In this document: one piece after another, positions 1 to 64,000 of the stretch
How positions within the stretch are numbered: position 1 is the first letter of the stretch
Layout: each line of letters starts with the position of its first letter
Source of the DNA: Haloechinothrix alba
GTDB taxonomy: Bacteria > Actinomycetota > Actinomycetes > Mycobacteriales > Pseudonocardiaceae
Reading direction: 5' to 3'
DNA: 64,000 bases
Assembly (NCBI RefSeq): GCF_900188115.1
Contig: NZ_FZNW01000019.1
Span: forward strand, 1 to 64,000
Notes under the pieces: model-generated
Databases searched by the model: none
What the model was told of the DNA's origin: nothing
The model's input: the letters and a program-made list of their open reading frames with translations, nothing else
Made by a program: the position numbers and the translations under genes

Positions 1-107
1 CCTCATCCACGCCGCACAATCACCACACGCCTGACACAGCCGGCACACCACCCCCACCTACCGCGCACACCACCCACACAAACCCGAGGAGAACCTCATT
101 CAGCGCC
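1..107. other. C/A-rich intergenic segment
   Basis: This stretch downstream of the lycopene cyclase stop is strikingly poor in G on the plus strand and made of CAC/CCA-like steps. No start codon with a ribosome binding site, no hairpin and no known motif is visible. It probably is simple intergenic sequence, but the neighbouring gene lies outside the window. Confidence 0.4.
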
Positions 108-1274
108 CTACAGGAGGTACCGCCGCAGACGCCAGGGTGCGGCGGCGAACACGGCGCGCATGGCCGCGACCGTACCGAGCGTGTCCTCCCGCCCGGACAG
201 GAACGCGCGCTGGTGCCCGGCGGGCAGGTCGAAAAACAGCTCGAAGAACTCGGGTAGCGCCGCGCCCGGCATCGCCAGCAGGGCATGCATGCCCTTACGC
301 CGTAATGCATGCACCGTCACGGCCGCCGGGGTCCACGCCTCGTTCCTGGCGGCACGGGCGGCGTGCCGGTGGCCGCGCCGCAGGCCGTCGGCGAGGGACG
401 CCGCCACGCGCGGGGCGAGCTCGAGCGCGGTCGCCAGGTGGTAGCCGGTCGCAGGGTGTACCAACCCCGCTGCCACCCCGAAGGGCACCACGGGGTCGGG
501 TGGCGCCACCGGACCGGCACGGCCGGTACCGACGTCCAAGGGGATGCGCACGCGTTCCGCCGCGCGTCCCTCGGGGTTCATGCCGGCCGCCGCAAGCCGG
601 GTACGCAGTCTCCGCTCCAGCAGGGCGTGGCTCAGGCCCGGCCGGTGCGCCAGGCATGTCTCCTCGAGCAACACCCGGTTCCCCGGTAGCGGGAGCGTGT
701 ACAGGAAGCTGGCCGGTTCGCCTCCGGTCGGCGCGTGGGACCAGTCCATGAACAGCGCGGTCGATCCGGCGCACGGGACCAGTGAGCTCGCCTCCTCGGC
801 GGTCGCGATGACGCCGGTGGCCGTCTGCTCCGCGCGCCGGGACAGCCGCGACCACCGTCGTGGCCGGCGGTGGGGAGTCCCGGTGGCATCGATCACGACG
901 CGGGCCCGTAGCGTGCCGCCGGCGGTGAGGTCGATCTCGGTACCGCGCCCGAGGGGGCGCAGCGACCGGGCGTACGCCGCGACCGTCCGGACGTCGCTGT
1001 CGCGTAGCAGGTCAGCGAGGCGTGCGTTGTCGAGCACCGTGTAGCGGCGGGGGAGGGAGCGGTATCCGGACGTGCGTACCCGCGTACGCGCGGGTGCCAC
1101 GGCGACGGCGGGAAGGGCCCAGGTGGGCAACTCGTCGTGCCAGGCGCCGTAGGTCGCGGGCCAGCATCGGTGCGGGTCCTTGTCGACGAGCGCGGTCAGC
1201 AGGCCCGCGCGGGTGCAGGCGTGTGCCACCGCCCAGCCCGCTGGACCGCCACCGAGTACCGCGATATCGAGCAC
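108..1274 (-). CDS. crtY: Lycopene beta-cyclase, CrtY/plant-type family
   Basis: This flavoprotein of 388 residues should cyclise the ends of lycopene to beta-ionone rings in carotenoid synthesis. An N-terminal dinucleotide-binding motif GGGPAG sits at residues 8-13, with a VIDATG strand at 127-132. The cyclase signatures FMDW (175-178), FLYTLPL (190-196) and VLLEET (201-206) follow; the acidic pair in the last motif is the catalytic feature of this family. Length is normal for bacterial CrtY. The GTG start at 1274 has no Shine-Dalgarno sequence but a TAGTCT hexamer ends 6 nt upstream, so the mRNA is probably leaderless. No other carotenoid gene lies in the window on its downstream side; partners may be outside. 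Confidence 0.85.
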   Translation of the reverse strand: MLDIAVLGGGPAGWAVAHACTRAGLLTALVDKDPHRCWPATYGAWHDELPTWALPAVAVAPARTRVRTSGYRSLPRRYTVLDNARLADLLRDSDVRTVAAYARSLRPLGRGTEIDLTAGGTLRARVVIDATGTPHRRPRRWSRLSRRAEQTATGVIATAEEASSLVPCAGSTALFMDWSHAPTGGEPASFLYTLPLPGNRVLLEETCLAHRPGLSHALLERRLRTRLAAAGMNPEGRAAERVRIPLDVGTGRAGPVAPPDPVVPFGVAAGLVHPATGYHLATALELAPRVAASLADGLRRGHRHAARAARNEAWTPAAVTVHALRRKGMHALLAMPGAALPEFFELFFDLPAGHQRAFLSGREDTLGTVAAMRAVFAAAPWRLRRYLL

Positions 1275-1280
1275 GCCTCG

Positions 1281-1286
1281 AGACTA
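1281..1286 (-). promoter_or_regulatory. -10 box of crtY (leaderless layout)
   Basis: TAGTCT on the minus strand lies 6 nt before the GTG of the lycopene cyclase, which lacks a ribosome binding site. The spacing puts the transcription start on or next to the start codon. Confidence 0.5.
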
Positions 1287-1365
1287 TGCCACCGGTGCCT
1301 GCCGGTCCCGGTCCAGCTTCACGCGTGGCAGCGAGGCGAGGATTACGGTAGAGGGGGTGAGTGGG

Positions 1366-2934
1366 ATGACAAGCAGTACCGATGATGCCGCCGGAGCCCG
1401 GACAGCCCGCAGGGACGCGACGGCCGCGGCGGCCGAGAGCTCGAACGCTGCGTTTCGTATCGACAGGGACCGCATCGCCACGTCCCCGTTCTTCGCCCGG
1501 CTCGGCGGCGTGACCCAGGTGGTCAGTACCACCGACTCCGGCCTGCTGCACAACAGGCTCACGCACAGCCTGAAGGTGGCACAGGTCGCGCGCGCGATCG
1601 CGGATCGGCTCTCCGCCACCGCGAGCGACGCCGCCGTGCTCGACAAGCTCGGTGGCTGCGACCCCGATGTGGTCGAGGCCGCAGCGCTGGCGCATGACCT
1701 CGGGCACCCGCCGTTCGGGCACCTCGGCGAGCAGGTGCTCGACGAGCTGGCGCGGGAACGTTTCGGGCTCACCGACGGGTTCGAGGGCAACGCGCAGACC
1801 TTCCGGATCCTCACCACCACGGACGTACGCGGCCCGACGGCCGTGGGGCTCGACCTGACCGCTGCGGTGCGCGCCGCCGTGCTGAAGTACCCGTGGGCGC
1901 GCCTCGGTGTACCCCAGCCACACCCGTCCTCGATGGCGGTGCCGCCCCGCGGGGCCGGTGAGCCCGCCGAGGCTCCCGGTACCGGTTCGAGCAAGTACTC
2001 GGCCTACTTCACCGAGCTCGACGACGTCGACCAGGCGCGCGAGCCGTTCCGGCGGTACATCGAGCCGTGGCAACAGACCGTCGAGGCCTCGGTGATGGAT
2101 ACGGCCGACGACATCGCCTACGCCATCCACGATCTGCAGGATTTCCACCGCATCGGCGTGCTCCAGCAGGCGAGCGTGGCGGGGGAGCTGCAGCAGTGGA
2201 CCCGGCACGCGCTCGAGCTGTCGACGGTGCCCGAGTCGAGGATGGCTACCCGGGACGGGCGGTCCGGGTACTCGCTGGAAAGGCTCCGTCGCCGGTTGCA
2301 CGCCAAGGACTCGTGGATCGTCGACGACGACGCTTTCGCGTACGCGGTGGCACGGGTGCGCCGTGAGCTGGTGGACGGCCTGCTCGCCGCCGTGTTCGAC
2401 GGTTCGGTCGAGGCCGAGCAGGCGATCGCCGAGTTCTCGACACGCTGGACCGAACGGCTGGTGGAGGGGATCGTCCTCACCGAGTCCCCGTCCACCCGGT
2501 CGGGGCACGTGACGCTGCGCGCCGAGCAGTGGCACGAGGTGCAGATCCTGAAATGGGTACACAGCCGGTTCGTGTTGCTGCGTCCCGACCTGGCGCTGCA
2601 CCAGCGGGGGCAGGCTGCCTTGCTGCGGAACCTGGTCGGCGAGCTGGACGAGTGGGTACGCGACGGCAGCGAATGGTACCGCATCCCGCGCAGGTTGCAC
2701 GATCTCGTCGAGCTGGCCACGACCGAGTACCAGCGACTCGAGAGGGACCGCCCCGAGCTGCTACGCCTCTCGCGCCCGGCCGGGGCCGGAGGCGAGTACG
2801 ACATCCGGACACTCGCGCGGGGCCGTGCCATCGTGGACTTCGTGGCGTCACTGACGGACAAGCAGGGAGTCGCGTTGCTGGACTCGCTTTCCGGGCGGGC
2901 CACCACACCGTGGTCGGAGTCGTTCGTCCTGTGA
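1366..2934 (+). CDS. dgt: Deoxyguanosinetriphosphate triphosphohydrolase (dGTPase), HD domain
   Basis: The 522-residue protein belongs to the dGTPase family, which hydrolyses dNTPs (classically dGTP) to the nucleoside and triphosphate and so shapes dNTP pools in the cytosol. The metal-binding HD motifs are clear: RLTHSLKV at 64-71, HDLGH at 110-114, then EGNAQ at 140-144 and an ADDIAY segment further on. The ATG at 1366 is chosen because it follows a purine-rich GAGGGGGTGAG; the frame is open farther upstream but that part shows no family similarity. The stop overlaps the GTG of the next gene by 4 nt, so the two are translationally coupled. Confidence 0.88.
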   Translation: MTSSTDDAAGARTARRDATAAAAESSNAAFRIDRDRIATSPFFARLGGVTQVVSTTDSGLLHNRLTHSLKVAQVARAIADRLSATASDAAVLDKLGGCDPDVVEAAALAHDLGHPPFGHLGEQVLDELARERFGLTDGFEGNAQTFRILTTTDVRGPTAVGLDLTAAVRAAVLKYPWARLGVPQPHPSSMAVPPRGAGEPAEAPGTGSSKYSAYFTELDDVDQAREPFRRYIEPWQQTVEASVMDTADDIAYAIHDLQDFHRIGVLQQASVAGELQQWTRHALELSTVPESRMATRDGRSGYSLERLRRRLHAKDSWIVDDDAFAYAVARVRRELVDGLLAAVFDGSVEAEQAIAEFSTRWTERLVEGIVLTESPSTRSGHVTLRAEQWHEVQILKWVHSRFVLLRPDLALHQRGQAALLRNLVGELDEWVRDGSEWYRIPRRLHDLVELATTEYQRLERDRPELLRLSRPAGAGGEYDIRTLARGRAIVDFVASLTDKQGVALLDSLSGRATTPWSESFVL

Positions 2935-3623
2935 AGGCGCGCCAGGTCGCGGGCGGCGGCCGAGCGGTGGAGGTCGCACCGCAACGGTTACGACGGTGGT
3001 TCGACAACTTCGCTACCCGAAACGACGGTATCCGTGGCACCGAGCGCACCCCGGACGCGGTCACCGTCACCGGTGGAAACGGAACCACGGCGACGGCGAC
3101 TGTGCCGTTCGCCCCGCTCCCGCCACGCGAGGGCGGGCACACCTCTGTGGCGGGCCTCGCCGTGGACGAGCTGGTCGAGCACGCCTGCCGGAACCGGCGT
3201 ATCGGGTTGATCCTGGTCCGCGCCGGCGCGCACAGCGTCGGCATAGCCGATGGCGACTCCGTGGTGACCTCGCGTACCGACCGTCATCACGTGCAGGGCC
3301 GCACCTCCGCGGGTGGCTGGTCCCAGCAGCGGTTCGCGCGCAGGCGGCAAGGGCAGGCACGGCAGGCGCTACGCAGGGCGGCCGACGATGCCGCGGAGGT
3401 CGTGCTCGCCGAGGTCGACCGGCTGGACGCGGTGGTTCTCGGCGGTGACCGGGCGGCGCTGGACGAGCTGCGGGCGGACTCCCGCCTGCGTCCGGTCTTC
3501 GCGCTGGTGCGGGGCGAGGTGCTCGACGTGCCCGAGCCGCGGCGCCGGGTCCTGGACGAGGCCGCCGCGCGGGCCCGCGCAGTGGAGATCGTGATCAGAG
3601 ATCCCGGCACCGCCGGAGGGTGA
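2931..3623 (+). CDS. acVLRF1-type peptidyl-tRNA hydrolase (Vms1/eRF1-like)
   Basis: This 230-residue protein resembles the actinobacterial VLRF1 family, relatives of eukaryotic Vms1 and release factor eRF1 that cut peptidyl-tRNA on stalled ribosomes. The recognisable segment is QGRTSAGGWSQQRFARRR at 122-139, which holds the conserved glycine-rich loop with glutamine (the counterpart of the GGQ/GSQ loop) followed by basic residues for tRNA or rRNA contact. A Rossmann-like alpha/beta second half follows. Translation starts at GTG 2931 inside the stop of dgt (GTGA overlap). Family assignment is by motif memory; its role in ribosome rescue is known for the family and inferred here. Confidence 0.75.
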   Translation: MKARQVAGGGRAVEVAPQRLRRWFDNFATRNDGIRGTERTPDAVTVTGGNGTTATATVPFAPLPPREGGHTSVAGLAVDELVEHACRNRRIGLILVRAGAHSVGIADGDSVVTSRTDRHHVQGRTSAGGWSQQRFARRRQGQARQALRRAADDAAEVVLAEVDRLDAVVLGGDRAALDELRADSRLRPVFALVRGEVLDVPEPRRRVLDEAAARARAVEIVIRDPGTAGG

Positions 3624-3802
3624 GCCTGCGCACGCCCCGCCGCGACGAACCGTCGGTGGTCCGTACACTGAGGTGATGGTCGTTCGCCTGGAATAGTCAC
3701 GGATATAGGCACCGTACCCGCCTGAGGCTCCCCGAACGGGTCGTAGCTCCGGCGGGAACGTATACCCACCCGACCACCGATCGTCAGCACACGGAGTCGC
3801 TT
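3624..3802. other. Intergenic region before the ABC-F gene
   Basis: About 180 bases without a recognisable gene, strong hairpin or known riboswitch. It must hold the promoter of the ABC-F gene, but no convincing -35/-10 pair is evident by eye. Confidence 0.4.
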
Positions 3803-5431
3803 GTGATCACGGCTACCGGCCTGGAACTGCGCGCCGGTTCACGCATCCTGCTCACCGACACAGCGTTACGCGTCCAGCCAGGGGACCGCATCGGTCTCGT
3901 GGGCCGCAACGGCGCGGGCAAGACGAGCACGCTGCGCGCGCTGGCAGGCGAGGCGCAACCGTACGCCGGTGAGATCACCCGGGCCACCGAGCTGGGGTAC
4001 CTGCCGCAGGATCCGCGAGAAGGTGACCTGTCGGTCACCGCGAACGACCGCGTGCTGTCCGCACGGGGCCTCGACGAGATCGCGCGGGAGATGGAGAAGT
4101 CCCAGGTCGCCATGGCAGAGCTCGCCGATGACACGGCGCGGGAACGCGCCGTGCGGACCTACGGCAAGCTGGAGGAGCGGTTCGCCTCGCTCGGCGGCTA
4201 CGCGGCCGAGAGTGAGGCGACCCGCATCTGCGTGAACCTCGGACTGGAGCAGCGGGTGCTCGGCCAGCCCCTCGAGACGCTGTCCGGCGGGCAACGCAGG
4301 AGGGTGGAGCTGGCCAGGATCCTGTTCGCCGCGACAGAGGGTGGGCTCGGTGCCAAGTCGAACCGCATCCTGCTGCTGGATGAGCCGACCAACCATCTCG
4401 ACGCCGACTCGATCAGCTGGTTGCGTGCCTTCCTCAAGGCCCACGAGGGCGGCCTCGTCGTGATCAGTCACGACGTCGACCTGCTGGACGAGGTCGTGAA
4501 CAAGGTGTGGTTCCTCGACGCCCAGCGCGGCGAGCTGGACGTCTACAACATGAGCTGGAGCCGCTACCTCGACGCCCGAGCGACGGACGAGAAGCGACGC
4601 AGGCGCGAGCGAGCCAACGCCGAGCGCAAGGCTTCGGCGCTGCAGCAGCAGGCTGCCAAGCTCGGCGCGAAGGCCACCAAGGCGGTCGCGGCGAAGAACA
4701 TGGCGCGCAGGGCCGACGAGATGCTCGCGAACCTGGAGTCCGAGCGCACCGAGGACAAGACCGCGTCGATCACGTTCCCCGCCCCGGCGCCGTGCGGGAA
4801 GACGCCGCTCAGCGCGGAGGGGCTGTCGAAGTCCTACGGCTCGCTGGAGATCTTCACAGGTGTCGACCTCGCGATCGACAGGGGTTCGAAGGTCGTGGTC
4901 CTCGGCCTCAACGGTGCGGGCAAGACCACGTTGCTCCGGCTGCTCGGCGGGCTGGAGCGACCCGACGCCGGCCGTACCGTGCCCGGGCACGGCCTGCGTA
5001 TCGGGTACTACGCCCAGGAGCACGAGACCCTCGACCACTCGGCGAACGTGTGGGAGAACATCCGGCACCTGGCCCCGGACACCGGTGAGCAGGAGCTACG
5101 AACCCTGCTCGGCACGTTCCTGTTCTCCGGTGAGCAGCTGAACCAGCCTGCCGAGACGCTCTCCGGTGGGGAGAAGACACGCCTGGCGCTCGCGGGGCTG
5201 GTCTCCAGCGCCGCGAACGTACTGCTGCTCGACGAGCCGACGAACAACCTCGACCCGGCAAGCCGGGAGCAGGTCCTCGATGCGCTACGCAGCTACGCGG
5301 GCGCGGTCGTGCTTGTCACGCACGACCCCGGAGCCGTCGACGCGCTCGACCCGGAACGGGTGATCCTGCTGCCCGACGGCAACGAGGACTTCTGGTCCGA
5401 GGAGTACCGGGAACTGGTGGAGCTGGCATAA
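3803..5431 (+). CDS. ABC-F family ATPase (ribosome-associated type)
   Basis: A soluble protein of 542 residues with two ABC ATPase domains and no membrane segments, as in ABC-F translation factors and ribosome-protection proteins. Domain 1 has Walker A GRNGAGKT (34-41), signature LSGGQ (160-164) and Walker B LLLDEPTNHLD (190-200). A lysine/arginine-rich helical linker of about 80 residues (near 255-335) follows. Domain 2 has GLNGAGKTT (368-376), LSGGEK (453 on) and LLLDEPTNNLD (474-484). Both catalytic glutamates are present. It starts with GTG. The sequence does not tell whether it is a housekeeping factor or an antibiotic-resistance type; its conserved-gene surroundings favour housekeeping. 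Confidence 0.85.
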   Translation: MITATGLELRAGSRILLTDTALRVQPGDRIGLVGRNGAGKTSTLRALAGEAQPYAGEITRATELGYLPQDPREGDLSVTANDRVLSARGLDEIAREMEKSQVAMAELADDTARERAVRTYGKLEERFASLGGYAAESEATRICVNLGLEQRVLGQPLETLSGGQRRRVELARILFAATEGGLGAKSNRILLLDEPTNHLDADSISWLRAFLKAHEGGLVVISHDVDLLDEVVNKVWFLDAQRGELDVYNMSWSRYLDARATDEKRRRRERANAERKASALQQQAAKLGAKATKAVAAKNMARRADEMLANLESERTEDKTASITFPAPAPCGKTPLSAEGLSKSYGSLEIFTGVDLAIDRGSKVVVLGLNGAGKTTLLRLLGGLERPDAGRTVPGHGLRIGYYAQEHETLDHSANVWENIRHLAPDTGEQELRTLLGTFLFSGEQLNQPAETLSGGEKTRLALAGLVSSAANVLLLDEPTNNLDPASREQVLDALRSYAGAVVLVTHDPGAVDALDPERVILLPDGNEDFWSEEYRELVELA

Positions 5432-5672
5432 CACCGCAGGACTGCGGTCGGCCCGGCAGCGGCCACGCTTCCAGCTCTGGCCCGACCGTGGGTACACCTG
5501 CGGCCCTGGTGCGGCGGCGTGGTGGATTCCACGGACGTGATTAGGCCGTCCGTGGGTGATCTTCCAGGGCATTTTCGTCTCCCGTCTGGCGTTCAGCGGC
5601 GCAGTGTTCGATCATTGCGACATAAGGGGCTGGCTGTGGCCCACACCACTCTCCGGTAGGAGGCGGGAAATC

Positions 5673-5882
5673 GTGGCTGATCTGAAGAAGGGCGCGCGCA
5701 TCACCGGTGACTCACGGGACAAGTTGGCGGCCGACCTGAAGAAGAAGTACGAGAAGGGCGAGAGCATCCGGAGCCTCGCGGAGTCGACCGGGCGCTCCTA
5801 CGGGTTCGTGCACCGGGTGCTCTGCGAGTCCGGTGTGCAGCTACGCGGACGTGGTGGCGCTACCCGGACGAGGAAGAAGTAG
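5673..5882 (+). CDS. Small helix-turn-helix protein (69 aa)
   Basis: A basic 69-residue protein with a charged N-terminal half (DLKKKYEKGE) and a helix-turn-helix core around residues 31-55 (SIRSLAESTGRSYGFVHRVL), ending in a basic tail TRTRKK. Small HTH proteins of this form are widespread and conserved in actinobacteria; their targets are not known to me. The GTG start follows an excellent ribosome binding site (GGTAGGAGGCGGG at 5654-5667). The gene ends with TAG; the same frame continues after it with a cysteine-rich open stretch (see the entry at 5883). Confidence 0.75.
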   Translation: MADLKKGARITGDSRDKLAADLKKKYEKGESIRSLAESTGRSYGFVHRVLCESGVQLRGRGGATRTRKK

Positions 5883-6185
5883 CTCTGCCAGGAGTGCGGG
5901 CCGTGCCAGGGTGGCGGGCCGGTCCGCCATCGCCGACCATGCCCCGAGCAGTACCAGCGGCTACACCGCCCGGCTCTGCCGCGTCGCCGGTGTGAGCACT
6001 GCGGCCGCGCCGGGCCCGGTGGCGGGGACGGATCGGGCCCGGCGCGGCCGTTCTTCTGCGCGGTCCGCAGGCGATGCTCGACGGGGCGGGACCAGCCGGG
6101 CGCGTGCGATCCGTGTGGCCGTGCGCGCCCGTACATGCCTGATTGTGCCTTCCGGGAATCAATGCGACTCGATGATGCGTTAACC
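5883..6185 (+). pseudogene. Cysteine-rich open frame directly after the HTH stop (possible zinc-ribbon relic or read-through tail)
   Basis: Immediately behind the TAG of the small HTH gene, and in the same frame, about 100 sense codons run before the next stop. They encode 12 cysteines, several as CxxC pairs (CQECGPC, CEHCG, CDPCG). By hand count about 82 percent of third positions in the first 77 codons are G or C, higher than the second positions, which is a coding-like bias. There is no in-frame start codon early in the stretch. It may be a degraded zinc-ribbon gene, a tail reached by read-through, or chance in GC-rich DNA. Apart from this the 360-base gap to the next gene holds only the promoter region of the ABC exporter, with two ACTTCG copies near 6205 and 6222. 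Confidence 0.3.
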
Positions 6186-6243
6186 TGCTCAGGAAGCGCA
6201 TAAACTTCGAGTATTGCTTAACTTCGGAAGGTGTGCCGGGGCG

Positions 6244-8109
6244 ATGGACAACACATGGTCACTGCTGAGTAGCACGATGCGCGGCGTCGACGCCCCGGCG
6301 CGGCTCCGCGCGGGCACGATCTCCCGGGTAGCCGCGTTCTCCCGGCCGTACCGGGCCCACCTGTCGGTCTTCGGCGTCCTCACCGTGATCGGTGCCGTGC
6401 TGGCGGTGAGTACCCCGCTGCTGGCGGGCGAGGTCGTCAATACCATCGTGGACAGGCAAGACACCCGGATGGTCGTGATCCTGGCGCTGGTGATCGCGGC
6501 CGTCGCGTGTGTCGATGCGGCAGTCGGCCTCGCCGAGCGGTGGCAGTCCGCCAGGATCGGGGAAGGGCTGATCTACGACCTGCGCCGCGCGGTGTTCGAG
6601 CACGTCCAGCGTATGCCTGTGGCGTTCTTCCATCGCACCCGCACCGGTGCGCTCGTGAGCAGGCTGAACAACGACGTTATCGGCGCACAGCGCACCTTCA
6701 CCGCGACACTGTCCGGACTGGTCACCAACTCGGTCCAGCTGATACTCGCCGTTGCGGTGATGGTCACGCTGTCCTGGCAGATCACCGCGCTTGCCCTTGT
6801 GCTGCTGCCGGTGTTCGTGGTTCCCGCCCGCCGCATCGCCCGGCGGATGGCACACCTGCAACGCGAAGCGGCTCGGCTCAACTCCGGAATGACCACCCAG
6901 ATGACGGAACGGTTCTCCGCGTCGGGTGCCACGCTGGTGAAGCTGCTCGGTGACCCGCGCGCGGAGGCCGTCGAGTTCGGGCAGCATGCCGCACAGGTGC
7001 GTGATGTCGGGGTGCGCACCGCGATGTTGACGCGCTGGTTCATGACCACGCTGACGCTGGTCTCGGCGCTCGCCCTGGCCCTGGTGTACGGCCTGGGTGG
7101 CTGGCTGGCCCTCGGCGGTGCGCTGGACGCCGGGACGGTGGTCGCCATGGCCCTGCTCCTGACGCGCCTGTACACACCGCTGACGGCGCTGGCGAACCTG
7201 CGGGTGGACATCATGGCTGCTCTGGTGTCCTTCGAGCGGATCTTCGAGGTGCTCGACCTCGAGCCGGGCATCACCGAACATCCGGACGCACGGCGGGTCC
7301 CCGCGGGCGCGGTGTCGGTGGAGCTGCGCCATGTACGGTTCGCCTACCCGCCTGCCGAACAGGTCTCGCTGGCCTCTCTCGAAGAGGTCGCCACGCTGGA
7401 CACCCGCGAAGGTGAGCAGGTTCTGCACGGTATCGACTTCCGGGTGCCGGCCGGTCGGACGGTCGCGCTGGTCGGCGCCTCCGGCGCGGGCAAGTCCACG
7501 ATCGCCTCGTTGGTACCGCGGTTGTACGACGTCGACACGGGCTCGGTGCGGCTGGCGGGAGTGGACGTGCGCGAGCTGAGCTTCGCCAGCTTGCGCGAGA
7601 CGGTCGGGGTGGTGGCTCAGGACGGCCACCTCTTCCACGACACGATCCGGGAGAACCTCGCCTACGCGAACCGGGATGCCACCGAGGACGAGATATACGC
7701 CGCGCTCGGCCGCGCGCGCCTCGGATCGCTGGTGGCCTCCCTGCCCGACGGGTTGGACACCGTCGTCGGGGATCGCGGGTACCGGCTCTCCGGCGGGGAA
7801 CGGCAGCGCCTGACGATAGCGCGACTGCTGCTGGCTCAGCCGCGCGTCGTCGTGCTCGACGAGGCGACGGCCCACCTCGACGCCGAGTCCGAGGCCGCGG
7901 TCGCCGCCGCGCTCGCCGACGCGCTCGACGGGCGAACGGCATTGATCATCGCCCACCGGCTGTCCACCATCCGCGCCGCCGACCAGATCCTTGTCGTCGA
8001 CGGCGGCACCATCGTCGAACGTGGCACCCACCAGGAGCTTCTCGATGCGGGCGGTCGTTACGCGGACCTCTACCGGACCCAGTTCGCGGAGTCGGAGCCT
8101 GCCGCGTGA
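6244..8109 (+). CDS. ABC exporter half-transporter (permease fused to ATPase)
   Basis: The 621-residue protein has an exporter-type transmembrane domain (about residues 20-310, six helices) fused to an ATPase domain. Walker A GASGAGKST is at 411-419, signature LSGGERQR at 515-522 and Walker B VVVLDEATAHLD at 535-546, followed by the switch histidine in IAHRLST. It should work as a dimer in the membrane and export a lipid, peptide or drug; the substrate cannot be read from sequence. The ATG at 6244 is preferred over an upstream TTG because GGAAGG lies 12 nt before it and homology begins there. The downstream hydrolase gene begins 10 nt after the stop, so they probably form an operon. Confidence 0.85.
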   Translation: MDNTWSLLSSTMRGVDAPARLRAGTISRVAAFSRPYRAHLSVFGVLTVIGAVLAVSTPLLAGEVVNTIVDRQDTRMVVILALVIAAVACVDAAVGLAERWQSARIGEGLIYDLRRAVFEHVQRMPVAFFHRTRTGALVSRLNNDVIGAQRTFTATLSGLVTNSVQLILAVAVMVTLSWQITALALVLLPVFVVPARRIARRMAHLQREAARLNSGMTTQMTERFSASGATLVKLLGDPRAEAVEFGQHAAQVRDVGVRTAMLTRWFMTTLTLVSALALALVYGLGGWLALGGALDAGTVVAMALLLTRLYTPLTALANLRVDIMAALVSFERIFEVLDLEPGITEHPDARRVPAGAVSVELRHVRFAYPPAEQVSLASLEEVATLDTREGEQVLHGIDFRVPAGRTVALVGASGAGKSTIASLVPRLYDVDTGSVRLAGVDVRELSFASLRETVGVVAQDGHLFHDTIRENLAYANRDATEDEIYAALGRARLGSLVASLPDGLDTVVGDRGYRLSGGERQRLTIARLLLAQPRVVVLDEATAHLDAESEAAVAAALADALDGRTALIIAHRLSTIRAADQILVVDGGTIVERGTHQELLDAGGRYADLYRTQFAESEPAA

Positions 8110-8119
8110 GGATGGCGGG

Positions 8120-8830
8120 GTGCATCCCTGGCCCCGCGAAGTGATCCGCCGCCCCGGACTGTCGGTACTGCCCGCCCGTGGCTCGACCAGAGGGGCGGTG
8201 TTGGTCCTGCACGGCGGAGCGCAGCACGGCGTGCACCAGGTCCGGCCGTGGTCACCGCCGTTCCTGCGGATGGCGCATCTTGCCGGTGTGATCTGGCGCG
8301 AGGTGGCCGCGCAGGGCATCGAGGTGTGGTTGCTCCGCAACCGGGTGCGCGGCTGGAACGCACCTCGGCTGGACCCGGTGCACGACGGCCGTATGGCGAT
8401 GGCGCGGCTGCACGCGCTCCGGCCCGGGGTGCCCGTCGCGCTGGTCGGCCATTCCATGGGCGGCCGGGTCGCCGTCCGTCTCGCGGACGACCCGGCGGTC
8501 ACGGCGGTCTGCGGCCTCGCTCCCTGGACGACCGAGAAGGACTGGACGAGCCCGCTGGAGTCGGTCCGGACGGTACTGGTTCACGGCAGCGAGGACAGCG
8601 TGACCAGCCCGGGGAGCTCGTACTCGTTCGCCGAACGCGCCTGCGCCCGAAGCGATGTGCTGCGGTTCGTCGTGGTCGGGGAGGAGCATCGGATGCTGCG
8701 CCGCCCCGGCGTCTGGAGCCACGTCGTGCGAGCCTTCGCCAGGGACGCATTCGCGGTGACTCACCCGGACGGAGTCCTCGAACGAGCCAGGTCGTACCCC
8801 GCCGCCCAACGTCTCGAAATCGCGCTATAG
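8120..8830 (+). CDS. Alpha/beta hydrolase
   Basis: A 236-residue alpha/beta hydrolase fold protein. The nucleophile elbow GHSMGG lies at 110-115 with an intact serine, preceded by the oxyanion-region HGG motif (LVLHGGAQHG, about 30-40). A possible acid (GSED) and histidine (EEHRM) follow in the usual order, so the triad looks complete. GTG 8120 is chosen because GAGGA lies 8 nt upstream. It starts 10 nt after the ABC exporter stop and is probably co-transcribed; it might process the exported compound, but that is only inference from position. Confidence 0.75.
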   Translation: MHPWPREVIRRPGLSVLPARGSTRGAVLVLHGGAQHGVHQVRPWSPPFLRMAHLAGVIWREVAAQGIEVWLLRNRVRGWNAPRLDPVHDGRMAMARLHALRPGVPVALVGHSMGGRVAVRLADDPAVTAVCGLAPWTTEKDWTSPLESVRTVLVHGSEDSVTSPGSSYSFAERACARSDVLRFVVVGEEHRMLRRPGVWSHVVRAFARDAFAVTHPDGVLERARSYPAAQRLEIAL

Positions 8831-8832
8831 GA

Positions 8833-8904
8833 ACCGCGGCCGCGCGTCCGGGGGCTACCACCGTCGGCACCGCGGCCGCGCGTCCGGGGGCTACCACCGT
8901 CGGC
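8833..8904. repeat. Perfect 36-bp tandem repeat, two copies
   Basis: Two directly adjacent, identical 36-bp units (8833-8868 and 8869-8904) lie just behind the hydrolase stop codon. Each unit carries a GCGGCCGCG core. There is no spacer between them. The rest of the gap to 9077 holds no gene that can be supported. Confidence 0.9.
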
Positions 8905-9077
8905 GCGCGCAGGGGCGCTGCACGCGGTGTGACCGTACGGTGGGATTATGTGCGTCACATTTGTGGGCGTCCGCCGGCGCCTGGTCCGATGGCACCCCGC
9001 CGTCGGGAAGGCACCTGTGTGCGTGACCGGATGGGCCGCCCACGCGCACGGGAAGCGGCCGCACGGAAGGGACCGTG

Positions 9078-10256
9078 ATGAGTTTTCGCGGAGGCGATGA
9101 CCGTAGGGCGGATCGTGGTGCGCCCCGCACCCAGCCCGGCTGGCAGGGGGGTGGCAGGCGGGGGCAGCGACGCGAACACCAGCCGACCCAGATGATGCCG
9201 CTACCAGGGCACGGGTCCGCTCGGGCGGCAGGCGGCCGGGGGCAGGGCGGCCAGCAACCTCCGTCCCAGCGGCCGCACCGCCCTCCGGTGCGGCCGAAGC
9301 GGATGCGCAAGCGGCGCAGGCGCCCTGGACGTGTACTGATGAGCGTGTTCCTTGTGCTGCTGCTGGCGCTGGTCGCTGCGTGGGTCTACGTGGACTTCTC
9401 GCTCGACCGCGTCGAGGCCGTCAACGACTACGAGGGCAGACCTGTGGCCGCATCGGGGACGAACTGGCTCATCGTGGGGTCGGACAGCCGGGAAGGGCTC
9501 GACCCGGAGGACCAGCAGCGACTGTCCACCGGCGACAGCGGCGGCAGGGTGGCCGACACCATCATGGTGGCGCACCTGCCGGACAACGACACCCGGCCGA
9601 CCCTCATGAGCGTGCCGAGGGACCTGCGGCTGGACATTCCCGGTCACGGGTCCGGGCGGGTGAACTCGGCCTACTCACTCGGTGGCGCACCCACCCTGGT
9701 CCGCAGCGTCGAACTGGCCACCGGCCTGCGCATCGATCACTACGCGGAGATCGGCCTCGCGGGGTTCGAGGACATCGTGGACGCGATCGGCGGCGTGGAG
9801 ATGAACATCGAGTCCGATATGCACGACACCCGGACGGGACGGACTGTCGAGGCCGGACAGCGCAAGCTCAGTGGCGAGGAGGCGCTGCATTTCGTGCGCA
9901 TGCGCCACAGCGACGCCACACCGCGCTCCGACCTGGACAGGGTCGCCAACCAGCGCCGGTTCATCGGTGCGCTCGCCGACCAGGCCGCAAGCCCCGCGAC
10001 GGTACTCAACCCGTTCCGGCTGGTTCCGCTGCTGTCCGCCGGACCGGACGCGCTCACCGTGGACGACAGCGACCGGCTGCACCACCTCGTCCGGCTGGCA
10101 TGGTCCATGCGCGGCATCTCCGACGGGTCCGTGGTGACCACGACGGTGCCGGTGGCATCGGCGGCGGCGTCGGCGATGGACGAGGCGCGGGCACAGCAGC
10201 TGTTCGACGCCTTACGGGCGGACCAGCCGGTCCCCGAGGAGCTGGTCTTCGAGTGA
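9078..10256 (+). CDS. LytR-CpsA-Psr (LCP) family cell-wall glycopolymer ligase
   Basis: A 392-residue protein with a long basic, Gln/Pro/Arg-rich cytoplasmic N-terminus, one membrane helix at about 88-108, and an extracytoplasmic LCP domain at about 135-340. Recognisable LCP elements are LIVGSDSREG, a DTIMVAHL strand, SVPRDLRLDIPG with the conserved arginines, and FVRMRHSD followed by DLDRVANQRRFI. LCP enzymes join lipid-linked glycopolymers such as arabinogalactan or teichoic acid to peptidoglycan. The ATG at 9078 (or GTG at 9075) follows GGAAGGGA. The gene converges on the peroxiredoxin gene, 23 nt away. Confidence 0.88.
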   Translation: MSFRGGDDRRADRGAPRTQPGWQGGGRRGQRREHQPTQMMPLPGHGSARAAGGRGQGGQQPPSQRPHRPPVRPKRMRKRRRRPGRVLMSVFLVLLLALVAAWVYVDFSLDRVEAVNDYEGRPVAASGTNWLIVGSDSREGLDPEDQQRLSTGDSGGRVADTIMVAHLPDNDTRPTLMSVPRDLRLDIPGHGSGRVNSAYSLGGAPTLVRSVELATGLRIDHYAEIGLAGFEDIVDAIGGVEMNIESDMHDTRTGRTVEAGQRKLSGEEALHFVRMRHSDATPRSDLDRVANQRRFIGALADQAASPATVLNPFRLVPLLSAGPDALTVDDSDRLHHLVRLAWSMRGISDGSVVTTTVPVASAAASAMDEARAQQLFDALRADQPVPEELVFE

Positions 10257-10279
10257 CGTGCCACGCGGCGTGCGCGCGG

Positions 10280-10735
10280 TCACGAGGACCTGCTCCGCAG
10301 GGCCGCCAGCGCCTTCTCGGCGTGCACGCTCATCCGGACCTCGCTCTTGACGACCTCGAGGACCCGGCGGTCGGTGTCGATGACGAAGGTCTGGCGTTTG
10401 GTCAGCAACGGACCGAAGCGTCGCCGTACCCCGAACCGCGCGGCGACCTCGCCGTCGGGATCGGACAGCAGGGGGTAGTCGAACCGGTGCTTGTCGGCGA
10501 ACGTCGCCTGCTTGTCGACCGGGTCGGGGCTGATTCCGACACGCTGGGCGCCGACCTGTGCGAACTCGGCGGCCATGTCCCGGAAGTGACAGCTCTCCGC
10601 GGTGCATCCGGGTGTCATGGCGGCCGGGTAGAAGAACAGCACGACAGGGCCTGCGGCCACGAGCCCGGACAGGCTCCGCTCGGCGCCGGTATGGTCGGGG
10701 AGGGTGAATTCGGGGGCGATCTCTGCGACCTTCAT
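10280..10735 (-). CDS. bcp: Thioredoxin-dependent peroxiredoxin, Bcp/PrxQ type
   Basis: A 151-residue cytosolic thiol peroxidase. The active-site segment TPGCTAESCHF lies at 41-51: C44 is the peroxidatic cysteine and C49 the resolving cysteine five residues later, the spacing that defines the BCP/PrxQ class. The conserved arginine lies in RRRFGPLLTKRQTFVID. Length is typical. The ATG at 10735 matches the family N-terminus (MKVAEIAPEFTL); the frame is open farther upstream without similarity. It follows the GGDEF/EAL gene on the same strand after about 55 nt. Confidence 0.87.
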   Translation of the reverse strand: MKVAEIAPEFTLPDHTGAERSLSGLVAAGPVVLFFYPAAMTPGCTAESCHFRDMAAEFAQVGAQRVGISPDPVDKQATFADKHRFDYPLLSDPDGEVAARFGVRRRFGPLLTKRQTFVIDTDRRVLEVVKSEVRMSVHAEKALAALRSRSS

Positions 10736-10791
10736 GCGGACAATCCTGCCTACCGCGCTCGGCATGATCCAGGGGGTCGGGGACGGTCCCG

Positions 10792-12663
10792 TCACCAACC
10801 CCCGGTCCGGGCGACCTCACTCGTGGAGCCGGTGAGCAATGTCTCGATCCGCTCCGCAGACGCCGACTCCAGGTAGAACGGTCCGCGCGCGGCGATCACG
10901 CCCAGCTCGCCGAGCTTGCGTGCCTGCTCGGCGGTGCGCACGCCTTCGGCTCCGGCCCGGAGACCGAGCTCGGCCGCGGTGGCGAGTAGGTGGTCGATAT
11001 GCCGGATCGCCGAGCGGGGCTCGTCGTCGGTACGGCGCCCCAGCCCCTCGATGATGGAGCCGGCGAGAACGACGTAGTTGACCGGCAGCGAGTGCCTGTG
11101 GATCACTTCGAGGTCGGCCGCCGACGAGACCTCCAGCACCAGCTGGGCGCCCAGCTCGCGCAGAACACCGAGCGAGTCGAGTACCTCGCCGCGCGGGTCG
11201 CGCACGGTCTCGGCCGCGGCGCACAGCCGGAGCGACTGGGGAGGTACACCCGTGTGCTCGAGATCGCGCTTGACCATTCCCACCAGGTCGTGGTCGATGG
11301 CCAGGCGCGTGGGAAGCCGGAGGCACAGGTCGGGAACCGTGCCGCCGTCGCCGATGCTGTCACGCCAGCGCGCGTGCGTGGACAGTGCCTCGGTCAGCAT
11401 CCACCGGCCGATCGGCAGGGTCATCCCGGTAGCGTCGGCCATGGGCAGGAACTCGTCGCTGGGCAGCCGGCCCCATTCCGGGTGGTTCCACTGCACCATC
11501 GCGTTGACCACGGGCAGGGCACCGCTGCCGTCCAACTTGACCGTCGGCTGGTACACCAGCTCGAACTCGCCGTTCTCCAGAGCGCCTGCCAGCGACGCCG
11601 CCATGCGGTAGCGGTCGCGGTCGGCGGCGTCGGCATCGGGCTCGTACAGCACCCACTGCGCCCGGCCGCGCTCCTTCGCGCGGTGCAGCGTGGTCTCGCC
11701 CTTACGCTTGAGGTCGCGTGCCTGCCCTTCCCCGGTGTCCTGGACCACGATCCCCGCGCTGGCGTTGACGCCGACCGCTTCGCCGCCGATGTAGATGGGC
11801 TCGCTCAGCTCGTTCAACGCGCCGCTGACCTGCTCGATCACCTCGTTCGCGGTCAGCTCGCCGCGAACGAGGACACCGAAGCCGTCCCCGGTCAGGCGCG
11901 CGACGAAGGTGTCGGCGGAGTCGAACGTGTCGGTGAGCTTGCCTGCGACGGCACGGAGCAGCGCATCTCCGACCCCGGAGCCCAGCCCGTCGTTGATCAC
12001 CCGGAACCCGTCGAGGTCGAAGAAGACCAGCGCGATGCGGGAGCACGAGCGGTCGGCCAGCCACGCCTCCAGATGGTTCTCGAAGCTCCCGGCGTTGGGT
12101 AACCCGGTCAGTGGGTCGTGCACGTTCTGGTGAAGCAACCGCTCGCCGAGGGAGTGCTCCTGGTTGACGTCCTGGACCATCACCACCGGGTACTCGCGCT
12201 CCGTGGTGTCTGCGGGCAGCGTGGTCAGGGTGACGACGGTGCGATGCTCCTCGTCCGTGCTGTGCCGGAAGTCGACGTGCAGCTGCCGCGGCTCGCCACC
12301 GTGCTGGACGTCGGCCAGGTGTTCCCGCAGTAGCTGGGCACCGTCCCCTGTCGTCACCAGGTCGGGAAGGCACTGACCGCGGAGCTGCTCCGGCGAGTCG
12401 CCGAGCACGGTGGCGAGCGCCGCGTTGGCCTCGGCGATCGTGCCGGAATCGTCCGTCAGCGCGATGCCCACCGGCGCGTGAGCGTAGATCCGGGCGAACC
12501 GCTCCACCGCGGCAGTGTGCGCGGTCCGCAGGCCTTCACGCGCCTCGGTGATGATCTGGCCGATCAACCGCTCGAGCTCGTCCCGCTCGAGATCGACGCC
12601 CTCGGTGTGCGTCAGCGCCTCCGACCATCGTCTCGTGAGCTCGGCCTCACTATGGTCGTCCAC
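10792..12663 (-). CDS. PAS-GGDEF-EAL protein with both catalytic motifs degraded
   Basis: The 623-residue protein has the order PAS (about 55-170), GGDEF (about 180-340), EAL (about 350-610). The GGDEF domain keeps the DPLTGLPN entry and FDLDGF (215-220) but the active loop reads TGDGF (258-262) in place of GG(D/E)EF. The EAL domain keeps YQP (371-373) and WNHPEWG, but the EAL triplet is NAM (387-389), and the downstream ITE(S/T) and DDFGTGYSSL motifs are unrecognisable. It is therefore probably neither a working diguanylate cyclase nor phosphodiesterase; it may bind c-di-GMP or GTP or act through protein contacts. No membrane segment is seen. The start follows AGAGGTGAACC. Confidence 0.82.
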   Translation of the reverse strand: MDDHSEAELTRRWSEALTHTEGVDLERDELERLIGQIITEAREGLRTAHTAAVERFARIYAHAPVGIALTDDSGTIAEANAALATVLGDSPEQLRGQCLPDLVTTGDGAQLLREHLADVQHGGEPRQLHVDFRHSTDEEHRTVVTLTTLPADTTEREYPVVMVQDVNQEHSLGERLLHQNVHDPLTGLPNAGSFENHLEAWLADRSCSRIALVFFDLDGFRVINDGLGSGVGDALLRAVAGKLTDTFDSADTFVARLTGDGFGVLVRGELTANEVIEQVSGALNELSEPIYIGGEAVGVNASAGIVVQDTGEGQARDLKRKGETTLHRAKERGRAQWVLYEPDADAADRDRYRMAASLAGALENGEFELVYQPTVKLDGSGALPVVNAMVQWNHPEWGRLPSDEFLPMADATGMTLPIGRWMLTEALSTHARWRDSIGDGGTVPDLCLRLPTRLAIDHDLVGMVKRDLEHTGVPPQSLRLCAAAETVRDPRGEVLDSLGVLRELGAQLVLEVSSAADLEVIHRHSLPVNYVVLAGSIIEGLGRRTDDEPRSAIRHIDHLLATAAELGLRAGAEGVRTAEQARKLGELGVIAARGPFYLESASAERIETLLTGSTSEVARTGGW

Positions 12664-12934
12664 GGTTCACCTCTCTGGTCACCTCTCTGGCCATGGCTCC
12701 GGCCCCGAACTGTCGTGCACTCACGGCGGGCGCCGCCGCGATCGTCCCCGACCCACTTGACCGCACTACTTGGTCCAGCAGTGACCTTGCTAAACGACCA
12801 CGAACAGGTGGGGATGTCTACCGGCCAAAGGAGTGACGCGAGCGACACGCACGGATACATAACGTTATCAAGATGGGCACCGGTGCACGACGCTCACACA
12901 GGGAAAGGAGCAGGTTGGCTTGCCGGTCACCACA
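12664..12934. other. Intergenic region between P450 and GGDEF-EAL genes
   Basis: About 270 bases without a supported gene. It contains a perfect 10-bp palindrome ATAACGTTAT at 12859-12868 but no promoter elements placed convincingly relative to it. Confidence 0.35.
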
Positions 12935-14407
12935 TCACGCGTGGGCGCGATCCGTCACTGGCCGTAGCCGAACGGGGAGACCATCGACAGGTACCGGCAG
13001 GGCGACATAGTCCCAACGGGCAAGGTAGTCCTGTGGAAGTGACCACGTGTAATGCATCAGGAGCTCGTGCAGCAGGGCTTTGACCTCGATCGTGCCGAAG
13101 TGCATGCCGATGCATTTATGTGCCCCACCGCCGAACGGGATCCAGGCGAACCGGTGCGACTTGTCCTCGCGCCGGTCGGGTGCGAAACGCTCCGGGTCGA
13201 ACGTCATCGGGTCGGTCCAGCACTCCGGGGTGAAGTGGTTGACGGCCGGCGAGACGCCGATGAGGGTGCCTTGCGGGATGTAGTGGCCGAGCACCTCGGT
13301 GTCGGTCAACGCCTTACGTGGCAGGCTGGGTACCGGCGCCACCATGCGCAAGGACTCCTTGATGACGAGGTCCAGGGTGTGCAGCGACTCCAGGGCCTCG
13401 AGGTCGGGGGATCCCGTACCGAGCGCGCGGGACTCCTCCCTGGCACGCTCCTGCCAGTCGGTGTGCATACCGAGGTAGTAGGCGGCCGCTGTACTGGTGA
13501 TGGTCGAGGTGTCGTGCGCCGCCATCATCAGGAAGATCATGTGGTTGATGACGTCCTCGTCGCCGAACCGCTCGCCATCGGAGTCCGTGGCGTGGCACAG
13601 CGCCGAGAACAGGTCACTGCCCGATCCGGCGCGCTTGTCCGCGAGCCGCTCGGCGAAGAACCGTTCCAGTACCTTCCTGCCGCTCAGCCCGGCCGACCAC
13701 CGACCGCCGGGCACCGGATACCGGATGAGCGCGGTTCCCGCGCGCACCGTGTCCACGAACGCCCTGTTGATCTCGTCGGCACGCTGCTCACCCGGCGGCA
13801 TATCCATGAACACGCGAGCGGCTATGTCCAGCGTGAGCTGCTTGAGCGCCCAGTACAGCCGCATCGTACTGCCGGTCGGCCACTGCCGGACGCCCTCGCG
13901 CGCCACCCGGGTCATCTCGTCGGTGTAGGTGGCGAGGCGATCGCGGGTGAACGCCTCCTGCATGATCCTGCGGTGCATGCGGTGTTCGCCGAAGTCAAGC
14001 AGCATCAAGCCGCGGTGGAAGAACCGCTCGATGAAGAAGTTCCAGCCCTGCTGGGAGAACACCTTGTCCTTGTTGATCAGGGCGGTCTGGGTCGCATCCG
14101 GGCCCGCGAGCGCCACCATGGGTTGCCCGAACATGCCCATCCAGGACACCGGCCCGTAGCGCTCGTAGCGGCGGAGGGCGAAGTCGGGACCGAAGCGCAT
14201 CGCGGTGAGGCTGTGCCCGACGAACGGTGGGCCGAAGTCGCCGGGCACTGCGGCCAGCCCGCTGCCCGGCGGGGGATCGGCCAGCGGCTCGCTCCGCCCG
14301 CGTGGCGCGAGCAACCGGGTATCGACCGCACGGGGCAGGGGCACGGCAGTCAGCGGCGGCACCCGTGTGCGCACGGCACCGGTAGCCCTGCTGAGCGCGG
14401 TCACCAT
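12935..14407 (-). CDS. Cytochrome P450
   Basis: A 490-residue soluble P450. The I-helix oxygen-activation motif AAHDTST is at 296-302, the K-helix ExxR (ESLR) at 351-354, and the heme loop [14 protein letters not shown] at 425-438 with ligand C432. The start follows GGAGGTGAGAGG. The gene is divergent from the TIGR03084-AtuA-carboxylase operon across a 159-bp region containing a palindrome, which suggests shared control and a role in oxidising the hydrocarbon that this operon degrades. The substrate itself cannot be read from sequence. No ferredoxin or reductase gene is adjacent. Confidence 0.87.
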
Positions 14408-14499
14408 GACCTCTCACCTCCCGGTCCCCGTCCCACGGCTACTGTCCCGCCGCAATTGACAGCACGTCAAGAGTGCCCGTGCAGACTCACCCGAATAAA

Positions 14500-14515
14500 C
14501 AAGCACTCATGCTTG
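14500..14515. promoter_or_regulatory. Palindromic operator candidate CAAGCA-CTCA-TGCTTG
   Basis: A perfect 6-bp inverted repeat with a 4-bp centre lies between the divergent P450 and TIGR03084 genes, in an AT-richer stretch. Size and symmetry fit a TetR-family operator. Two TetR genes lie at the far end of the operon (24116 and 25402 on the minus strand); the first is co-oriented with it and is the more likely partner. Confidence 0.5.
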
Positions 14516-14566
14516 CTTTTTTCTTGTGACGATGCCATGCTTCCGGCATCGCCGAAGGAGACATGC

Positions 14567-15358
14567 ATGGTTCAGCTGGTGGAACTTCTCGACGACCTCG
14601 ACGCCGAGGGTGCCGACCTGGATGCTCTGGTCACCGAACAGCCGGCCGGGCAGTGGAGGCTGCCGACTCCCGCGCCAGGGTGGACGATCGCACACCAGAT
14701 CGCCCACCTCGCCTGGACCGACGAGGTGGCGCTGCTGGCGGCAACGCGGCCGGAAGAGTTCCGGTCCGAACTGGACCTGGCGGCGAACGATCCGGACGGC
14801 TTCGTGGACAGGGCCGCGGAGCGGGGAGCGGCCAAGGGCGTGACGGAACTGCTCGCGACCTGGCGTACCGGCCGATCGCGGCTGCGCGCCGCGCTCGCGG
14901 AGTTGCCAGAGGGGACCAGGCTTCCGTGGTTCGGGCCGCCGATGAAGCCCGCATCCATGGCGACCGCGCGGCTGATGGAAACGTGGGCGCACGGTCAGGA
15001 CGTCGCGGACGCGCTCGGCGTGGTGCGGACCGGCACGGACCGGCTGCGGCACGTCGCCCACATCGGGGTCCGTACCCGTGACTTCGCCTACCACGCGCAC
15101 TCCTTGCAGCCTCCTGCCGAGGAGTTCCGCGTGGAGCTGGAGGGGCCGACGGGCCAGCAGTGGACGTGGGGGCCCGGGGACGCGCGCCAGCGGGTTACCG
15201 GCAGTGCGCTGGAGTTCTGCCTGGTGGTGACGCAGCGGCGGCATCCGGACGACACCGCGCTCGCTGCCGAGGGCGACGAGGCCCGTCGCTGGCTGGGCAT
15301 CGCGCAGGCGTTCGCGGGACCACCCGGGCAGGGACGGAAGGCGGGACAGTTCGCATGA
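14567..15358 (+). CDS. TIGR03084 family protein (DinB/mycothiol-isomerase-like fold)
   Basis: The 263-residue protein begins like the mycothiol-dependent maleylpyruvate isomerase/DinB four-helix family ([23 protein letters not shown], with H43 and H47) and carries a further conserved histidine in [11 protein letters not shown] (about 138-148). These three histidines are the usual metal ligands of the fold. I recognise it as TIGR03084, an actinobacterial family of unknown function regularly encoded with AtuA. The ATG at 14567 follows GAAGGAGA. Its stop overlaps the ATG of the AtuA gene (ATGA), so it is the first gene of a coupled operon. Confidence 0.75.
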
Positions 15359-17076
15359 TCCGGATCGGGAACGCATCGGGCTTCTACGGGGACCGGTTCG
15401 ACGCGGTGCGCGAGATGCTCACCGGCGGGCAGCTCGACGTGCTCACCGGCGACTACCTGGCCGAGCTGACCATGCTCATCCTGGGGCGAGATCTGCTCAA
15501 GGACCCGTCCCGGGGTTACGCGAGGACGTTCCTGCGCCAGATGCGTGAGAACCTCGTTCTCGCCAAGCAGGCCGGGGTGTCCATCGTGACCAACGCCGGG
15601 GGGCTGAACCCGGCAGGGCTGGCCACCGCGCTGCGTGAGCTGGCCGACGAGCTCGAGGTTCCGCTGTCCGTCGCGCACGTCGAGGGCGATGACCTGCGAG
15701 AGCGGGCACAGGATCTGGGTTTGGCCGTGCACACGGCAGATGGGCGGGAGCTGGCCCCGTTGACCGCCAATGCCTACCTCGGCGCCTGGGGCATCGCCGA
15801 GGCACTCGGAGCGGGCGCCGATGTCGTCGTCACCGGCCGGGTCACCGACGCCTCGCTGGTGGTCGGACCAGCGGCAGCACACTTCGGCTGGCGACGAACC
15901 GACTACGACGCGCTCGCCGGTGCTGTCGTGGCCGGACACGTGATCGAGTGCGGGGCACAGGCCACGGGGGGCAACCTGGCGTTCTTCACCGAGGTCGACG
16001 ACCTGACCCGGCCGGGCTTCCCGATCGCGGAGGTCGACAGCGACGGGTCCAGCGTGATCACCAAACACCCGGGAACCGGCGGTGCGGTCACCGTGGACAG
16101 TGTGACCGCTCAGCTGCTCTACGAGATCGCAGGCCCCTCCTACGCCGGTCCCGATGTCACGGCCCGGTTCGACACGATCGACCTGCATCCCGAGGGCGTC
16201 GACCGGGTCCGCGTCAGTGGGGTGCGCGGGCAGGAGCCCCCGGCTCGTCTCAAGGTCGGTCTCAACGCGCTCGGCGGGTACCGCAACCAGGTCACCTTCG
16301 TGCTCACCGGCCTGGACATCGAGGCCAAGGCCGAGCTCGTGCAACGGCAGCTGGTGGCCGCGCTCGACACCGCTCCGGGTGAGCTGCGCTGGTCACTGGC
16401 GCGTACGGACAGCACCGACGCCGATACCGAGGAGGGCGCCAGCGCACTGCTGCACTGCGTGGTCAAGGACAGCGACTCCGCCGTCGTCGGGCGGGCCTTC
16501 AGCGGTGCGGCCATCGAGCTGGCCCTGGCGAGCTACCCCGGCTTCCATGTGACAGCGCCCCCGGCCGACGCGACCCCGTACGGGGCGTTCGGCACGGCGT
16601 TCGTCGGCGCGGCCGAGGTACCGCACGTCGCCGTGTTACCGGACGGCGGGCGCGTGGACATCGCGCCCGCGCCCGAGACGCGGGAGGTCGCCGATCCGGA
16701 CGAGCCCGTCTCGCCGGAACCCACCGGGATCGCCGGGTCCGGAACGACCCGCACGGCGCCGCTGGGAACGATCGCCGGGGCGCGCAGCGGGGACAAGGGA
16801 GGCGCCGCGAACCTGGGTGTCTGGGTTCGCAACGCCGAGGCGTGGCCCTGGCTGGTGCGCACGCTGACCGTGGACGAGCTCAGGCGACTCCTGCCGGAGA
16901 CAGCCGACCTTCCGGTGCGCCGGTACCTACTGCCGAACGTGCTCGCGGTGAACTTCGTGATCGACGGCATTCTCGGGGACGGCGTTGCATCGCAGGCCCG
17001 GTTCGATCCCCAGGCGAAGGCTCTCGGCGAGTGGCTGCGATCGCGACACGTCGAGATACCCGAGGAGTTGCTGTGA
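15355..17076 (+). CDS. atuA: Acyclic terpene utilization protein AtuA
   Basis: A 573-residue AtuA-type protein with the large N-terminal domain (formerly DUF1446, about 1-440; [13 protein letters not shown] at the start, [26 protein letters not shown]) and a fused C-terminal AtuA-like ferredoxin-fold domain (about 465-573, [20 protein letters not shown]). AtuA is required for citronellol/geraniol use in Pseudomonas, but its reaction is not established to my knowledge. The start ATG overlaps the previous stop and the stop overlaps the next GTG, so it sits inside a translationally coupled chain. No separate isohexenylglutaconyl-CoA hydratase (AtuE) is encoded in this operon. Confidence 0.85.
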
Positions 17077-18218
17077 ACGAGTTCGAGACCGACGAGCGCC
17101 GCGCACTGCGCGAGACTGTGCGGCGGTTCACCGAGCGCGAGGTGCTGCCGTCGGCCGAGGAGTGGGAGCGCGCCGGGGAGCTGCCGCGCGAGCTGCATCG
17201 CAAGGCAGCCGAGCTCGGCCTGCTGGGGGTGGCCTTCCCGGAGTCGGCGGGCGGCGGTGGGGGAGACATCATCGACTCCCTCGTGGTGACCGAGGAGATG
17301 CTCTACGCGGGAGCCCCTGGTGGTGTGATCGCCGCGCTGTTCACCCACGGCATCGCCCTACCGCACATCGTCGCCGCGAACGATCCCCGGCAGCTGGACC
17401 GCTGGGTGCGCCCCACGCTGGCAGGTGAGGCCATCGGCGCGCTGGCCATCACCGAGCCGGACGGCGGGTCGGATGTGGCCGGGCTGCGGACCACGGCCAA
17501 GCGGGACGGCGCGGACTACGTGGTCAACGGCGCCAAGACGTTCATCACCTCGGGCACCAGGGCCGATTTCGTCACCACAGCCGTGCGCACCGGCGAGCCG
17601 GGCGCGCACGGCATCTCGCTGCTGGTGATCGAACGTGACACCCCTGGCTTCGAGGTCAGCCGCAAGTTGGACAAGATGGGCTGGCAGTGCTCGGACACCG
17701 CCGAGCTGACGTTCACCGACTGCCGGGTGCCCGCCGCGAACCTGGTCGGCGAGGAGAACAGCGGTTTCGTGCAGATCGCGCAGAACTTCGTCAGCGAGCG
17801 TCTCGGGCTCGCGGTGCAGGCCTACGCGGCCGCGCAGCGGGCACTCGACCTCACCGTGCAGTGGTGCCGTGACCGGGAGACGTTCGGGCGCCCGCTGGTG
17901 TCCCGGCAGCTGGTGCAGCACACCCTCACCGAGATGGCGCGGCGGATCGACGTGGCGCGCACCTACACCCGCGATGTGGCCGTGCGCCACGCCGCGGGCG
18001 AGGACATGATCGCGCAGGTGGCCTTCGCCAAGAACACCGCCGTCGAGGCGGGTGAGTGGGTCGTCCACGAGGCCGTGCAGCTGCACGGCGGGCTCGGCTA
18101 CATGCGCGAGGCCGAGGTCGAACGGCAGTACCGCGACATGCGCATCCTCGGCATCGGCGGAGGAACCAACGAGATCATGACGTCCCTGGCCGCGAACCGA
18201 TTGGGATTCACATCATGA
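17073..18218 (+). CDS. Acyl-CoA dehydrogenase (first of two)
   Basis: A 381-residue FAD-dependent acyl-CoA dehydrogenase introducing the alpha-beta double bond into an acyl-CoA. Family motifs include ITEPDGGSDVAGL (about 127-139), the NGAKTFIT strand and the C-terminal QLHGGLGYMREAEVERQYRD. The position that carries the catalytic glutamate in medium-chain enzymes (YEGT) reads GIGGGTNEI here, so the base must lie elsewhere, as in isovaleryl- or long-chain-type enzymes. GTG 17073 overlaps the AtuA stop and its own stop overlaps the carboxylase beta ATG. A citronellyl-CoA or similar branched substrate is inferred from context. Confidence 0.85.
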   Translation: MNEFETDERRALRETVRRFTEREVLPSAEEWERAGELPRELHRKAAELGLLGVAFPESAGGGGGDIIDSLVVTEEMLYAGAPGGVIAALFTHGIALPHIVAANDPRQLDRWVRPTLAGEAIGALAITEPDGGSDVAGLRTTAKRDGADYVVNGAKTFITSGTRADFVTTAVRTGEPGAHGISLLVIERDTPGFEVSRKLDKMGWQCSDTAELTFTDCRVPAANLVGEENSGFVQIAQNFVSERLGLAVQAYAAAQRALDLTVQWCRDRETFGRPLVSRQLVQHTLTEMARRIDVARTYTRDVAVRHAAGEDMIAQVAFAKNTAVEAGEWVVHEAVQLHGGLGYMREAEVERQYRDMRILGIGGGTNEIMTSLAANRLGFTS

Positions 18219-19813
18219 CCGTACTCAAATCCATGGTGGACACCTCGGCGGAGGAGTTCGTCACCAACCGGGACGCGATGCTGTCCAAGCTGGACGAGGT
18301 CGAGGGCGAGCACGCCAAGGCCATCGAGGGTGGCGGAGCCAAGTACGTCGCCAGGCACAAGGAGCGGGGCAAGCTGCTCGCCAGGGAACGCATCGAGCTG
18401 CTGATCGACGAGGACTCGCCGTTCCTCGAGCTTTCCCCACTGGCGGCATGGGGCTCCGAGTACCGGGTCGGCGGCAGCGTCGTGGTCGGGATCGGTGTGG
18501 TGGAAGGCGTGGAGTGCATGCTCATCGCCAACGACCCCACCGTGAAGGGCGGCGCGACGAACCCTTGGGGTCTGAAGAAGAGCCTGCGCGCCGCCGAGAT
18601 CGCCGAACGCAACCGCCTGCCCGTGATCCACCTGGTCGAGTCGGGTGGGGCGGACCTGCCCGCGCAGAAGGAGATCTTCATCCCGGGCGGCAGGACGTTC
18701 CACAACCTGACGCGTTCGTCGGCCCAGCGGGTGCCGACGGTGTCGCTCGTGTTCGGCAGCTCCACGGCCGGTGGCGCGTACCTGCCGGGGATGTCGGACT
18801 ACGTCGTGATGGTCGCCGAGCAGGCCAAGGTCTTCCTCGGTGGACCACCGCTGGTCAAGATGGCCACGGGGGAGGAGTCCGACGACGAGTCGCTCGGCGG
18901 GGCGGAGATGCACGCACGGTCCTCCGGGCTCGCCGACTTCCTCGCCGTCGACGAGGAGGACGCGATCCGTATCGGGCGCAGCATCGTCCGGCGGTTCAAC
19001 TGGGACAAGCTCGGACCCGAGCCCAGGCGCGAGTACACCGGGCCGTACTACGACCCCGAGGAACTCCTTGGGGTGGTACCGAACGACCTGAAAGTGCCGT
19101 TCGACCCGAAGGAAGTCATCGCACGGGTGGTCGACGGCTCCGACTTCGACGAGTTCAAGCCGCTGTACGGCAACAGCCTCGTCACCGGCTGGGCCGATAT
19201 CCACGGCTACCCCGTCGGGATCCTCGCCAACGCGCGCGGGGTCCTGTTCAGTGAGGAGTCGCAGAAGGCCACCCAGTTCATCCAGCTCGCGAACCAGACG
19301 GACACACCGCTGGTGTTCCTGCACAACACGACCGGTTACATGGTCGGCAAGGAGTACGAGCAGCTCGGCATCATCAAGCACGGCGCGATGATGATCAACG
19401 CGGTGTCGAACTCCACCGTCCCGCACATCTCCGTGCTGATGGGCGCGTCGTACGGGGCGGGCCACTACGGAATGTGTGGCCGCGCGTACGACCCGCGGTT
19501 CCTGTTCGCCTGGCCGAGCGCGAAGTCCGCGGTGATGGGACCGCAGCAACTGGCGGGTGTACTGTCCATCGTGGCCAGAGAGTCCGCTGCGGGTCGCGGC
19601 GAGACATACGACGAGGACAACGACGCAGCCATGCGCCAGGCGGTCGAGCAGCAGATCGAGGCGGAGTCCCTTCCGATGTTCCTGTCCGGGATGCTCTACG
19701 ACGACGGCATCATCGACCCGAGGGACACCAGGACCGTGCTCGGTATGAGCCTGTCGTCGATCCACAACGCCGAGGTGCGGGGGACGGACCGGTTCGGCGT
19801 CTTCAGGATGTGA
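18215..19813 (+). CDS. Acyl-CoA carboxylase beta subunit (carboxyltransferase; geranyl-/methylcrotonyl-CoA type)
   Basis: A 532-residue carboxyltransferase subunit of a biotin-dependent acyl-CoA carboxylase. The N-half and C-half crotonase-like domains are seen; characteristic segments include GGATNPWGLKKSLRAAEIAE, GSSTAGGAYLPGMSDY, NNTTGYMVGKEYEQ-like FLHNTTGYMVG, and GASYGAGHYGMCGRAY. Length and the ARERIELLIDEDSPFLEL start match AtuC/LiuB/MCC-beta rather than propionyl-CoA carboxylase. It transfers the carboxyl group from biotin on the alpha subunit encoded next. Which enoyl-CoA is used (geranyl or 3-methylcrotonyl) cannot be settled from sequence; the neighbouring AtuA favours the former. 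Confidence 0.86.
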   Translation: MTVLKSMVDTSAEEFVTNRDAMLSKLDEVEGEHAKAIEGGGAKYVARHKERGKLLARERIELLIDEDSPFLELSPLAAWGSEYRVGGSVVVGIGVVEGVECMLIANDPTVKGGATNPWGLKKSLRAAEIAERNRLPVIHLVESGGADLPAQKEIFIPGGRTFHNLTRSSAQRVPTVSLVFGSSTAGGAYLPGMSDYVVMVAEQAKVFLGGPPLVKMATGEESDDESLGGAEMHARSSGLADFLAVDEEDAIRIGRSIVRRFNWDKLGPEPRREYTGPYYDPEELLGVVPNDLKVPFDPKEVIARVVDGSDFDEFKPLYGNSLVTGWADIHGYPVGILANARGVLFSEESQKATQFIQLANQTDTPLVFLHNTTGYMVGKEYEQLGIIKHGAMMINAVSNSTVPHISVLMGASYGAGHYGMCGRAYDPRFLFAWPSAKSAVMGPQQLAGVLSIVARESAAGRGETYDEDNDAAMRQAVEQQIEAESLPMFLSGMLYDDGIIDPRDTRTVLGMSLSSIHNAEVRGTDRFGVFRM

Positions 19814-19866
19814 GGGACCTGTGACACACACGGCGTTCGGCGTACCGCCCGCCCGCGCGGGCGCGG

Positions 19867-19880
19867 GTATCCCGGGATAC
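19867..19880. promoter_or_regulatory. Perfect palindrome GTATCCCGGGATAC before the carboxylase alpha gene
   Basis: A 14-bp perfect palindrome lies in the only sizeable gap (81 bp) within the operon, ending just upstream of the GTGAGGA ribosome binding site of the alpha subunit. It could be a protein site for an internal promoter or a short RNA hairpin affecting translation; nothing in the sequence decides between these. Confidence 0.35.
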
Positions 19881-19894
19881 ACAGTGAGGATGTC

Positions 19895-21949
19895 ATGAGC
19901 AGCCAGTCACCGGCGGTGCCGGTCAACCAGATCACCAACGTGCTCGTCGCCAACCGTGGCGAGATCGCGCGCCGCGTGTTCCGCACCTGCGCAGAGCTCG
20001 GGATCGCCTCTGCCGCGGTGTACTCCGACGCGGATGCGGACTCGCCCCACGTACCCGAGGCCTCGGCAGCGGTTCGGCTGCCCGGCGACACTCCTGGGGA
20101 TACCTACCTGCGCTCCGACCTGGTGATCGATGCCGCCCGCGCCTGCGGGGCCGACGCGATCCATCCCGGGTACGGTTTCCTCTCCGAGAACGCCGAGTTC
20201 GCGCGCGCCGTCACCGACGCGGGACTCACCTGGATCGGTCCTCCATCTGCGGCCATCGAGGCGATGGGCTCCAAGGTGGAGTCGAAGCGGATCATGGCAG
20301 AGGCCGGGGTGCCGGTACTGGCCGAGCTCGACCCGGCGGATGTCACCGAGGCCGACCTTCCGCTCCTGGCCAAGGCGTCCGCGGGCGGCGGGGGCCGCGG
20401 GATGCGGGTGGTACACGCCCTCGACGAGTTGCCCGACGCCGTCGCAGGCGCCAAGGCCGAGGCGGGCTCGGCGTTCGGTGACTCCACGGTGTTCTGCGAG
20501 CGCTACGTGGACACCGGCCGCCATATCGAGGTGCAGGTACTCGCGGACAACCACGGCTCGGTGTGGGCTGTCGGGGAGCGGGAGTGCTCCATCCAGCGCA
20601 GGCACCAGAAGGTCGTCGAGGAAGCCCCGTCCCCGTTCGTGGACGAGAGGATGCGCGCCGAGCTGTTCGATGCCGCGCGGAAGGCCGCCGGGGCCATCGA
20701 CTACCGCGGGGCGGGCACCGTGGAGTTCCTCGCCACCGCCGACGGGGAGTTCTTCTTCCTCGAGATGAACACGCGCCTGCAGGTCGAGCACCCGGTCACG
20801 GAGTGCACGGCGGGAATCGACCTGGTGGCGGAGCAGATCAGGATCGCGGAGGGCCAGCGGCTAACCGACCCGGACGCCCGCGCGGAGCGCCCGAACGGGC
20901 ACGCCATCGAGGTTCGGCTCTACGCCGAGACGGTCGTCCCCGCAGGCGACGGCCTCGAGTGGCAGCCGCAGAGCGGCCCGGTGCACCGGCTGCGCGTCCC
21001 GCGCGTCACCGCGGAGTTCGCGCTGCCGCCGCGGTTCGGGGTGCGGCTGGACTCCGGCGTCGGCGACGGCTCCGTCGTCGGCGTGCACTACGACCCGATG
21101 CTCGCCAAGGTGATCTCGTGGGCGCCGAGCAGGGCCGAGGCCGCACGCGCGCTGGCAACCGCGCTGGCGGAAGCCTCCGTTCACGGCCTGGCGACGAACC
21201 GCGACCTGCTGGTGAACATTCTCCGGCATCCGGCCTTCCTCGCGGGCGAGACGGACACGGCCTTCCTCACCCGGCACGACCTCGCGACGCTGGCGTCCCC
21301 GCTGGCAGGCGAGGAGGCGCACCGGCTGTCCGCGCTGGCTGCTGCGCTGTCGGCAGCCTCGATCAATCGCGACCGGGCGACGGTGTTGCGCGGCCTGCCG
21401 AGCGGGTGGCGGAACGTGGCCTCCCAGCCGCAACGCAAGAGTTTCACCGCGGGCGAGCGGACCTATCAGGTCGAGTACCGGCTGACGCGGTCCGGACTGC
21501 ACGCTGCCGAGTACGCCGGCGTCGATCTCGTCCATGCGGGCCCGGACAACGTCACGTTGACGGTGCACGGCGTGCGCAGGAACTTCGAGGTCGCGCACCA
21601 TCCGGGGCTCATCTGCGTGGACTCCCCCCTCGGGCCTGTGGCGCTACGACCGCTGCCCCGGTTCACCGACCCGGAGGCCACGGTCGCCGAAGGTTCGATG
21701 CTCGCACCGATGCCCGGAGCCGTACTGCGGGTCGCCGTTCAGCGTGGCGAGCATGTAACCGCGGGTCAGCCCGTGCTGTGGCTGGAAGCGATGAAGATGG
21801 AACACCAGGTCACGGCACCGACCGACGGTGTCGTGAGCGAGCTCAACGTGGAAGCCGGTCAGCAGGTCGATCTCGGCGCCGTACTCGCGGTGGTGCGACC
21901 GGCGGACGAACAGGACCACAACCCTCGTCAGGAAGCGGGTACCTCATGA
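19895..21949 (+). CDS. Acyl-CoA carboxylase alpha subunit (biotin carboxylase plus BCCP)
   Basis: A 684-residue subunit joining a biotin carboxylase domain (about 1-450; VLVANRGEIARRVFRTC at the start, KASAGGGGRGM, EMNTRLQVEHPVTE) to a linker domain and a C-terminal biotinyl domain with EAMKM at 631-635, K634 being the biotin site. It carboxylates its own biotin with ATP and bicarbonate and passes the group to the beta subunit encoded upstream. ATG 19895 follows GTGAGGA. Its stop overlaps the ATG of the next acyl-CoA dehydrogenase. The domain order matches AtuF, LiuD and AccA-type subunits. Confidence 0.88.
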   Translation: MSSQSPAVPVNQITNVLVANRGEIARRVFRTCAELGIASAAVYSDADADSPHVPEASAAVRLPGDTPGDTYLRSDLVIDAARACGADAIHPGYGFLSENAEFARAVTDAGLTWIGPPSAAIEAMGSKVESKRIMAEAGVPVLAELDPADVTEADLPLLAKASAGGGGRGMRVVHALDELPDAVAGAKAEAGSAFGDSTVFCERYVDTGRHIEVQVLADNHGSVWAVGERECSIQRRHQKVVEEAPSPFVDERMRAELFDAARKAAGAIDYRGAGTVEFLATADGEFFFLEMNTRLQVEHPVTECTAGIDLVAEQIRIAEGQRLTDPDARAERPNGHAIEVRLYAETVVPAGDGLEWQPQSGPVHRLRVPRVTAEFALPPRFGVRLDSGVGDGSVVGVHYDPMLAKVISWAPSRAEAARALATALAEASVHGLATNRDLLVNILRHPAFLAGETDTAFLTRHDLATLASPLAGEEAHRLSALAAALSAASINRDRATVLRGLPSGWRNVASQPQRKSFTAGERTYQVEYRLTRSGLHAAEYAGVDLVHAGPDNVTLTVHGVRRNFEVAHHPGLICVDSPLGPVALRPLPRFTDPEATVAEGSMLAPMPGAVLRVAVQRGEHVTAGQPVLWLEAMKMEHQVTAPTDGVVSELNVEAGQQVDLGAVLAVVRPADEQDHNPRQEAGTS

Positions 21950-23115
21950 GCACAACCATGACCTTTACCGAGCCGGAGGAACGTACCGCGCTGCGCAAGG
22001 CTGTCTTCGACCTCGGCAGCTCCTTCGGTCACGACTACTACCTCGCACAGGCACGCAACGGCGGGCACACCGATGAGCTGTGGGATGCCGCGGGCCGGCT
22101 CGGCTACCTCGGAGTGGCCGTACCGGAGCAGTACGGCGGCGGGGGAGGGGGTATCGGCGACCTCTCCGCGGTGTGCGAGGAGTTCTGCGCGGCAGGGACA
22201 CCCATGCTGCTGATGGTGGTCTCGCCTGCGATCTGCGCTACCGTGCTCTCCCGGTTCGGCACCGAGGAGCAACGAGACCACTGGCTGCCGGGCTTCGCCA
22301 CCGGTCAGGTGCGGATGGCGTTCGCGATCACCGAGCCGGACGCGGGCTCGAACGCGCACAACATCACGACCACGGCGCGGCGCGACGGCGACGGCTGGGT
22401 GCTCAACGGGCAGAAGGTGTTCATCTCCGGGGTGGACGAGGCCGATGCGGTGCTCGTGGTCGGCCGTACCACCGACGCACGCACGGGCAATCTCAAACCG
22501 GCCCTGTACATCGTGCCGACCGACAGCCCGGGTCTCGAGGCCAAGCCGATCGAGATGGATCTGACCTCGGCAGACAAGCAGTTCAGCCTGTTCTTCGACG
22601 ACGTGCGGCTGCCGGGCAACGCGCTTGTCGGTTCCGAGGACGCCGCGATCGCCCAGCTGTTCGCCGGACTCAACCCCGAGCGGATCATGGGGGCGTCGTT
22701 CTCGCTCGGCATAGCCAGGCTCGCGCTGGATCGGGCGACCGAGTACGCGAAGGTGCGCAAGATCTGGGATACGCCCATCGGCGCGCACCAGGGCATCGCC
22801 CATCCGCTCGCGGAGATCAAGGTCGAGATCGAGCTGGCCAAGCTGATGACCCAGAAAGCCGCGGCACTCTACGACTCCGGTGACGACATGGGTGCCGGAG
22901 AGGCGGCGAACATGGCCAAGTACGCGGCTGCCGAAGCGGCGGTGCGTGCGGTGGACCAGGCCGTGCAGACCCACGGCGGGAACGGGCTCGCTTCCGAGTA
23001 CGGGCTCGGCGCGATGATCGCGGCAGCACGTGTCGGGCGTATCGCGCCGGTGAGCAGGGAGATGGTGCTCAACTTCGTGGCACAGCACAGCCTCGGGCTT
23101 CCCAAATCGTACTGA
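21946..23115 (+). CDS. Acyl-CoA dehydrogenase (second)
   Basis: A 389-residue acyl-CoA dehydrogenase with ITEPDAGSNAHNITTTA (about 126-142), NGQKVFISGVDEAD, and the helical C-terminal domain ending AVQTHGGNGLASEYGLG. As in the first dehydrogenase, the medium-chain YEGT glutamate position is absent (RIAPVSREM). The two enzymes are clearly not recent duplicates, so they probably act at different steps, such as citronellyl-CoA and a later branched acyl-CoA. ATG 21946 overlaps the alpha-subunit stop (ATGA), which makes it the last member of the tightly coupled chain. Confidence 0.84.
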   Translation: MSTTMTFTEPEERTALRKAVFDLGSSFGHDYYLAQARNGGHTDELWDAAGRLGYLGVAVPEQYGGGGGGIGDLSAVCEEFCAAGTPMLLMVVSPAICATVLSRFGTEEQRDHWLPGFATGQVRMAFAITEPDAGSNAHNITTTARRDGDGWVLNGQKVFISGVDEADAVLVVGRTTDARTGNLKPALYIVPTDSPGLEAKPIEMDLTSADKQFSLFFDDVRLPGNALVGSEDAAIAQLFAGLNPERIMGASFSLGIARLALDRATEYAKVRKIWDTPIGAHQGIAHPLAEIKVEIELAKLMTQKAAALYDSGDDMGAGEAANMAKYAAAEAAVRAVDQAVQTHGGNGLASEYGLGAMIAAARVGRIAPVSREMVLNFVAQHSLGLPKSY

Positions 23116-23289
23116 GCAGCAGGCACCGCACCGGTCGGGCATCCGTCGGATGCCGAGGCAGTACCGGTTCGGGCCGGGTTCGGGCCGGTTACGGGCCCGC
23201 CACGGGGCGGCACCGCCCGCCCGCATAGTGTCGGAGCGGACGAGACACGCGCCGACCGTGTGACCGCGAACGCGAACGAAGGGCGACCC

Positions 23290-24123
23290 ATGAGCACGCT
23301 CGCAGGTAAGACACTGATCATGTCCGGTGGCAGCAGGGGAATCGGCGAGGCGATCGCGCTGCGCGCGGCCGCCGACGGGGCGAATGTCGCCATGATCGCC
23401 AAGACCGCGGAGCCACATCCGAAGCTTCCGGGCACGCTCTACACCGCCGCCAAGGCTGTGGAGGACGCAGGCGGACAGGCACTACCGATCGTCGGGGACA
23501 TCCGCGACGACGAGGCGGTCCGCTCGGCGGTCGCCCAGACCGCCGAGCAGTTCGGCGGGATCGATGTCGTGGTCAACAACGCGAGTGCGATCGACCTCAC
23601 CCCGACGGCGTCGATCGACATGAAGCGCTACGACCTCATGCAGGACATCAACACGCGCGGGTCGTTCCTGCTGTCCCAGAGCGCCATCCCGCACCTTCGG
23701 CAGTCCGGCAACCCGCACATCCTGACGCTGTCGCCACCCATCAGTGTCGACCCCAAATGGTTCGGTTCGATCGGCACGGCCTACACCATCGCGAAGTACG
23801 GGATGAGCCTCGTGACGCTGGGGCTGTCCGAGGAGCTCCGTGCGGACGGTATCGCGGCGAACTCGCTGTGGCCGCGGACGACCATCGACACCGCTGCGAT
23901 CCGCAACGTGGTGGGCGCGGAGCTGGCCGACCGGTCACGGACACCCGACATCATGGCGGACGCGGCACACGCGATCGTGACACGGCCGAGCGCCGAGACC
24001 ACAGGGCAGTTCCTCATCGACGACGAGGTCCTCGCCGCCGCGGGTGTGACCGACTTCGCCCGCTACCGCATCGGTGACCGGGAAGAGGACCTCGAGCTCG
24101 ACTTCTGGGTGGAACGTGCCTGA
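23290..24123 (+). CDS. Short-chain dehydrogenase/reductase (AtuB/HSDL2-like)
   Basis: A 277-residue SDR. The cofactor motif SGGSRGIG is at 12-19, NNAS follows the fourth strand, and the active-site tyrosine and lysine are Y165 and K169 in YTIAKYGM. The sequence SGGSRGIGEAIALRAAADGANV and the TAAKAVEDAGG segment resemble the HSDL2-like subgroup that includes AtuB. In terpene catabolism such an enzyme would oxidise an alcohol or hydroxyacyl intermediate; that role is inferred from its place. ATG 23290 is preceded by GAAGGGCGA. It is separated from the dehydrogenase upstream by 174 bp, so it may have its own promoter. Confidence 0.82.
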   Translation: MSTLAGKTLIMSGGSRGIGEAIALRAAADGANVAMIAKTAEPHPKLPGTLYTAAKAVEDAGGQALPIVGDIRDDEAVRSAVAQTAEQFGGIDVVVNNASAIDLTPTASIDMKRYDLMQDINTRGSFLLSQSAIPHLRQSGNPHILTLSPPISVDPKWFGSIGTAYTIAKYGMSLVTLGLSEELRADGIAANSLWPRTTIDTAAIRNVVGAELADRSRTPDIMADAAHAIVTRPSAETTGQFLIDDEVLAAAGVTDFARYRIGDREEDLELDFWVERA

Positions 24124-24748
24124 CCAGGTGCAGCCGAACGCGGTGCGGGAACCGCAGCAGGAACGCAGCAGGACGACGCGCCGCAGACTCCTGGAGGCCG
24201 CTACCGCCTGCCTCCCGGAGCTCGGATGGACACGCACGACCGTCGCGGTCGTCGCCGAGCGCGCAGGCGTCTCCCGCGGCGCGGCTCAGCACCACTTCCC
24301 GGCGCGTGAGGACCTGGTCACCGCCGCGGTCCAGCACATCTCCGATGTCCAGGTCGCGGAGCTGCACGAGAAGGTGGCGCAGCTGCCGAGTGGTCCGGTG
24401 CGGACCGAGGCCGTCGTAGCGATGCTGCTCGACCTGTACACCGGACCGACCTTTCGTGCCGCCCTGCACCTGTGGGTGGCCGCATCGACGGAGGACCGGC
24501 TCGGCGCGATCGTACGGCCCCTCGAGGCCCACGTCGGTCGTGAGGCGCACCGCACAGCGGTCGAGCTGCTCGGGGTCGACGAGTCCGTGCAGGGGGTGCG
24601 AGAGACCGTGCAGGCGACCCTCGACCTCGCGCGCGGCCTGGGGTTGGCGAACCTGCTCAGCGACGACGTCGCCCGCCGCCGGAAGATCGTTCGGCAGTGG
24701 ACGGCGCTGATCGAGCCCACCCTCGCCGCGGCCGCACGCGGCGGGTGA
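24116..24748 (+). CDS. TetR family transcriptional regulator (end of the atu-like operon)
   Basis: A 210-residue regulator with an N-terminal TetR helix-turn-helix (about 14-60: TRRRLLEAATACLPELGWTR, then VAERAGVSRGAAQHHF) and a helical ligand-binding domain. GTG 24116 overlaps the SDR stop by 8 nt, so it is co-transcribed with it. Being the terminal gene of the cluster, it is the best candidate repressor for the divergent P450/TIGR03084 promoter palindrome at 14500-14515; its ligand could be an acyl-CoA of the pathway. The stop lies one base before a dispersed palindromic repeat. Confidence 0.82.
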   Translation: MPDQVQPNAVREPQQERSRTTRRRLLEAATACLPELGWTRTTVAVVAERAGVSRGAAQHHFPAREDLVTAAVQHISDVQVAELHEKVAQLPSGPVRTEAVVAMLLDLYTGPTFRAALHLWVAASTEDRLGAIVRPLEAHVGREAHRTAVELLGVDESVQGVRETVQATLDLARGLGLANLLSDDVARRRKIVRQWTALIEPTLAAAARGG

Positions 24749-24797
24749 GCTGAATGACGCGTTCACTCCGCCAAATGGACTGAAGGCGTCATTCAGC
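24749..24797. repeat. REP-like palindrome, copy 1
   Basis: Perfect 12-bp arms GCTGAATGACGC (24749-24760) and GCGTCATTCAGC (24786-24797) with a second, imperfect inner inverted repeat (TTCACTCC / GGACTGAA). It sits between two convergent TetR genes, where it could also act as a bidirectional terminator. Two further copies lie at 27189 and 30162. I associate this element with Pseudonocardiaceae genomes from memory. Confidence 0.9.
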
Positions 24798-24805
24798 GGG
24801 ATCCC

Positions 24806-25402
24806 TCAGCGCACGGGTAGGCCCAGCGCGATCCGCATCGTGTCGGTGAGCACGCGGACCGGGATCGACGGGTCGATCGCCCGCTGCACGCCCAACCCGA
24901 TGCCGAGACTGAGCACCGCCGCGGAGACGTCCTCGGCGGGTACCGGAAGCTCGACGCCGAACTCGGTGAGGTTCTCCCTGATCAGGTCGGTAAGCATGCC
25001 CCGTATCGTGGCGTCCCTGTCGGCCAGCTCCGCCCTGAGACGTTCGTCCCTGCGCACGTTGGTGGCGAACTCCACCTCCAGCGCGGTCCAGCTCTGGTCG
25101 CCGATGGTCTCCTCGGCCCACTTCTCCAAACCGTCCAGCCGCTCGGCCAGCGTTTCCTTCCCGGCCATGGCGCGGACGATACGTTCGGCCTGCTCGGCGT
25201 GGATCGCGTCGAGCACGGCCAGGCAGAGCTCGTCCTTGTTCCGGAAGTTCGAGTACACCGCGCCCTTGGAGTAACCTGCGGCGTCGGCGACCTTCTCCAG
25301 CGAGGTCGCCCAGTAGCCCTCGGCCAGGAAGAGCTCCTTGGCTGTGCTGACGAGTTGCTCGCGGGTGCGCGCCTGGCTTTCCGCACGGGTGAGACGGGCC
25401 AT
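24806..25402 (-). CDS. TetR family transcriptional regulator
   Basis: A 198-residue TetR protein with a standard DNA-binding head (about 8-55: TREQLVSTAKELFLAEGYWATSLEKVAD then GYSKGAVYSNFRNKDEL). The C-terminal half is helical with no recognisable ligand class; it mildly resembles regulators of the AcrR/FadR groups. ATG 25402 is chosen over GTG 25411 because TAGGGT lies 7 nt upstream, giving a leaderless layout, and because the family usually starts with MARLTRAE-like residues. It is convergent with the atu-cluster TetR across a repeat. Its target is unknown. Confidence 0.82.
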   Translation of the reverse strand: MARLTRAESQARTREQLVSTAKELFLAEGYWATSLEKVADAAGYSKGAVYSNFRNKDELCLAVLDAIHAEQAERIVRAMAGKETLAERLDGLEKWAEETIGDQSWTALEVEFATNVRRDERLRAELADRDATIRGMLTDLIRENLTEFGVELPVPAEDVSAAVLSLGIGLGVQRAIDPSIPVRVLTDTMRIALGLPVR

Positions 25403-25409
25403 GCGCACC

Positions 25410-25415
25410 ACCCTA
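25410..25415 (-). promoter_or_regulatory. -10 box of the minus-strand TetR gene
   Basis: TAGGGT on the minus strand, 7 nt before the ATG at 25402 that lacks a ribosome binding site; leaderless layout. Confidence 0.45.
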
Positions 25416-25438
25416 CCGAGCCCCTCGTGGGAGGCGTT

Positions 25439-26422
25439 TCAGATCCAGCCGTTGCGGCACGCGTACACGGCCAGCTGGAACCGGCTGACGACCCCGGCAC
25501 GCGTGGTCAGGCTCTCCACGTGCCGGGAAAGGGTGCGTCGGCTGATGCCGAGCAGCTCGGCGATCCCGGCGTCGGTGATCCCGCTCGCGAGCAGCTCGAT
25601 GATCCTGCGCTCGACCGGCCGCAGCGTGGACGGCTCCTTCGTGCCGAGATGCATGGGCAACGCGGCGCGCCAGGACGTCTCGAACAGGCCGTACAGCGCG
25701 TCGAGCAGGCTGGACTGCCGGACGAGCAGCATCGAGCGGTTGAGTTCGGCGCCGGTGTCGGACAGTGACACCATGGCGAGCTTGCCGTCGTAGATCGTGA
25801 GCTTGACCGGGACCGTCGGCAGCACGCGCGCCTGCTCGCCCGCGCCGATGCACGGCTGGATGTTCGAGTTGTAGTAGTCCGGCTGGCGCACGGCAGCGCG
25901 GGCGTAGACCACCCGGTACGTGACACCGCGCCGCAGGTTGGCCACCTCCACGTCGTTCGGCCCGGACGGTGTGGAGTACGGCGGTGAGTCGAACCGGAGC
26001 ACCTCGCTGCTGGCCGTGCTCTCCTCCAATTCGACCCGTTCGGCGACGTGCGGTGCCGTGATCACCTCGACGATGTCGTCCGGCGAGTGCTGCCACACCT
26101 CACGTTTGAACGAGCGGTAGGCGTTGACCGCTGCGACCTCGGCGGCCCGCAGCTCCGCCTCCCTCGTGCGGGCGAGACGCTGCAACCCGGCGGTGGGCTC
26201 GACCGGGCTCGCGGTGCCGTCCTCGGGCCCTATCGTGGTGACCAGGCCTGTTTGATACAGGATGGCGAGCCGTTGCCGCACCATGTCGGGGGACAGGTCC
26301 AGCTCGGTGGCGAGCCGCTCGTGCCCGGCGGGGCCCGAGGCGAGCAGCCACACGTAGACCTCGACGGCCGCGGGATCCAACCCGAGTGTGCACAGGTGGT
26401 CTTTCAGCTGATCATCCGTCAT
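25439..26422 (-). CDS. TrmB-like/LuxR-type hybrid transcriptional regulator
   Basis: A 327-residue protein with a winged-helix TrmB-like N-terminus (about 10-80: LDPAAVEVYVWLLASGPAG, LATELDLSPDMVRQRLAIL), a middle region resembling a phospholipase-D-like or ligand domain, and a C-terminal LuxR-type HTH (about 262-325: ERRIIELLASGITDAGIAELLGIS, then RRTLSRHVESL). This architecture is common in actinomycetes and of largely unknown function. The ATG at 26422 follows GAGGATCC. It lies beside an acetoacetate-decarboxylase-like gene on the same strand, 38 nt apart, which it may regulate. Confidence 0.78.
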   Translation of the reverse strand: MTDDQLKDHLCTLGLDPAAVEVYVWLLASGPAGHERLATELDLSPDMVRQRLAILYQTGLVTTIGPEDGTASPVEPTAGLQRLARTREAELRAAEVAAVNAYRSFKREVWQHSPDDIVEVITAPHVAERVELEESTASSEVLRFDSPPYSTPSGPNDVEVANLRRGVTYRVVYARAAVRQPDYYNSNIQPCIGAGEQARVLPTVPVKLTIYDGKLAMVSLSDTGAELNRSMLLVRQSSLLDALYGLFETSWRAALPMHLGTKEPSTLRPVERRIIELLASGITDAGIAELLGISRRTLSRHVESLTTRAGVVSRFQLAVYACRNGWI

Positions 26423-26460
26423 CGTGGATCCTCGCCGGGAACGCTACCCATGCGTAGATC

Positions 26461-27138
26461 CTACGGGCCCGCGAACCTCTCTGACGTGTTCGGCGTGTCG
26501 AGCGCACCGAACCACATGCGGAAGTCCCGCATACTCACCGTGCCGAGCGGGCGCAGACCGGACAGGAACCCGAGCGGGCCGGCATGCTCGACGGACCAGC
26601 GTGCGCGGCTCAGCGCCGGGCGCGCGGTACCACGAACCCGGCTGAGCTGCGGCGTCGATGACCGCGACTGGAGGACGCCGAGCGCGAACGGCACGCGGAG
26701 GGGGAGGGTGGCGAGTACGTCGATGCCGGCCTCGGCGAGCACGGCCTCGCCGGGACCGGCCTCCCGCGCCCGCAGGCGTGCTCCCGGTAAGACCTCGAAG
26801 GAGGCCAGCTCCTTCGGGATGGCCCACAGGGCGCGTCCGCCGTCCCTGGAGGCGGCGCTGTCGACCCAGATGTGGCTGATCGTCGGGAACAACCGCCCGC
26901 CACGCCGCACGAGGACGGTACACATCAGCTCCTCGTACTCCAGCACGCTGCCACGCTGGTAGCTCACCCATGCGGTGGCGAGCAGGAAGCTGCCCCCGAA
27001 CCGGAACGGCGTGGCCCCGCGCGGCACCGCCCGCTGCACGGCGGCAGGCAGCCGCCCTGCAGGTACTCGCCACAGCGATACGTGTGCCTGCCCGCGCAGC
27101 GGCCACGGCTCGGGAGGATAGGAGTGTTCTGCCTGCAC
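26461..27138 (-). CDS. Acetoacetate decarboxylase family protein
   Basis: A 225-residue protein with the ADC-like fold pattern: PFRFGGSFLLATAWVSYQRGSVLEYEELM, then FPTISHIWVDS and GGRALWAIPKELASFEV. K109 in the IPKELASF segment is at the position of the Schiff-base lysine of acetoacetate decarboxylase. Many members of this superfamily are not decarboxylases, so the reaction is open. The start is uncertain: GTG 27138 has AAGGG five bases upstream, while an ATG at 27162 has none. A palindrome at 27167-27179 lies just upstream. Confidence 0.68.
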   Translation of the reverse strand: MQAEHSYPPEPWPLRGQAHVSLWRVPAGRLPAAVQRAVPRGATPFRFGGSFLLATAWVSYQRGSVLEYEELMCTVLVRRGGRLFPTISHIWVDSAASRDGGRALWAIPKELASFEVLPGARLRAREAGPGEAVLAEAGIDVLATLPLRVPFALGVLQSRSSTPQLSRVRGTARPALSRARWSVEHAGPLGFLSGLRPLGTVSMRDFRMWFGALDTPNTSERFAGP

Positions 27139-27166
27139 GGGAACCCTTCGTCGAGACGGCATTTAT

Positions 27167-27179
27167 TGGCATTATGCCA
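27167..27179. promoter_or_regulatory. Palindrome TGGCAT-T-ATGCCA upstream of the ADC-like gene
   Basis: A perfect 6-bp inverted repeat around one central base, about 30 bp before the preferred GTG start of the ADC-like gene and 10 bp from a dispersed repeat. Its position fits an operator. Confidence 0.4.
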
Positions 27180-27188
27180 GCAGCGCGT

Positions 27189-27237
27189 GCTGAATGACGC
27201 ATACACTCCCTCCCGTGGACTGAAAGCGTCATTCAGC
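27189..27237. repeat. REP-like palindrome, copy 2
   Basis: Same 12-bp arms as copy 1 (27189-27200 and 27226-27237), with a diverged centre. It lies between the divergently transcribed ADC-like gene and the luciferase-like gene, that is, in a promoter region, so here it cannot be a simple terminator. Confidence 0.88.
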
Positions 27238-27314
27238 CGGCCCCGTGGCGTGATCGAGGCCACGGCTCGCACCGATCGGGAAGCAACCGGCACGGTCGCG
27301 CGTTGAGCCGGGGT

Positions 27315-28310
<996 letters not shown>

Positions 28311-28344
28311 GCCGGCTCGCGTACCGGGGCGGCCGTGCTGATCG

Positions 28345-28479
28345 CTACGGCGCCCCGGTGCTGTCCGTGTCCTGCGCCGCTCGCCGCATGTGCCTGCGCA
28401 GCAGGACGATGGACGCGGCGAGCCCGCCCCAGATCAGGGTGATGGCGATGATCATCATGATGACGGCACTGACGGACAT
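28345..28479 (-). CDS. metS: MetS-like small subunit of an NSS amino-acid transporter (44 aa)
   Basis: A 44-residue membrane protein: one hydrophobic helix (about 4-26, SVSAVIMMIIAITLIWGG) followed by a basic LLRRHMRR turn and a polar tail. In Corynebacterium the small protein MetS is encoded behind the NSS transporter MetP and is needed for methionine/alanine uptake; size, order and the single helix match. Its ATG shares one base with the transporter stop (TGATG), so translation is coupled. It is too short for most ORF callers. Confidence 0.8.
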   Translation of the reverse strand: MSVSAVIMMIIAITLIWGGLAASIVLLRRHMRRAAQDTDSTGAP

Positions 28480-30011
28480 CAACGGCTCACTTTCGACGTA
28501 TCGTCGGCGGGCTCCTCAGCGGCCTCGGTGGTGGCACGCTTCCAGGGCAGGAAGGACATGATCACGCCGAAGACCACGGCGCCGATCGCGATCGCCCACC
28601 CTGCCGAGAGCAGGAACGACGTGGGGTAGTCCTCGTAGTTCTCCGCGATCTCCGTGCGCAGGCTGTCCCACATCATCCAGCCGAGCACCAGTGGAGTGAT
28701 GACGCCGAGCGTGACAGGCCACCACCAGCCGAGCCGGATGGCCGAGGCCGCGTCCGCGAGCGATTGCAGCTCCGGGAGTTTGCGCAGCACCCAGCTGACG
28801 ACCACGACCACGACCAGGCCCGCCAGCGCGATGCCGTACTGGTTGATGAAGTGGTCCGCGGCGTCGAGCAGGTACAGACCTTCTTCGGTGGGGAACAGCA
28901 GGATGGACGCCAGCGCGATCGCCCCGCCGACGCACAGCACCGCGGGTACCCGGTCGATGCCGGTGCGGTCCTGCACGGCGGCCACGACCACCTGGACGAT
29001 GCTGATCAGCGAGGACATCCCGGCCACAACCAGGGAGCCGAAGAACAGCAGGCCGAACAGCGAGCCGGCCGGCATGTTGGAGATGATCTCCGGGAACGCG
29101 ACGAAGGCCAGCCCGATCCCGTCGGTGGCCACCTCGTCGAGCGCCATCCCGCCGGTGACGGCCATGAATCCCAGTGTCGCGAACACGCCGATGCCCGCGA
29201 GGATCTCGAATGAGCTGTTGGCGAACCCGGCGACAAGGGCCGAACCGGTGAGATCGGTGCCGCGGCGCAGGTACGACGCGTAGGTGATCATGATGCCGAA
29301 GCCGATGGACAGGGAGAAGAAGATCTGCCCGTAGGCAGCCACCCACACGGCGCTGTCGGTGATCGCCGACCAGTCGGGGGCGAACAGCGCGTCCAACCCG
29401 GACATCGCGCCGGGCAGCGTCACCGCGCGCACCACGAGCACGAGGAAGAGCGCGACGAGCAGCGGGATGAAGATCTTGTTCGCCCGTTCGATGCCGCGCC
29501 GCACGCCGAACGCAAGGATGACCAGCGTCACCACCCAGACGGCGATCAGCGGCCACAGGACCCCGGAGACGTACGAGGAGACCATGCCCGGCTCGGCGGC
29601 GACCTGCAGGAAGTCCTGCTTGAGGAAGCCTTCCGGATCGTCCCCCCACTGCTGGCCGACCGAGAAGCCGGTGAAACGCACCGCCCAGGCGATGATCACG
29701 GCATAGTAGGCGGCGATCACGAAGCAGATGGCTACCTGCCACCAGCCCAGTGCCTGGGTCGGCCTGGACATCCGCAGGAATGCGATCGGCGGGGAGCCCC
29801 GGTACCGGTTGCCGATGACGTACTCGAGCACGAGCAGGGGGATGCCCGCTGTGAACAGAGCGATCAGGTAGGGCACGAGGAACGCCCCACCGCCGCCTTC
29901 GTAGGCGATGTAGGGGAACCGCCAGATGTTGCCCAGCCCGACCGCCGACCCGATGGCGGCGAGCAGGAATCCGGCTCGCGTAGCCCATTGCTCGCGGACC
30001 TGGTTTGCCAT
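28479..30011 (-). CDS. Sodium-dependent NSS-family transporter (MetP-like, methionine/alanine)
   Basis: A 510-residue integral membrane protein of the neurotransmitter:sodium symporter family with about 12 helices. The signature GSAVGLGNIWRFPY at 21-34 contains the unwound TM1 sodium/substrate site, and GGGGAFLVPYL follows. The ATG at 30011 follows AAGGAG; the frame is open far upstream into the next intergenic repeat and the edd region, but that part is antisense sequence. Presence of the small MetS-like partner points to methionine or alanine import rather than tryptophan. The next upstream gene, eda, is over 200 bp away behind a repeat, so this is a separate transcription unit. Confidence 0.87.
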   Translation of the reverse strand: MANQVREQWATRAGFLLAAIGSAVGLGNIWRFPYIAYEGGGGAFLVPYLIALFTAGIPLLVLEYVIGNRYRGSPPIAFLRMSRPTQALGWWQVAICFVIAAYYAVIIAWAVRFTGFSVGQQWGDDPEGFLKQDFLQVAAEPGMVSSYVSGVLWPLIAVWVVTLVILAFGVRRGIERANKIFIPLLVALFLVLVVRAVTLPGAMSGLDALFAPDWSAITDSAVWVAAYGQIFFSLSIGFGIMITYASYLRRGTDLTGSALVAGFANSSFEILAGIGVFATLGFMAVTGGMALDEVATDGIGLAFVAFPEIISNMPAGSLFGLLFFGSLVVAGMSSLISIVQVVVAAVQDRTGIDRVPAVLCVGGAIALASILLFPTEEGLYLLDAADHFINQYGIALAGLVVVVVVSWVLRKLPELQSLADAASAIRLGWWWPVTLGVITPLVLGWMMWDSLRTEIAENYEDYPTSFLLSAGWAIAIGAVVFGVIMSFLPWKRATTEAAEEPADDTSKVSR

Positions 30012-30161
30012 GTACGAGGCTCCTTGTTCATACCTTCCATCGCTGCCGCGGGTGTCGCCGCAGCGACCGGCCATGCCGCTGGTTCGTGCCGCTGGTTCGC
30101 GGCAGCGCCCGACGATACTGAGCGGTATGTCCCCCGGCACAGCTGGGTCCGCCCCCGGCAT

Positions 30162-30240
30162 GCTGAATGACGCTTTCAGTCCATTTGACGGAGTGAAAGC
30201 GTCATTCAACCACCGGTGTGGACTGAAAGCGTCATTCAGC
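30162..30240. repeat. REP-like palindrome, composite copy 3
   Basis: A long hairpin with arms at 30164-30182 and 30190-30208 (one mismatch, loop ATTTGAC) is followed by an additional right half-element at 30220-30240. The last half overlaps the eda 3' end: the TGA of the element's GGCTGAATGACGC supplies the eda stop codon. This makes one and a half copies in tandem. Confidence 0.88.
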
Positions 30241-30865
30241 CAAGCTGCGCGGCCTCGGCGGCGAGGCGCTCGATGCGCTGCCAGTTGCCAGCGGTCACGG
30301 CATCGGCAGGGGTGAGCCAGGACCCGCCCACGCAACCGACGTTGGCAGCGGCGAGGTAGCGCGGGGCGTTGTCCGCCGAGATACCACCGGTGGGGCAGAA
30401 GCGCGCGTGCGGCAGCGGTCCAGCCACCGACTTGAGGTAGTCCAGCCCGCCCGAGGCCTCGGCGGGGAAGAACTTCATCTCGGTGGCCCCCCGGTCCAAC
30501 ACCTCGAGCATCTCCGAGACGGTCGAGGTGCCGGCGAGGTACGGCACCGGGCACGCTGTCATGGCATCCAGCAGTGCCGGCGTGCTGCCGGGGCTGACCA
30601 GGAACTGGGCCCCCGCGTCGACAGCTTCGCCGACCTGGGCCGCACTGGTGACCGTACCGACGCCGACGGTGATCTCCGGTACCTCGGCCCGGATGCGCCC
30701 CACACCCTCCAGGGCCGCAGGCGAGCGCAGGGTTACCTCGATGATGCCGATCCCGCCGCGGGACAGTGCACCCGCGAGGGGGGCCGCCTCGCCGGCATCG
30801 CCGAGCACGACCACCGGGATGACAGGTGATATGTCCAGTACAGATCCGGTGACCGGTGCTGACAC
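30236..30865 (-). CDS. eda: 2-keto-3-deoxy-6-phosphogluconate (KDPG) aldolase
   Basis: A 209-residue class I aldolase splitting KDPG to pyruvate and glyceraldehyde-3-phosphate, the last step of the Entner-Doudoroff route. The catalytic glutamate is E43 in IIEVTLRS and the Schiff-base lysine K131 in MKFFPAE; the phosphate-binding GTVTSAAQV and GGI segments are present. GTG 30865 is chosen for its excellent GGAGGAAGG just upstream. The gene follows edd by 20 nt. The stop codon comes from a dispersed palindromic repeat that overlaps the gene end, so the natural C-terminus may have been altered slightly when the repeat arrived. Confidence 0.88.
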
Positions 30866-30885
30866 GGCCTTCCTCCTCCGGGTGC

Positions 30886-32772
30886 TCACTGTGTTCGCCG
30901 CGCCGTGCACTGCGCCTGCGGTGACGACCGCTCCTCGAACCCGAACACGGTGGCACCGCGGTCCGCGGCGCCGACCGTGCCCCGCATCGGGGCGAACAGT
31001 TCCCGCCCCGTGCCCGCGCCCGGCGGGGGAGCGGCGTCGGCCTCGCGGGCGGCGAACTCGTGCGCGTCGACAAGCACCTCCAGGGTGCCGGACGTGGTAT
31101 CCAGGCGGATCGGGTCGCCGTCGCGCAACCGAGCCAGCGTTCCGCCGTCCGCCGCCTCCGGGGTGAGGTGGATCCCGGCCGGGACCTTGCCGGAGGCACC
31201 GGACATCCGCCCGTCGGTGACCAGGGCGACCGTGTGACCGCGGTCCTGCAACACACCGAGCGTGGGGGTGAGCTTGTGCAGCTCCGGCATCCCGTTGGCC
31301 CGGGGCCCCTGGAAGCGCACCACGGCGACCAGGTCACGATCGAGCTCGCCGGCCTCGAACGCGGCGAGGAACCCGCTCTGGTCGTCGAACACCCGGGCGG
31401 GTGCCTGCACCACGCGGTGCTCGTCGCGTACCGCGGACGTCTTGACCACGGCGTTTCCGAGGTTGCCCGTAAGCATCCGGAGCCCACCCTCCGGGGAGAA
31501 CGGGTCGGACACGCCGCGCAGCACGGTCTTGTCCAGGCTCTCGGCAGGCGCGTCGCGCCACACGAGGGATACGCCGTCCAGCGCGGGCTCGGTGCGGTAG
31601 GCATCGGACAGCGCGTGCCCGCTGACGGTGCGCGTGTCGGGATGCAGCAGTCCCGCGTCCAGCAGCTGGCCGATCAGGAACCCCATACCGCCCGCCGCGT
31701 GGAAGTGGTTGATATCGGCCTGACCGTTCGGGTAGATGCGCGCGAGCAGCGGGGTCACCGCGGAGAGCTCCGCGAAGTCCTCCCAGCGCAGGTCGATACC
31801 GGCCGCGGCTGCCATCGCCACAAGGTGCATGGTGTGGTTCGTCGATCCACCCGTCGCCAGCAGCGCGAGCACCCCGTTGACCACGGCACGCTCGTCGACG
31901 ACGTCGGCGAGCGGGGTGTAGCCGGGGTGCGCGGTGTCCTCGCCGGACGGTGCGGTCAGTCCCACTACCCGCCTGCCTGCCTCGTGGGTCAGGGCCGCCC
32001 GCAGGTCGGTGCCCGGGTTGACGAAGCTCGTCCCGGGCAGGTGCAGCCCCATCGCCTCCATCAGCAGCTGGTTGGAGTTGGCTGTGCCGTAGAACGTGCA
32101 GGTCCCCGGGCCGTGGTAGGAAGCCGACTCGGCCTCGAGCAGCTCCTCCCTGCCGACCTTGCCCTCGGCGTGCAGCTGCCGGATCCTGCTCTTCTCACTG
32201 TTCGGCAGCCCGGAGGTCATCGGCCCAGCGGGGACCAGGATGGTTGGCAGGTGACCGAACGACAGGGCTCCGATCACCAGGCCGGGCACGATCTTGTCGC
32301 ACACGCCGAGCAGCAACGCACCGTCGAACATGTCGTGGGACAGTGCCACCGCCGTGGCCATCGCGATGACGTCGCGGCTGAACAGCGACAGCTCCATACC
32401 CGCGCGGCCCTGGGTGATCCCGTCGCACATCGCCGGAACGCCACCGGCGAACTGTGCGATACCGCCGCCGTCGGTTACCGCCTTGCGGAGGGCGGAAGGA
32501 AAGTCCTCCAGCGGCTTGTGGGCCGAGAGCATGTCGTTGTACGCCGAGACGATCGCGATGTTCGGCTTCCTCGTACGCCGCAGCGCCTGCTTGTCCACAT
32601 CGCCCGCGGAGGCGAAACCGTGCGCGAGGTTCGCGCAGGCGAGCTCCCCGCGGGCGGGGCCCTGCCGTGAAGCCTGCCGTACCCGTGCCAGGTACGCGGC
32701 CCGTGACTGGTCGCTGCGCTCCCGGATTCGCTCGGTCACCGCGCGCACGACCGGGTGGAGGTCTGCCGTCAC
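30886..32772 (-). CDS. edd: 6-phosphogluconate dehydratase
   Basis: A 628-residue IlvD/Edd-family dehydratase that converts 6-phosphogluconate to KDPG using a [4Fe-4S] cluster. Characteristic stretches include [34 protein letters not shown] (about 109-121), [14 protein letters not shown] and [20 protein letters not shown], whose cysteines are the cluster ligands. [11 protein letters not shown] and [17 protein letters not shown] mark it as Edd rather than dihydroxyacid dehydratase. GTG 32772 overlaps the zwf stop (GTGA), giving coupling in the order zwf-edd-eda. Length is standard, with a slightly extended C-terminus. Confidence 0.92.
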
Positions 32773-34247
32773 TGAAAATCCTCCTCGTGCCAGGTACGTC
32801 CGTCACGCTCGATCAGGGCGGTGGCGCCGGGCGGGCCACTGGTGCCCGCGGCGTACCGCTGGGGTTCCTCACCCGATGCGGCCCAGGCGGCCAGGATGGG
32901 CTCCGTCCAGGCCCATGCGGCCTCGACCTCGTCGCGCCGCATGAACAGGGTCGGGTTGCCGCGGATGACATCCAGCAGCAGACGCTCGTACGCGTCGGGC
33001 AGCGGGGACTGGAAGGTCTCCGCGAAGCTGAGGTTCAGTGGCACCGGGCGCAGCCGCACCCCGCCGGGGCCGGGTTCCTTTGTGACCAGGTGCAGCCGCA
33101 CGCCCTCGTCCGGCTGCAGCCGCAGCACGAGCCGGTTCGGGGAGATGCCGCCTTCCGTACCGGGGAAGATGGAGTGCGGTACCGGCCGGAACTGCACCAC
33201 GATCTCCGAGGCGTGCCGTTCCATGCGCTTGCCGGTACGCAGGTAGAAGGGTGTGCCCGACCACCGCCAGTTGGCGATGTCCACGCGCAGCGCCGCGAAC
33301 GTCTCCGTGCGGCTCGGTGCGCCGTCCAGGTCCTCCCGGTAGCCGGGAACGGCGGCGCCGTCGATCAGCCCTGCGCCGTACTGTCCCCTGCAGGTGGCCC
33401 TGGCGACGTCGCCCTCGACCATCGGGCGCAGGGCCTGCAGCACCTTGAGCTTCTCGTCCCGCACGGCTTCCCTGTCGAGCGCGGTCGGCGGCTCCATGGC
33501 CACCAGGCACAGCAGCTGCAGCAGGTGGTTCTGCACCATGTCGCGCAGCGCCCCCGCGCGGTCGTAGTATCCGGCACGGCCACCGACCCCGAGCGACTCA
33601 CTGACGGTGATCTGCACGTGGTCGATGGCACCGGAGTTCCATTGTGGCTCGAGCAGCGCGTTGGCGAACCGCAGGACCAGGAGGTTCTGGACCGTTTCCT
33701 TACCCAGGTAGTGGTCGATGCGGTAGATCCGTTCCTCGGGAAAGACCGTGCCGACCTCGTCGTTGATCCGCCTGGCAGAGGCCAGGTCGTGCCCGATCGG
33801 CTTCTCCAGCACGACGCGGGAGCGCGGGTCGACCAGGCCCGCCGAGTCCAGCCCTCGACAGATGGTGCCGAACAGCTGTGACGCGCACGCGAGATAGAAC
33901 ACCCGTACGCGCTCGGTGTCCGTGCCGAGTATCTCGCCGAGGGCACCGAACGTGGCGTGCTCGGACACGTCGATCGTGATGTGGTGCAGGTGCCGCAGGA
34001 AGTCGCCGACCGCCTCGGCGCTCGCGGACTCGGCAGGCAGGCTCGCCCGCAGCTCCGCGGCGACCTTGTCGCGGTAGCCGGCGTCGTCGAGGCCGGAACG
34101 GGACACCGCGACGATGCGCGAGCCGGGGTCCAGCTGACCGTCCCGCGCGCGCAGGTACAGCGCGGGCAGCAGCTTGCGCATGGCGAGATCGCCCGTTCCG
34201 CCGAACACGACCATGTCACACGGTTCGACCTGCGGTAGGGCAGTCAT
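32769..34247 (-). CDS. zwf: Glucose-6-phosphate 1-dehydrogenase
   Basis: A 492-residue enzyme oxidising glucose-6-phosphate to the 6-phosphogluconolactone with NAD(P). The N-terminal cofactor motif [11 protein letters not shown] is at 15-25, EKPIG at 148-152 and the substrate/catalytic motif RIDHYLGK at 176-183 (with the essential histidine and lysine). The ATG follows GGAAGGAC. It is the first gene of an operon with edd and eda; no lactonase gene is in the operon. Upstream lies a divergent ROK regulator and an AT-rich region with an inverted repeat. Confidence 0.92.
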
Positions 34248-34294
34248 CAGTACGTCCTTCCGAGTAGGGGCGCCACGTCCAGACTAGTGACCCT

Positions 34295-34314
34295 TATGCA
34301 CTATTACAAGCATA
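34295..34314. promoter_or_regulatory. Inverted repeat TATGC-N10-GCATA in the zwf/ROK divergent promoter
   Basis: Located about 48-67 bp before the zwf ATG within the most AT-rich part of the gap. A related TTGCACTT follows at about 34318. Size and spacing fit an operator for the divergent ROK regulator, as is usual for ROK proteins controlling adjacent sugar genes. Confidence 0.5.
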
Positions 34315-34436
34315 CTTTTGCACTTCAAAGACATTAGTGTTGGCTAGACTCGGCGAACATCAGCTCGCAAACAGAGCTGGGAACCGGAACAGCAGGGACA
34401 CGCGCGGATACGCAGATCGTGGGGTGAGGCGCCGAT

Positions 34437-35657
34437 ATGCGACGAGCGACAGCGGCACCGAGCGCGCCGTCGAGCGGGGACGTGTTCCAGCTCATCCGGA
34501 ACGGTGCGGCACAGACGCGGTCCGAGCTGGGGAGACTCACCGGCCTGTCCCGCACCGCTGTGACCCTGCGTGTCGAGCAGCTGCTGGCGACCGGACTGGT
34601 GACCGAACGCCCCGACGGGGGGTCAACCGGTGGTCGTCCGCCGGTGCGGCTGGCCTTCGACGCCGGTGGCGGGACGGTGCTGGCCGTCGCGCTCGGTGGC
34701 AGTCGCGCCCAGGTCGCCGTCTGCGACCTCGCGGCAACGGTGAAGGTACTGCGCACCCTGCCCGTCGACCTCGCGGACGGTCCGGAGGCCGTGCTGGACG
34801 CCGTGGCCACCGAGCTGGCAGACCTGATGAAGGAGTCGGGCGGCGACCCCGGGCAGGTATGGGGCATCGGCGCGAGCATCCCCGGTGCCATCGACGTCGG
34901 CACGGGACGGAGCCTCAGCCCACCGGTACTTCCCGGCTGGGGCGACGTGCCCATCGTCGAGCACTTCACACCGCGCTTCGCCACACCCGTCGTGGTCGAC
35001 AACGACGTCAATGCCCTTGCGCTTGCCGAGTACCGTAAGCACCCCGGCGTGCAGGACCTGCTCTATGTCAAGGCCTCGACCGGGATCGGAGCGGGCATCG
35101 TCAGCGACGGGCAGCTGCGCCGCGGGACGCTGGGGGCGGCAGGCGAGATCGGGCACATCAAGGTGACCGGTGCCGAGGACCTCACCTGCCGCTGCGGTGA
35201 CACCGGCTGCCTGGAGACGCTCGCGGCGGGGTGGGCGCTGGTGCACGCGCTGTCGGCGCACGGAAGGCAACTGACCGACACCCGGGACGTGGCCGAGCTG
35301 GTGCGTACCGGCGACCCCGAGGCAGGCCGGCTGGTCCGTAGCGCGGGGCGGGCGCTCGGCGAGGTACTGGCGGGGGCGGTCAACCTGCTCAACCCGGAGC
35401 TGATCGTGCTTGGCGGCGATCTCGCGCACGCCTACGAGCCGCTGGTGGCCGGAGTCCGGGAGAGCATCTACCAGCGCGCGACCGCGATGGCTACGCAGCG
35501 ACTGCGGATCGAACGCAGCGCGCTCGAGGAGCAGGCCGGTGTGATGGCCTCGGCGGTGATGGCGCTCGAGTCGGTGCTCGCGCCACGCGCCGTGGACGAG
35601 GTGATCGCCCGCCGCGACGGTGAGCTCACGCGGAGCCGCCCCCGCCGTCCGGAATGA
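34437..35657 (+). CDS. ROK family transcriptional regulator
   Basis: A 406-residue protein with an N-terminal winged-helix domain (about 14-65: VFQLIRNGAAQTRSELGRLTGLSRTAV) and a ROK sugar-kinase-like domain. The zinc motif CRCGDTGCLE with C251, C253 and C258 is intact, and the preceding EIGHIKV provides the histidine. DNDVNALALAE marks the sugar-binding aspartate region. It probably senses a sugar or sugar phosphate and controls the divergent zwf-edd-eda operon; that is inferred from arrangement. ATG 34437 follows GGGGTGAGG. Confidence 0.87.
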   Translation: MRRATAAPSAPSSGDVFQLIRNGAAQTRSELGRLTGLSRTAVTLRVEQLLATGLVTERPDGGSTGGRPPVRLAFDAGGGTVLAVALGGSRAQVAVCDLAATVKVLRTLPVDLADGPEAVLDAVATELADLMKESGGDPGQVWGIGASIPGAIDVGTGRSLSPPVLPGWGDVPIVEHFTPRFATPVVVDNDVNALALAEYRKHPGVQDLLYVKASTGIGAGIVSDGQLRRGTLGAAGEIGHIKVTGAEDLTCRCGDTGCLETLAAGWALVHALSAHGRQLTDTRDVAELVRTGDPEAGRLVRSAGRALGEVLAGAVNLLNPELIVLGGDLAHAYEPLVAGVRESIYQRATAMATQRLRIERSALEEQAGVMASAVMALESVLAPRAVDEVIARRDGELTRSRPRRPE

Positions 35658-35807
35658 GGGCCGGCCGCAGCCGGTCCAGCACGGCGGCGGGATCCTCGGC
35701 CGATCCGGGCGCCGGTGGGCACAGCGCCACGCGTTTCGGTACCCGCCGGCACTGTCTACCCCGGTGGAGCAACGATGTGTACCCGGATGTCTCGGCTTGG
35801 AGGCCGG

Positions 35808-36275
35808 ATGGCTGACTACGAGGACCCCGTGACACCACCCCAGGACACGGGCGCGCCGGATGAGGTCGAGTCCGACCCGGTGGCGCTGAGTAGCAGTGAG
35901 GATCTCGATGAGGACCAGCTCCGGCTGGATCCCTTGGAGAAGGGCGCTGAGCCGCCGGAAGGGTGGTCGGCGGCCGACCGGTTCGGCACGACGCCGTTCG
36001 AGCACCGGCAGGGCGAGGATCTCGACGAGCGGGTACGGCAGGAGCAACCGGACCCGGAGGTCCCCGACGAGGCGGTACCGCCCGAACCACTCGAACGCAC
36101 CGACAGCGAGCTCAGCGAGGCCGTCGACGACGTGCACCAGGACACCGAGCAGATCGACCCCGGACAGCCGATACCCGCGATACCGACACACGGTGAGCGA
36201 CACGACCAGCACGCCGACGAGGCGGGGGGTTCGCTCGCCGAGTCGTTACGGGAACCGGGCCGGGAGTCCCGCTAG
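35808..36275 (+). CDS. DUF5709 domain protein (acidic, unknown function)
   Basis: A strongly acidic 155-residue protein, probably largely disordered. The family core DQLRLDPLEKGAEPPEGWSA lies at about 38-57, followed by DRFGTT and the repeated-looking QGEDLDERVRQEQPDPEVPD. Such proteins are frequent in mycelial actinobacteria and often belong to stress regulons, but their role is unknown. ATG 35808 follows GGAGG; the frame is open upstream without family similarity. It has no obvious partner gene. Confidence 0.75.
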   Translation: MADYEDPVTPPQDTGAPDEVESDPVALSSSEDLDEDQLRLDPLEKGAEPPEGWSAADRFGTTPFEHRQGEDLDERVRQEQPDPEVPDEAVPPEPLERTDSELSEAVDDVHQDTEQIDPGQPIPAIPTHGERHDQHADEAGGSLAESLREPGRESR

Positions 36276-36304
36276 CCGGGTCGAGCCGAAGGACTCCACG
36301 CATC

Positions 36305-36690
36305 CGCGTGCCCGAACACTTCGGACAGACCGGCATCGACCTGCTGCGCGCCCAGGCCCAGCGAGGTCGCCAGGCCGAACAACGTACCGAAGACGGCGAG
36401 GATGACGACGAGGTTGCCGACCGAGCCATAGATCCGGTCGCCGATCAGCAGGTACAGCCCGGCCGCGGGACGCAGCGGAAGGCCCCTTTCGGAAGCATAA
36501 GTACCCCATGGACAGTCCCAACACGATGTATATCGCCCACGGGTGCAAGCCCCAGTGGAAGATGATGTAACGCATCGCGTCGACCGCCCCTGCTGGCCAC
36601 CTTGCGTGACCACAGGGGCCTGGGGCATGTGGAACGGGGCTTCGAAGACCCCGAAGAAGTCCAGCGCGGCCGAGGCCGCTCCGCCCCGAC
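36305..36690 (-). pseudogene. BCCT-family (betaine/choline/carnitine) transporter fragment, frameshifted
   Basis: On the minus strand, three pieces of one BCCT transporter occur in two frames. First frame: AALDFFGVFEAPFHMPQ (upstream end). After a shift near 36588: RYIIFHWGLHPWAIYIVLGL. After a shift back near 36485: LPLRPAAGLYLLIGDRIYG, continuing GNLVVILAVFGTLFGLATSLGLGAQQ. The pieces are collinear with the family, where HWGLHPWAIY and FGLATSLGLGAQQ are hallmark segments. About 130 of an expected 500-plus residues remain and no start or end is left. This relic fills most of the 628-base gap between DUF5709 and the next small gene. Confidence 0.78.
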
Positions 36691-36817
36691 CTCCTCAGCG
36701 TCACTGTCGGCCGCGAGCACCCGCACGCGGGGCGGAATCAGCTCAGTTCTGGTGAGCGCGTTCCCACGTTCGTGTGCCGTCTAATCACCCGGCGCCGGCT
36801 CCGGTACGTACCCGCTG

Positions 36818-36843
36818 GTTTGGGCATCGTGCCCACGGGGTAA
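36818..36843 (+). promoter_or_regulatory. Sigma-B/SigF-type promoter GTTT-N16-GGGTAA
   Basis: GTTT at 36818-36821 and GGGTAA at 36838-36843 match the consensus of alternative stress sigma factors in streptomycetes and mycobacteria (G..T or GTTT, 14-17 bp, GGGTA). It points at the run of small genes starting at 36904, about 60 bp downstream. Confidence 0.5.
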
Positions 36844-36903
36844 CCACATATGACCGGATACGTGCTTCCCGTACCTCGACATCGTCGACAGGGAGGGCGG
36901 TCC

Positions 36904-37083
36904 ATGCGACGCGAGAGTGGGCAACGCAGTCCAAGGGAGGACGAGGAACGCAAGGAGGAACTCGCCGGGTTGCTCCGTGGCAACCGTCCCGCGCGGGCCC
37001 AGGAGTGGCGGGACCCGGAGCCCCCGGCGGAGGACGACCCCGAGGTTCCCCCGTTCAGCCGACGCCAACAGCCGCGGGCGTGA
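36904..37083 (+). CDS. Small charged hypothetical protein (59 aa)
   Basis: A 59-residue hydrophilic protein: MRRESGQRSPREDEERKEEL opens a helical charged half, then a Pro/Glu-rich tail (EPPAEDDPEVPPF). I do not recognise a domain. Support for a real gene comes from the good GGGAGGG ribosome binding site upstream of ATG 36904, the GTTT/GGGTAA promoter about 60 bp upstream and its position before the DUF3040 gene, 44 nt away. Probably cytosolic and disordered. Confidence 0.6.
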   Translation: MRRESGQRSPREDEERKEELAGLLRGNRPARAQEWRDPEPPAEDDPEVPPFSRRQQPRA

Positions 37084-37127
37084 TCCGATCGCCCGCGGCA
37101 CCGTCACCTGGTGCACGGAGTCCGAAC

Positions 37128-37388
37128 ATGCGCAACGAGGACGAGAACCAACAGCTCAGCGAGCTCGAGGAACAGCTCGACGCCGCCGACCCCCGGCTCA
37201 GCCGTTCGCTCGACGACGGGGTACCGGTCAGGTCACGAGCGGTACCCGGCCATCTGATCGCCAGTGTCCCCGGCGTGTTACTCACGGTGGCCGGCATCGT
37301 CTCGTTCGACGGGTCGCTCGTCGTCATCGGGACCATCGCCGTCATGGTTGCTGTCTTGATGTACGAAGGTGGTCGGGCATGGGAGTGA
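37128..37388 (+). CDS. DUF3040 domain membrane protein
   Basis: An 86-residue protein with the DUF3040 N-terminus (NQQLSELEEQLDAADPRLSR, about 6-25) followed by two hydrophobic helices (about 44-62 and 64-80). DUF3040 proteins are small actinobacterial membrane proteins of unknown role. ATG 37128 is preceded by GGAG. The 3' end overlaps the next gene by 10 nt (or 4 nt if GTG 37385 is used), so the small genes from 36904 appear to form one stress-type operon. Confidence 0.78.
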   Translation: MRNEDENQQLSELEEQLDAADPRLSRSLDDGVPVRSRAVPGHLIASVPGVLLTVAGIVSFDGSLVVIGTIAVMVAVLMYEGGRAWE

Positions 37389-37999
37389 GGACCGTGTCCG
37401 AGTACGAATCGGACCCGCGAGGCGAGGGGCCGACGCTCGTCAGCGACGGTCCGGGGAACGCGCCCGCGGTTCTCGTGCTCGATCCGGCCGGCGCCGCCAA
37501 GCACGAGGACATCCCGGCCAGCTGGCACGGGTTGCTGCGCAGCAGGTACGTCGTGTGGTGTCGCATGCCCGCACGGGACGCCCTGTCCTCGGCAGGGGAG
37601 GCGCTCGCCGAGCTTGCGGACCGGCACGTCACGGTCGACGTGGTGACCAGCGGTCCCGACGCGGCCGCGGCGATGGACCTCGTACGTGCCCGGGCGGATG
37701 CGGTGCGGGCACTGTTGCTGGTCGATCCGGCCGCCTCCGGCGCCCGCCTCGCGCACGACACGCGAGGCATGTGCGTCCCGGAGTCGCCCGGCGCTGAAGC
37801 ACTGGCGGCGGATGCCGCCTGGGAAGAGCGGCACCGGACACACATCGCGGCACTCGCCGCCGCGGGTGTGGCAGTACGCACGGTCGCGCACAGCTCCGGA
37901 GGCCGCAGGGACCGGTTGCCGCCGCCCCTGCCCCTCGGTCATCCTGATGTGGTCGATCGGATCACCAGTACGTTCAACGGCCTCGACGGCACCCGATAG
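37379..37999 (+). CDS. Hypothetical protein, alpha/beta-hydrolase-like pattern
   Basis: A 206-residue protein with alternating strands and helices reminiscent of an alpha/beta hydrolase (PAVLVLDPAGAAKHEDIP, YVVWCRMPARDALSS, VRALLLVDPAAS, and a late HPDVVDRITSTFNGL). No GxSxG elbow is visible: the corresponding segment reads VTSGPDAAAAMDL. It may be a non-catalytic relative. The start is ATG 37379 or GTG 37385, both overlapping the DUF3040 gene. The function is unknown; it is probably co-transcribed with the two small genes before it. Confidence 0.6.
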   Translation: MGVRTVSEYESDPRGEGPTLVSDGPGNAPAVLVLDPAGAAKHEDIPASWHGLLRSRYVVWCRMPARDALSSAGEALAELADRHVTVDVVTSGPDAAAAMDLVRARADAVRALLLVDPAASGARLAHDTRGMCVPESPGAEALAADAAWEERHRTHIAALAAAGVAVRTVAHSSGGRRDRLPPPLPLGHPDVVDRITSTFNGLDGTR

Positions 38000-38285
38000 C
38001 CGCCCGGCGACCGGTGAACGGCGCTCCTGTGCTGCTCCACCCGTGCGAACCTCCTTGAGGTCGAGCTACGGGATCGGTCATCGTGTAGGGCGGTCGTGTC
38101 CACACCAGACCTGCCAGAGGGGGACTTTCGGGCGTTTTCCGGCACAGGCGGCCCATGCGCAGGGTGCCTGTGCCGTTCACCGGTCGCGTAACGCACGGCG
38201 GTGTCCCGACGAAGCATTCGGTGGGGAACGATCAGCCGGGTCAGGCAACGGTGCGTGCTCGGATACGCCGGGAGGTGGCATTGCC
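38000..38285. other. Intergenic region without supported gene
   Basis: About 290 bases. No open frame with coding bias, RNA gene or strong hairpin is recognised. It contains the promoter of the hydrolase-like gene at 38286; a GTTTTCC motif near 38133 is not followed by GGGTA at the right distance. Confidence 0.35.
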
Positions 38286-38930
38286 ATGATCGTGCCGCTG
38301 AAGATCGATATCGGGGCAGCGACGGTGCACGGCGCCATGATGCCGCCGGACGGCGTCGACAAGGGGCTCGTCGTCTTCGTGCACGGCTCCGGCAGCTCGC
38401 GGCACAGTCCCCGGATCCGCGCCATGGCCAGGGGGCTACAGGCGGAGGGCTTCGGCGCGCTGCTGCTCGACCTGCTCAGTACGCACGAGGAACGTATCGA
38501 TGCGCGTACGGGTGGTTACCGGCTCGACGTCGAGTTCCTCGCCGCACGCCTCGTCCACAGCCTCGACAGGGTCTGGCTCGGCCAGGGGCTCCAAGCCATG
38601 CCCGTCGGGCTGCTCGGCTCCGGCAGGGGCGCGGCGGTGGCACTGCTTGCCGCGGCCCGCGTGCCGCACATGGTGCGCGCGGTCGTGTCGCACAGCGGCC
38701 GGCCGGAACTGGCCGGTGCCGCCTTGACGCGCGTGCGCGCGCCGACGTTGTTCGTCGTCGATGAGCGGGACGAACACCTGCTCGAGCTCAACCACAACGC
38801 GGCGGCGCTGATGGTGGCCCACGATGTCCGCACGGTGCCGGGCGCCGACCACGTCGAGAGTGACGCGCACACCCTGGAGCAGGTGACGAAGTACGCAGGC
38901 GAGTGGTTCACCCACCACGTGCGGTGGTGA
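38286..38930 (+). CDS. Dienelactone-hydrolase-like alpha/beta protein with altered nucleophile elbow
   Basis: A 214-residue protein of the short alpha/beta hydrolase group often fused to or encoded with phosphoribosyltransferases. The oxyanion loop VHGSGSSRHS is at 33-42 and the LDLLSTHEE strand-turn at about 61-69. The elbow, normally G-A-S-T-G-A, reads GSGRGA at 111-116, so residue 113 is glycine where the serine nucleophile is expected. An acid (DERDEH) and a late histidine (GADHVE) remain. It may be catalytically dead or use the shifted serine. The ATG follows GGGAGG. Confidence 0.75.
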   Translation: MIVPLKIDIGAATVHGAMMPPDGVDKGLVVFVHGSGSSRHSPRIRAMARGLQAEGFGALLLDLLSTHEERIDARTGGYRLDVEFLAARLVHSLDRVWLGQGLQAMPVGLLGSGRGAAVALLAAARVPHMVRAVVSHSGRPELAGAALTRVRAPTLFVVDERDEHLLELNHNAAALMVAHDVRTVPGADHVESDAHTLEQVTKYAGEWFTHHVRW

Positions 38931-39003
38931 CCTCCGGTTCCTCGGGAAGGACAGCCAGGGATGCGCCACCTGCGAGGGATTTTCATTACGCTATGAAGCG
39001 ATG

Positions 39004-39017
39004 ACAATGCTCATTGT
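39004..39017. promoter_or_regulatory. Inverted repeat ACAATG-CT-CATTGT
   Basis: A perfect 6-bp inverted repeat in a short AT-rich stretch about 125 bp upstream of the small gene at 39142. It has the look of a repressor site; a metal-regulator box such as Zur is possible but does not match a consensus I can confirm. Confidence 0.35.
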
Positions 39018-39141
39018 AATCACCTCGGAAGGGTCGTGAACCAGCCGGCAGGCAGGGCCGTCACGATGGTGCGGCGCGTGGCTGCCGGCTCGTTCGTGTG
39101 CCGACCGAGGGGGTACTCCCTTGCAGGCGAGGAGCGATTCG

Positions 39142-39462
39142 ATGCAGGCGATCGGTTCCGACATAGTGATGCTCGACGGAGTCCCCCGTAACCTCGCGGG
39201 GTCGCGCCGGGAGCTGGAGGAACTCGGCCTCCGGCTCGTCGACGTGACACAGGCCAACCGCCACCTCATCGCGGAGATGCTCAGCGCCAACGGCTACGGC
39301 GCACGGCACAGGTTCTGGGTGGAGTCCTGGGACGGTGTTCGCAACGACCCCGGCGGGACCACGTTCGTGGTGGCGGTCAACCAGCACGATCCGCACCAGC
39401 TCGATTGCGTGCCGGCCTCGCCGAGCTACCCGTACCGTCACCTGGCACAGCGCGGCGGCTAG
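39142..39462 (+). CDS. Hypothetical protein (106 aa)
   Basis: A 106-residue soluble protein with a helical middle (SRRELEELGLRLVDVTQANRHL, in part) and a short strand-rich end (ARHRFWVESWDGV, TTFVVAVNQHDPHQ). I do not recognise the family. The ATG at 39142 is supported by GCGAGGAGCG upstream; a TTG 21 nt earlier is possible. The gene converges on the MDR dehydrogenase gene, 6 nt away. Confidence 0.6.
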   Translation: MQAIGSDIVMLDGVPRNLAGSRRELEELGLRLVDVTQANRHLIAEMLSANGYGARHRFWVESWDGVRNDPGGTTFVVAVNQHDPHQLDCVPASPSYPYRHLAQRGG

Positions 39463-39468
39463 CGCGCC

Positions 39469-40506
39469 TCAGGGCACGAGGACGATCTTGCCGACGTGCC
39501 TGGCCGCGCGGAACTCCCGTTGTGCCTCATGGATTCCGTCGAGCGCGTACCGTCCGGCGATGCGGGGGCGCACGCTGCCGGCCCTGGCGAGCTCGACGAG
39601 CCTGTCGAAATGCCGGCGCGTGTGCATGGACGAGCCGACAAGGTTCCGGTTGTGCAAGTACAACCGGCGCAGGTCGACGGGCACCACGGCCCCCGCGACG
39701 GCGCCGGCGATCACCCAGCGGCCCTCCTCGCGCAGCAGGGGCATCAGCTGCTCGATGCCGTCACCACCGACAACGTCGGCCACCACATCGAGGCCGTCCG
39801 GCGCGCACTCGGCGGGCCGGACGGCGAGGTCGTCCGTATCGCGCAGGAGCACGTGGTCCGCGCCCGCCTCGCGCACCCGGTCACTCTTGGACGATGTGGT
39901 CACCGCGAGAACCTCGGATCCCCGCGCGGCCGCCAGCTGGACCAGCGCCAGCCCGACGCCACCCGAAGCCCCGGTCACCAGGACCGTCTCACCGGCACGC
40001 AACCCCGCCCGCTCCAGCATCCCCATGGCCGTGCCGTAGGCCACCGGCAGGCATGCCAGCTCCTCGTCCGTGAGCGGGGAGCCGGTGACGTCATGGGCAT
40101 GCGTCTCCGGGACGGCCACGTACTCGGCGAACCCGCCATCGACCTCGCTGCCGAGCAGGCCGATCGGCGGCGCGTGCCACCCCGTTCCCCGGTAGATCGC
40201 GGGATCGACGAGCACGCGGCGGCCGAGCCGCTCGGCTGGGACGCCCGGCCCGACGCCGGTCACCGTCCCCGCGACGTCGCCGCCCTGGATACGCGGGAAC
40301 GTGACCGGACCGCGCCATCCTGCCTGCGCGTGCGGGTTACCGGGTAGGCCGTAGGCGCCTTCACGTGTCCAGATGTCGGTGTTGTTCAGCGCAGCCGCAC
40401 CGACCCGAACGAGTACCTCGCCCTCCGCGGGCCCGGGGTCGGGCACGTCCTCGCGGTACTCGAGGGTCTCGGGTCCTCCGAACGCGGTCAGCACCACGGC
40501 ACGCAT
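39469..40506 (-). CDS. Zinc-type alcohol dehydrogenase/quinone oxidoreductase (MDR superfamily)
   Basis: A 345-residue medium-chain dehydrogenase/reductase. GroES-like N-terminus with VGAAALNNTDIWTREGAYG (about 35-53), GGDVAGTVTGVGPGV, and nucleotide-binding VTGASGGVGLALVQLAA. The GASGGVG loop and absence of a structural-zinc cysteine cluster point to the quinone-oxidoreductase-like group, NADPH-dependent and zinc-free. The gene is divergent from a TetR gene with an operator-like site between them; it is probably induced by a toxic carbonyl or quinone. The ATG follows AGGGAG. Confidence 0.83.
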   Translation of the reverse strand: MRAVVLTAFGGPETLEYREDVPDPGPAEGEVLVRVGAAALNNTDIWTREGAYGLPGNPHAQAGWRGPVTFPRIQGGDVAGTVTGVGPGVPAERLGRRVLVDPAIYRGTGWHAPPIGLLGSEVDGGFAEYVAVPETHAHDVTGSPLTDEELACLPVAYGTAMGMLERAGLRAGETVLVTGASGGVGLALVQLAAARGSEVLAVTTSSKSDRVREAGADHVLLRDTDDLAVRPAECAPDGLDVVADVVGGDGIEQLMPLLREEGRWVIAGAVAGAVVPVDLRRLYLHNRNLVGSSMHTRRHFDRLVELARAGSVRPRIAGRYALDGIHEAQREFRAARHVGKIVLVP

Positions 40507-40520
40507 CAACGATCTCCCTA

Positions 40521-40588
40521 CTATACCAGTCGGTTTAGGGAAAGCATGCCCGCGCGCCGGAACGTTGTCAACTCACCGGTAGGTATAG
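40521..40588. promoter_or_regulatory. Paired TetR-type operators overlapping both divergent -10 boxes
   Basis: Two copies of one motif, in opposite orientation, lie between the MDR and TetR genes: CTATACCAGTCGGT at 40521-40534 and its relative CTATACCTACCGGT read on the minus strand at 40575-40588. Each contains a palindrome ACC-N4-GGT. The TATAGT of each repeat serves as a -10 box for the gene facing it (minus strand for MDR, plus strand 40584-40589 for TetR, 6 nt before its GTG). Binding there would shut both genes. Confidence 0.7.
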
Positions 40589-40595
40589 TGAGCGT

Positions 40596-41174
40596 GTGGT
40601 CGAACGCAACGAGATGACCGAAGCCGGGCGGAGCCTGCTCGCCGCAGCCTCCGAGCTGTTCTACCGGGAGGGCATCAACGCCGTCGGGGTAGCCGCCATC
40701 GCCGACGCGGCCGGGGTGACCAAGAAGACGCTCTACGACTGTTACGGCTCCAAGGCCAGGTTGGTCGCGGCATACCTGGAGGACCGCCACCAGCGCTGGT
40801 GGACGTACCTGCAGCAGCGCCTCGACGAGGCGACCTCGCTGCGAACGCTGGTGCTCTACCGCGTCTATCTCGACCATCCGGCCCTGGATCTCTCCCGCGG
40901 GTGCGGGTTTCTCAACGGGGCCGCCGAGCTGCCGGTCGAGCATCCCGGGTTCGCAGTCATCCGCGACCACAAGTCCGCTGTACGTCGCCTGCTCGCCGAC
41001 CTCGTCACGGAGGACCGCCCGGACGATCCCGATCCGCATGCCACCAGCGAGCAGCTGTTCCTGCTGCTCGAAGGCGCGATCGCGCATCGTGCCATCGACG
41101 GTGACACGCACCTGTTGCACAGCGCGGAGCGGATCGCGGAGTCGCTGCTCGTCGCGGGCCATGCCGGCGCATGA
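40596..41174 (+). CDS. TetR family regulator of the divergent MDR dehydrogenase
   Basis: A 192-residue TetR regulator with a clear head (about 8-55: GRSLLAAASELFYREGINAVG, AIADAAGVTKKTLYDCYGSK). The C-terminal domain with LDLSRGCGFLNGAAELP resembles regulators of the group that sense small electrophiles; the cysteine in GCGF is notable. GTG 40596 has no Shine-Dalgarno sequence and lies 6 nt after a TATAGT box embedded in an operator-like repeat, so the gene is probably leaderless and autoregulated. Confidence 0.85.
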   Translation: MVERNEMTEAGRSLLAAASELFYREGINAVGVAAIADAAGVTKKTLYDCYGSKARLVAAYLEDRHQRWWTYLQQRLDEATSLRTLVLYRVYLDHPALDLSRGCGFLNGAAELPVEHPGFAVIRDHKSAVRRLLADLVTEDRPDDPDPHATSEQLFLLLEGAIAHRAIDGDTHLLHSAERIAESLLVAGHAGA

Positions 41175-41341
41175 CGGGATCACGTGAGTATCTGTTGCGA
41201 ATAGCGAGACGGTTGCGCGTAAAGCAACGACCTGTCACGCTGGTGCTGGCCGGGAGCTGAGCCTCACGGGTCGCGCGCACCCGCCCGAGGGCGGCTTCCC
41301 GACTCCGTTGCACGCCCATCGGAGCCCAAGGGGGCAGGCTG

Positions 41342-42355
41342 ATGCACATACTCCTCGCCGACGCCCTCCCGGAGGCCCACGTCCGCGGTCTCACCGAGCG
41401 GGGGCACCGGGTCAGCTACGAACCCGAGCTGGCAACGGAAGGCCTGGCGGGCCGTATGCCGGGCACCGAGGTTCTCGTGGTCCGCAGCACGCGCGTCACC
41501 GCGCCGGTGCTGGAGGAGGCCGACTCGCTCCGCGCGATCATCCGCGCCGGCTCCGGCACCAACACCATCGACACCGCCGCCGCGACCCGGACGGGGGTCG
41601 CCGTCTGCAACGTACCGGGACGCAACGCCGTCGCCGTCGCGGAACTGACCTTCGGGTTGCTGCTCGCGCTCGATCGCAGCATTCCCGACAACGTCTCCGA
41701 CCTGCGCGCCGGGCACTGGGACAAGGCACGATACGCCCGCGCACGCGGCATCGCTGGCCGCAAGATCGGTGTCGTCGGACTCGGCGAGATCGGTTTGGCC
41801 TTCGCCGAACGCGCTGCCGCGTTCGGCGCCGAGGTGTTCGCCGTCGGCAAGGCCGGTCGTTCCCGGCAGACTGCCGAACGCATCGAGGCCACGGGCATCC
41901 GGCTGGTCGCCGACCTGCCGACGCTCGCTGAGATGTGTGACGTGCTGTCCTTACACGTTCCGGCAGGCGAGAGCACCAGGGGGCTGGTGAACAGCGAGCT
42001 GCTCGAACGGGTCCGGCCGGGAACCATCGTTCTCAACACAGCCCGCCCCGAGGTCATCGACGAGGACGCCCTGCTCGAGGCGATGGACCGCAAGGGCATT
42101 CGCGCCGGGGTCGACGTATTCGCCGGAGAACCGCAGCACAGCACAGGGACCATCGATTCGCGGCTGGCCCGGCATCCCAACGTGTACGGCACGCACCACA
42201 TCGGCGCCTCGACCGAGCAGGCACAGCACGCCATCGCGGAGGAGGTGCTGAGTATGATCGACTCGCTGGAAGGCGGCACGATACTGCACTGCGTGAACCC
42301 GGAAGCCGTGACCGCTGTACCGATGCGGTCGGACCACGCGGCGGCCGTGTCATGA
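41342..42355 (+). CDS. D-2-hydroxyacid dehydrogenase (phosphoglycerate dehydrogenase-like)
   Basis: A 337-residue NAD-dependent hydroxyacid dehydrogenase. IRAGSGTNTID (about 67-77), the cofactor motif GVVGLGEIG (about 142-150), LNTARPEVIDEDAL with the catalytic arginine, VDVFAGEP with the glutamate and THHIGAS with the histidine are all present. It resembles the catalytic part of SerA but lacks the ACT/ASB regulatory domains, so it is not necessarily the biosynthetic enzyme. Its stop overlaps the ATG of a DUF1015 gene (ATGA), a partnership that suggests a common pathway of phosphorylated or hydroxy acids. Confidence 0.82.
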   Translation: MHILLADALPEAHVRGLTERGHRVSYEPELATEGLAGRMPGTEVLVVRSTRVTAPVLEEADSLRAIIRAGSGTNTIDTAAATRTGVAVCNVPGRNAVAVAELTFGLLLALDRSIPDNVSDLRAGHWDKARYARARGIAGRKIGVVGLGEIGLAFAERAAAFGAEVFAVGKAGRSRQTAERIEATGIRLVADLPTLAEMCDVLSLHVPAGESTRGLVNSELLERVRPGTIVLNTARPEVIDEDALLEAMDRKGIRAGVDVFAGEPQHSTGTIDSRLARHPNVYGTHHIGASTEQAQHAIAEEVLSMIDSLEGGTILHCVNPEAVTAVPMRSDHAAAVS

Positions 42356-43506
42356 CCGATCTGCAGACCCGCGCCGCGCGACCGGCCACAGACACCGGCC
42401 TGCTCCGCCGCCCGAACGTGCGCCTGCTCGTCCCGGACGGCTATGGAAACGATGCGCTCGACCAGGCGCAACACGATCGCACGGCTCTGACGCGGCTGCT
42501 CAGCGATGGAGCATTTCACGAGCACGCGGAGCACTCCTACATCGTTTACCAGCTCGCCTCGGCAGGGCGCACATTGACAGGGGTAGTCGTGGAGATCTCC
42601 GTCGATGCCTACCGGCAGGGGCGGATCCGGCCACACGAGGACACCTCACCCGAGCGGGAACGGGCGCTGGCCACCTCGCTGCAGGAACTGGGTGCCGCGT
42701 TCGTGCCCGTCACCCTCATGTTCGATGCGCTGCCCGCGCTGCGCGCGCGGCTGGCCGAGACCATGACGGCTACGCCGGACACGTACACCACCTCGGCGGA
42801 CGGGGTCGTGCAACGCGCGTGGCGGGTCACCGACCCCGACGCCGAGCTCGCACTGCACAGCGAGCTCGCCGCCCTGTCGACGCTGCACATCGCGGACGGG
42901 CACCACAGGATGGGCGCGGCCGCGCGGCACGCGCGGCGGGCCGAGCTGCACGGTCAGCCGACGGCCTCCCGCTTCGTGCTGGCCGCGCTGTTCCCGTACG
43001 AGGACATGCACGTTCTCGGGTACCACCGCTGCGTGGCGCTGCCGGACGCCGTACCTGCCGCGGACTTCCTGCACGCGATCCGGACGAGCCCCGGCTGCGC
43101 GAGGCTGCGCGAGTGCGACCGGGACGCCGCGGTGCACACCGCGCCCGGCGTGGTGGGGGTGTATCTGGACGGGTCCTGGTACCGGCTCGAGCTGCGTCGC
43201 CGCATCAGCAACTCGGACCCGCGTTCCTCGCTCGACATCGTAGCGCTGACCGAGCGCATCCTCGCTCCCGTTCTCGGAGTCGGCAACGTCTCATCCGACC
43301 CGCGCGTCACACCCGTATCCGGTACGGCAGGGGCCGAGGGCATCGCCGCGCGATGTGCGGAGAACAACGAGATCGGCTTCATCCTGCACCCACCGACGGC
43401 CGAGCAGGTGATGGCGGTAGCCGACGACGGGATGGTCATGCCACCGAAGTCGACCTGGTTCGAGCCGAAAGCGCGTAGCGGACTGTTCGTCCACCTGCTC
43501 GACTGA
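42352..43506 (+). CDS. DUF1015 family protein
   Basis: A 384-residue member of DUF1015. The family hallmarks are RPHEDTSPERERALA (about 84-98, from an RHE-like motif), TLHIADGHHRMGAA (about 182-195) and the segment LFPYEDMHVLGYHRCV. The IADGHHR motif resembles the catalytic loop of ParB/SerK-like nucleotide-using enzymes, though the activity is not established to my knowledge. It is translationally coupled to the hydroxyacid dehydrogenase before it. A strong terminator follows at 43557-43588. Confidence 0.8.
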   Translation: MTDLQTRAARPATDTGLLRRPNVRLLVPDGYGNDALDQAQHDRTALTRLLSDGAFHEHAEHSYIVYQLASAGRTLTGVVVEISVDAYRQGRIRPHEDTSPERERALATSLQELGAAFVPVTLMFDALPALRARLAETMTATPDTYTTSADGVVQRAWRVTDPDAELALHSELAALSTLHIADGHHRMGAAARHARRAELHGQPTASRFVLAALFPYEDMHVLGYHRCVALPDAVPAADFLHAIRTSPGCARLRECDRDAAVHTAPGVVGVYLDGSWYRLELRRRISNSDPRSSLDIVALTERILAPVLGVGNVSSDPRVTPVSGTAGAEGIAARCAENNEIGFILHPPTAEQVMAVADDGMVMPPKSTWFEPKARSGLFVHLLD

Positions 43507-43556
43507 GCGTGTTCGTGAACGGGTCGGCGGGCACACAGCAGGCCCGGCCGACGAGC

Positions 43557-43588
43557 AAGGGCCCGGGTCGCGTTCGACCCGGGCCCTT
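43557..43588. terminator. Hairpin terminator between DUF1015 and tRNA-Leu
   Basis: Perfect 14-bp stem AAGGGCCCGGGTCG / CGACCCGGGCCCTT with a CGTT loop. It lies 51 bp after the DUF1015 stop and 7 bp from the tRNA 3' end, so it can end both converging transcripts. Confidence 0.85.
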
Positions 43589-43594
43589 GTGCCG

Positions 43595-43678
43595 TGTCGG
43601 AGGGGGGACTTGAACCCCCACGCCCGTTACGGGCACTAGCACCTCAAGCTAGCGCGTCTGCCTTTCCGCCACTCCGAC
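43595..43678 (-). tRNA. tRNA-Leu (anticodon GAG)
   Basis: An 84-nt minus-strand tRNA with acceptor stem GTCGGAG/CTCCGAC, discriminator A, a D-loop starting TGGCGGAA, an anticodon stem CTAGC/GCTAG with loop TTGAGGT (anticodon GAG), a long variable arm typical of class II tRNAs, and a T-arm with GGTTCAAGTCC. The CCA is not encoded. GAG reads CUC/CUU leucine codons. Confidence 0.95.
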
Positions 43679-43826
43679 GTGCTGCCCCGATAGCGTAGCG
43701 GATCCGGTGCTCCCGGTGATACACGGGGTACCCGGTCGCGATGAGCAGTAGAGCCGTCCTCGGCAGACGGCGCGCAGGCGCGGTCGCGACACGCTCGGCG
43801 CTGGCGGATGATGATAGGAAGGACTG

Positions 43827-45146
43827 GTGACTGACCTGTTGACCATCGAAGACGTCGCGGCCGAAGCGGTCAGCTTGACCAGCGAGCTGATCCAGATCGA
43901 CACCACCAATACCGGCGATCCGGACACGGTGGTCGGTGAGCGGGCGGCAGCCGAGTACGTCGCGGAGAAGCTGACCGAGGTCGGCTACGAGATCAGCTAC
44001 GTCGAGTCGGGAGGACGCGACCGGCACAACGTGGTGGCCAGACTGCCCGGAGCCGACCCGTCACGTGGTGCGTTGCTGGTACACGGGCACCTCGACGTCG
44101 TGCCTGCGGACCCGTCCGAGTGGTCGGTGCACCCGTTCTCCGGCGCGGTGCGGGACGGGTACGTATGGGGCAGGGGAGCGGTCGACATGAAGGACATGCT
44201 CGGCATGTGCCTGGCCCTGGCGCGTTACTACAAGAGCAACGGGATCGTGCCACCCCGCGACCTGATTTTCGCGTTCCTCGCGGATGAGGAGGCCGGTGGG
44301 TCGTACGGGGCCCAGTGGCTGGTGGACAACCGCCCGGAGCTGTTCGCGGGTGCGACCGAGGCGATCAGCGAGGTGGGCGGGTTCTCGGTCACCTTCGGGG
44401 ACCACCGCGCATACCTGATCGAGACCGCGGAGAAGGGCATCCGGTGGATGAAGCTACGGGTGCGCGGAACCGCCGGGCACGGCTCGATGATTCACCGGGA
44501 CAACGCGGTGACCGCGCTGGCCGAGGCCGTGACGCGACTGGGTAACCACCAGTTCCCGCTTGTGCTGACCGAGCCGGTGCGCGAGTTCCTCGACCGGCTC
44601 GGTCAGCTGACCGGTTGGGAGTTCCCGGAGGACGACCTCGACGGCGCCCTCGACAAGCTGGGCAACATCTCCCGGCTGATCGGCGCGACACTGCGCGACA
44701 CGGCGAACCCGACGATGCTGGACGCCGGGTACAAGGCGAACGTGATCCCGTCCGTGGCCGAGGCGAGCGTGGACTGCCGCATCCTGCCTGGCCGGATGGA
44801 GGCGTTCAACGCCGAGCTCGACGAGATACTCGGCCCCGAGGTCGAGCGTGAGTGGATGGAGCTGCCTCCCGTCCAGACCACCTTCGACGGCGCGTTGGTG
44901 GAGGCCATGACCGCCGCGCTCGTCGCAGAGGACCCCGAGGCCCACACGCTGCCGTACCTGCTCTCCGGCGGCACCGACGCCAAGGCATTCGACAAGCTCG
45001 GGATCAGGGGCTTCGGCTTCTCACCCCTACGGCTGCCTGCCGACCTCGACTTCTCCGCGCTGTTCCACGGTGTCGACGAGCGCGTGCCCGTCGACGCGAT
45101 CCACTTCGGCACCCGTGTCCTCGACCGGTTCCTGCGCAGCAGTTGA
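43827..45146 (+). CDS. M20 family metallopeptidase/aminoacylase-like hydrolase
   Basis: A 439-residue dizinc M20 enzyme. LLVHGHLDVVPAD (zinc histidine), GYVWGRGAVDMKDM (bridging aspartate), FLADEEAGGSYGAQWLV (catalytic glutamate and zinc ligand), the dimerisation-domain RGTAGHGSM, and a final LFHGVDERVPV histidine are all in order, so it should be active. Substrates in this subgroup range from dipeptides to N-acyl amino acids. GTG 43827 follows GGAAGG. The stop shares one base with the ATG of the next alpha/beta protein, so they are coupled. Confidence 0.86.
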   Translation: MTDLLTIEDVAAEAVSLTSELIQIDTTNTGDPDTVVGERAAAEYVAEKLTEVGYEISYVESGGRDRHNVVARLPGADPSRGALLVHGHLDVVPADPSEWSVHPFSGAVRDGYVWGRGAVDMKDMLGMCLALARYYKSNGIVPPRDLIFAFLADEEAGGSYGAQWLVDNRPELFAGATEAISEVGGFSVTFGDHRAYLIETAEKGIRWMKLRVRGTAGHGSMIHRDNAVTALAEAVTRLGNHQFPLVLTEPVREFLDRLGQLTGWEFPEDDLDGALDKLGNISRLIGATLRDTANPTMLDAGYKANVIPSVAEASVDCRILPGRMEAFNAELDEILGPEVEREWMELPPVQTTFDGALVEAMTAALVAEDPEAHTLPYLLSGGTDAKAFDKLGIRGFGFSPLRLPADLDFSALFHGVDERVPVDAIHFGTRVLDRFLRSS

Positions 45147-46093
45147 TGTCCGGCTTCACCCTGTCCGACGGGACCACCCTGCACCTGGAGTGCGAGGGCG
45201 ACCCGGAGGCCTCGGTGACGGTGCTGTTCGCGCACGCCTACGCCGTGGATCATCGTTGCTGGCAGGACATCGCGGGGGTCGTCCCCACCGCGGTCGAATG
45301 GCCCGTCCGTGTGATCAGCTGCGACCTGCGCGGGCACGGCTCGTCCAGCAGGGCTACGGAGAGCACCGCCACGGTGGAACAGCTCGCCGACGACCTGGCC
45401 GAGATCATCGCCGACGTGGCTCCCGAAGGCTCCGTGGTCGTCGTGGGGCACGGCATGGGAGGGCTCGCGACCCTGGCACTCGGCAGGCGCCATCCGCAGC
45501 TGTTCGCGCGACGCACGCCGGATCAGCCGGCCAGGGTCGCAGGCATCGTGTTGCTGTCCACCGGGGTCGGTGACGTCGCCGCGGAGGCGCGCGCCGCGAC
45601 CGGCCTGGCCGTTGAAGGATCGCGCTCACCGCCGAACCTGCTCAGCAAGGTCATCCAGGACCTGGAGGTGGTGCTGGGGTCCCGGCTGGTGGACCTGGTG
45701 ACCGACCGCGCGCACAAGGCGGCCGTGACCGCGATGCGGTGGTCGATGTTCGGCGAGGACCCCGACCCGGACGATGTGGTGCTGACCCTCCGCATGATCC
45801 GCGCGCACTGGCCGGAGACGATGGCCCTGTTCCGCCCGGGGCTGGACGCCTACATCAAGCAGGCGCAGCTCGACGTTCCCGGACACACCCGGGTGATCAG
45901 CATGGTGGGGGAGCGCGACAGGCTCGTCGAGCCGGAGCAGGCGAGCGCGTTGCTGGGAGCCGACCGCGCCGAGGAGCTCATCGTGCTACCGGACGCCGGC
46001 CATATGCTGCCCCTGGAGCGGCCGGCCCAGGTCATCCCGCGCATCGTCGCGGCGGTTCATGCCGCCCACCGGAACCAGGGTGACGCTAGGTGA
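45146..46093 (+). CDS. Alpha/beta hydrolase-fold protein lacking the nucleophile serine
   Basis: A 315-residue alpha/beta hydrolase fold with LFAHAYAVDHRCWQ (oxyanion region), CDLRGHGSSSR and a C-terminal lid plus PDAGHMLPLERP histidine. The nucleophile elbow reads GHGMGG at 101-106: position 103 is glycine where nearly all relatives have serine. The acid (VGERDRLVEP) and histidine remain. It is either inactive or uses a different mechanism. ATG 45146 overlaps the M20 peptidase stop by one base; the 3' end overlaps the convergent DUF5703 gene by 8 bp. Confidence 0.78.
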   Translation: MSGFTLSDGTTLHLECEGDPEASVTVLFAHAYAVDHRCWQDIAGVVPTAVEWPVRVISCDLRGHGSSSRATESTATVEQLADDLAEIIADVAPEGSVVVVGHGMGGLATLALGRRHPQLFARRTPDQPARVAGIVLLSTGVGDVAAEARAATGLAVEGSRSPPNLLSKVIQDLEVVLGSRLVDLVTDRAHKAAVTAMRWSMFGEDPDPDDVVLTLRMIRAHWPETMALFRPGLDAYIKQAQLDVPGHTRVISMVGERDRLVEPEQASALLGADRAEELIVLPDAGHMLPLERPAQVIPRIVAAVHAAHRNQGDAR

Positions 46094-46337
46094 TCAGCCC
46101 GGGCAGGCAGGCGCGGCTGGGTTGGTAGCGACGCCGGAGCCACACCCGGCGGCTGCCGTCGCCGTACAGGCGCACCGTGGACAGCTCCCAGTCGGCGTAC
46201 TCGGCGTGGATCGACAGCTGGGTCACCGCGGCCGGGCGCGACACGCTCGAGGGCAGGCGTAGCCTCTGGTACTCCCAGCGCCCGTCGTTGAGATAGGACC
46301 CGTCGCTGTCGGCCTCGCCGCTCACCGCCTCGCTCAT
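46086..46337 (-). CDS. DUF5703 family protein (83 aa)
   Basis: An 83-residue protein with the DUF5703 pattern GRWEYQRLRLPSSVSRPAA followed by ADWELSTVRLYGDGSRRVWL and a basic end RRRYQPS. It is a single-domain beta-rich protein of unknown function conserved in actinobacteria. The ATG at 46337 overlaps the stop of the upstream lipoprotein gene (ATGA), so it is the second gene of a two-gene operon. Confidence 0.75.
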   Translation of the reverse strand: MSEAVSGEADSDGSYLNDGRWEYQRLRLPSSVSRPAAVTQLSIHAEYADWELSTVRLYGDGSRRVWLRRRYQPSRACLPGLIT

Positions 46338-47386
46338 GGTTCGATCACCTGAATCCCTTCGCCCGCAGCAGATCCGACGACCACACGGCCGTCCTGGTTC
46401 TCGACGGTAACCGAATTCGGCTGGCGAACGGTGTCGAAGCGGTGGATTTCCTCCGGTTGCCCGCCCGCGACGTCGAACCCGACGACCTCGTTGCGCGCTG
46501 TCAGCGTGACCCACGCGAGATCGCGTTCGGCGTCGTAGGCGATCGCGTAGATGCCTCCGTGCACCGGGTAGCGTTGCACGAGCACCAGCGGGTCCGCCGC
46601 GAAGGCGAGCAGGCCGTCCGAGAGGGTATCGGTCACGAGCACGCGACCGAAGCCGTCCGCCGTCGCGTTCGTCGCCCCTTGGCCCGCTCGCAACCCGAGG
46701 CCGATATCGCGCTCCTCGAGGTCGACCTCGAAGACCGCGCTGCGCAACCGGTCCAGGACGACCACGGCGTCACCGGTACTGATCACCCGATCGGCGCTGG
46801 CGATGTCGTCGCCGATGCTGGCGGTGCGTTGCTCGTGCTCGAACACGTCGACCTCGGCCCGTTCCCGGCTCGCCACGATGCGCGAATCGCCGTGCTCGGT
46901 GACACCGGCAGGAGCCCCCTCGATCCCGGTGCGCCCGACGACGCCGCCCTCCGGGGAGAGGTGGAGCAGTTCGTCCTGTCCGGGCACGGTGGCCAGGAAC
47001 GCGTTCTCGCCGGGGACGAGCTGCTCGACGTCACCGGGAACCGCGATCTCGCGTAGCGGCTCGGGGAGGTCGTCGAGCGGGTAAAGGAGCACCGCAGCCC
47101 CCGCGTCGCCGCCGGCGGTGAGCGCGGCGGCGAGAGTGCCGGACTCGGCGTGCACGGCCACGTCGGAGACACCGGCAGGCACGTCGATCACGGTTCCGTC
47201 GGGCTCGGAGGTCTGTTCGGGCGAGTCGACCGGACCCACCGCCTCGGGGTCGTCGACGACCTGCAACGCATCACCCTGGCCCTCGACATCGGCGCAGGCG
47301 CCGAGCAGCAGCCCGCAGGTGACGGCGAGCGCGGCGGCCCGGATGCCGCGTGCCCGGCGCGCGGACGATCGTTGTGTGGTGTGCAC
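46334..47386 (-). CDS. Lipoprotein with beta-propeller-like repeats
   Basis: A 350-residue secreted lipoprotein. After a basic start there is a hydrophobic signal and lipobox LLLGAC at 26-31, so C31 would be lipidated. The mature part has repeated blade-like strands (GVSDVAVHAESGTLAAAL, GRVLVTDTLSDGLLAF, YAIAYDAERDLAWVTL, NSVTVENQDGRVVVG), as in YncE/NHL-type propellers that display protein or ligand binding faces outside the cell. GTG 47386 is preferred, with GATGCT 6 nt upstream; a longer start at 47425 is possible. The partner is the DUF5703 gene. Confidence 0.72.
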   Translation of the reverse strand: MHTTQRSSARRARGIRAAALAVTCGLLLGACADVEGQGDALQVVDDPEAVGPVDSPEQTSEPDGTVIDVPAGVSDVAVHAESGTLAAALTAGGDAGAAVLLYPLDDLPEPLREIAVPGDVEQLVPGENAFLATVPGQDELLHLSPEGGVVGRTGIEGAPAGVTEHGDSRIVASRERAEVDVFEHEQRTASIGDDIASADRVISTGDAVVVLDRLRSAVFEVDLEERDIGLGLRAGQGATNATADGFGRVLVTDTLSDGLLAFAADPLVLVQRYPVHGGIYAIAYDAERDLAWVTLTARNEVVGFDVAGGQPEEIHRFDTVRQPNSVTVENQDGRVVVGSAAGEGIQVIEP

Positions 47387-47436
47387 GGCACAAGCATCCC
47401 GCACGGCCGTGACACGACCGCGCACAGGTCGCGAGG

Positions 47437-48408
47437 TCAGTGGTGCTCCGGGTAGCCAAGCTCGATGGCACTGATGTCGTCCAATGCCGAGCGGATCTCG
47501 GCCGGCAGCACGATCTCTTCGGCCCGCAGCGCCCCGTTGAGCTGGCCGGTGTCCCGCGCTCCGACGATGGGCGCGGTCACTCCCGGCCGGTCACGCACCC
47601 ACGCCAGCGCGACCGCGAGGGGCGATGTGCCGAGACCGTCTGCTGCTGTGGTGACCGCCTGCACGATCCGCGCCGCCCGCTCCGTGCGGTGATGCTCCAC
47701 ATAGGCCGCGTACCGCGCGGAGGCGCCGCGCGAGTCTGCGGGCGTCCCCGACCGGTACTTCCCGGTCAGCACGCCCCTGCCCAACGGAGCCCACGGCAGT
47801 AGCCCGATCGCGTGATGCTCCGCGGCCGCGACGAGCTCCCGCTCCACTCCGCGTTCGAGCAGGGAGTACTCCATCTGGGCGGAGACGATCGGACTCGCCG
47901 GACTCGCGCCACGGCGGCGCTCGGCAGCGGTCGCCAGCTGCCAGCCCGCGTAGTTGCACACCCCGACGTACCGGACCTTGCCGGACGACACCGCGGCGTC
48001 CAGCGCTCCGAGCGTTTCCTCCAGCGGTACCGCGCCGTCCCAGGCGTGCAGCTGCCACAGGTCGACGTACTCGGTCCCGAGCCTGCGCAACGAAGCGTCG
48101 AGCGCCGCCAGCAACGCCCCACGCGAGGCCCCGCCACCGAACGGCCCATCGGCGCGGCGCGCCGCCGCCTTGGTGGCCAGCACGATGCTGTCGCGGGAAA
48201 TATGATCGCCGAGCAACGAGCCCAGGATCTCCTCGGCGGCGCCCTCGTTGTACACGTCCGCGGTGTCGACCAGCGTCCCGCCTGCCTCGACGAACGCGGC
48301 GAGCTTGTCGGCCGCCTCATCGCTGCCCGTCTCACCGCCCCAGGTCAGGGTGCCGAGTCCCATCCTGGATACCCGCAGGCCCGACCCGCCGAGAGCTCGC
48401 AGTTCCAT
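47437..48408 (-). CDS. Aldo/keto reductase
   Basis: A 323-residue NADPH-dependent aldo/keto reductase with a TIM-barrel pattern. The tetrad is visible: D and Y in DTADVYNEGAAEE, K in VLATKAAARR and H in LWQLHAWDG. The cofactor end PLAVALAWVRDRPGVTAPIVGAR is typical of the YajO/YghZ-like branch. ATG 48408 matches the family start (MELRALGGSGLRVSRMGLGT) and has TAAGCT 7 nt upstream, a leaderless layout; the longer frame upstream is antisense to the phosphomutase gene. The substrate is unknown. Confidence 0.85.
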   Translation of the reverse strand: MELRALGGSGLRVSRMGLGTLTWGGETGSDEAADKLAAFVEAGGTLVDTADVYNEGAAEEILGSLLGDHISRDSIVLATKAAARRADGPFGGGASRGALLAALDASLRRLGTEYVDLWQLHAWDGAVPLEETLGALDAAVSSGKVRYVGVCNYAGWQLATAAERRRGASPASPIVSAQMEYSLLERGVERELVAAAEHHAIGLLPWAPLGRGVLTGKYRSGTPADSRGASARYAAYVEHHRTERAARIVQAVTTAADGLGTSPLAVALAWVRDRPGVTAPIVGARDTGQLNGALRAEEIVLPAEIRSALDDISAIELGYPEHH

Positions 48409-48415
48409 GGCGGTG

Positions 48416-48421
48416 AGCTTA
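48416..48421 (-). promoter_or_regulatory. -10 box of the aldo/keto reductase gene
   Basis: TAAGCT on the minus strand 7 nt before ATG 48408, which lacks a ribosome binding site. Confidence 0.45.
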
Positions 48422-48546
48422 TCGACGATCACGCTCAGCGGCGCGTCGGAGGGTACGCCGATCGCGAGGTACGGGATCTCGCCTGATCCGGTGACGGCCA
48501 CGACTGCTGGTCGGGATGCGTGGCGAACACGCTCGCCACGGGTGAC

Positions 48547-48552
48547 TACGCT
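48547..48552 (+). promoter_or_regulatory. -10 box of the phosphomutase gene
   Basis: TACGCT 6 nt before GTG 48559, with no ribosome binding site between; leaderless layout. Confidence 0.5.
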
Positions 48553-48558
48553 GGTGGC

Positions 48559-49260
48559 GTGGGAACCGTCATCCTGTTGCGGCACGCGCGATCCGACGCG
48601 AACGGGTCGGGCGTGCTCGCCGGGCGGACGCCACACGTCGACCTCGACGACACGGGACGGGGCCAAGCCGTCGATCTGGTCGGACGCCTTGCGGGCGTCG
48701 AGCTCGCCGGGATCGTGCGCTCGCCCCTGCTGCGCTGCGCGGAGACACTGGAGCCGCTAGCACGGGCACGCGGCATCGACCCGGTCGTCGACGACGGTCT
48801 GTGCGAAGTCGACTACGGGGACTGGACCGGGCGTTCGCTCACCGAGCTGCAGGAGGAGCCGCAGTGGAGGGTCGTCCAGGCCCGCCCGTCCGCGGCCCGG
48901 TTCCCGGGAGGCGAAGGGCTGTCACATGTCCAGCACAGGGCGGTGGAGGCCGTTCGCAGCCATGACAGCAGGTTCGGCGCGGAAGGCGGGGACTCTGCCG
49001 TGTGGCTGCTGTGCAGCCACGGTGATGTGATCAAGTCCATCCTGGCCGACGCGCTGGGGATGCACCTCGACCTGTTCCAACGGCTGGTCGTCGACCCGGG
49101 CTCGCTCTCGGTCGTGCGGTACACGGAACTACGGCCGTTCGTGCTGCGTATCAACGACACCGGCGCAGGGGTGTCCGATTTCGTCGCCGACAGCGCGGCA
49201 ACCGGGTCCGATGCCGCGGTCGGCGGGGGCGCAGGCGCCTCGACGGCCGACGCCGAATGA
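48559..49260 (+). CDS. Histidine phosphatase, MSMEG_4193-type putative phosphomutase
   Basis: A 233-residue histidine phosphatase superfamily protein. The catalytic RHxR-like motif LLRHARSDANG is at 6-16 (H9 nucleophile), the proton-donor region CEVDYGDWTGRSLTEL follows and the second histidine is in CSHGDVIKS. The match to the actinobacterial MSMEG_4193/TIGR03848 family is from memory. That family is normally encoded directly before DUF3090 and SCO1664-type genes. Here those genes lie 1.9 kb further on, with mdh and a PPOX gene in between. A Gly/Ala-rich tail ends the protein. GTG 48559 fits the leaderless pattern. Confidence 0.83.
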   Translation: MGTVILLRHARSDANGSGVLAGRTPHVDLDDTGRGQAVDLVGRLAGVELAGIVRSPLLRCAETLEPLARARGIDPVVDDGLCEVDYGDWTGRSLTELQEEPQWRVVQARPSAARFPGGEGLSHVQHRAVEAVRSHDSRFGAEGGDSAVWLLCSHGDVIKSILADALGMHLDLFQRLVVDPGSLSVVRYTELRPFVLRINDTGAGVSDFVADSAATGSDAAVGGGAGASTADAE

Positions 49261-49289
49261 CCCGAGTCGCTGCGAGCAGGTCCGGCGCA

Positions 49290-49337
49290 GGCACGCTGCT
49301 GGCGCCCACCCCGGCGAGCGGGCGCCAGCAGCGTGCC
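49290..49337. terminator. Strong hairpin terminator after mdh
   Basis: Perfect 18-bp stem GGCACGCTGCTGGCGCCC (49290-49307) with its complement at 49320-49337 and a 12-nt loop. It abuts the mdh stop codon and lies 30 bp after the phosphomutase stop, serving both convergent genes. It has no T-tract, as usual in actinobacteria. Confidence 0.85.
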
Positions 49338-50574
<1,237 letters not shown>

Positions 50575-51015
50575 TCACGTTGCCGCGTGGGACGAAGCAC
50601 ACCAGCCGCTCCAGCGACTCACATCGATTCGCACCACCGGCCCCTGCGGCCGGTGCGCCGCGTACTGCTCGTACTTGTCGCACAACGCCCGGACCAGCTC
50701 GCCGCGCGCAGCGCTCGCGGTGCCTGCGGGCAGGATCGTCGCGGTGCCGTCCGCGCGCGCCCACCACAGGTACGTCCAGTCCTCGTCATAGTGGTCGACC
50801 AGCAGGCTCACCGGTGGGTTCCGGTCGATGTTGCGCAGCCGGCGCAGCGCCGTCGTGCTCTTGGGCTTGTGATCGACCGCGAAGCACAGCCTGCCGGCGG
50901 CCAGCGCGAAGGTCACCGGCACCACGTGCGGTACCGCCTCGGCGTCGGCGGTCGCCAGCCGAGCCACCCGGGACCGCTGGAACCGCTCGCGGGCCTGTTC
51001 CTCACTCAGCCGCAT
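50575..51015 (-). CDS. PPOX-class F420-dependent oxidoreductase (TIGR03668-like)
   Basis: A 146-residue split-barrel protein: RSRVARLATADAEAVPHVVPVTFALAAGRLCFAVDHKPK is the usual FMN/F420-binding start of the PPOX fold, and the end FVRIDV-like GPVVRIDVSRWSGWCASS fits the TIGR03668 group. Such proteins reduce or bind F420 in actinobacteria; its substrate is unknown. The ATG has TACGGT 7 nt upstream and no Shine-Dalgarno sequence. It lies between mdh and the DUF3090 gene, from which it is divergent. Confidence 0.8.
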   Translation of the reverse strand: MRLSEEQARERFQRSRVARLATADAEAVPHVVPVTFALAAGRLCFAVDHKPKSTTALRRLRNIDRNPPVSLLVDHYDEDWTYLWWARADGTATILPAGTASAARGELVRALCDKYEQYAAHRPQGPVVRIDVSRWSGWCASSHAAT

Positions 51016-51022
51016 ACCCGCA

Positions 51023-51028
51023 ACCGTA
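51023..51028 (-). promoter_or_regulatory. -10 box of the PPOX gene
   Basis: TACGGT on the minus strand, 7 nt before ATG 51015, without a ribosome binding site. Confidence 0.45.
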
Positions 51029-51154
51029 ATCGCCGCCTACGGCGCGCTCGGGCCGCCGCACGGGTGCGCACACCAGGTCCCCTCGCGGTGCGACGGCCGA
51101 TCCCAGGGGCGGCGGATGCCGAGTCACGGGGCGTGGCTTAAGGTCGGGGGTGCC

Positions 51155-51730
51155 ATGGCTCGTGTCATCCACGTCTTCCGTCATCCCGATCGGTTCGTCT
51201 CCGGCACCGTCGGTGAACCCGGTGAGCGCACGTTCTACCTGCAGGCCAGCTCGGAGTCCAAGCAGGTCAGCGTCACGCTCGAGAAGCAGCAGCTCACCGT
51301 GCTCTCCGAACGGCTCACCTCGCTGCTCGAAGAGGTCGCCAGCCGGTTCGACACCGAGGTCCCGCCGTCGGCACCGGAGGAGCTCACCGACACCGACCCA
51401 CTCGACGTCCCTGTCGAGGAGGAGTTCCGGGTCGGCACCATGGGGCTCGGCTGGGACGCCGAGAGCAGCTCGGTGGTCATCGAGTTGCTCGCCATCACCG
51501 AGGGGGAGGTCGACGAGAACATCGTGCTCGACGACACCGAGGAAGGACCAGACGCCGTGCGTGTGTTCCTCAGCCCCGCGCACGCCCGTGCCTTCGCCGA
51601 GCGTGCCGAGCGTGTCATCAACGCGGGCCGCAAACCCTGCCCGCTGTGCGACGAACCGCTGGATCCGGAAGGCCACATCTGCCCACGGCAGAACGGTTTC
51701 CTGCGGGACAACCCGTTCACCGAGGGCTGA
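51155..51730 (+). CDS. DUF3090 protein with C-terminal zinc ribbon
   Basis: A 191-residue protein of the DUF3090 family, nearly universal in actinobacteria and of unknown function. An alpha/beta body (RHPDRFVSGTVGEPGERTFYLQ) is followed by a zinc-ribbon-like end: C162, C165, H174 and C176 in PCPLCDEPLDPEGHICPRQN. The SCO1664-type kinase-like gene follows after 8 nt, the standard arrangement. A joint function with it and the phosphomutase-like protein is inferred from their conserved co-occurrence. Confidence 0.87.
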   Translation: MARVIHVFRHPDRFVSGTVGEPGERTFYLQASSESKQVSVTLEKQQLTVLSERLTSLLEEVASRFDTEVPPSAPEELTDTDPLDVPVEEEFRVGTMGLGWDAESSSVVIELLAITEGEVDENIVLDDTEEGPDAVRVFLSPAHARAFAERAERVINAGRKPCPLCDEPLDPEGHICPRQNGFLRDNPFTEG

Positions 51731-51738
51731 GGCCGCGC

Positions 51739-52533
51739 GTGTACGGGTGGCAGGCTTCCGAGGCTCTCCAGCTGGTCACCGACGGCGCCCTGGAGATCGA
51801 AGGCAGGCTGCTCGACGCGTCCAACGTCACGCTCTACTGCACCGTGCAGCTGAACGGGGTCAGCGCGCCCGCCGTGTACAAGCCGGTCCGCGGTGAGCGG
51901 CCCCTGTGGGACTTCCCGGAAGGCACGCTCGCCGGGCGTGAAGTGGCGAGCTACCTGCTGGCGTGTTCGGCGGAGCTGAGCACGATCCCACCGACGGTAC
52001 TGCGGGACGGTCCGCTCGGCGAGGGCATGGTCCAGCTGTGGGTCGACACCAGCGAGGCCGAGCTCGTCGACGTGCTCGATCCCGATGAGGTACCGCCCGG
52101 CTGGCGCACGGTGCTGCACGCCTACGATCGCGGGGGCTCGCCCGTCGTGGTCGCCCACAGCGATCACCCGCAGGTGCGTGACATGGCCGTGCTCGACGCC
52201 GTCCTCAACAATGCCGACCGCAAGGGCAGGCACGTCGTCCAGGGCACGGACGGCAAGGTGTACGGGCTCGACCACGGCATCTGCCTGCACGCAGAGCCGA
52301 AGCTGCGGACCGTGCTGTGGGGATGGGCCGGTGAGGACCTGCCTGCCGATGCGGTGGAGAAGCTGCGTAAGCTGCTCGCCGACCTCGACGGCACCCTCGG
52401 CGAGCAACTGACCGCGCACCTGACAGCGGCGGAGGTCGAGGCCGTGCGTTCGCGCGCGGGCGCACTGATCGGGGAGGGCGCGTTTCCCCTTCCTGTCGAC
52501 GACGCCAGGGCCGTGCCCTGGCCGCTCTTCTGA
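51739..52533 (+). CDS. SCO1664 family protein (PI3/4-kinase-like fold)
   Basis: A 264-residue protein with features of a phosphoinositide-kinase/HipA-like fold: K48 in VYKPVRGERPLWDFP as the ATP lysine, E67 in AGREVASYLL, a catalytic loop LDAVLNNADRKGRH (152-165) and the metal-binding LDHGIC (177-182). Its real substrate is unknown. GTG 51739 starts 8 nt after the DUF3090 stop. The family is encoded next to mshC in many actinobacteria; here the next gene is an MBL hydrolase instead. Confidence 0.84.
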   Translation: MYGWQASEALQLVTDGALEIEGRLLDASNVTLYCTVQLNGVSAPAVYKPVRGERPLWDFPEGTLAGREVASYLLACSAELSTIPPTVLRDGPLGEGMVQLWVDTSEAELVDVLDPDEVPPGWRTVLHAYDRGGSPVVVAHSDHPQVRDMAVLDAVLNNADRKGRHVVQGTDGKVYGLDHGICLHAEPKLRTVLWGWAGEDLPADAVEKLRKLLADLDGTLGEQLTAHLTAAEVEAVRSRAGALIGEGAFPLPVDDARAVPWPLF

Positions 52534-52632
52534 GGGCCTGCTTCCGGGCGCACAGCCGGGCCCGCGACGCGCGGCACACGCACCGGCTACGCGTGCGGCG
52601 TAGCGACGAGGGATCCTGGAACACTGAGCGGT

Positions 52633-53565
52633 ATGCGACGGCACTCGTACCGGGACAGGCTGACATCCCCGCTGCCCGGCCCGCGCGACTTCGTCAAGAT
52701 CATGCGCGAGGGCGGGTTCCGCGGCTCGACCGCCAACGCGGATCGTATCCCGGTGATGCGCACGGGCCTGCCCCCGTTGCCACCCGGCGCGGCGAGCTGG
52801 ACCTGGATCGGCCACGCGAGCTACCTCGTACGGATCGGGGGGCTGTGCGTCCTCACCGATCCGGTGTGGTCGGCGCGGATACCGGGAACTCCGCCGCGCC
52901 TGACGCCCCCGGGGCTGCCCTGGAACGACCTTCCACCCATCGACGCCGTGGTGATCAGCCATGACCACTACGACCACCTGGACGCGCCGACCTTGCGCCG
53001 GTTGCCGAGGAGCACACCGATCCTGGTCGGTGCCGGGCTGGGGCGGTGGTTCCGGCTACGCGGTTTCCATGCCGTTACCGAGCTCGAGTGGTGGGAGCAC
53101 ACCGAGATCGCCGGTGTACGGTTCGACTTCACCCCGACGCACCACTGGAGCCGGCGCGGGTTGTTCGACACGTGCGCCTCGTTGTGGGGTGGCTGGGTCA
53201 TCACCGCACCCGACGGCACCCGGACGTACCACGCGGGCGACTCCGGGTACGGCCACAGGTTCGTCGAGGTCGGCGAGCGGTACCCGGGTATCGGCGTGGC
53301 GATGATGCCTATCGGTGCGTACGAACCGCGGTGGTTCATGCGCTACGTGCACATGACCCCGGCAGAGTCGGTCCGGGCCGTCGCCGACCTCGGAGCCCAC
53401 ACCATGGCATGCATGCACTGGGGGACGTTCGTCCTGACCAAGGAGCCGGTGGACGAGCCGCTTCAGCTGGTCCGCAAGGAGTGGGCCGCAGCGGGAGGGG
53501 ACCCGGCGAACCTGTGGTCACTCGCCGTCGGGGAGACACGCTCGCTCGGCGCAGGCGACGAGTAG
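52633..53565 (+). CDS. MBL-fold metallohydrolase, NAPE-PLD/UlaG-like
   Basis: A 310-residue metallo-beta-lactamase-fold enzyme. The metal motif SHDHYDHLD lies at 109-117, followed by FTPTHHWSRRG, GDSGYGHRF and the final MHWGTF histidine. The pattern WTWIGHASYLVRIGGLCVLTDPVWS and the PPGLPWNDLPPIDAVV insert match bacterial relatives of N-acyl-phosphatidylethanolamine phospholipase D. The likely role is hydrolysis of a phosphodiester or lactone; the substrate is unknown. ATG 52633 has AACACT 7 nt upstream. Confidence 0.84.
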   Translation: MRRHSYRDRLTSPLPGPRDFVKIMREGGFRGSTANADRIPVMRTGLPPLPPGAASWTWIGHASYLVRIGGLCVLTDPVWSARIPGTPPRLTPPGLPWNDLPPIDAVVISHDHYDHLDAPTLRRLPRSTPILVGAGLGRWFRLRGFHAVTELEWWEHTEIAGVRFDFTPTHHWSRRGLFDTCASLWGGWVITAPDGTRTYHAGDSGYGHRFVEVGERYPGIGVAMMPIGAYEPRWFMRYVHMTPAESVRAVADLGAHTMACMHWGTFVLTKEPVDEPLQLVRKEWAAAGGDPANLWSLAVGETRSLGAGDE

Positions 53566-53655
53566 ACCGCCCCGGAAGCGGGGGTGGCCGGCACGCCGGT
53601 CCGGCGCAGTCGGGACACGCGCCCGCGCCTGCCGGAGCGGGGCACGCGTGCCCGG

Positions 53656-53661
53656 TACTGT
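53656..53661 (+). promoter_or_regulatory. -10 box of the DUF3097 gene
   Basis: TACTGT 8 nt before GTG 53670, with no ribosome binding site. Confidence 0.4.
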
Positions 53662-53669
53662 TGGCGATC

Positions 53670-54491
53670 GTGCGTGCTCACTCCTACGGTCGCGATGTAC
53701 TGTCCCGTTCCCGCAAGCCCGCTCCGGCTGAGGTCGAGGCCGAACCGGGCCTCGTGGTCGAGGAGCGCGGGAGCGGGTTCTGCGGCGCTGTCGTCCGTGA
53801 CGATCGCCGCGCTGTCACGCTGGAGGACCGGCACGGCAACCAGCGTGTCTTTCCGTTCCTGCCTGCCGGGTTCCTGCTCGACGGCTCGCCGGTGACGCTG
53901 GTTCCGCACTGCAGGCGCTCGGCCGCGGCCGAACAACGAACGGCATCGGGGTCGGTGCGCGTGGCGGGACTGCGGGCGCGTACCGCCAGGGACTCCCGGA
54001 TCTGGGTGGAAGGCAAGCACGACGCCGAGCTCGTGGAACGGGTCTGGGGACACGACCTCCGGGTGGACGGCGTCGTCGTCGAGGAGCTGCGCGGCGTGGA
54101 CCGTCTCGACGAGCACGTCGAGGCCTTCGGTACCGCGTCGAACCGCAGGCTCGGAGTGCTGGTCGATCACCTGGTGGAGGGCAGTAAGGAGTCCCGCGTC
54201 GCGGCCGCGGTCCGCGACCCGCATGTACTGGTCACGGGCCACCCGTACGTGGATATCTGGCAGGCGGTCAAGCCCGCCTCGCTCGGGATACCGGCGTGGC
54301 CGGAGGTGCCGAGGTCGGTGCCGTGGAAGGAGGGTGTGTGCGCGGCGCTGGGGTGGGGCGAGCCGCACGAGGGCTGGCAGCGCGTCCTCGCCGCCGTGGG
54401 CAGCTTCCGGGACCTCGAGCCCGACCTCATCGGGGCGGTGGAACGGTTGATCGACTTCGTCACCGAACCCGTGGAGACCGGGTCCCCGTGA
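53670..54491 (+). CDS. DUF3097 family protein
   Basis: A 273-residue actinobacterial DUF3097 protein. The N-terminus RAHSYGRDVL and a small barrel-like part are followed by RIWVEGKHDAELVERVWG, which resembles a TOPRIM-type start (VEGKxDA with acidic residues), then DHLVEGSKESRVA and HVLVTGHPYVDIWQAVKP. The TOPRIM-like feature would suggest nucleic-acid cleavage or primase-type chemistry, but the function is unknown. GTG 53670 is chosen by the family start and the -10 box. The longer frame upstream is antisense-type sequence within the MBL gene. Confidence 0.78.
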   Translation: MRAHSYGRDVLSRSRKPAPAEVEAEPGLVVEERGSGFCGAVVRDDRRAVTLEDRHGNQRVFPFLPAGFLLDGSPVTLVPHCRRSAAAEQRTASGSVRVAGLRARTARDSRIWVEGKHDAELVERVWGHDLRVDGVVVEELRGVDRLDEHVEAFGTASNRRLGVLVDHLVEGSKESRVAAAVRDPHVLVTGHPYVDIWQAVKPASLGIPAWPEVPRSVPWKEGVCAALGWGEPHEGWQRVLAAVGSFRDLEPDLIGAVERLIDFVTEPVETGSP

Positions 54492-54514
54492 TCATCATGT
54501 GACACCATGGGGCG

Positions 54515-54943
54515 ATGGGTGCGCTGATCTGGCTGATCGTCGGCATCGCCCTGCTGGCGGCGGAGGCGATGTCCGGCTCAATGGTGCTGGTCATGCTGGG
54601 AGCCGGGGCGCTCGCGGCGGCCGGGTCGATGGTCCTGGCCGACAGCGTGATCGTCTCTGTCGGGGTGTTCGCGGTGACCTCGATCGGGTTGCTCGTGCTG
54701 GCCCGCCCCGCACTCAAACAGCGCTTCCTGCTCGACCGTAGCGTGCGCACGAACGTCGATGCGCTGGTCGGTGCGCGGGCGGTGACGCTGTCCACGGTCG
54801 ACGCCGAGCAGGGCAGGGTCAAGCTCAACGGCGAGGAGTGGTCCGCCCGCTGTTACGTCAGCGGCCAGGTCATCGAGCCCGACACGCCCGTCACCGTCCT
54901 GGAGATATCCGGAGCGATGGCGATCGTCTCACCGGGGCCGTAA
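54515..54943 (+). CDS. NfeD family membrane protein, copy 1
   Basis: A 142-residue protein with two to three N-terminal membrane helices (MGALIWLIVGIALLAAE; VLVMLGAGALAAAGSMVL; VGVFAVTSIGLLVLA) and a C-terminal OB-fold (VGARAVTLSTVDAEQGRVKL, RCYVSGQVIEPDTPVTVLEI). NfeD proteins accompany SPFH/stomatin proteins at membrane microdomains; an SPFH gene lies downstream. It is about 90 percent identical in protein to the second copy 541 bp further on. Confidence 0.87.
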   Translation: MGALIWLIVGIALLAAEAMSGSMVLVMLGAGALAAAGSMVLADSVIVSVGVFAVTSIGLLVLARPALKQRFLLDRSVRTNVDALVGARAVTLSTVDAEQGRVKLNGEEWSARCYVSGQVIEPDTPVTVLEISGAMAIVSPGP

Positions 54944-55055
54944 CGCGGCGGCACACGGCGTGGCCGCGGGTGATCGCGAGTGGGAAGGTCACGCGTTGAT
55001 CACGTCGGCCACGAAACCTGGCGCAGGGCTGTGCATTCTCTGAGACCATGACACC

Positions 55056-55484
55056 ATGGGTGCGCTGATCTGGCTGATCGTCGGCATCGCCCTGCTGGCG
55101 GCGGAGGTACTGTCCGGCGATCTCGTGCTGGTCATGCTGGGGGCCGGGGCGCTCGCGGCGGCCGGGTCGATGGTCCTGGCCGACAGCGTGATCGTCTCTG
55201 TCGGGGTGTTCGCGGTGACCTCGATCGGGTTGCTCGTGCTGGCCCGCCCCGCGCTCAAGCGACGCTTCCTGCACGGGCCCGGCTTGCGTACCAATGTGGA
55301 CGCGCTGGTCGGTGCGCGGGCGGTGACGCTGTCCACGGTCGACGCCGAGCAGGGCAGGGTCAAGCTCAACGGCGAGGAGTGGTCCGCCCGCTGTTACGTC
55401 AGCGGCCAGGTCATCGAGCCCGACACGCCCGTCACCGTCCTGGAGATATCCGGAGCAACCGCTGTGGTGTCCATGGAGCCGTGA
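55056..55484 (+). CDS. NfeD family membrane protein, copy 2
   Basis: The same length and architecture as copy 1. By eye 14 residues differ, in three clusters: the end of helix 1 (AEAMSGSM versus AEVLSGDL), the helix-to-OB linker (QRFLLDRSV versus RRFLHGPGL) and the last eight residues. The OB-fold coding region is identical base for base over more than 150 nt, including silent positions. The two copies may form a mixed complex with the SPFH protein encoded 76 bp downstream. Confidence 0.87.
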   Translation: MGALIWLIVGIALLAAEVLSGDLVLVMLGAGALAAAGSMVLADSVIVSVGVFAVTSIGLLVLARPALKRRFLHGPGLRTNVDALVGARAVTLSTVDAEQGRVKLNGEEWSARCYVSGQVIEPDTPVTVLEISGATAVVSMEP

Positions 55485-55560
55485 CCATAGGATCGTCGTA
55501 CGAAACCGCCCGTAACGCTTCGCTTACCCCGCGAGTCAACTGAACACACAGGAGAGAGAC

Positions 55561-56979
55561 TTGGGAACCGCAACGATCATCCTCCTCGCGGTCATCGTGC
55601 TCTTCGTGGTGGTCGTCGTCTTCAAGGCGATCATGGTCATCCCGCAGGCACAGGCAGCCGTCGTGGAGCGGCTGGGCAAGTTCAAGGCTGTGGCGCCCCC
55701 GGGGCTGAACTTCCTCGTTCCCTTCCTCGACAAGGTGCGCTCCCGAGTCGACCTGCGTGAGCAGGTCGTGTCCTTTCCTCCGCAGTCGGTCATCACGCAG
55801 GACAACCTCACACTGTCGATCGACACGGTCGTCTACTTTCAGGTGACCGACTCCCGGGCCGCGACCTACGAGATCTCGAACTACATCACCGGTGTCGAGC
55901 AGCTGACCACGACGACGCTGCGCAACCTGGTCGGTGGGATGAGCCTCGAGGACACGCTGACCTCCCGCGACCAGATCAACCAGCAGCTACGCGGAGTGCT
56001 CGACGAGGCGACGGGCCGGTGGGGGATCCGGGTCGCCAGGGTCGAGCTCAAGGCCATCGACCCCCCGCCCTCCATTCAGGACTCGATGGAGAAGCAGATG
56101 CGCGCCGACCGGGAGAAGCGCGCGATGATTCTCAACGCGGAGGGTGATCGCGAGGCGGCCATCAAGAAGGCCGAAGGGCAGAAGCAGGGCCAGATCCTCG
56201 ACGCGGAGGGTTCCAAGCAGGCGGCCATCCTCAGCGCGGAGGCCGAGCGCCAGTCCAGCATCCTGCGTGCGCAGGGTGAGCGTGCCGCTCGCTACCTGCA
56301 GGCACAAGGCCAGGCCAAGGCTATCGAGAAGGTGTTCGCCTCGATCAAGGCTGCGCGGCCCACTCCCGAGGTGCTCGCCTACCAGTACCTGCAGACCCTG
56401 CCCCAGATGGCGCAGGGCGACGCCAACAAGGTGTGGCTCGTCCCCAGCGAGTACGGCAAGGCCCTGGAAGGATACGCGCGCAACCTCGGCACCCCTGGCG
56501 AGGACGGTGTCTTCCGCTACGAGCCACCCGAGTACGAGGCCAGCCCTCCCGAGCTCGACGAGGAAGAGGTCGCGAGCTGGTTCGACACCACGACCGACCC
56601 GGAGGTCGCCGAGGCCGTGCGCGCGGCCGAGGCCGTGGCTCGCAAGGAAGTGGGTGGCCCGATCGGCCCGGGTGGAACAGGGGGAGGCAAGAGCGCGTCC
56701 GCCGCCGCAGAGGCGCTCAAGGGCGACCCCAGCCAGCTCTCGCCGGAGGCGTCCCAGCAGCTCGGGATCCAGCCGCCCGGACAGCCCGGGCAGCCGCCGC
56801 AGGCCGGTGGCTCGTCCGGCCCGTCCCAGCAGGGCGGCGCGCAAGGTCAGCAGTTCCCGTTCGCGCAACCACCGAACCCGCAGGGACCTCCTCCGCAGCA
56901 GGGGGAGGAGCCACCACGCGGCGGCCACCAGGGAGGGCCCCAGGGAGGGCCCCAGGGAGGGCCACCGCCGCAACGCTAG
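55561..56979 (+). CDS. SPFH/band-7 domain protein (paraslipin-like)
   Basis: A 472-residue membrane-anchored scaffold protein. One N-terminal helix (about 4-24), SPFH domain (about 25-190: ERLGKFKAVAPPGLNFLVPF, DNLTLSIDTVVYFQVTD), a long Ala/Glu coiled coil (about 190-270, MRADREKRAMILNAEGDREA), then an acidic region and a disordered Gly/Pro/Gln tail (about 370-472). It should oligomerise into membrane rings with NfeD. It starts with TTG behind ACAGGAGAGAG. The tail end carries an in-frame nucleotide repeat (about 56931-56961). Confidence 0.87.
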   Translation: MGTATIILLAVIVLFVVVVVFKAIMVIPQAQAAVVERLGKFKAVAPPGLNFLVPFLDKVRSRVDLREQVVSFPPQSVITQDNLTLSIDTVVYFQVTDSRAATYEISNYITGVEQLTTTTLRNLVGGMSLEDTLTSRDQINQQLRGVLDEATGRWGIRVARVELKAIDPPPSIQDSMEKQMRADREKRAMILNAEGDREAAIKKAEGQKQGQILDAEGSKQAAILSAEAERQSSILRAQGERAARYLQAQGQAKAIEKVFASIKAARPTPEVLAYQYLQTLPQMAQGDANKVWLVPSEYGKALEGYARNLGTPGEDGVFRYEPPEYEASPPELDEEEVASWFDTTTDPEVAEAVRAAEAVARKEVGGPIGPGGTGGGKSASAAAEALKGDPSQLSPEASQQLGIQPPGQPGQPPQAGGSSGPSQQGGAQGQQFPFAQPPNPQGPPPQQGEEPPRGGHQGGPQGGPQGGPPPQR

Positions 56980-56981
56980 AT

Positions 56982-57044
56982 GTGCACGGGAAAGGCGCGT
57001 CGCTCCGAGTTCGTGACCCGGGGCGACGCGCCTTTCCCGTGCAC
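56982..57044. terminator. Very strong hairpin terminator after the SPFH gene
   Basis: A perfect 22-bp stem (56982-57003 with 57023-57044) and a 19-nt loop, beginning 2 bp after the SPFH stop codon. There is no T-tract. It separates the NfeD/SPFH unit from the DrrAB exporter promoter that begins directly behind it. Confidence 0.85.
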
Positions 57045-57055
57045 GCGTTCCGCTA

Positions 57056-57086
57056 TTGACTTCGAGTTAACTCGAATATTTAGAGT
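57056..57086 (+). promoter_or_regulatory. Promoter with embedded 16-bp palindromic operator (drrAB-type operon)
   Basis: TTGACT at 57056-57061 and a TTTAGAGT region 17 bp downstream form a housekeeping-type promoter. The spacer is almost filled by the perfect palindrome TTCGAGTTAACTCGAA at 57061-57076. A dimeric repressor bound there would block polymerase. No regulator gene is adjacent, so it must be encoded elsewhere. Confidence 0.65.
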
Positions 57087-57204
57087 CGCGCCCAGAGACG
57101 GTCGGGTCCGTTCGGGGACCGTATGAGCCGGACCGAGCGAAAATCACGCGCACAGTGTCGGGGATGTCCGGCATGCTGGGCTGACCGACCGGGATTGAGG
57201 AGCG

Positions 57205-58173
57205 ATGACCATGGAACATGCGATCTGGGCCGAGGGGTTGGTCAAACGTTTCGGGCAGACGACCGCGCTCGACGGGGTGGACCTGGCGGTGCGCCCGGGT
57301 ACGGTGCTCGGCCTGCTCGGCCCGAACGGGGCCGGTAAGACGACGGCCGTGCGCGTGCTGGCCACGCTGCTTCAGCCGGATGCAGGGCACGCGGCCGTAC
57401 GCGGATACGACGTGGTCCGCCAGGCCCATCAGGTCCGCCAGCTCGTGGGGCTGACAGGCCAGTACGCCTCGGTGGACGAAGCATTGACCGGGGTGGAGAA
57501 CCTGGTACTCATCGGCCGGTTGCTCGGTATGCCCCGCAAACGCGCGAAGCAGCGTGCGCACGAGTTGCTTGCCCAGTTCAACCTCAGCGATGCGGCCGAC
57601 CGTGCGGTGAAGACCTACTCGGGTGGCATGCGGCGCAGGCTCGACCTCGCGGCGAGCCTTGTCGGCCGGCCACCGCTGCTGTTCCTCGACGAGCCGACCA
57701 CCGGACTCGATCCTCGTGCGCGCAGCGAGTTGTGGGAGCTCATCCGCAACCTGGTCGCCGAGGGCGTGACGGTGCTGCTGACCACGCAGTACCTCGACGA
57801 GGCCGACGCACTCGCCGACGAGATCGTCGTCATCGACGAGGGCAGGGTGATCGCGACAGGAACACCCGAGGAGCTCAAGGCCAAGACCGGTGGGCAGAGC
57901 CTGGCCGTGCGGCCAGCCGAGGCGTCCGACCTGTCTGCCGTTGTGTCCATCGTCGGCGAGCTCGCCGAGGTCAGCCCGGACGTCACCGGTGACCTCGTGA
58001 CCGTGCCCGTCTCCGATCCGCACCTGCTTCCCGCCGTGGTGCGCAGGCTCGACGAGGCAGGGGTCGTGGTCACCGAGCTCACGCTGAGCAGTTCCAGCCT
58101 CGACGAAGTGTTCCTCACCCTGACCGGGCATCCGGCCGGGAGTCAGGACGAGTCGGAAGGGAGCCCGGCATGA
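57205..58173 (+). CDS. DrrA-type ABC transporter ATPase
   Basis: A 322-residue ATPase of the daunorubicin-resistance subfamily. Walker A GPNGAGKTT is at 39-47, signature YSGGMRRRLDLA from 138, Walker B LLFLDEPTTGLDP near 158 and the switch histidine is replaced by Q in TTQYLDEAD, as is usual for DrrA. The C-terminal extension of about 100 residues (EVFLTLTG) is also typical. It pairs with the permease whose ATG overlaps its stop. The system would export a drug or lipid; nothing else of an antibiotic cluster is nearby. Confidence 0.88.
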   Translation: MTMEHAIWAEGLVKRFGQTTALDGVDLAVRPGTVLGLLGPNGAGKTTAVRVLATLLQPDAGHAAVRGYDVVRQAHQVRQLVGLTGQYASVDEALTGVENLVLIGRLLGMPRKRAKQRAHELLAQFNLSDAADRAVKTYSGGMRRRLDLAASLVGRPPLLFLDEPTTGLDPRARSELWELIRNLVAEGVTVLLTTQYLDEADALADEIVVIDEGRVIATGTPEELKAKTGGQSLAVRPAEASDLSAVVSIVGELAEVSPDVTGDLVTVPVSDPHLLPAVVRRLDEAGVVVTELTLSSSSLDEVFLTLTGHPAGSQDESEGSPA

Positions 58174-58985
58174 CCACTGCGACGATCCCCGAGGTGAGCC
58201 CCCGCGTCGGCCCGGTCGAGGGGCTGCGCCAGAGCCTGACCCTCGCCTGGCGCACCGTGGTGCAGGTCCGGCACAACCCGTGGGAGATGAGCGACTTCAG
58301 CATCCAGCCGATCATGTTCGTGCTGCTGTTCACCTACGTGTTCGGTGGTGCGATCGCCGGGTCGACCTCGGACTACCTGACGTTCATGTTGCCGGGGATG
58401 GTGGTGATGAACATGCTGTTCGTCACGCTGTACGTGGGGCAGGGACTCAACACCGACCTGACCAAGGGTGTCTTCGACCGGCTGCGGTCGCTGCCGGTGG
58501 CGCGGTGGGCCCCGCTCGCCGGGCGCATCGCAGCGGACCAGGTCAAGCAGGCGTGGTCGATCGTGCTGGTCCTCGGAGTCGGCATGCTGCTGGGTTTCCG
58601 GCTCGGCACGTCCGTTGCCGGGCTGCTCGGTGCCGTTGTGTTGCTGCTGGTGTTCGCGCTCGCATTCTCCTGGGTCGCTGTGCTGGTGGGGGTGGTGGCC
58701 AAGGATCCGGAGCGGGTGCAGATCTTCGGGTTCACCGCGCTGTTCCCGCTCACGTTCGTCAGCAACGTCTTCGTTCCCGCCGAGACCATGCCCGGTTGGT
58801 TGCAGGCCTTCGTCGACGTCAACCCGATCAGTATCCTGACCGACGCGTGCCGCGGTCTGATGCTCGGCGACCCCTGGTACACCGGCGCCGTCGCGGTACC
58901 GGTCGTCCAGTCGTTGGTGTGGGCGGGAGTCATCCTCGCCGTCTTCGCGCCGCTGTCGGTGTGGGCGTTGAAGCGGAGAGTCTGA
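58170..58985 (+). CDS. DrrB-type ABC transporter permease
   Basis: A 271-residue ABC-2 type permease with six predicted helices. It has the usual leading amphipathic part (LTLAWRTVVQVRHNPWEMSD), the loop GLNTDLTKGVFDRLRSLPVAR that contacts the ATPase, and the family stretch FPLTFVSNVFVPAETMPGWL. Its ATG overlaps the ATPase stop (ATGA). A CACGCGAGCAT inverted repeat lies about 40 bp after its stop codon and may end the transcript. Confidence 0.87.
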   Translation: MTTATIPEVSPRVGPVEGLRQSLTLAWRTVVQVRHNPWEMSDFSIQPIMFVLLFTYVFGGAIAGSTSDYLTFMLPGMVVMNMLFVTLYVGQGLNTDLTKGVFDRLRSLPVARWAPLAGRIAADQVKQAWSIVLVLGVGMLLGFRLGTSVAGLLGAVVLLLVFALAFSWVAVLVGVVAKDPERVQIFGFTALFPLTFVSNVFVPAETMPGWLQAFVDVNPISILTDACRGLMLGDPWYTGAVAVPVVQSLVWAGVILAVFAPLSVWALKRRV

Positions 58986-59024
58986 GCGCGCCCGACGGGG
59001 CCCGATGGGGTCGTACCGGCATGC

Positions 59025-59062
59025 CACGCGAGCATGACACGGGTCCGGTCTATGCTCGCGTG
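59025..59062. terminator. Inverted repeat between drrB-type gene and amidohydrolase
   Basis: Perfect 11-bp arms CACGCGAGCAT (59025-59035) and ATGCTCGCGTG (59052-59062) around a 16-nt loop. It may end the exporter operon, but it stops only 2 nt before the next start codon and overlaps that gene's -10 box TATGCT, so a regulatory role is equally possible. Confidence 0.45.
59051..59056 (+). promoter_or_regulatory. -10 box of the amidohydrolase gene
   Basis: TATGCT 8 nt before GTG 59065, with no ribosome binding site; it lies within the right arm of an inverted repeat. Confidence 0.45.
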
Positions 59063-59064
59063 TC

Positions 59065-60252
59065 GTGGCTTCGCTGACATTGACCAACGTGCGCCCGTGG
59101 GACGCCGCCCCTGTCGACGTGATGATCACGGACGGCGCGATCTCGGATGTCGTGGCGGCCGGTACCGCTGATACCTCCGGCGAGACCGTCGACGGGCGTG
59201 GCCTGCTCGCGTTACCAGGGTTCGTCAATGCGCACGCGCACGTGGACAAGAGCTGGTGGGGGCAACCATGGGTCTCGTACGGGGGCGAGGCCACGACGCA
59301 GGGACGAATCGCGCACGAGCGTGCCGAACGCGACAAGTACGGAATCCCGAGCGTCGACGGTGCCACCGCGGTGTTGCGGGAGTTCCTGCGCCACGGTACG
59401 ACAGCGACCCGCACGCACGTCGACGTCGACCTCGGTATCGGTCTGCGCGGCATCGACAACGTTCGCGCGGCGGCTGCCGCGCTGGACGGCGCCGTCGAGG
59501 TGGAGATCGTCGCCTTTCCACAGGACGGCGTCGTGCGTCGTCCCGGTGTCCTGGACCTGCTCGACCAGGCTGCCGCGGCAGGGGCGAGCAACATCGGTGG
59601 AATCGACCCGGCGTCGATCGACCGCGACCCGGTCGCGCAGCTGGACGGCCTGTTCGAGATCGCCGAGCGCCGCGGTGTCGGGATCGACATCCATCTGCAC
59701 GATGGTGGCGAGCTGGGCGCCTTCCAGATGGAACTCGTCATCGACCGCACCCGGCGGGCCGGTCTGCACGGCAGGGTGACGATCGCGCACGGGTTCGCCC
59801 TCGGTGAGCTCCCTGCGCAGCGCCAGGGTGAGCTGCTGGACGCGCTCGGCGAGGTAGGAATCTCGTGGACGACGGTGGCACCGGTACCGTCGGCACCGCT
59901 GCCGTGGCGCGACATGTGCGAGGCAGGGATGCCCCTCGGCCTGGGAACCGACGGGATCCGTGACCTGTGGTCCCCGTACGGTGACGGCGATATGCTGCGC
60001 ACCGCCCAGCGATTCGCACAGCTGCACCGCCTCCGGGCCGACGACGATCTCACCCGCGCTGTGGGTCTCGCGAGTACCGCAGGTGGCGACTTCGTCCACC
60101 GCACCGGCCACGACCTGGCTCCCGGCGCGCGCGCCGACATCGTCCTGCTCGACGCCGAGAACGTCCCGGACGCACTGGTACGCACGCCCCGCAGGCGGCT
60201 CGTGATGGCCGGTGGCCGGATCGTGGCCGGGGACGGCGAGCTGGTGCTGTGA
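59065..60252 (+). CDS. Amidohydrolase, cytosine-deaminase-like
   Basis: A 395-residue metal-dependent hydrolase. Metal motif NAHAHVDK at 55-62 (HxH), then THVDVDLG, the HLHD histidine (DIHLHDGGELG), IAHGFALG and the metal aspartate in LGTDGIRDLWSPYG. These last motifs are close to cytosine deaminase and isocytosine/creatinine-type relatives, so the substrate is probably a cyclic amidine or N-heterocycle. GTG 59065 is the likely start with a leaderless layout. It stands apart from the exporter operon. Confidence 0.82.
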   Translation: MASLTLTNVRPWDAAPVDVMITDGAISDVVAAGTADTSGETVDGRGLLALPGFVNAHAHVDKSWWGQPWVSYGGEATTQGRIAHERAERDKYGIPSVDGATAVLREFLRHGTTATRTHVDVDLGIGLRGIDNVRAAAAALDGAVEVEIVAFPQDGVVRRPGVLDLLDQAAAAGASNIGGIDPASIDRDPVAQLDGLFEIAERRGVGIDIHLHDGGELGAFQMELVIDRTRRAGLHGRVTIAHGFALGELPAQRQGELLDALGEVGISWTTVAPVPSAPLPWRDMCEAGMPLGLGTDGIRDLWSPYGDGDMLRTAQRFAQLHRLRADDDLTRAVGLASTAGGDFVHRTGHDLAPGARADIVLLDAENVPDALVRTPRRRLVMAGGRIVAGDGELVL

Positions 60253-60340
60253 CCACAGGTGTCAGGGTGAGCCGATCTCGGTGCGGACCACGCGGCGCGC
60301 CCGCTCGCGTAGGTATGCGACCACGGGCATGCTGAGCCGT

Positions 60341-60751
60341 ATGGATGTATCCGACGCCGTCGAGGTGTTGCGGGAGAAGAGCCGCGCGGTCCTCGCGACC
60401 ATGCGCGCGGACGGAACACCACAGATGTCACCCGTACTGACCACCGTGGAGGATGCGGGCGCCGTCCTGATCAGCACGCGGGAGTACGCCTACAAGGTGC
60501 GCAACCTTCGGCGTGACCCGCGGGTGTGGTTGTGCGTGCTTCCCGAGGCGTTCTTCGGCGACTGGATCCAGGTCGAAGGCACCGCCCGGATCACGTCGCT
60601 TCCCGAGGCCATGGACGGGCTCATCGACTACTACCGCAGGCTCTCCGGGGAACATCCCGACTGGGAGGAGTACCGCAGAGCCATGCGACAGGAGGAACGC
60701 GTACTCGTCACGGTCACCATCACACGCGCGGGACCGGACCGCTCCGGCTGA
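60341..60751 (+). CDS. PPOX-class F420-dependent oxidoreductase (TIGR03618-like)
   Basis: A 136-residue split-barrel flavin/F420 enzyme. The pattern KSRAVLATMRADGTPQMSPV (17-36), the cofactor-binding YKVRNLRRDPRVWLCVL and GDWIQVEGTA strand are standard for this family. Members reduce F420-dependent substrates such as biliverdin or nitro compounds; the true substrate is unknown. ATG 60341 matches the family start. A second, unrelated-subgroup PPOX protein is at 50575. Confidence 0.82.
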   Translation: MDVSDAVEVLREKSRAVLATMRADGTPQMSPVLTTVEDAGAVLISTREYAYKVRNLRRDPRVWLCVLPEAFFGDWIQVEGTARITSLPEAMDGLIDYYRRLSGEHPDWEEYRRAMRQEERVLVTVTITRAGPDRSG

Positions 60752-60818
60752 ACTGCGCGCCGCGCCGGACGGACCCGTCGGGTTCTCGGTTCGCCGGGTA
60801 CTCGACGTCACCGCGGAC

Positions 60819-60824
60819 TACACT
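60819..60824 (+). promoter_or_regulatory. -10 box of the SRPBCC gene
   Basis: TACACT 6 nt before ATG 60831, with no ribosome binding site; leaderless layout. Confidence 0.5.
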
Positions 60825-60830
60825 GGCCAC

Positions 60831-61472
60831 ATGACCTCGGAGCACGACGAACTGACGGTCGGGCGCGTGTCCTCGTCGGCCTTGCGCGCGGCGACCGGAC
60901 GAGGTTGGACTGACTGGCTGGCCACCCTGGACAGCGCGGGAGCCGAGCAGTGGGACCACAAGCAGATCGTGGGCCACCTGGAGCAGGAGCACGCCGAGAC
61001 CACAACGGCATGGTGGCGCCAGTCCATCGCGGTGGGTTACGAGCAGGCGCGCGGCAAACGAGTACCCGGGCAGACAGCGGACGCCGGTTTCCAGGTCGGC
61101 GTCCAGCGCAGCCTCCCGGCCAGCAGGTCCGCTGTCTGGGAGTGCCTCGTCAGCAGGCCCGAACTGTGGTTGGGACCCGGAACCGCGGTGGCCTTCGAGC
61201 CGGGAGCGTGCTACCAGGTCACGGGCGGGACCGACACACCACCGGCACAGGGGGAGATCAGGGTCGTCAAGCAGGAGCACCGTATCCGCATGACCTGGCA
61301 ACCCGACGGATGGCAGGCACCGGCGACGCTCCAGCTCACCCTGGCGGCGGCAGCCTCCGGTAAGACCAGGCTCACGGTGCACGTGGAGAAGTTGCCGGAT
61401 GCCACGGCCAGGACGCGGATGCGCGAGCACTGGAAAACCGTGCAGGAGCGTATCGCGGCGGCCGTAGCCTGA
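60831..61472 (+). CDS. SRPBCC-domain protein with N-terminal DUF4287
   Basis: A 213-residue protein. Residues about 1-80 are a small helical DUF4287 part (TGRGWTDWLATLDSAGAEQW, WWRQSIAVGYEQARG) and about 85-213 an SRPBCC/AHSA1-like ligand-binding fold (VGVQRSLPASRSAVWECLVS, GEIRVVKQEHRIRMTWQPDGW). It is probably cytosolic and binds a small hydrophobic molecule; the function is unknown. It is preceded by its own -10 box and lies on the same strand as the PPOX gene and the LysE gene. Confidence 0.78.
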   Translation: MTSEHDELTVGRVSSSALRAATGRGWTDWLATLDSAGAEQWDHKQIVGHLEQEHAETTTAWWRQSIAVGYEQARGKRVPGQTADAGFQVGVQRSLPASRSAVWECLVSRPELWLGPGTAVAFEPGACYQVTGGTDTPPAQGEIRVVKQEHRIRMTWQPDGWQAPATLQLTLAAAASGKTRLTVHVEKLPDATARTRMREHWKTVQERIAAAVA

Positions 61473-61569
61473 TGGAACGAGCGAGAAAGGCGTCGATGAA
61501 CTCGGCTACCGCGCCCGGGACGTCGGCACAGGGGGCGGCGGACTCGTAGCGAGCCTTACCGGCTCGGGA

Positions 61570-61575
61570 TAGACT
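61570..61575 (+). promoter_or_regulatory. -10 box of the LysE gene
   Basis: TAGACT 6 nt before ATG 61582, with no ribosome binding site; leaderless layout. Confidence 0.5.
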
Positions 61576-61581
61576 CAGCCG

Positions 61582-62220
61582 ATGGTGCCGCCCGATCGTA
61601 TGCTCGCGTTTACTGTTGCGGCGTTTGTGCTGATCGTGGTTCCCGGACCATCGGTGTTGTTCGTCCTCAGTCGCGCGCTCGCGTACGGCAGGCGCGCCGC
61701 CCTGCTGACGGTCGCCGGCGGCGCTACGGGCAGCTTCCTGCTGGCTGCGACGGTCGCTGCCGGTGTAGGTGCGCTCATCCAGACTTCGACGATCGCCTAT
61801 ACCGTACTCAAACTGGCCGGGGCGGCTTACCTGGTCTACCTGGGCATCCGGGCCATCCGGCATCGTCGGCAGCTGCGCGCGGCCTTCGAGGGGCAGGTCA
61901 GCCCGCTCAGCGGACGCCGTACGTGGTGGGAGGGTTTCGTTGTCAGCATCACAAACCCCAAGTCAGCGGCCTTCTTCGCGGCGGTGCTGCCCCAGTTCGT
62001 GGATCCCTCGGCCGGCCACCCGAGTCTGCAGATGTTGGTCCTCGGCGCGATCTTCGCGACCATCGCGCTGGCGTCGGACTCCGTCTGGGGTGCGGTGGCG
62101 GGCGCGGTACGCTCCTGGTTCGCTCGATCGACGCGTCGACTGGACTTGATGGGCGGAGCGGCGGGACTGACGATGATCGGGCTCGGCCTCGGGCTGGCGT
62201 TGACCGGCCGCAAGGATTAG
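61582..62220 (+). CDS. LysE/RhtB family amino-acid exporter
   Basis: A 212-residue integral membrane protein with six helices. The family start LIVVPGPSVLFVLSRALAYGRRAALLTVAG (about 13-42) contains the conserved PGP motif and the glycine-rich GRRAAL loop, and NPKSAAFFAAVLPQFVD (about 122-138) is the second hallmark. It would export amino acids or related compounds with the proton gradient. It converges on the coiled-coil gene at 62311; no terminator stands out between them. Confidence 0.86.
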   Translation: MVPPDRMLAFTVAAFVLIVVPGPSVLFVLSRALAYGRRAALLTVAGGATGSFLLAATVAAGVGALIQTSTIAYTVLKLAGAAYLVYLGIRAIRHRRQLRAAFEGQVSPLSGRRTWWEGFVVSITNPKSAAFFAAVLPQFVDPSAGHPSLQMLVLGAIFATIALASDSVWGAVAGAVRSWFARSTRRLDLMGGAAGLTMIGLGLGLALTGRKD

Positions 62221-62310
62221 TAGCAGCCGGGCGCGTCGCGGCGTTCCGTGACATCGCAGGCAACCACTCGGACCTCCTCCGCGTGGCGTGACAGACCCAG
62301 CACGCGACGG

Positions 62311-63498
62311 TCATTCCGAGTCGGAGGTCCCGGCCTCCGCGCGGCCTTCCACCGCCTCCAGCAATGCCTGCAGGTTCTGGCGGACACCACGCTCGGGGGA
62401 GGACTGCCCGGCCGGATCCGCTGAGCCGCGCTCCTCGGGCAGGCGCGGGATCGTCTCGCTGACCGTGGAGCGCACCAGTTCACGCAGGTGTGCGAGGTCA
62501 GTGGCCGCCGCCTCGGCTCGCTCGGTCAGCCCGGCCACCTCGTGCTGGTAACTCCCGATCTGCCGGTTCAGCTCGGCTGTCTCGGCAGCGTGCCGGGCGG
62601 ACTCGCTGTCCTGCCAGGACTGCTGCTCCGCGCGCATCTCGGCCAACTCCGCGGCGGCGCGCTCACGCTCCTGCCGCAGCTCAGCCTGATGATCCTCGCG
62701 GAGCCGGGCGAGGGCGGCCTCGTGGTCGGAACGGAGCCGCTCGGCCCGGTCCCGTTCAGCATCGGCGCGCTCGGCGGCCGCAGTCACCTGTTCGCGCAGC
62801 GCCGCCGTCTCGGCCGTGGCCGCGGCAAGGCGCTGGTTCAGCTCCTCGGCATGCGCCGCGACCTCGTCCGCGCGCGCCTGCGCGCGCTCGGCCTGCTCCC
62901 GCGCGTTGTCCCGCTGCGTCTCCGCACGCAGCTGCGCGCGCTCGGCCTCGTGCTCGGCTTCGCGCGCACGGTCGCGCCCGGCGACGGCGCGCTCCTCGTT
63001 CTCGGCGGCCGCGGCACGCGCCGCCTCGGCGTCCTCGGCACGCCGGTCCGCATCGGCCGCCCGCTCCTCGGCGGTGGCGCGTAGCCCGCTCTCGTGCGCG
63101 GCGGTCCGCACGGCCTCGTCGCGTTCCCGCTGGGCCTGCGCGACGTCCGACTCCAGTTGCTGACGCACCTGCTGGAGGGCGTCGACCAGCTGCTGCGCCG
63201 GGCCGATCGCGGCGGAGATGTGCTCCGCCAGCTCGGTGACCGGCAACGGCACCGCCTCGGTCGTCGACGAGATCGAGGCCAGCAGCTCCTCGGCATGTCC
63301 TGCCTGCTTGCAGCTGGCCCCCTTCGCGCCCCACGTCTTGCCGTCCTGGCAGTACCGCGCCCGGTTGCCGGGCCCGCTGGCCGCAGGCAGGGGAGCGCGA
63401 CACCGGCTGAAGGCGCATAGCCGGGTCCCATCGGCCCCACCGTGTTCCGTGCTGGCCATCGGCTCGCGAGTGTCATCCGTGCCCTGCTGAATCGTCAC
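62311..63498 (-). CDS. Long coiled-coil protein with N-terminal Cys motif (KfrA-like appearance)
   Basis: A 395-residue protein. The N-terminus carries a cysteine pattern (LCAFSRCRAPLP, ARYCQDGKTWGAKGASC) that may bind zinc. Residues about 100-360 are an uninterrupted Ala/Glu/Arg-rich coiled coil with many R-A-E heptads, and a polar tail follows. Similar proteins in actinomycete mobile elements and plasmids accompany a tyrosine recombinase, as here; the precise role is unknown and KfrA-like DNA binding is only a resemblance. GTG 63498 is chosen because TACAAT lies 6 nt upstream; ATG 63513 and ATG 63459 are alternatives. Confidence 0.65.
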   Translation of the reverse strand: MTIQQGTDDTREPMASTEHGGADGTRLCAFSRCRAPLPAASGPGNRARYCQDGKTWGAKGASCKQAGHAEELLASISSTTEAVPLPVTELAEHISAAIGPAQQLVDALQQVRQQLESDVAQAQRERDEAVRTAAHESGLRATAEERAADADRRAEDAEAARAAAAENEERAVAGRDRAREAEHEAERAQLRAETQRDNAREQAERAQARADEVAAHAEELNQRLAAATAETAALREQVTAAAERADAERDRAERLRSDHEAALARLREDHQAELRQERERAAAELAEMRAEQQSWQDSESARHAAETAELNRQIGSYQHEVAGLTERAEAAATDLAHLRELVRSTVSETIPRLPEERGSADPAGQSSPERGVRQNLQALLEAVEGRAEAGTSDSE

Positions 63499-63504
63499 AC
63501 TACG

Positions 63505-63510
63505 ATTGTA
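63505..63510 (-). promoter_or_regulatory. -10 box of the coiled-coil gene
   Basis: TACAAT on the minus strand, 6 nt before GTG 63498, without a ribosome binding site. Confidence 0.5.
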
Positions 63511-63541
63511 CATGACTACATACGTAAACAGAATCTACTAT

Positions 63542-63553
63542 TACGTATACGTA
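63542..63553. promoter_or_regulatory. Palindrome TACGTATACGTA in the AT-rich divergent region
   Basis: A perfect 12-bp palindrome in an AT-rich stretch of about 100 bp between the coiled-coil and recombinase genes; another TACGTA occurs at about 63523-63528. It is the clearest candidate operator or recombination-accessory site at this boundary. Confidence 0.55.
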
Positions 63554-63585
63554 TTTAGGATAAACCTAGTCGAATCAACCTGTGA

Positions 63586-63591
63586 TAAGGT
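63586..63591 (+). promoter_or_regulatory. -10 box of the tyrosine recombinase gene
   Basis: TAAGGT 8 nt before GTG 63600; no ribosome binding site. Confidence 0.45.
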
Positions 63592-63599
63592 CACATATC

Positions 63600-64000
63600 G
63601 TGAGTCAGGAATCGGACGAATCGACGAGCAACGACGGGGGAGCGGTAAGTCCCGACGCGGGGGCCGCAGGGTCACGGGGCCGGGACGCGATCGAGCCACG
63701 GGAGCGCTTGGCGCGGCTGGATGCCGTCGCTGAGGCGTACGTGCGCGAGCAGCGGCCTGCCAACACGCAGCGGGCCTACGCCGAGGCATGGAAGGTGTGG
63801 GAGGACTACACGCGCGACGCGGGGATCCCGATGCTGTCCGGCACGGTCGGCGCGCTGGTCGGGTTCGTGCGCTGGATGGAGACGACGAGGCAGGCCGCCG
63901 TGGCCACCGTCGACGCGCGGCTGGCGGGAGCGGTGGCGGGGCTGCGCCAGTCCGGCGTCTCGGTGGACAGGAACGCGACCAGGGCGGCGTGGCAGGCGCT
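63600..64000 (+). CDS. Tyrosine-type site-specific recombinase/integrase, N-terminal part
   Basis: The first 133 codons are in the window; the gene runs off the end. After an acidic, variable start (about 1-35), the core-binding (SAM-like) domain is recognisable: YVREQRPANTQRAYAEAWKV followed by WEDYTRDAGIPMLSGTVGAL and the helical VGFVRWMETTRQAA. The catalytic R-H-R-Y domain would lie beyond the window, so activity cannot be judged. It is divergent from the coiled-coil gene across an AT-rich region. Confidence 0.75.
   Translation, partial: MSQESDESTSNDGGAVSPDAGAAGSRGRDAIEPRERLARLDAVAEAYVREQRPANTQRAYAEAWKVWEDYTRDAGIPMLSGTVGALVGFVRWMETTRQAAVATVDARLAGAVAGLRQSGVSVDRNATRAAWQA

Follow-up and report, generated by a model that had tools for sequence, protein, structure and literature searches.

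A predicted geranyl-CoA-carboxylase-type pocket in an AtuA and accD2/accA2-type operon of Haloechinothrix alba

Results

Within the window, meaning the whole 64,000-nucleotide stretch of Haloechinothrix alba DNA that was analysed, gene calls together with Pfam and NCBIfam scans revealed a divergent P450 gene followed by an operon in the order TIGR03084-AtuA-acyl-CoA dehydrogenase (ACAD)-carboxylase beta-carboxylase alpha-ACAD-SDR-TetR. Apart from TetR, these genes had been described earlier from the nucleotide letters alone (here called the sequence-only reading) and are confirmed. The overlapping codons described there between TIGR03084 and AtuA are an ATGA overlap, which is also seen between ACAD 1 and the beta subunit and between the alpha subunit and ACAD 2, while AtuA and ACAD 1 overlap by GTGA. 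The features are as follows.

12935-14407, minus strand: cytochrome P450 of 490 aa, divergent neighbour (Pfam PF00067, 213 bits)
14500-14515, no strand: inverted repeat CAAGCACTCATGCTTG, candidate operator for the operon's TetR, conserved upstream of the operon in relatives
14567-15358, plus strand: TIGR03084 protein (360 bits, cut-off 248), mycothiol-dependent maleylpyruvate isomerase-like, H47/E138/H142 kept
15355-17076, plus strand: AtuA with a fused C-terminal AtuA_ferredoxin domain (PF07287, 521 bits), proposed C-C lyase
16717-17073, plus strand: C-terminal region of AtuA with the AtuA_ferredoxin domain (PF23544, 61.6 bits)
17073-18218, plus strand: acyl-CoA dehydrogenase 1, fadE13 position (gene calls, Pfam and NCBIfam scans, relatives' loci)
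18215-19813, plus strand: carboxylase beta subunit (carboxyltransferase), accD2 position, predicted geranyl-CoA-carboxylase-type pocket
18686-18688, plus strand: GGC codon of the Gly at the GCC/MCC selectivity position (alignment; rule from an excerpt of PMC4673880)
19895-21949, plus strand: carboxylase alpha subunit (biotin carboxylase, BT domain, biotin carrier), accA2 position (gene calls, Pfam scan, relatives' loci)
21946-23115, plus strand: acyl-CoA dehydrogenase 2, fadE12 position (gene calls, Pfam scan, relatives' loci)
23290-24123, plus strand: SDR of the NCBIfam PRK08278 subfamily (428.9 bits, cut-off 250)
24074-24748, plus strand: TetR regulator at the operon end, start codon uncertain (PF00440; orthologues also end the operon in relatives)

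The sequence-only reading had joined the P450 to the operon and had assigned to it the opening attack on the hydrocarbon. The closest solved chain is 2ve3, a 'putative cytochrome P450 120'. The gene is transcribed divergently, and in the 34 family genomes with a P450 match its linkage to AtuA is mixed: 6 within 3 kb, 14 at 3-20 kb and 14 neither, where AtuA matches below about 390 bits were left out and draft contigs can hide linkage. Therefore, we rejected the P450 as an operon member; it is probably a regional synteny neighbour. Conserved genes upstream of the operon were also seen in some relatives, and two of them resemble by eye what we take to be ribonucleotide reductase subunits.

The TetR regulator at the operon end was not named in the sequence-only reading. 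Of 24 loci with a TetR orthologue, the window included, 18 have upstream of the operon an operator-like site that differs from one of two forms by at most one mismatch; this count is partly circular, as one of the two forms was taken from relatives. In the control, 20 of 1449 segments tiling the same sequences matched, true sites included. A wider TetR regulon was considered and rejected: allowing one mismatch, the 16-base site recurs just twice elsewhere in the genome, and the one of these occurrences that was inspected was not telling.

The order AtuA-ACAD-beta-alpha-ACAD is whole in 71 of the loci from 80 named relatives, and 7 of the other 9 end at contig edges. Accordingly, the arrangement is not due to chance. 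For surveys beyond these loci we used a class sample of 197 genomes and a family sample of 60 genomes.

According to an excerpt of PMC4673880, geranyl-CoA carboxylase (GCC) is distinguished from methylcrotonyl-CoA carboxylase (MCC) by Gly162 in place of Phe191 and by a 3-residue insertion that precedes this position in MCC. In the alignment, Phe191 and the insertion are absent from the window's beta subunit. Moreover, the GCC-type pocket (Gly, no 3-residue insertion) is found in 73/73 AtuA-linked beta subunits, comprising the window and 72 relatives, which are close kin and not independent; 8 of the 80 loci were dropped, each of the other 72 having yielded a beta subunit of more than 450 aa. 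This occurrence of the published pocket in all AtuA-linked beta subunits examined is new, and it supports the isoprenoid-type carboxylase module of the sequence-only reading. In overall sequence, however, this subunit scores higher with MCC (559.6 bits) than with GCC (500.4 bits), which counts against our main reading, and the closest solved beta subunit is that of P. aeruginosa MCC. In the tree the operon's beta clade stands apart from Pseudomonas GCC, the latter being a single row on a long branch.

The proximity to P. aeruginosa MCC and the same pathway logic would suit a second leucine/isovalerate (3-methylcrotonyl-CoA) pathway. Against it stands the pocket, and the same genome encodes at contig C63 a separate beta paralogue with an MCC-type pocket (VFPDREHFGRIF) that groups with M. 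tuberculosis AccD1 and is accompanied by an alpha-like gene and a dehydrogenase. In addition, an M. smegmatis strain with a deletion of accD2-accA2 is described in an excerpt of PMC4347857 as growing like the wild type on isovalerate with no build-up of 3-methylcrotonyl-CoA. Activity on 3-methylcrotonyl-CoA only together with leucine dependence, the outcome that the sequence-only reading had set against itself, is contradicted by this phenotype for the M. smegmatis operon. The leucine reading is already largely refuted and is highly improbable.

Alternatively, the module would gamma-carboxylate some other 3-branched acyl-CoA, from endogenous prenyl or lipid side chains or from a methyl-branched acid, and would not serve exogenous terpenes. 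AtuA is present in 97 of the 197 class-sample genomes, mostly with one match each, which is consistent with such a function, as are the distinct beta clade and the 20-300-fold upregulation of the M. tuberculosis operon in hypoxia and stationary phase (excerpt of PMC9283954). The terpene route, in contrast, is the one to which the pocket signature and AtuA belong. We regard this alternative as possible, if on the doubtful side.

AtuA had been said to have no known reaction, a statement that is out of date since AtuA-family structures are named citramalate lyase in the PDB; the names given for 9erq_A are AtuA family protein and citramalate lyase subunit A. Our AtuA model (pLDDT 91.5) matched chain A of citramalate lyase 9evf with a Z score of 28.4 (391 residues aligned, rmsd 4.1), the next row having Z 9.8; VIA rows below Z 10, mainly at residues 307-409, were left out. 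Foldseek returned the same chain with E 4.1e-18, and the part of AtuA that matches chain A is residues 1-431. The identity is 17%, and by sequence the match to citramalate lyase was weak (E 0.037). A single-protein sequence search found no solved structure for AtuA, and a sequence profile found no solved chain for its C-terminal region. Foldseek further matched the model to 9evf chain B (prob 1.00, E 0.019), the place on AtuA not being printed, and the C-terminal region is possibly the counterpart of the 9evf small subunit. Because the model fits an AtuA-family 'citramalate lyase', we propose that AtuA is better read as a C-C lyase than as a hydratase. On the other hand, an HMG-CoA-lyase-like gene at contig C73 (223.5 bits, below the cut-off of 246) could be the agent of cleavage, which would count against AtuA in this role. 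No paper on the AtuA-family citramalate lyase was among the matches listed from open-licence PMC papers.

The best fold match of the TIGR03084 protein is the mycothiol-dependent maleylpyruvate isomerase 2nsf/2nsg (about 250 columns, TM-score 0.60 by query length, 17-18% identity, rmsd 5.7-6.2). A His and an E-x3-H pair show no variation, corresponding to the metal residues H47/E138/H142 kept here; as reference we assumed H52, E144 and H148 of maleylpyruvate isomerase, H52 also being in the 2nsg title. Only high-scoring matches were counted for the TIGR03084 and enoyl-CoA hydratase (ECH) families. In the class sample, TIGR03084 above the cut-off occurred only in AtuA-bearing genomes (74/74; Fisher value 4.5e-34, which ignores kinship). 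In 36 of the 74 genomes the two genes are not within 3 kb on one contig; 23 of the 97 AtuA genomes are without TIGR03084 above the cut-off, and sub-cut-off relatives without AtuA occur among the matches listed. The GCC structure is described in an excerpt of PMC4673880 as not accommodating trans-geranyl-CoA; an isomerase would therefore have a job, and from the fold match it is plausible that TIGR03084 acts as a cis-trans isomerase. No literature on TIGR03084 was found among open-licence PMC papers.

A crotonase profile (E 1e-5, six frames) detected no ECH in the window, which bears out the absence of a hydratase at the locus noted in the sequence-only reading. It was suggested there that AtuA or TIGR03084 performs or replaces the missing hydration. 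The lack of an ECH, the translational coupling and co-occurrence of the two genes and the 16 of 38 class-sample genomes that have TIGR03084 adjoining AtuA without a PRK07827-like ECH within 12 kb are in line with this idea. However, such an ECH lies within 12 kb in the remaining 22 of the 38, and an ECH is held in 66 of the 80 named loci, with 6 of the 14 others ending at contig edges. As many relatives have an ECH beside AtuA and TIGR03084, neither protein need replace it. Moreover, the fold matches are lyase-type for AtuA and isomerase-type for TIGR03084. We consider the suggestion unsupported and very unlikely. In the class sample, all 28 PRK07827-family copies of at least 318 bits are located within 12 kb of AtuA, and an ECH of the PRK07827-like type, the one surveyed, is absent from this distance in 49 of the 97 AtuA genomes.

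The search of the genome for a hydratase, which the sequence-only reading had called for, gave a candidate unlinked to the operon as well as a PRK07827-like gene.

G000:C22:131747-132604: candidate ECH, unlinked gene, broad family PRK08260
C35:37231-37983: PRK07827-like ECH, 275.5 bits (next best 167.6 among the matches listed)

After 12 matches at 46-50% identity were dropped, 18 relatives with an orthologue of the C22 gene were left, and in 10 of them it is no more than 8 kb from AtuA; this linkage suggests that it is perhaps the hydratase for the operon. No TetR operator was found upstream of it. In the family sample, 36 of 55 AtuA-bearing genomes have neither a C22-type ECH (at least 65% identity) nor the mycobacterial in-operon type. 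Alternatively, hydration would be supplied by the housekeeping gene on C35, which of the genes in this genome best matches the ECH family of mycobacterial AtuA operons. Against this, copies of its type (251-293 bits) occur in 59 of the 60 family genomes including all 5 without AtuA, the exception being G207, which is 74% complete, and G209 holds a 270-bit copy plus a distinct 389-bit copy near AtuA. Because the type is present with or without AtuA, we rejected orthology between the C35 gene and the in-operon ECH of mycobacteria. The gene has the look of a general paralogue and is an unlikely source of the hydration.

Discussion

The gene content and order, the pocket signature, the fold matches, the co-occurrence and the operator conservation lead us to an explanation to which we give about an even chance, namely that an actinobacterial catabolic module (AtuA plus accD2/accA2 type) for 3-methyl-branched isoprenoid-type acyl-CoAs is present here in its Pseudonocardiaceae form. 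This is a known pathway type in variant form; operons of this kind are widespread among actinobacteria, and the gene order is already known from the mycobacterial operon. In the route that we infer, the acyl-CoA dehydrogenases would yield a 3-methyl-2-enoyl-CoA, whose double-bond geometry may be set for the carboxylase by TIGR03084 as a mycothiol-dependent isomerase. The carboxylase would add CO2 to the gamma carbon, and the product would be hydrated by an ECH, perhaps the unlinked C22 gene. AtuA would then cleave the tertiary 3-hydroxyglutaryl-type CoA ester so that the carboxylated methyl group leaves as an acetyl unit, and the remaining 3-oxoacyl-CoA would enter beta-oxidation. The inverted repeat at 14500-14515 is probably the site from which the operon's terminal TetR exerts repression.

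The M. tuberculosis operon Rv0971c-Rv0976c comprises echA7, fadE12, accA2, accD2, fadE13 and Rv0976c (excerpts of PMC9283954 and PMC4347857), and from the gene order Rv0976c would be its AtuA gene. Excerpts of PMC4347857 and PMC5311964 name the substrate or role of the mycobacterial accD2-accA2 operon as a question still to be answered. AccA2 is listed as essential in M. tuberculosis in transposon data cited in PMC5407890 (excerpt), a listing that sits uneasily with a role in catabolism alone, and an excerpt of PMC6530141 gives accD2 a role in mycolic acids, following older work, with no link to geranyl. Among the matches listed from open-licence PMC papers, no link of AccD2 to geranyl and no tie of AccA2/AccD2 to geranyl-CoA carboxylase was found; the one paper there with both AccA2 and GCC names GCC in its references only. 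More tentatively, and with considerable doubt on our part, actinobacteria including mycobacteria might share a mycothiol-dependent pathway for isoprenoid acids, in which TIGR03084 would turn trans- into cis-3-methyl-2-enoyl-CoA for the GCC-type accD2-accA2 carboxylase and AtuA would be a nucleotide-dependent C-C lyase removing the carboxylated branch; the mycobacterial operon would then serve isoprenoid salvage or degradation. Together with the TIGR03084-AtuA pairing, the signature of the pocket and the lyase-type fold found for AtuA provide a short list of substrates and reactions for the open mycobacterial question, which the operon variant makes testable. Assays of this list would give functions to two widespread and poorly characterised families, AtuA and TIGR03084.

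Compared with known systems, the operon resembles the Pseudomonas Atu pathway in its AtuA family protein and in a carboxylase that follows the GCC pocket rule (excerpt of PMC4673880). The AtuE-type hydratase is absent from the cluster. Unlike the Pseudomonas operon, that of Haloechinothrix has TIGR03084 and a second dehydrogenase, and its beta subunit belongs to a clade separate from P. aeruginosa GCC. The AtuA-family citramalate lyase (9erq, 9evf) shares the large-subunit fold, and its chain B presumably matches the C-terminal domain of AtuA. However, it consists of separate subunits, whereas the Haloechinothrix AtuA is one chain with a presumably larger substrate. With the mycothiol-dependent maleylpyruvate isomerase (2nsf, 2nsg) TIGR03084 has the fold and the His/Glu/His metal residues in common; it differs in its low identity and in a distribution tied to AtuA. 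Mycobacterium loci have the same AtuA-ACAD-beta-alpha-ACAD order as the accD2-accA2 operon, which ends in a PRK07827-family ECH, whereas the Haloechinothrix operon is led by TIGR03084, carries an SDR in the slot of this ECH and has TetR last.

Operon content, distribution and regulation

The gene calls, profile scans and motif comparison gave the following features:

12935-14407, divergent to the operon: P450 (gene call and profile scan)
14567-24748, forward strand: operon for TIGR03084, AtuA, an acyl-CoA dehydrogenase (ACAD), carboxylase beta, carboxylase alpha, a second ACAD, an SDR (PRK08278) and TetR (gene calls and profile scans)
51-67 bases before the operon's first start codon: inverted repeat, candidate TetR operator (motif comparison)

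Four gene junctions of the operon have four-base overlaps. No crotonase-family gene was found within the 64-kb window, which holds none of the 38 crotonase match rows of the genome (80 contigs). Gene calls, profile scans and crotonase search bear out the gene content and the lack of a hydratase gene in the window described in the sequence-only reading.

The operon is real and ordinary in its distribution; AtuA is present in 97 of 197 class genomes and 55 of 60 family genomes sampled, and by kinship the source genome is a member of the Pseudonocardiaceae, with an AtuA 95% identical to Haloechinothrix aidingensis AtuA. Among 80 named relatives' loci fetched by AtuA, 71 have the order AtuA-ACAD-beta-alpha-ACAD intact; of the other nine, seven are truncated at contig ends and two (L093 and L123) do not have this order. 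The slot after the second ACAD in the intact loci holds an enoyl-CoA hydratase (ECH) in 54, TetR directly in nine, the SDR in six and another gene in two; in the window it is taken by the SDR (23290-24123). In the class and family samples, some genomes (G188, G035, G100, G078 and others) carry between two and four AtuA matches. A number of the PF07287 matches are weak (about 67-100 bits) and fall in open frames of roughly 460-800 codons; these could represent a different kind, perhaps that of citramalate lyase. In G095, G196 and G163 AtuA is matched as two fragments separated by a few bases, skipping profile positions of about 114-140 without stops, which suggests a shortened or divergent segment.

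A site similar to the candidate operator lies upstream in 18 of 24 loci with a TetR orthologue (window included) versus 2 of 57 without, a contrast somewhat inflated by the use of one motif form derived from these same loci. For the control, the 24 sequences were tiled into 1449 windows with the true sites kept in, and 20 of these windows had such a site.

The missing hydratase

ECH genes occur in 66 of the 80 named loci, in 56 on the operon strand and in 10, from Amycolatopsis and Saccharomonospora, solely on the opposite strand at the front; six of the 14 loci without ECH are shortened by contig ends. In the class sample, each of the 28 ECH copies that reach at least 318 bits for the in-operon type (PRK07827) lies within 12 kb of AtuA, and no PRK07827-like ECH was found at that distance in 49 of the 97 AtuA-bearing class genomes. 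The proposal that AtuA or TIGR03084 substitutes for the hydratase is not supported, since 22 of 38 class genomes with the two genes adjacent also have a PRK07827-like ECH within 12 kb, and therefore neither protein need stand in.

The in-operon type is absent from the source genome. The nearest member there, on contig C35 (275.5 bits), was rejected as an orthologue because it belongs to a general paralogue group shared by 59 of 60 family genomes, among them all five without AtuA. The divergent Amycolatopsis ECH has its orthologue at C22:131747-132604. Eighteen of the 60 family genomes have an orthologue of this gene (65% identity or more), and in 10 of the 18 it lies no more than 8 kb from AtuA; in the six most similar, source genome included, it is far from AtuA or on another contig, as if the gene had moved away once. 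At least about 40 kb would separate the C22 gene from AtuA in the source genome even with their contigs joined. The C22 gene is the best candidate for the pathway hydratase, although a search upstream of it found no operator site and 36 of the 55 AtuA-bearing family genomes have neither its type nor the in-operon type.

Putative roles of AtuA and TIGR03084

When the AtuA model, built from 50 sequences (pLDDT 91.5), was compared with solved structures, a single match stood out: 9evf ("Citramalate lyase - ADP - pyruvate complex"). Its chain A aligned with AtuA residues 1-431 (Z 28.4, rmsd 4.1, 391 aligned, 17% identity; next row Z 9.8), and a profile search with AtuA finds this chain weakly (E 0.037). 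In the PDB the chain is named both "Acyclic terpene utilization AtuA family protein" and "Citramalate lyase, subunit A". There was a further match to chain B (105 residues; probability 1.00, E 0.019; place on AtuA not printed), which would correspond to the C-terminal domain, for which a sequence profile search of solved chains gave no match. Like citramalate, the hydrated pathway intermediate is a tertiary-alcohol hydroxy acid that loses an acetyl unit. Based on this fold match and shared chemistry we read AtuA as the putative pathway lyase; judging solely by the ADP in the 9evf title, it may use a nucleotide.

Of the 197 class genomes, 74 have AtuA together with TIGR03084 at the NCBI cut-off, 23 have AtuA only, 100 have neither and none has TIGR03084 only, in counts that ignore kinship between genomes. 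The spacing of the two genes was at most 3 kb in 38 genomes, 4-35 kb in three and above 1 Mb in four, with different contigs in 29. Among the matches listed, some genomes that lack AtuA also carry relatives under the cut-off (about 150-211 bits). The model (pLDDT 92.2) aligns over about 250 columns with the mycothiol-dependent maleylpyruvate isomerase structures 2nsf/2nsg (TM-score 0.60 by query, rmsd 5.7-6.2), and H47, E138 and H142 do not vary within either of two sequence sets, of 18 and 16. According to PMC4673880, the trans isomer of geranyl-CoA is unlikely to fit geranyl-CoA carboxylase (GCC), which would leave a job for a cis-trans isomerase; we infer that TIGR03084 may serve the carboxylase in this way.

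Carboxylase substrate

According to the same paper (PMC4673880), the beta subunit of methylcrotonyl-CoA carboxylase (MCC) has Phe191 preceded by a three-residue insertion, whereas GCC has Gly and no insertion. The GCC form was found in all 73 AtuA-linked beta subunits examined (the window and the 72 of 80 loci yielding a full-length subunit; the other eight were left out), and the C63 paralogue of the same genome has the MCC form. In the tree this paralogue groups with M. tuberculosis AccD1, and the AtuA-linked subunits fall into a separate clade that includes neither MCC nor the single GCC row. However, over its whole sequence the window subunit scores higher against MCC (559.6 bits) than against GCC (500.4 bits), which counts against the GCC reading. 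In PMC4347857, an M. smegmatis accD2-accA2 deletion strain grew on isovalerate as the wild type did and did not accumulate 3-methylcrotonyl-CoA; its authors did not settle what these genes do. Weighing the pocket and this phenotype against the nearness to MCC, our best guess for the substrate would be a larger 3-branched enoyl-CoA. The GCC-form pocket supports the isoprenoid-type pathway class of the sequence-only reading, whose mechanism for the missing step found no support.

Neighbouring genes and other clusters

The best solved relative of the window P450 is P450 120. Among 34 family genomes with a match, six have it within 3 kb of AtuA, 14 have it at 3-20 kb and the other 14 at neither distance, and we treat it as an old neighbour of the operon. 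An unlinked second cluster (G000:C73:1864-8789, L072) encodes an AMP-binding ligase, a P450, an ECH, an HMG-CoA-lyase-like protein (223.5 bits, cut-off 246) and two ACAD-like genes assigned by eye; it could be another branched-acid route. Elsewhere in the window, an SPFH/Band 7 gene (55561-56979) follows two tandem NfeD-like genes (54515-54943 and 55056-55484; 128 of 142 residues identical, ungapped), apparently a duplicated NfeD partner.

Comparison with known systems

Mycobacterium loci are mostly flanked by an apparent response regulator and histidine kinase (read by eye), which we take to be MprA/MprB. As far as our literature searches went, the combined argument for an isoprenoid-type accD2-accA2 substrate, a lyase role of AtuA and an isomerase role of TIGR03084 is new; its putative lyase draws on the solved fold of citramalate lyase. 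The M. tuberculosis operon Rv0976c-fadE13-accD2-accA2-fadE12-echA7, as given in the literature (membership, PMC9283954; Rv numbers of accD2/accA2, PMC4347857), has the order of the AtuA-ACAD-beta-alpha-ACAD core described here.
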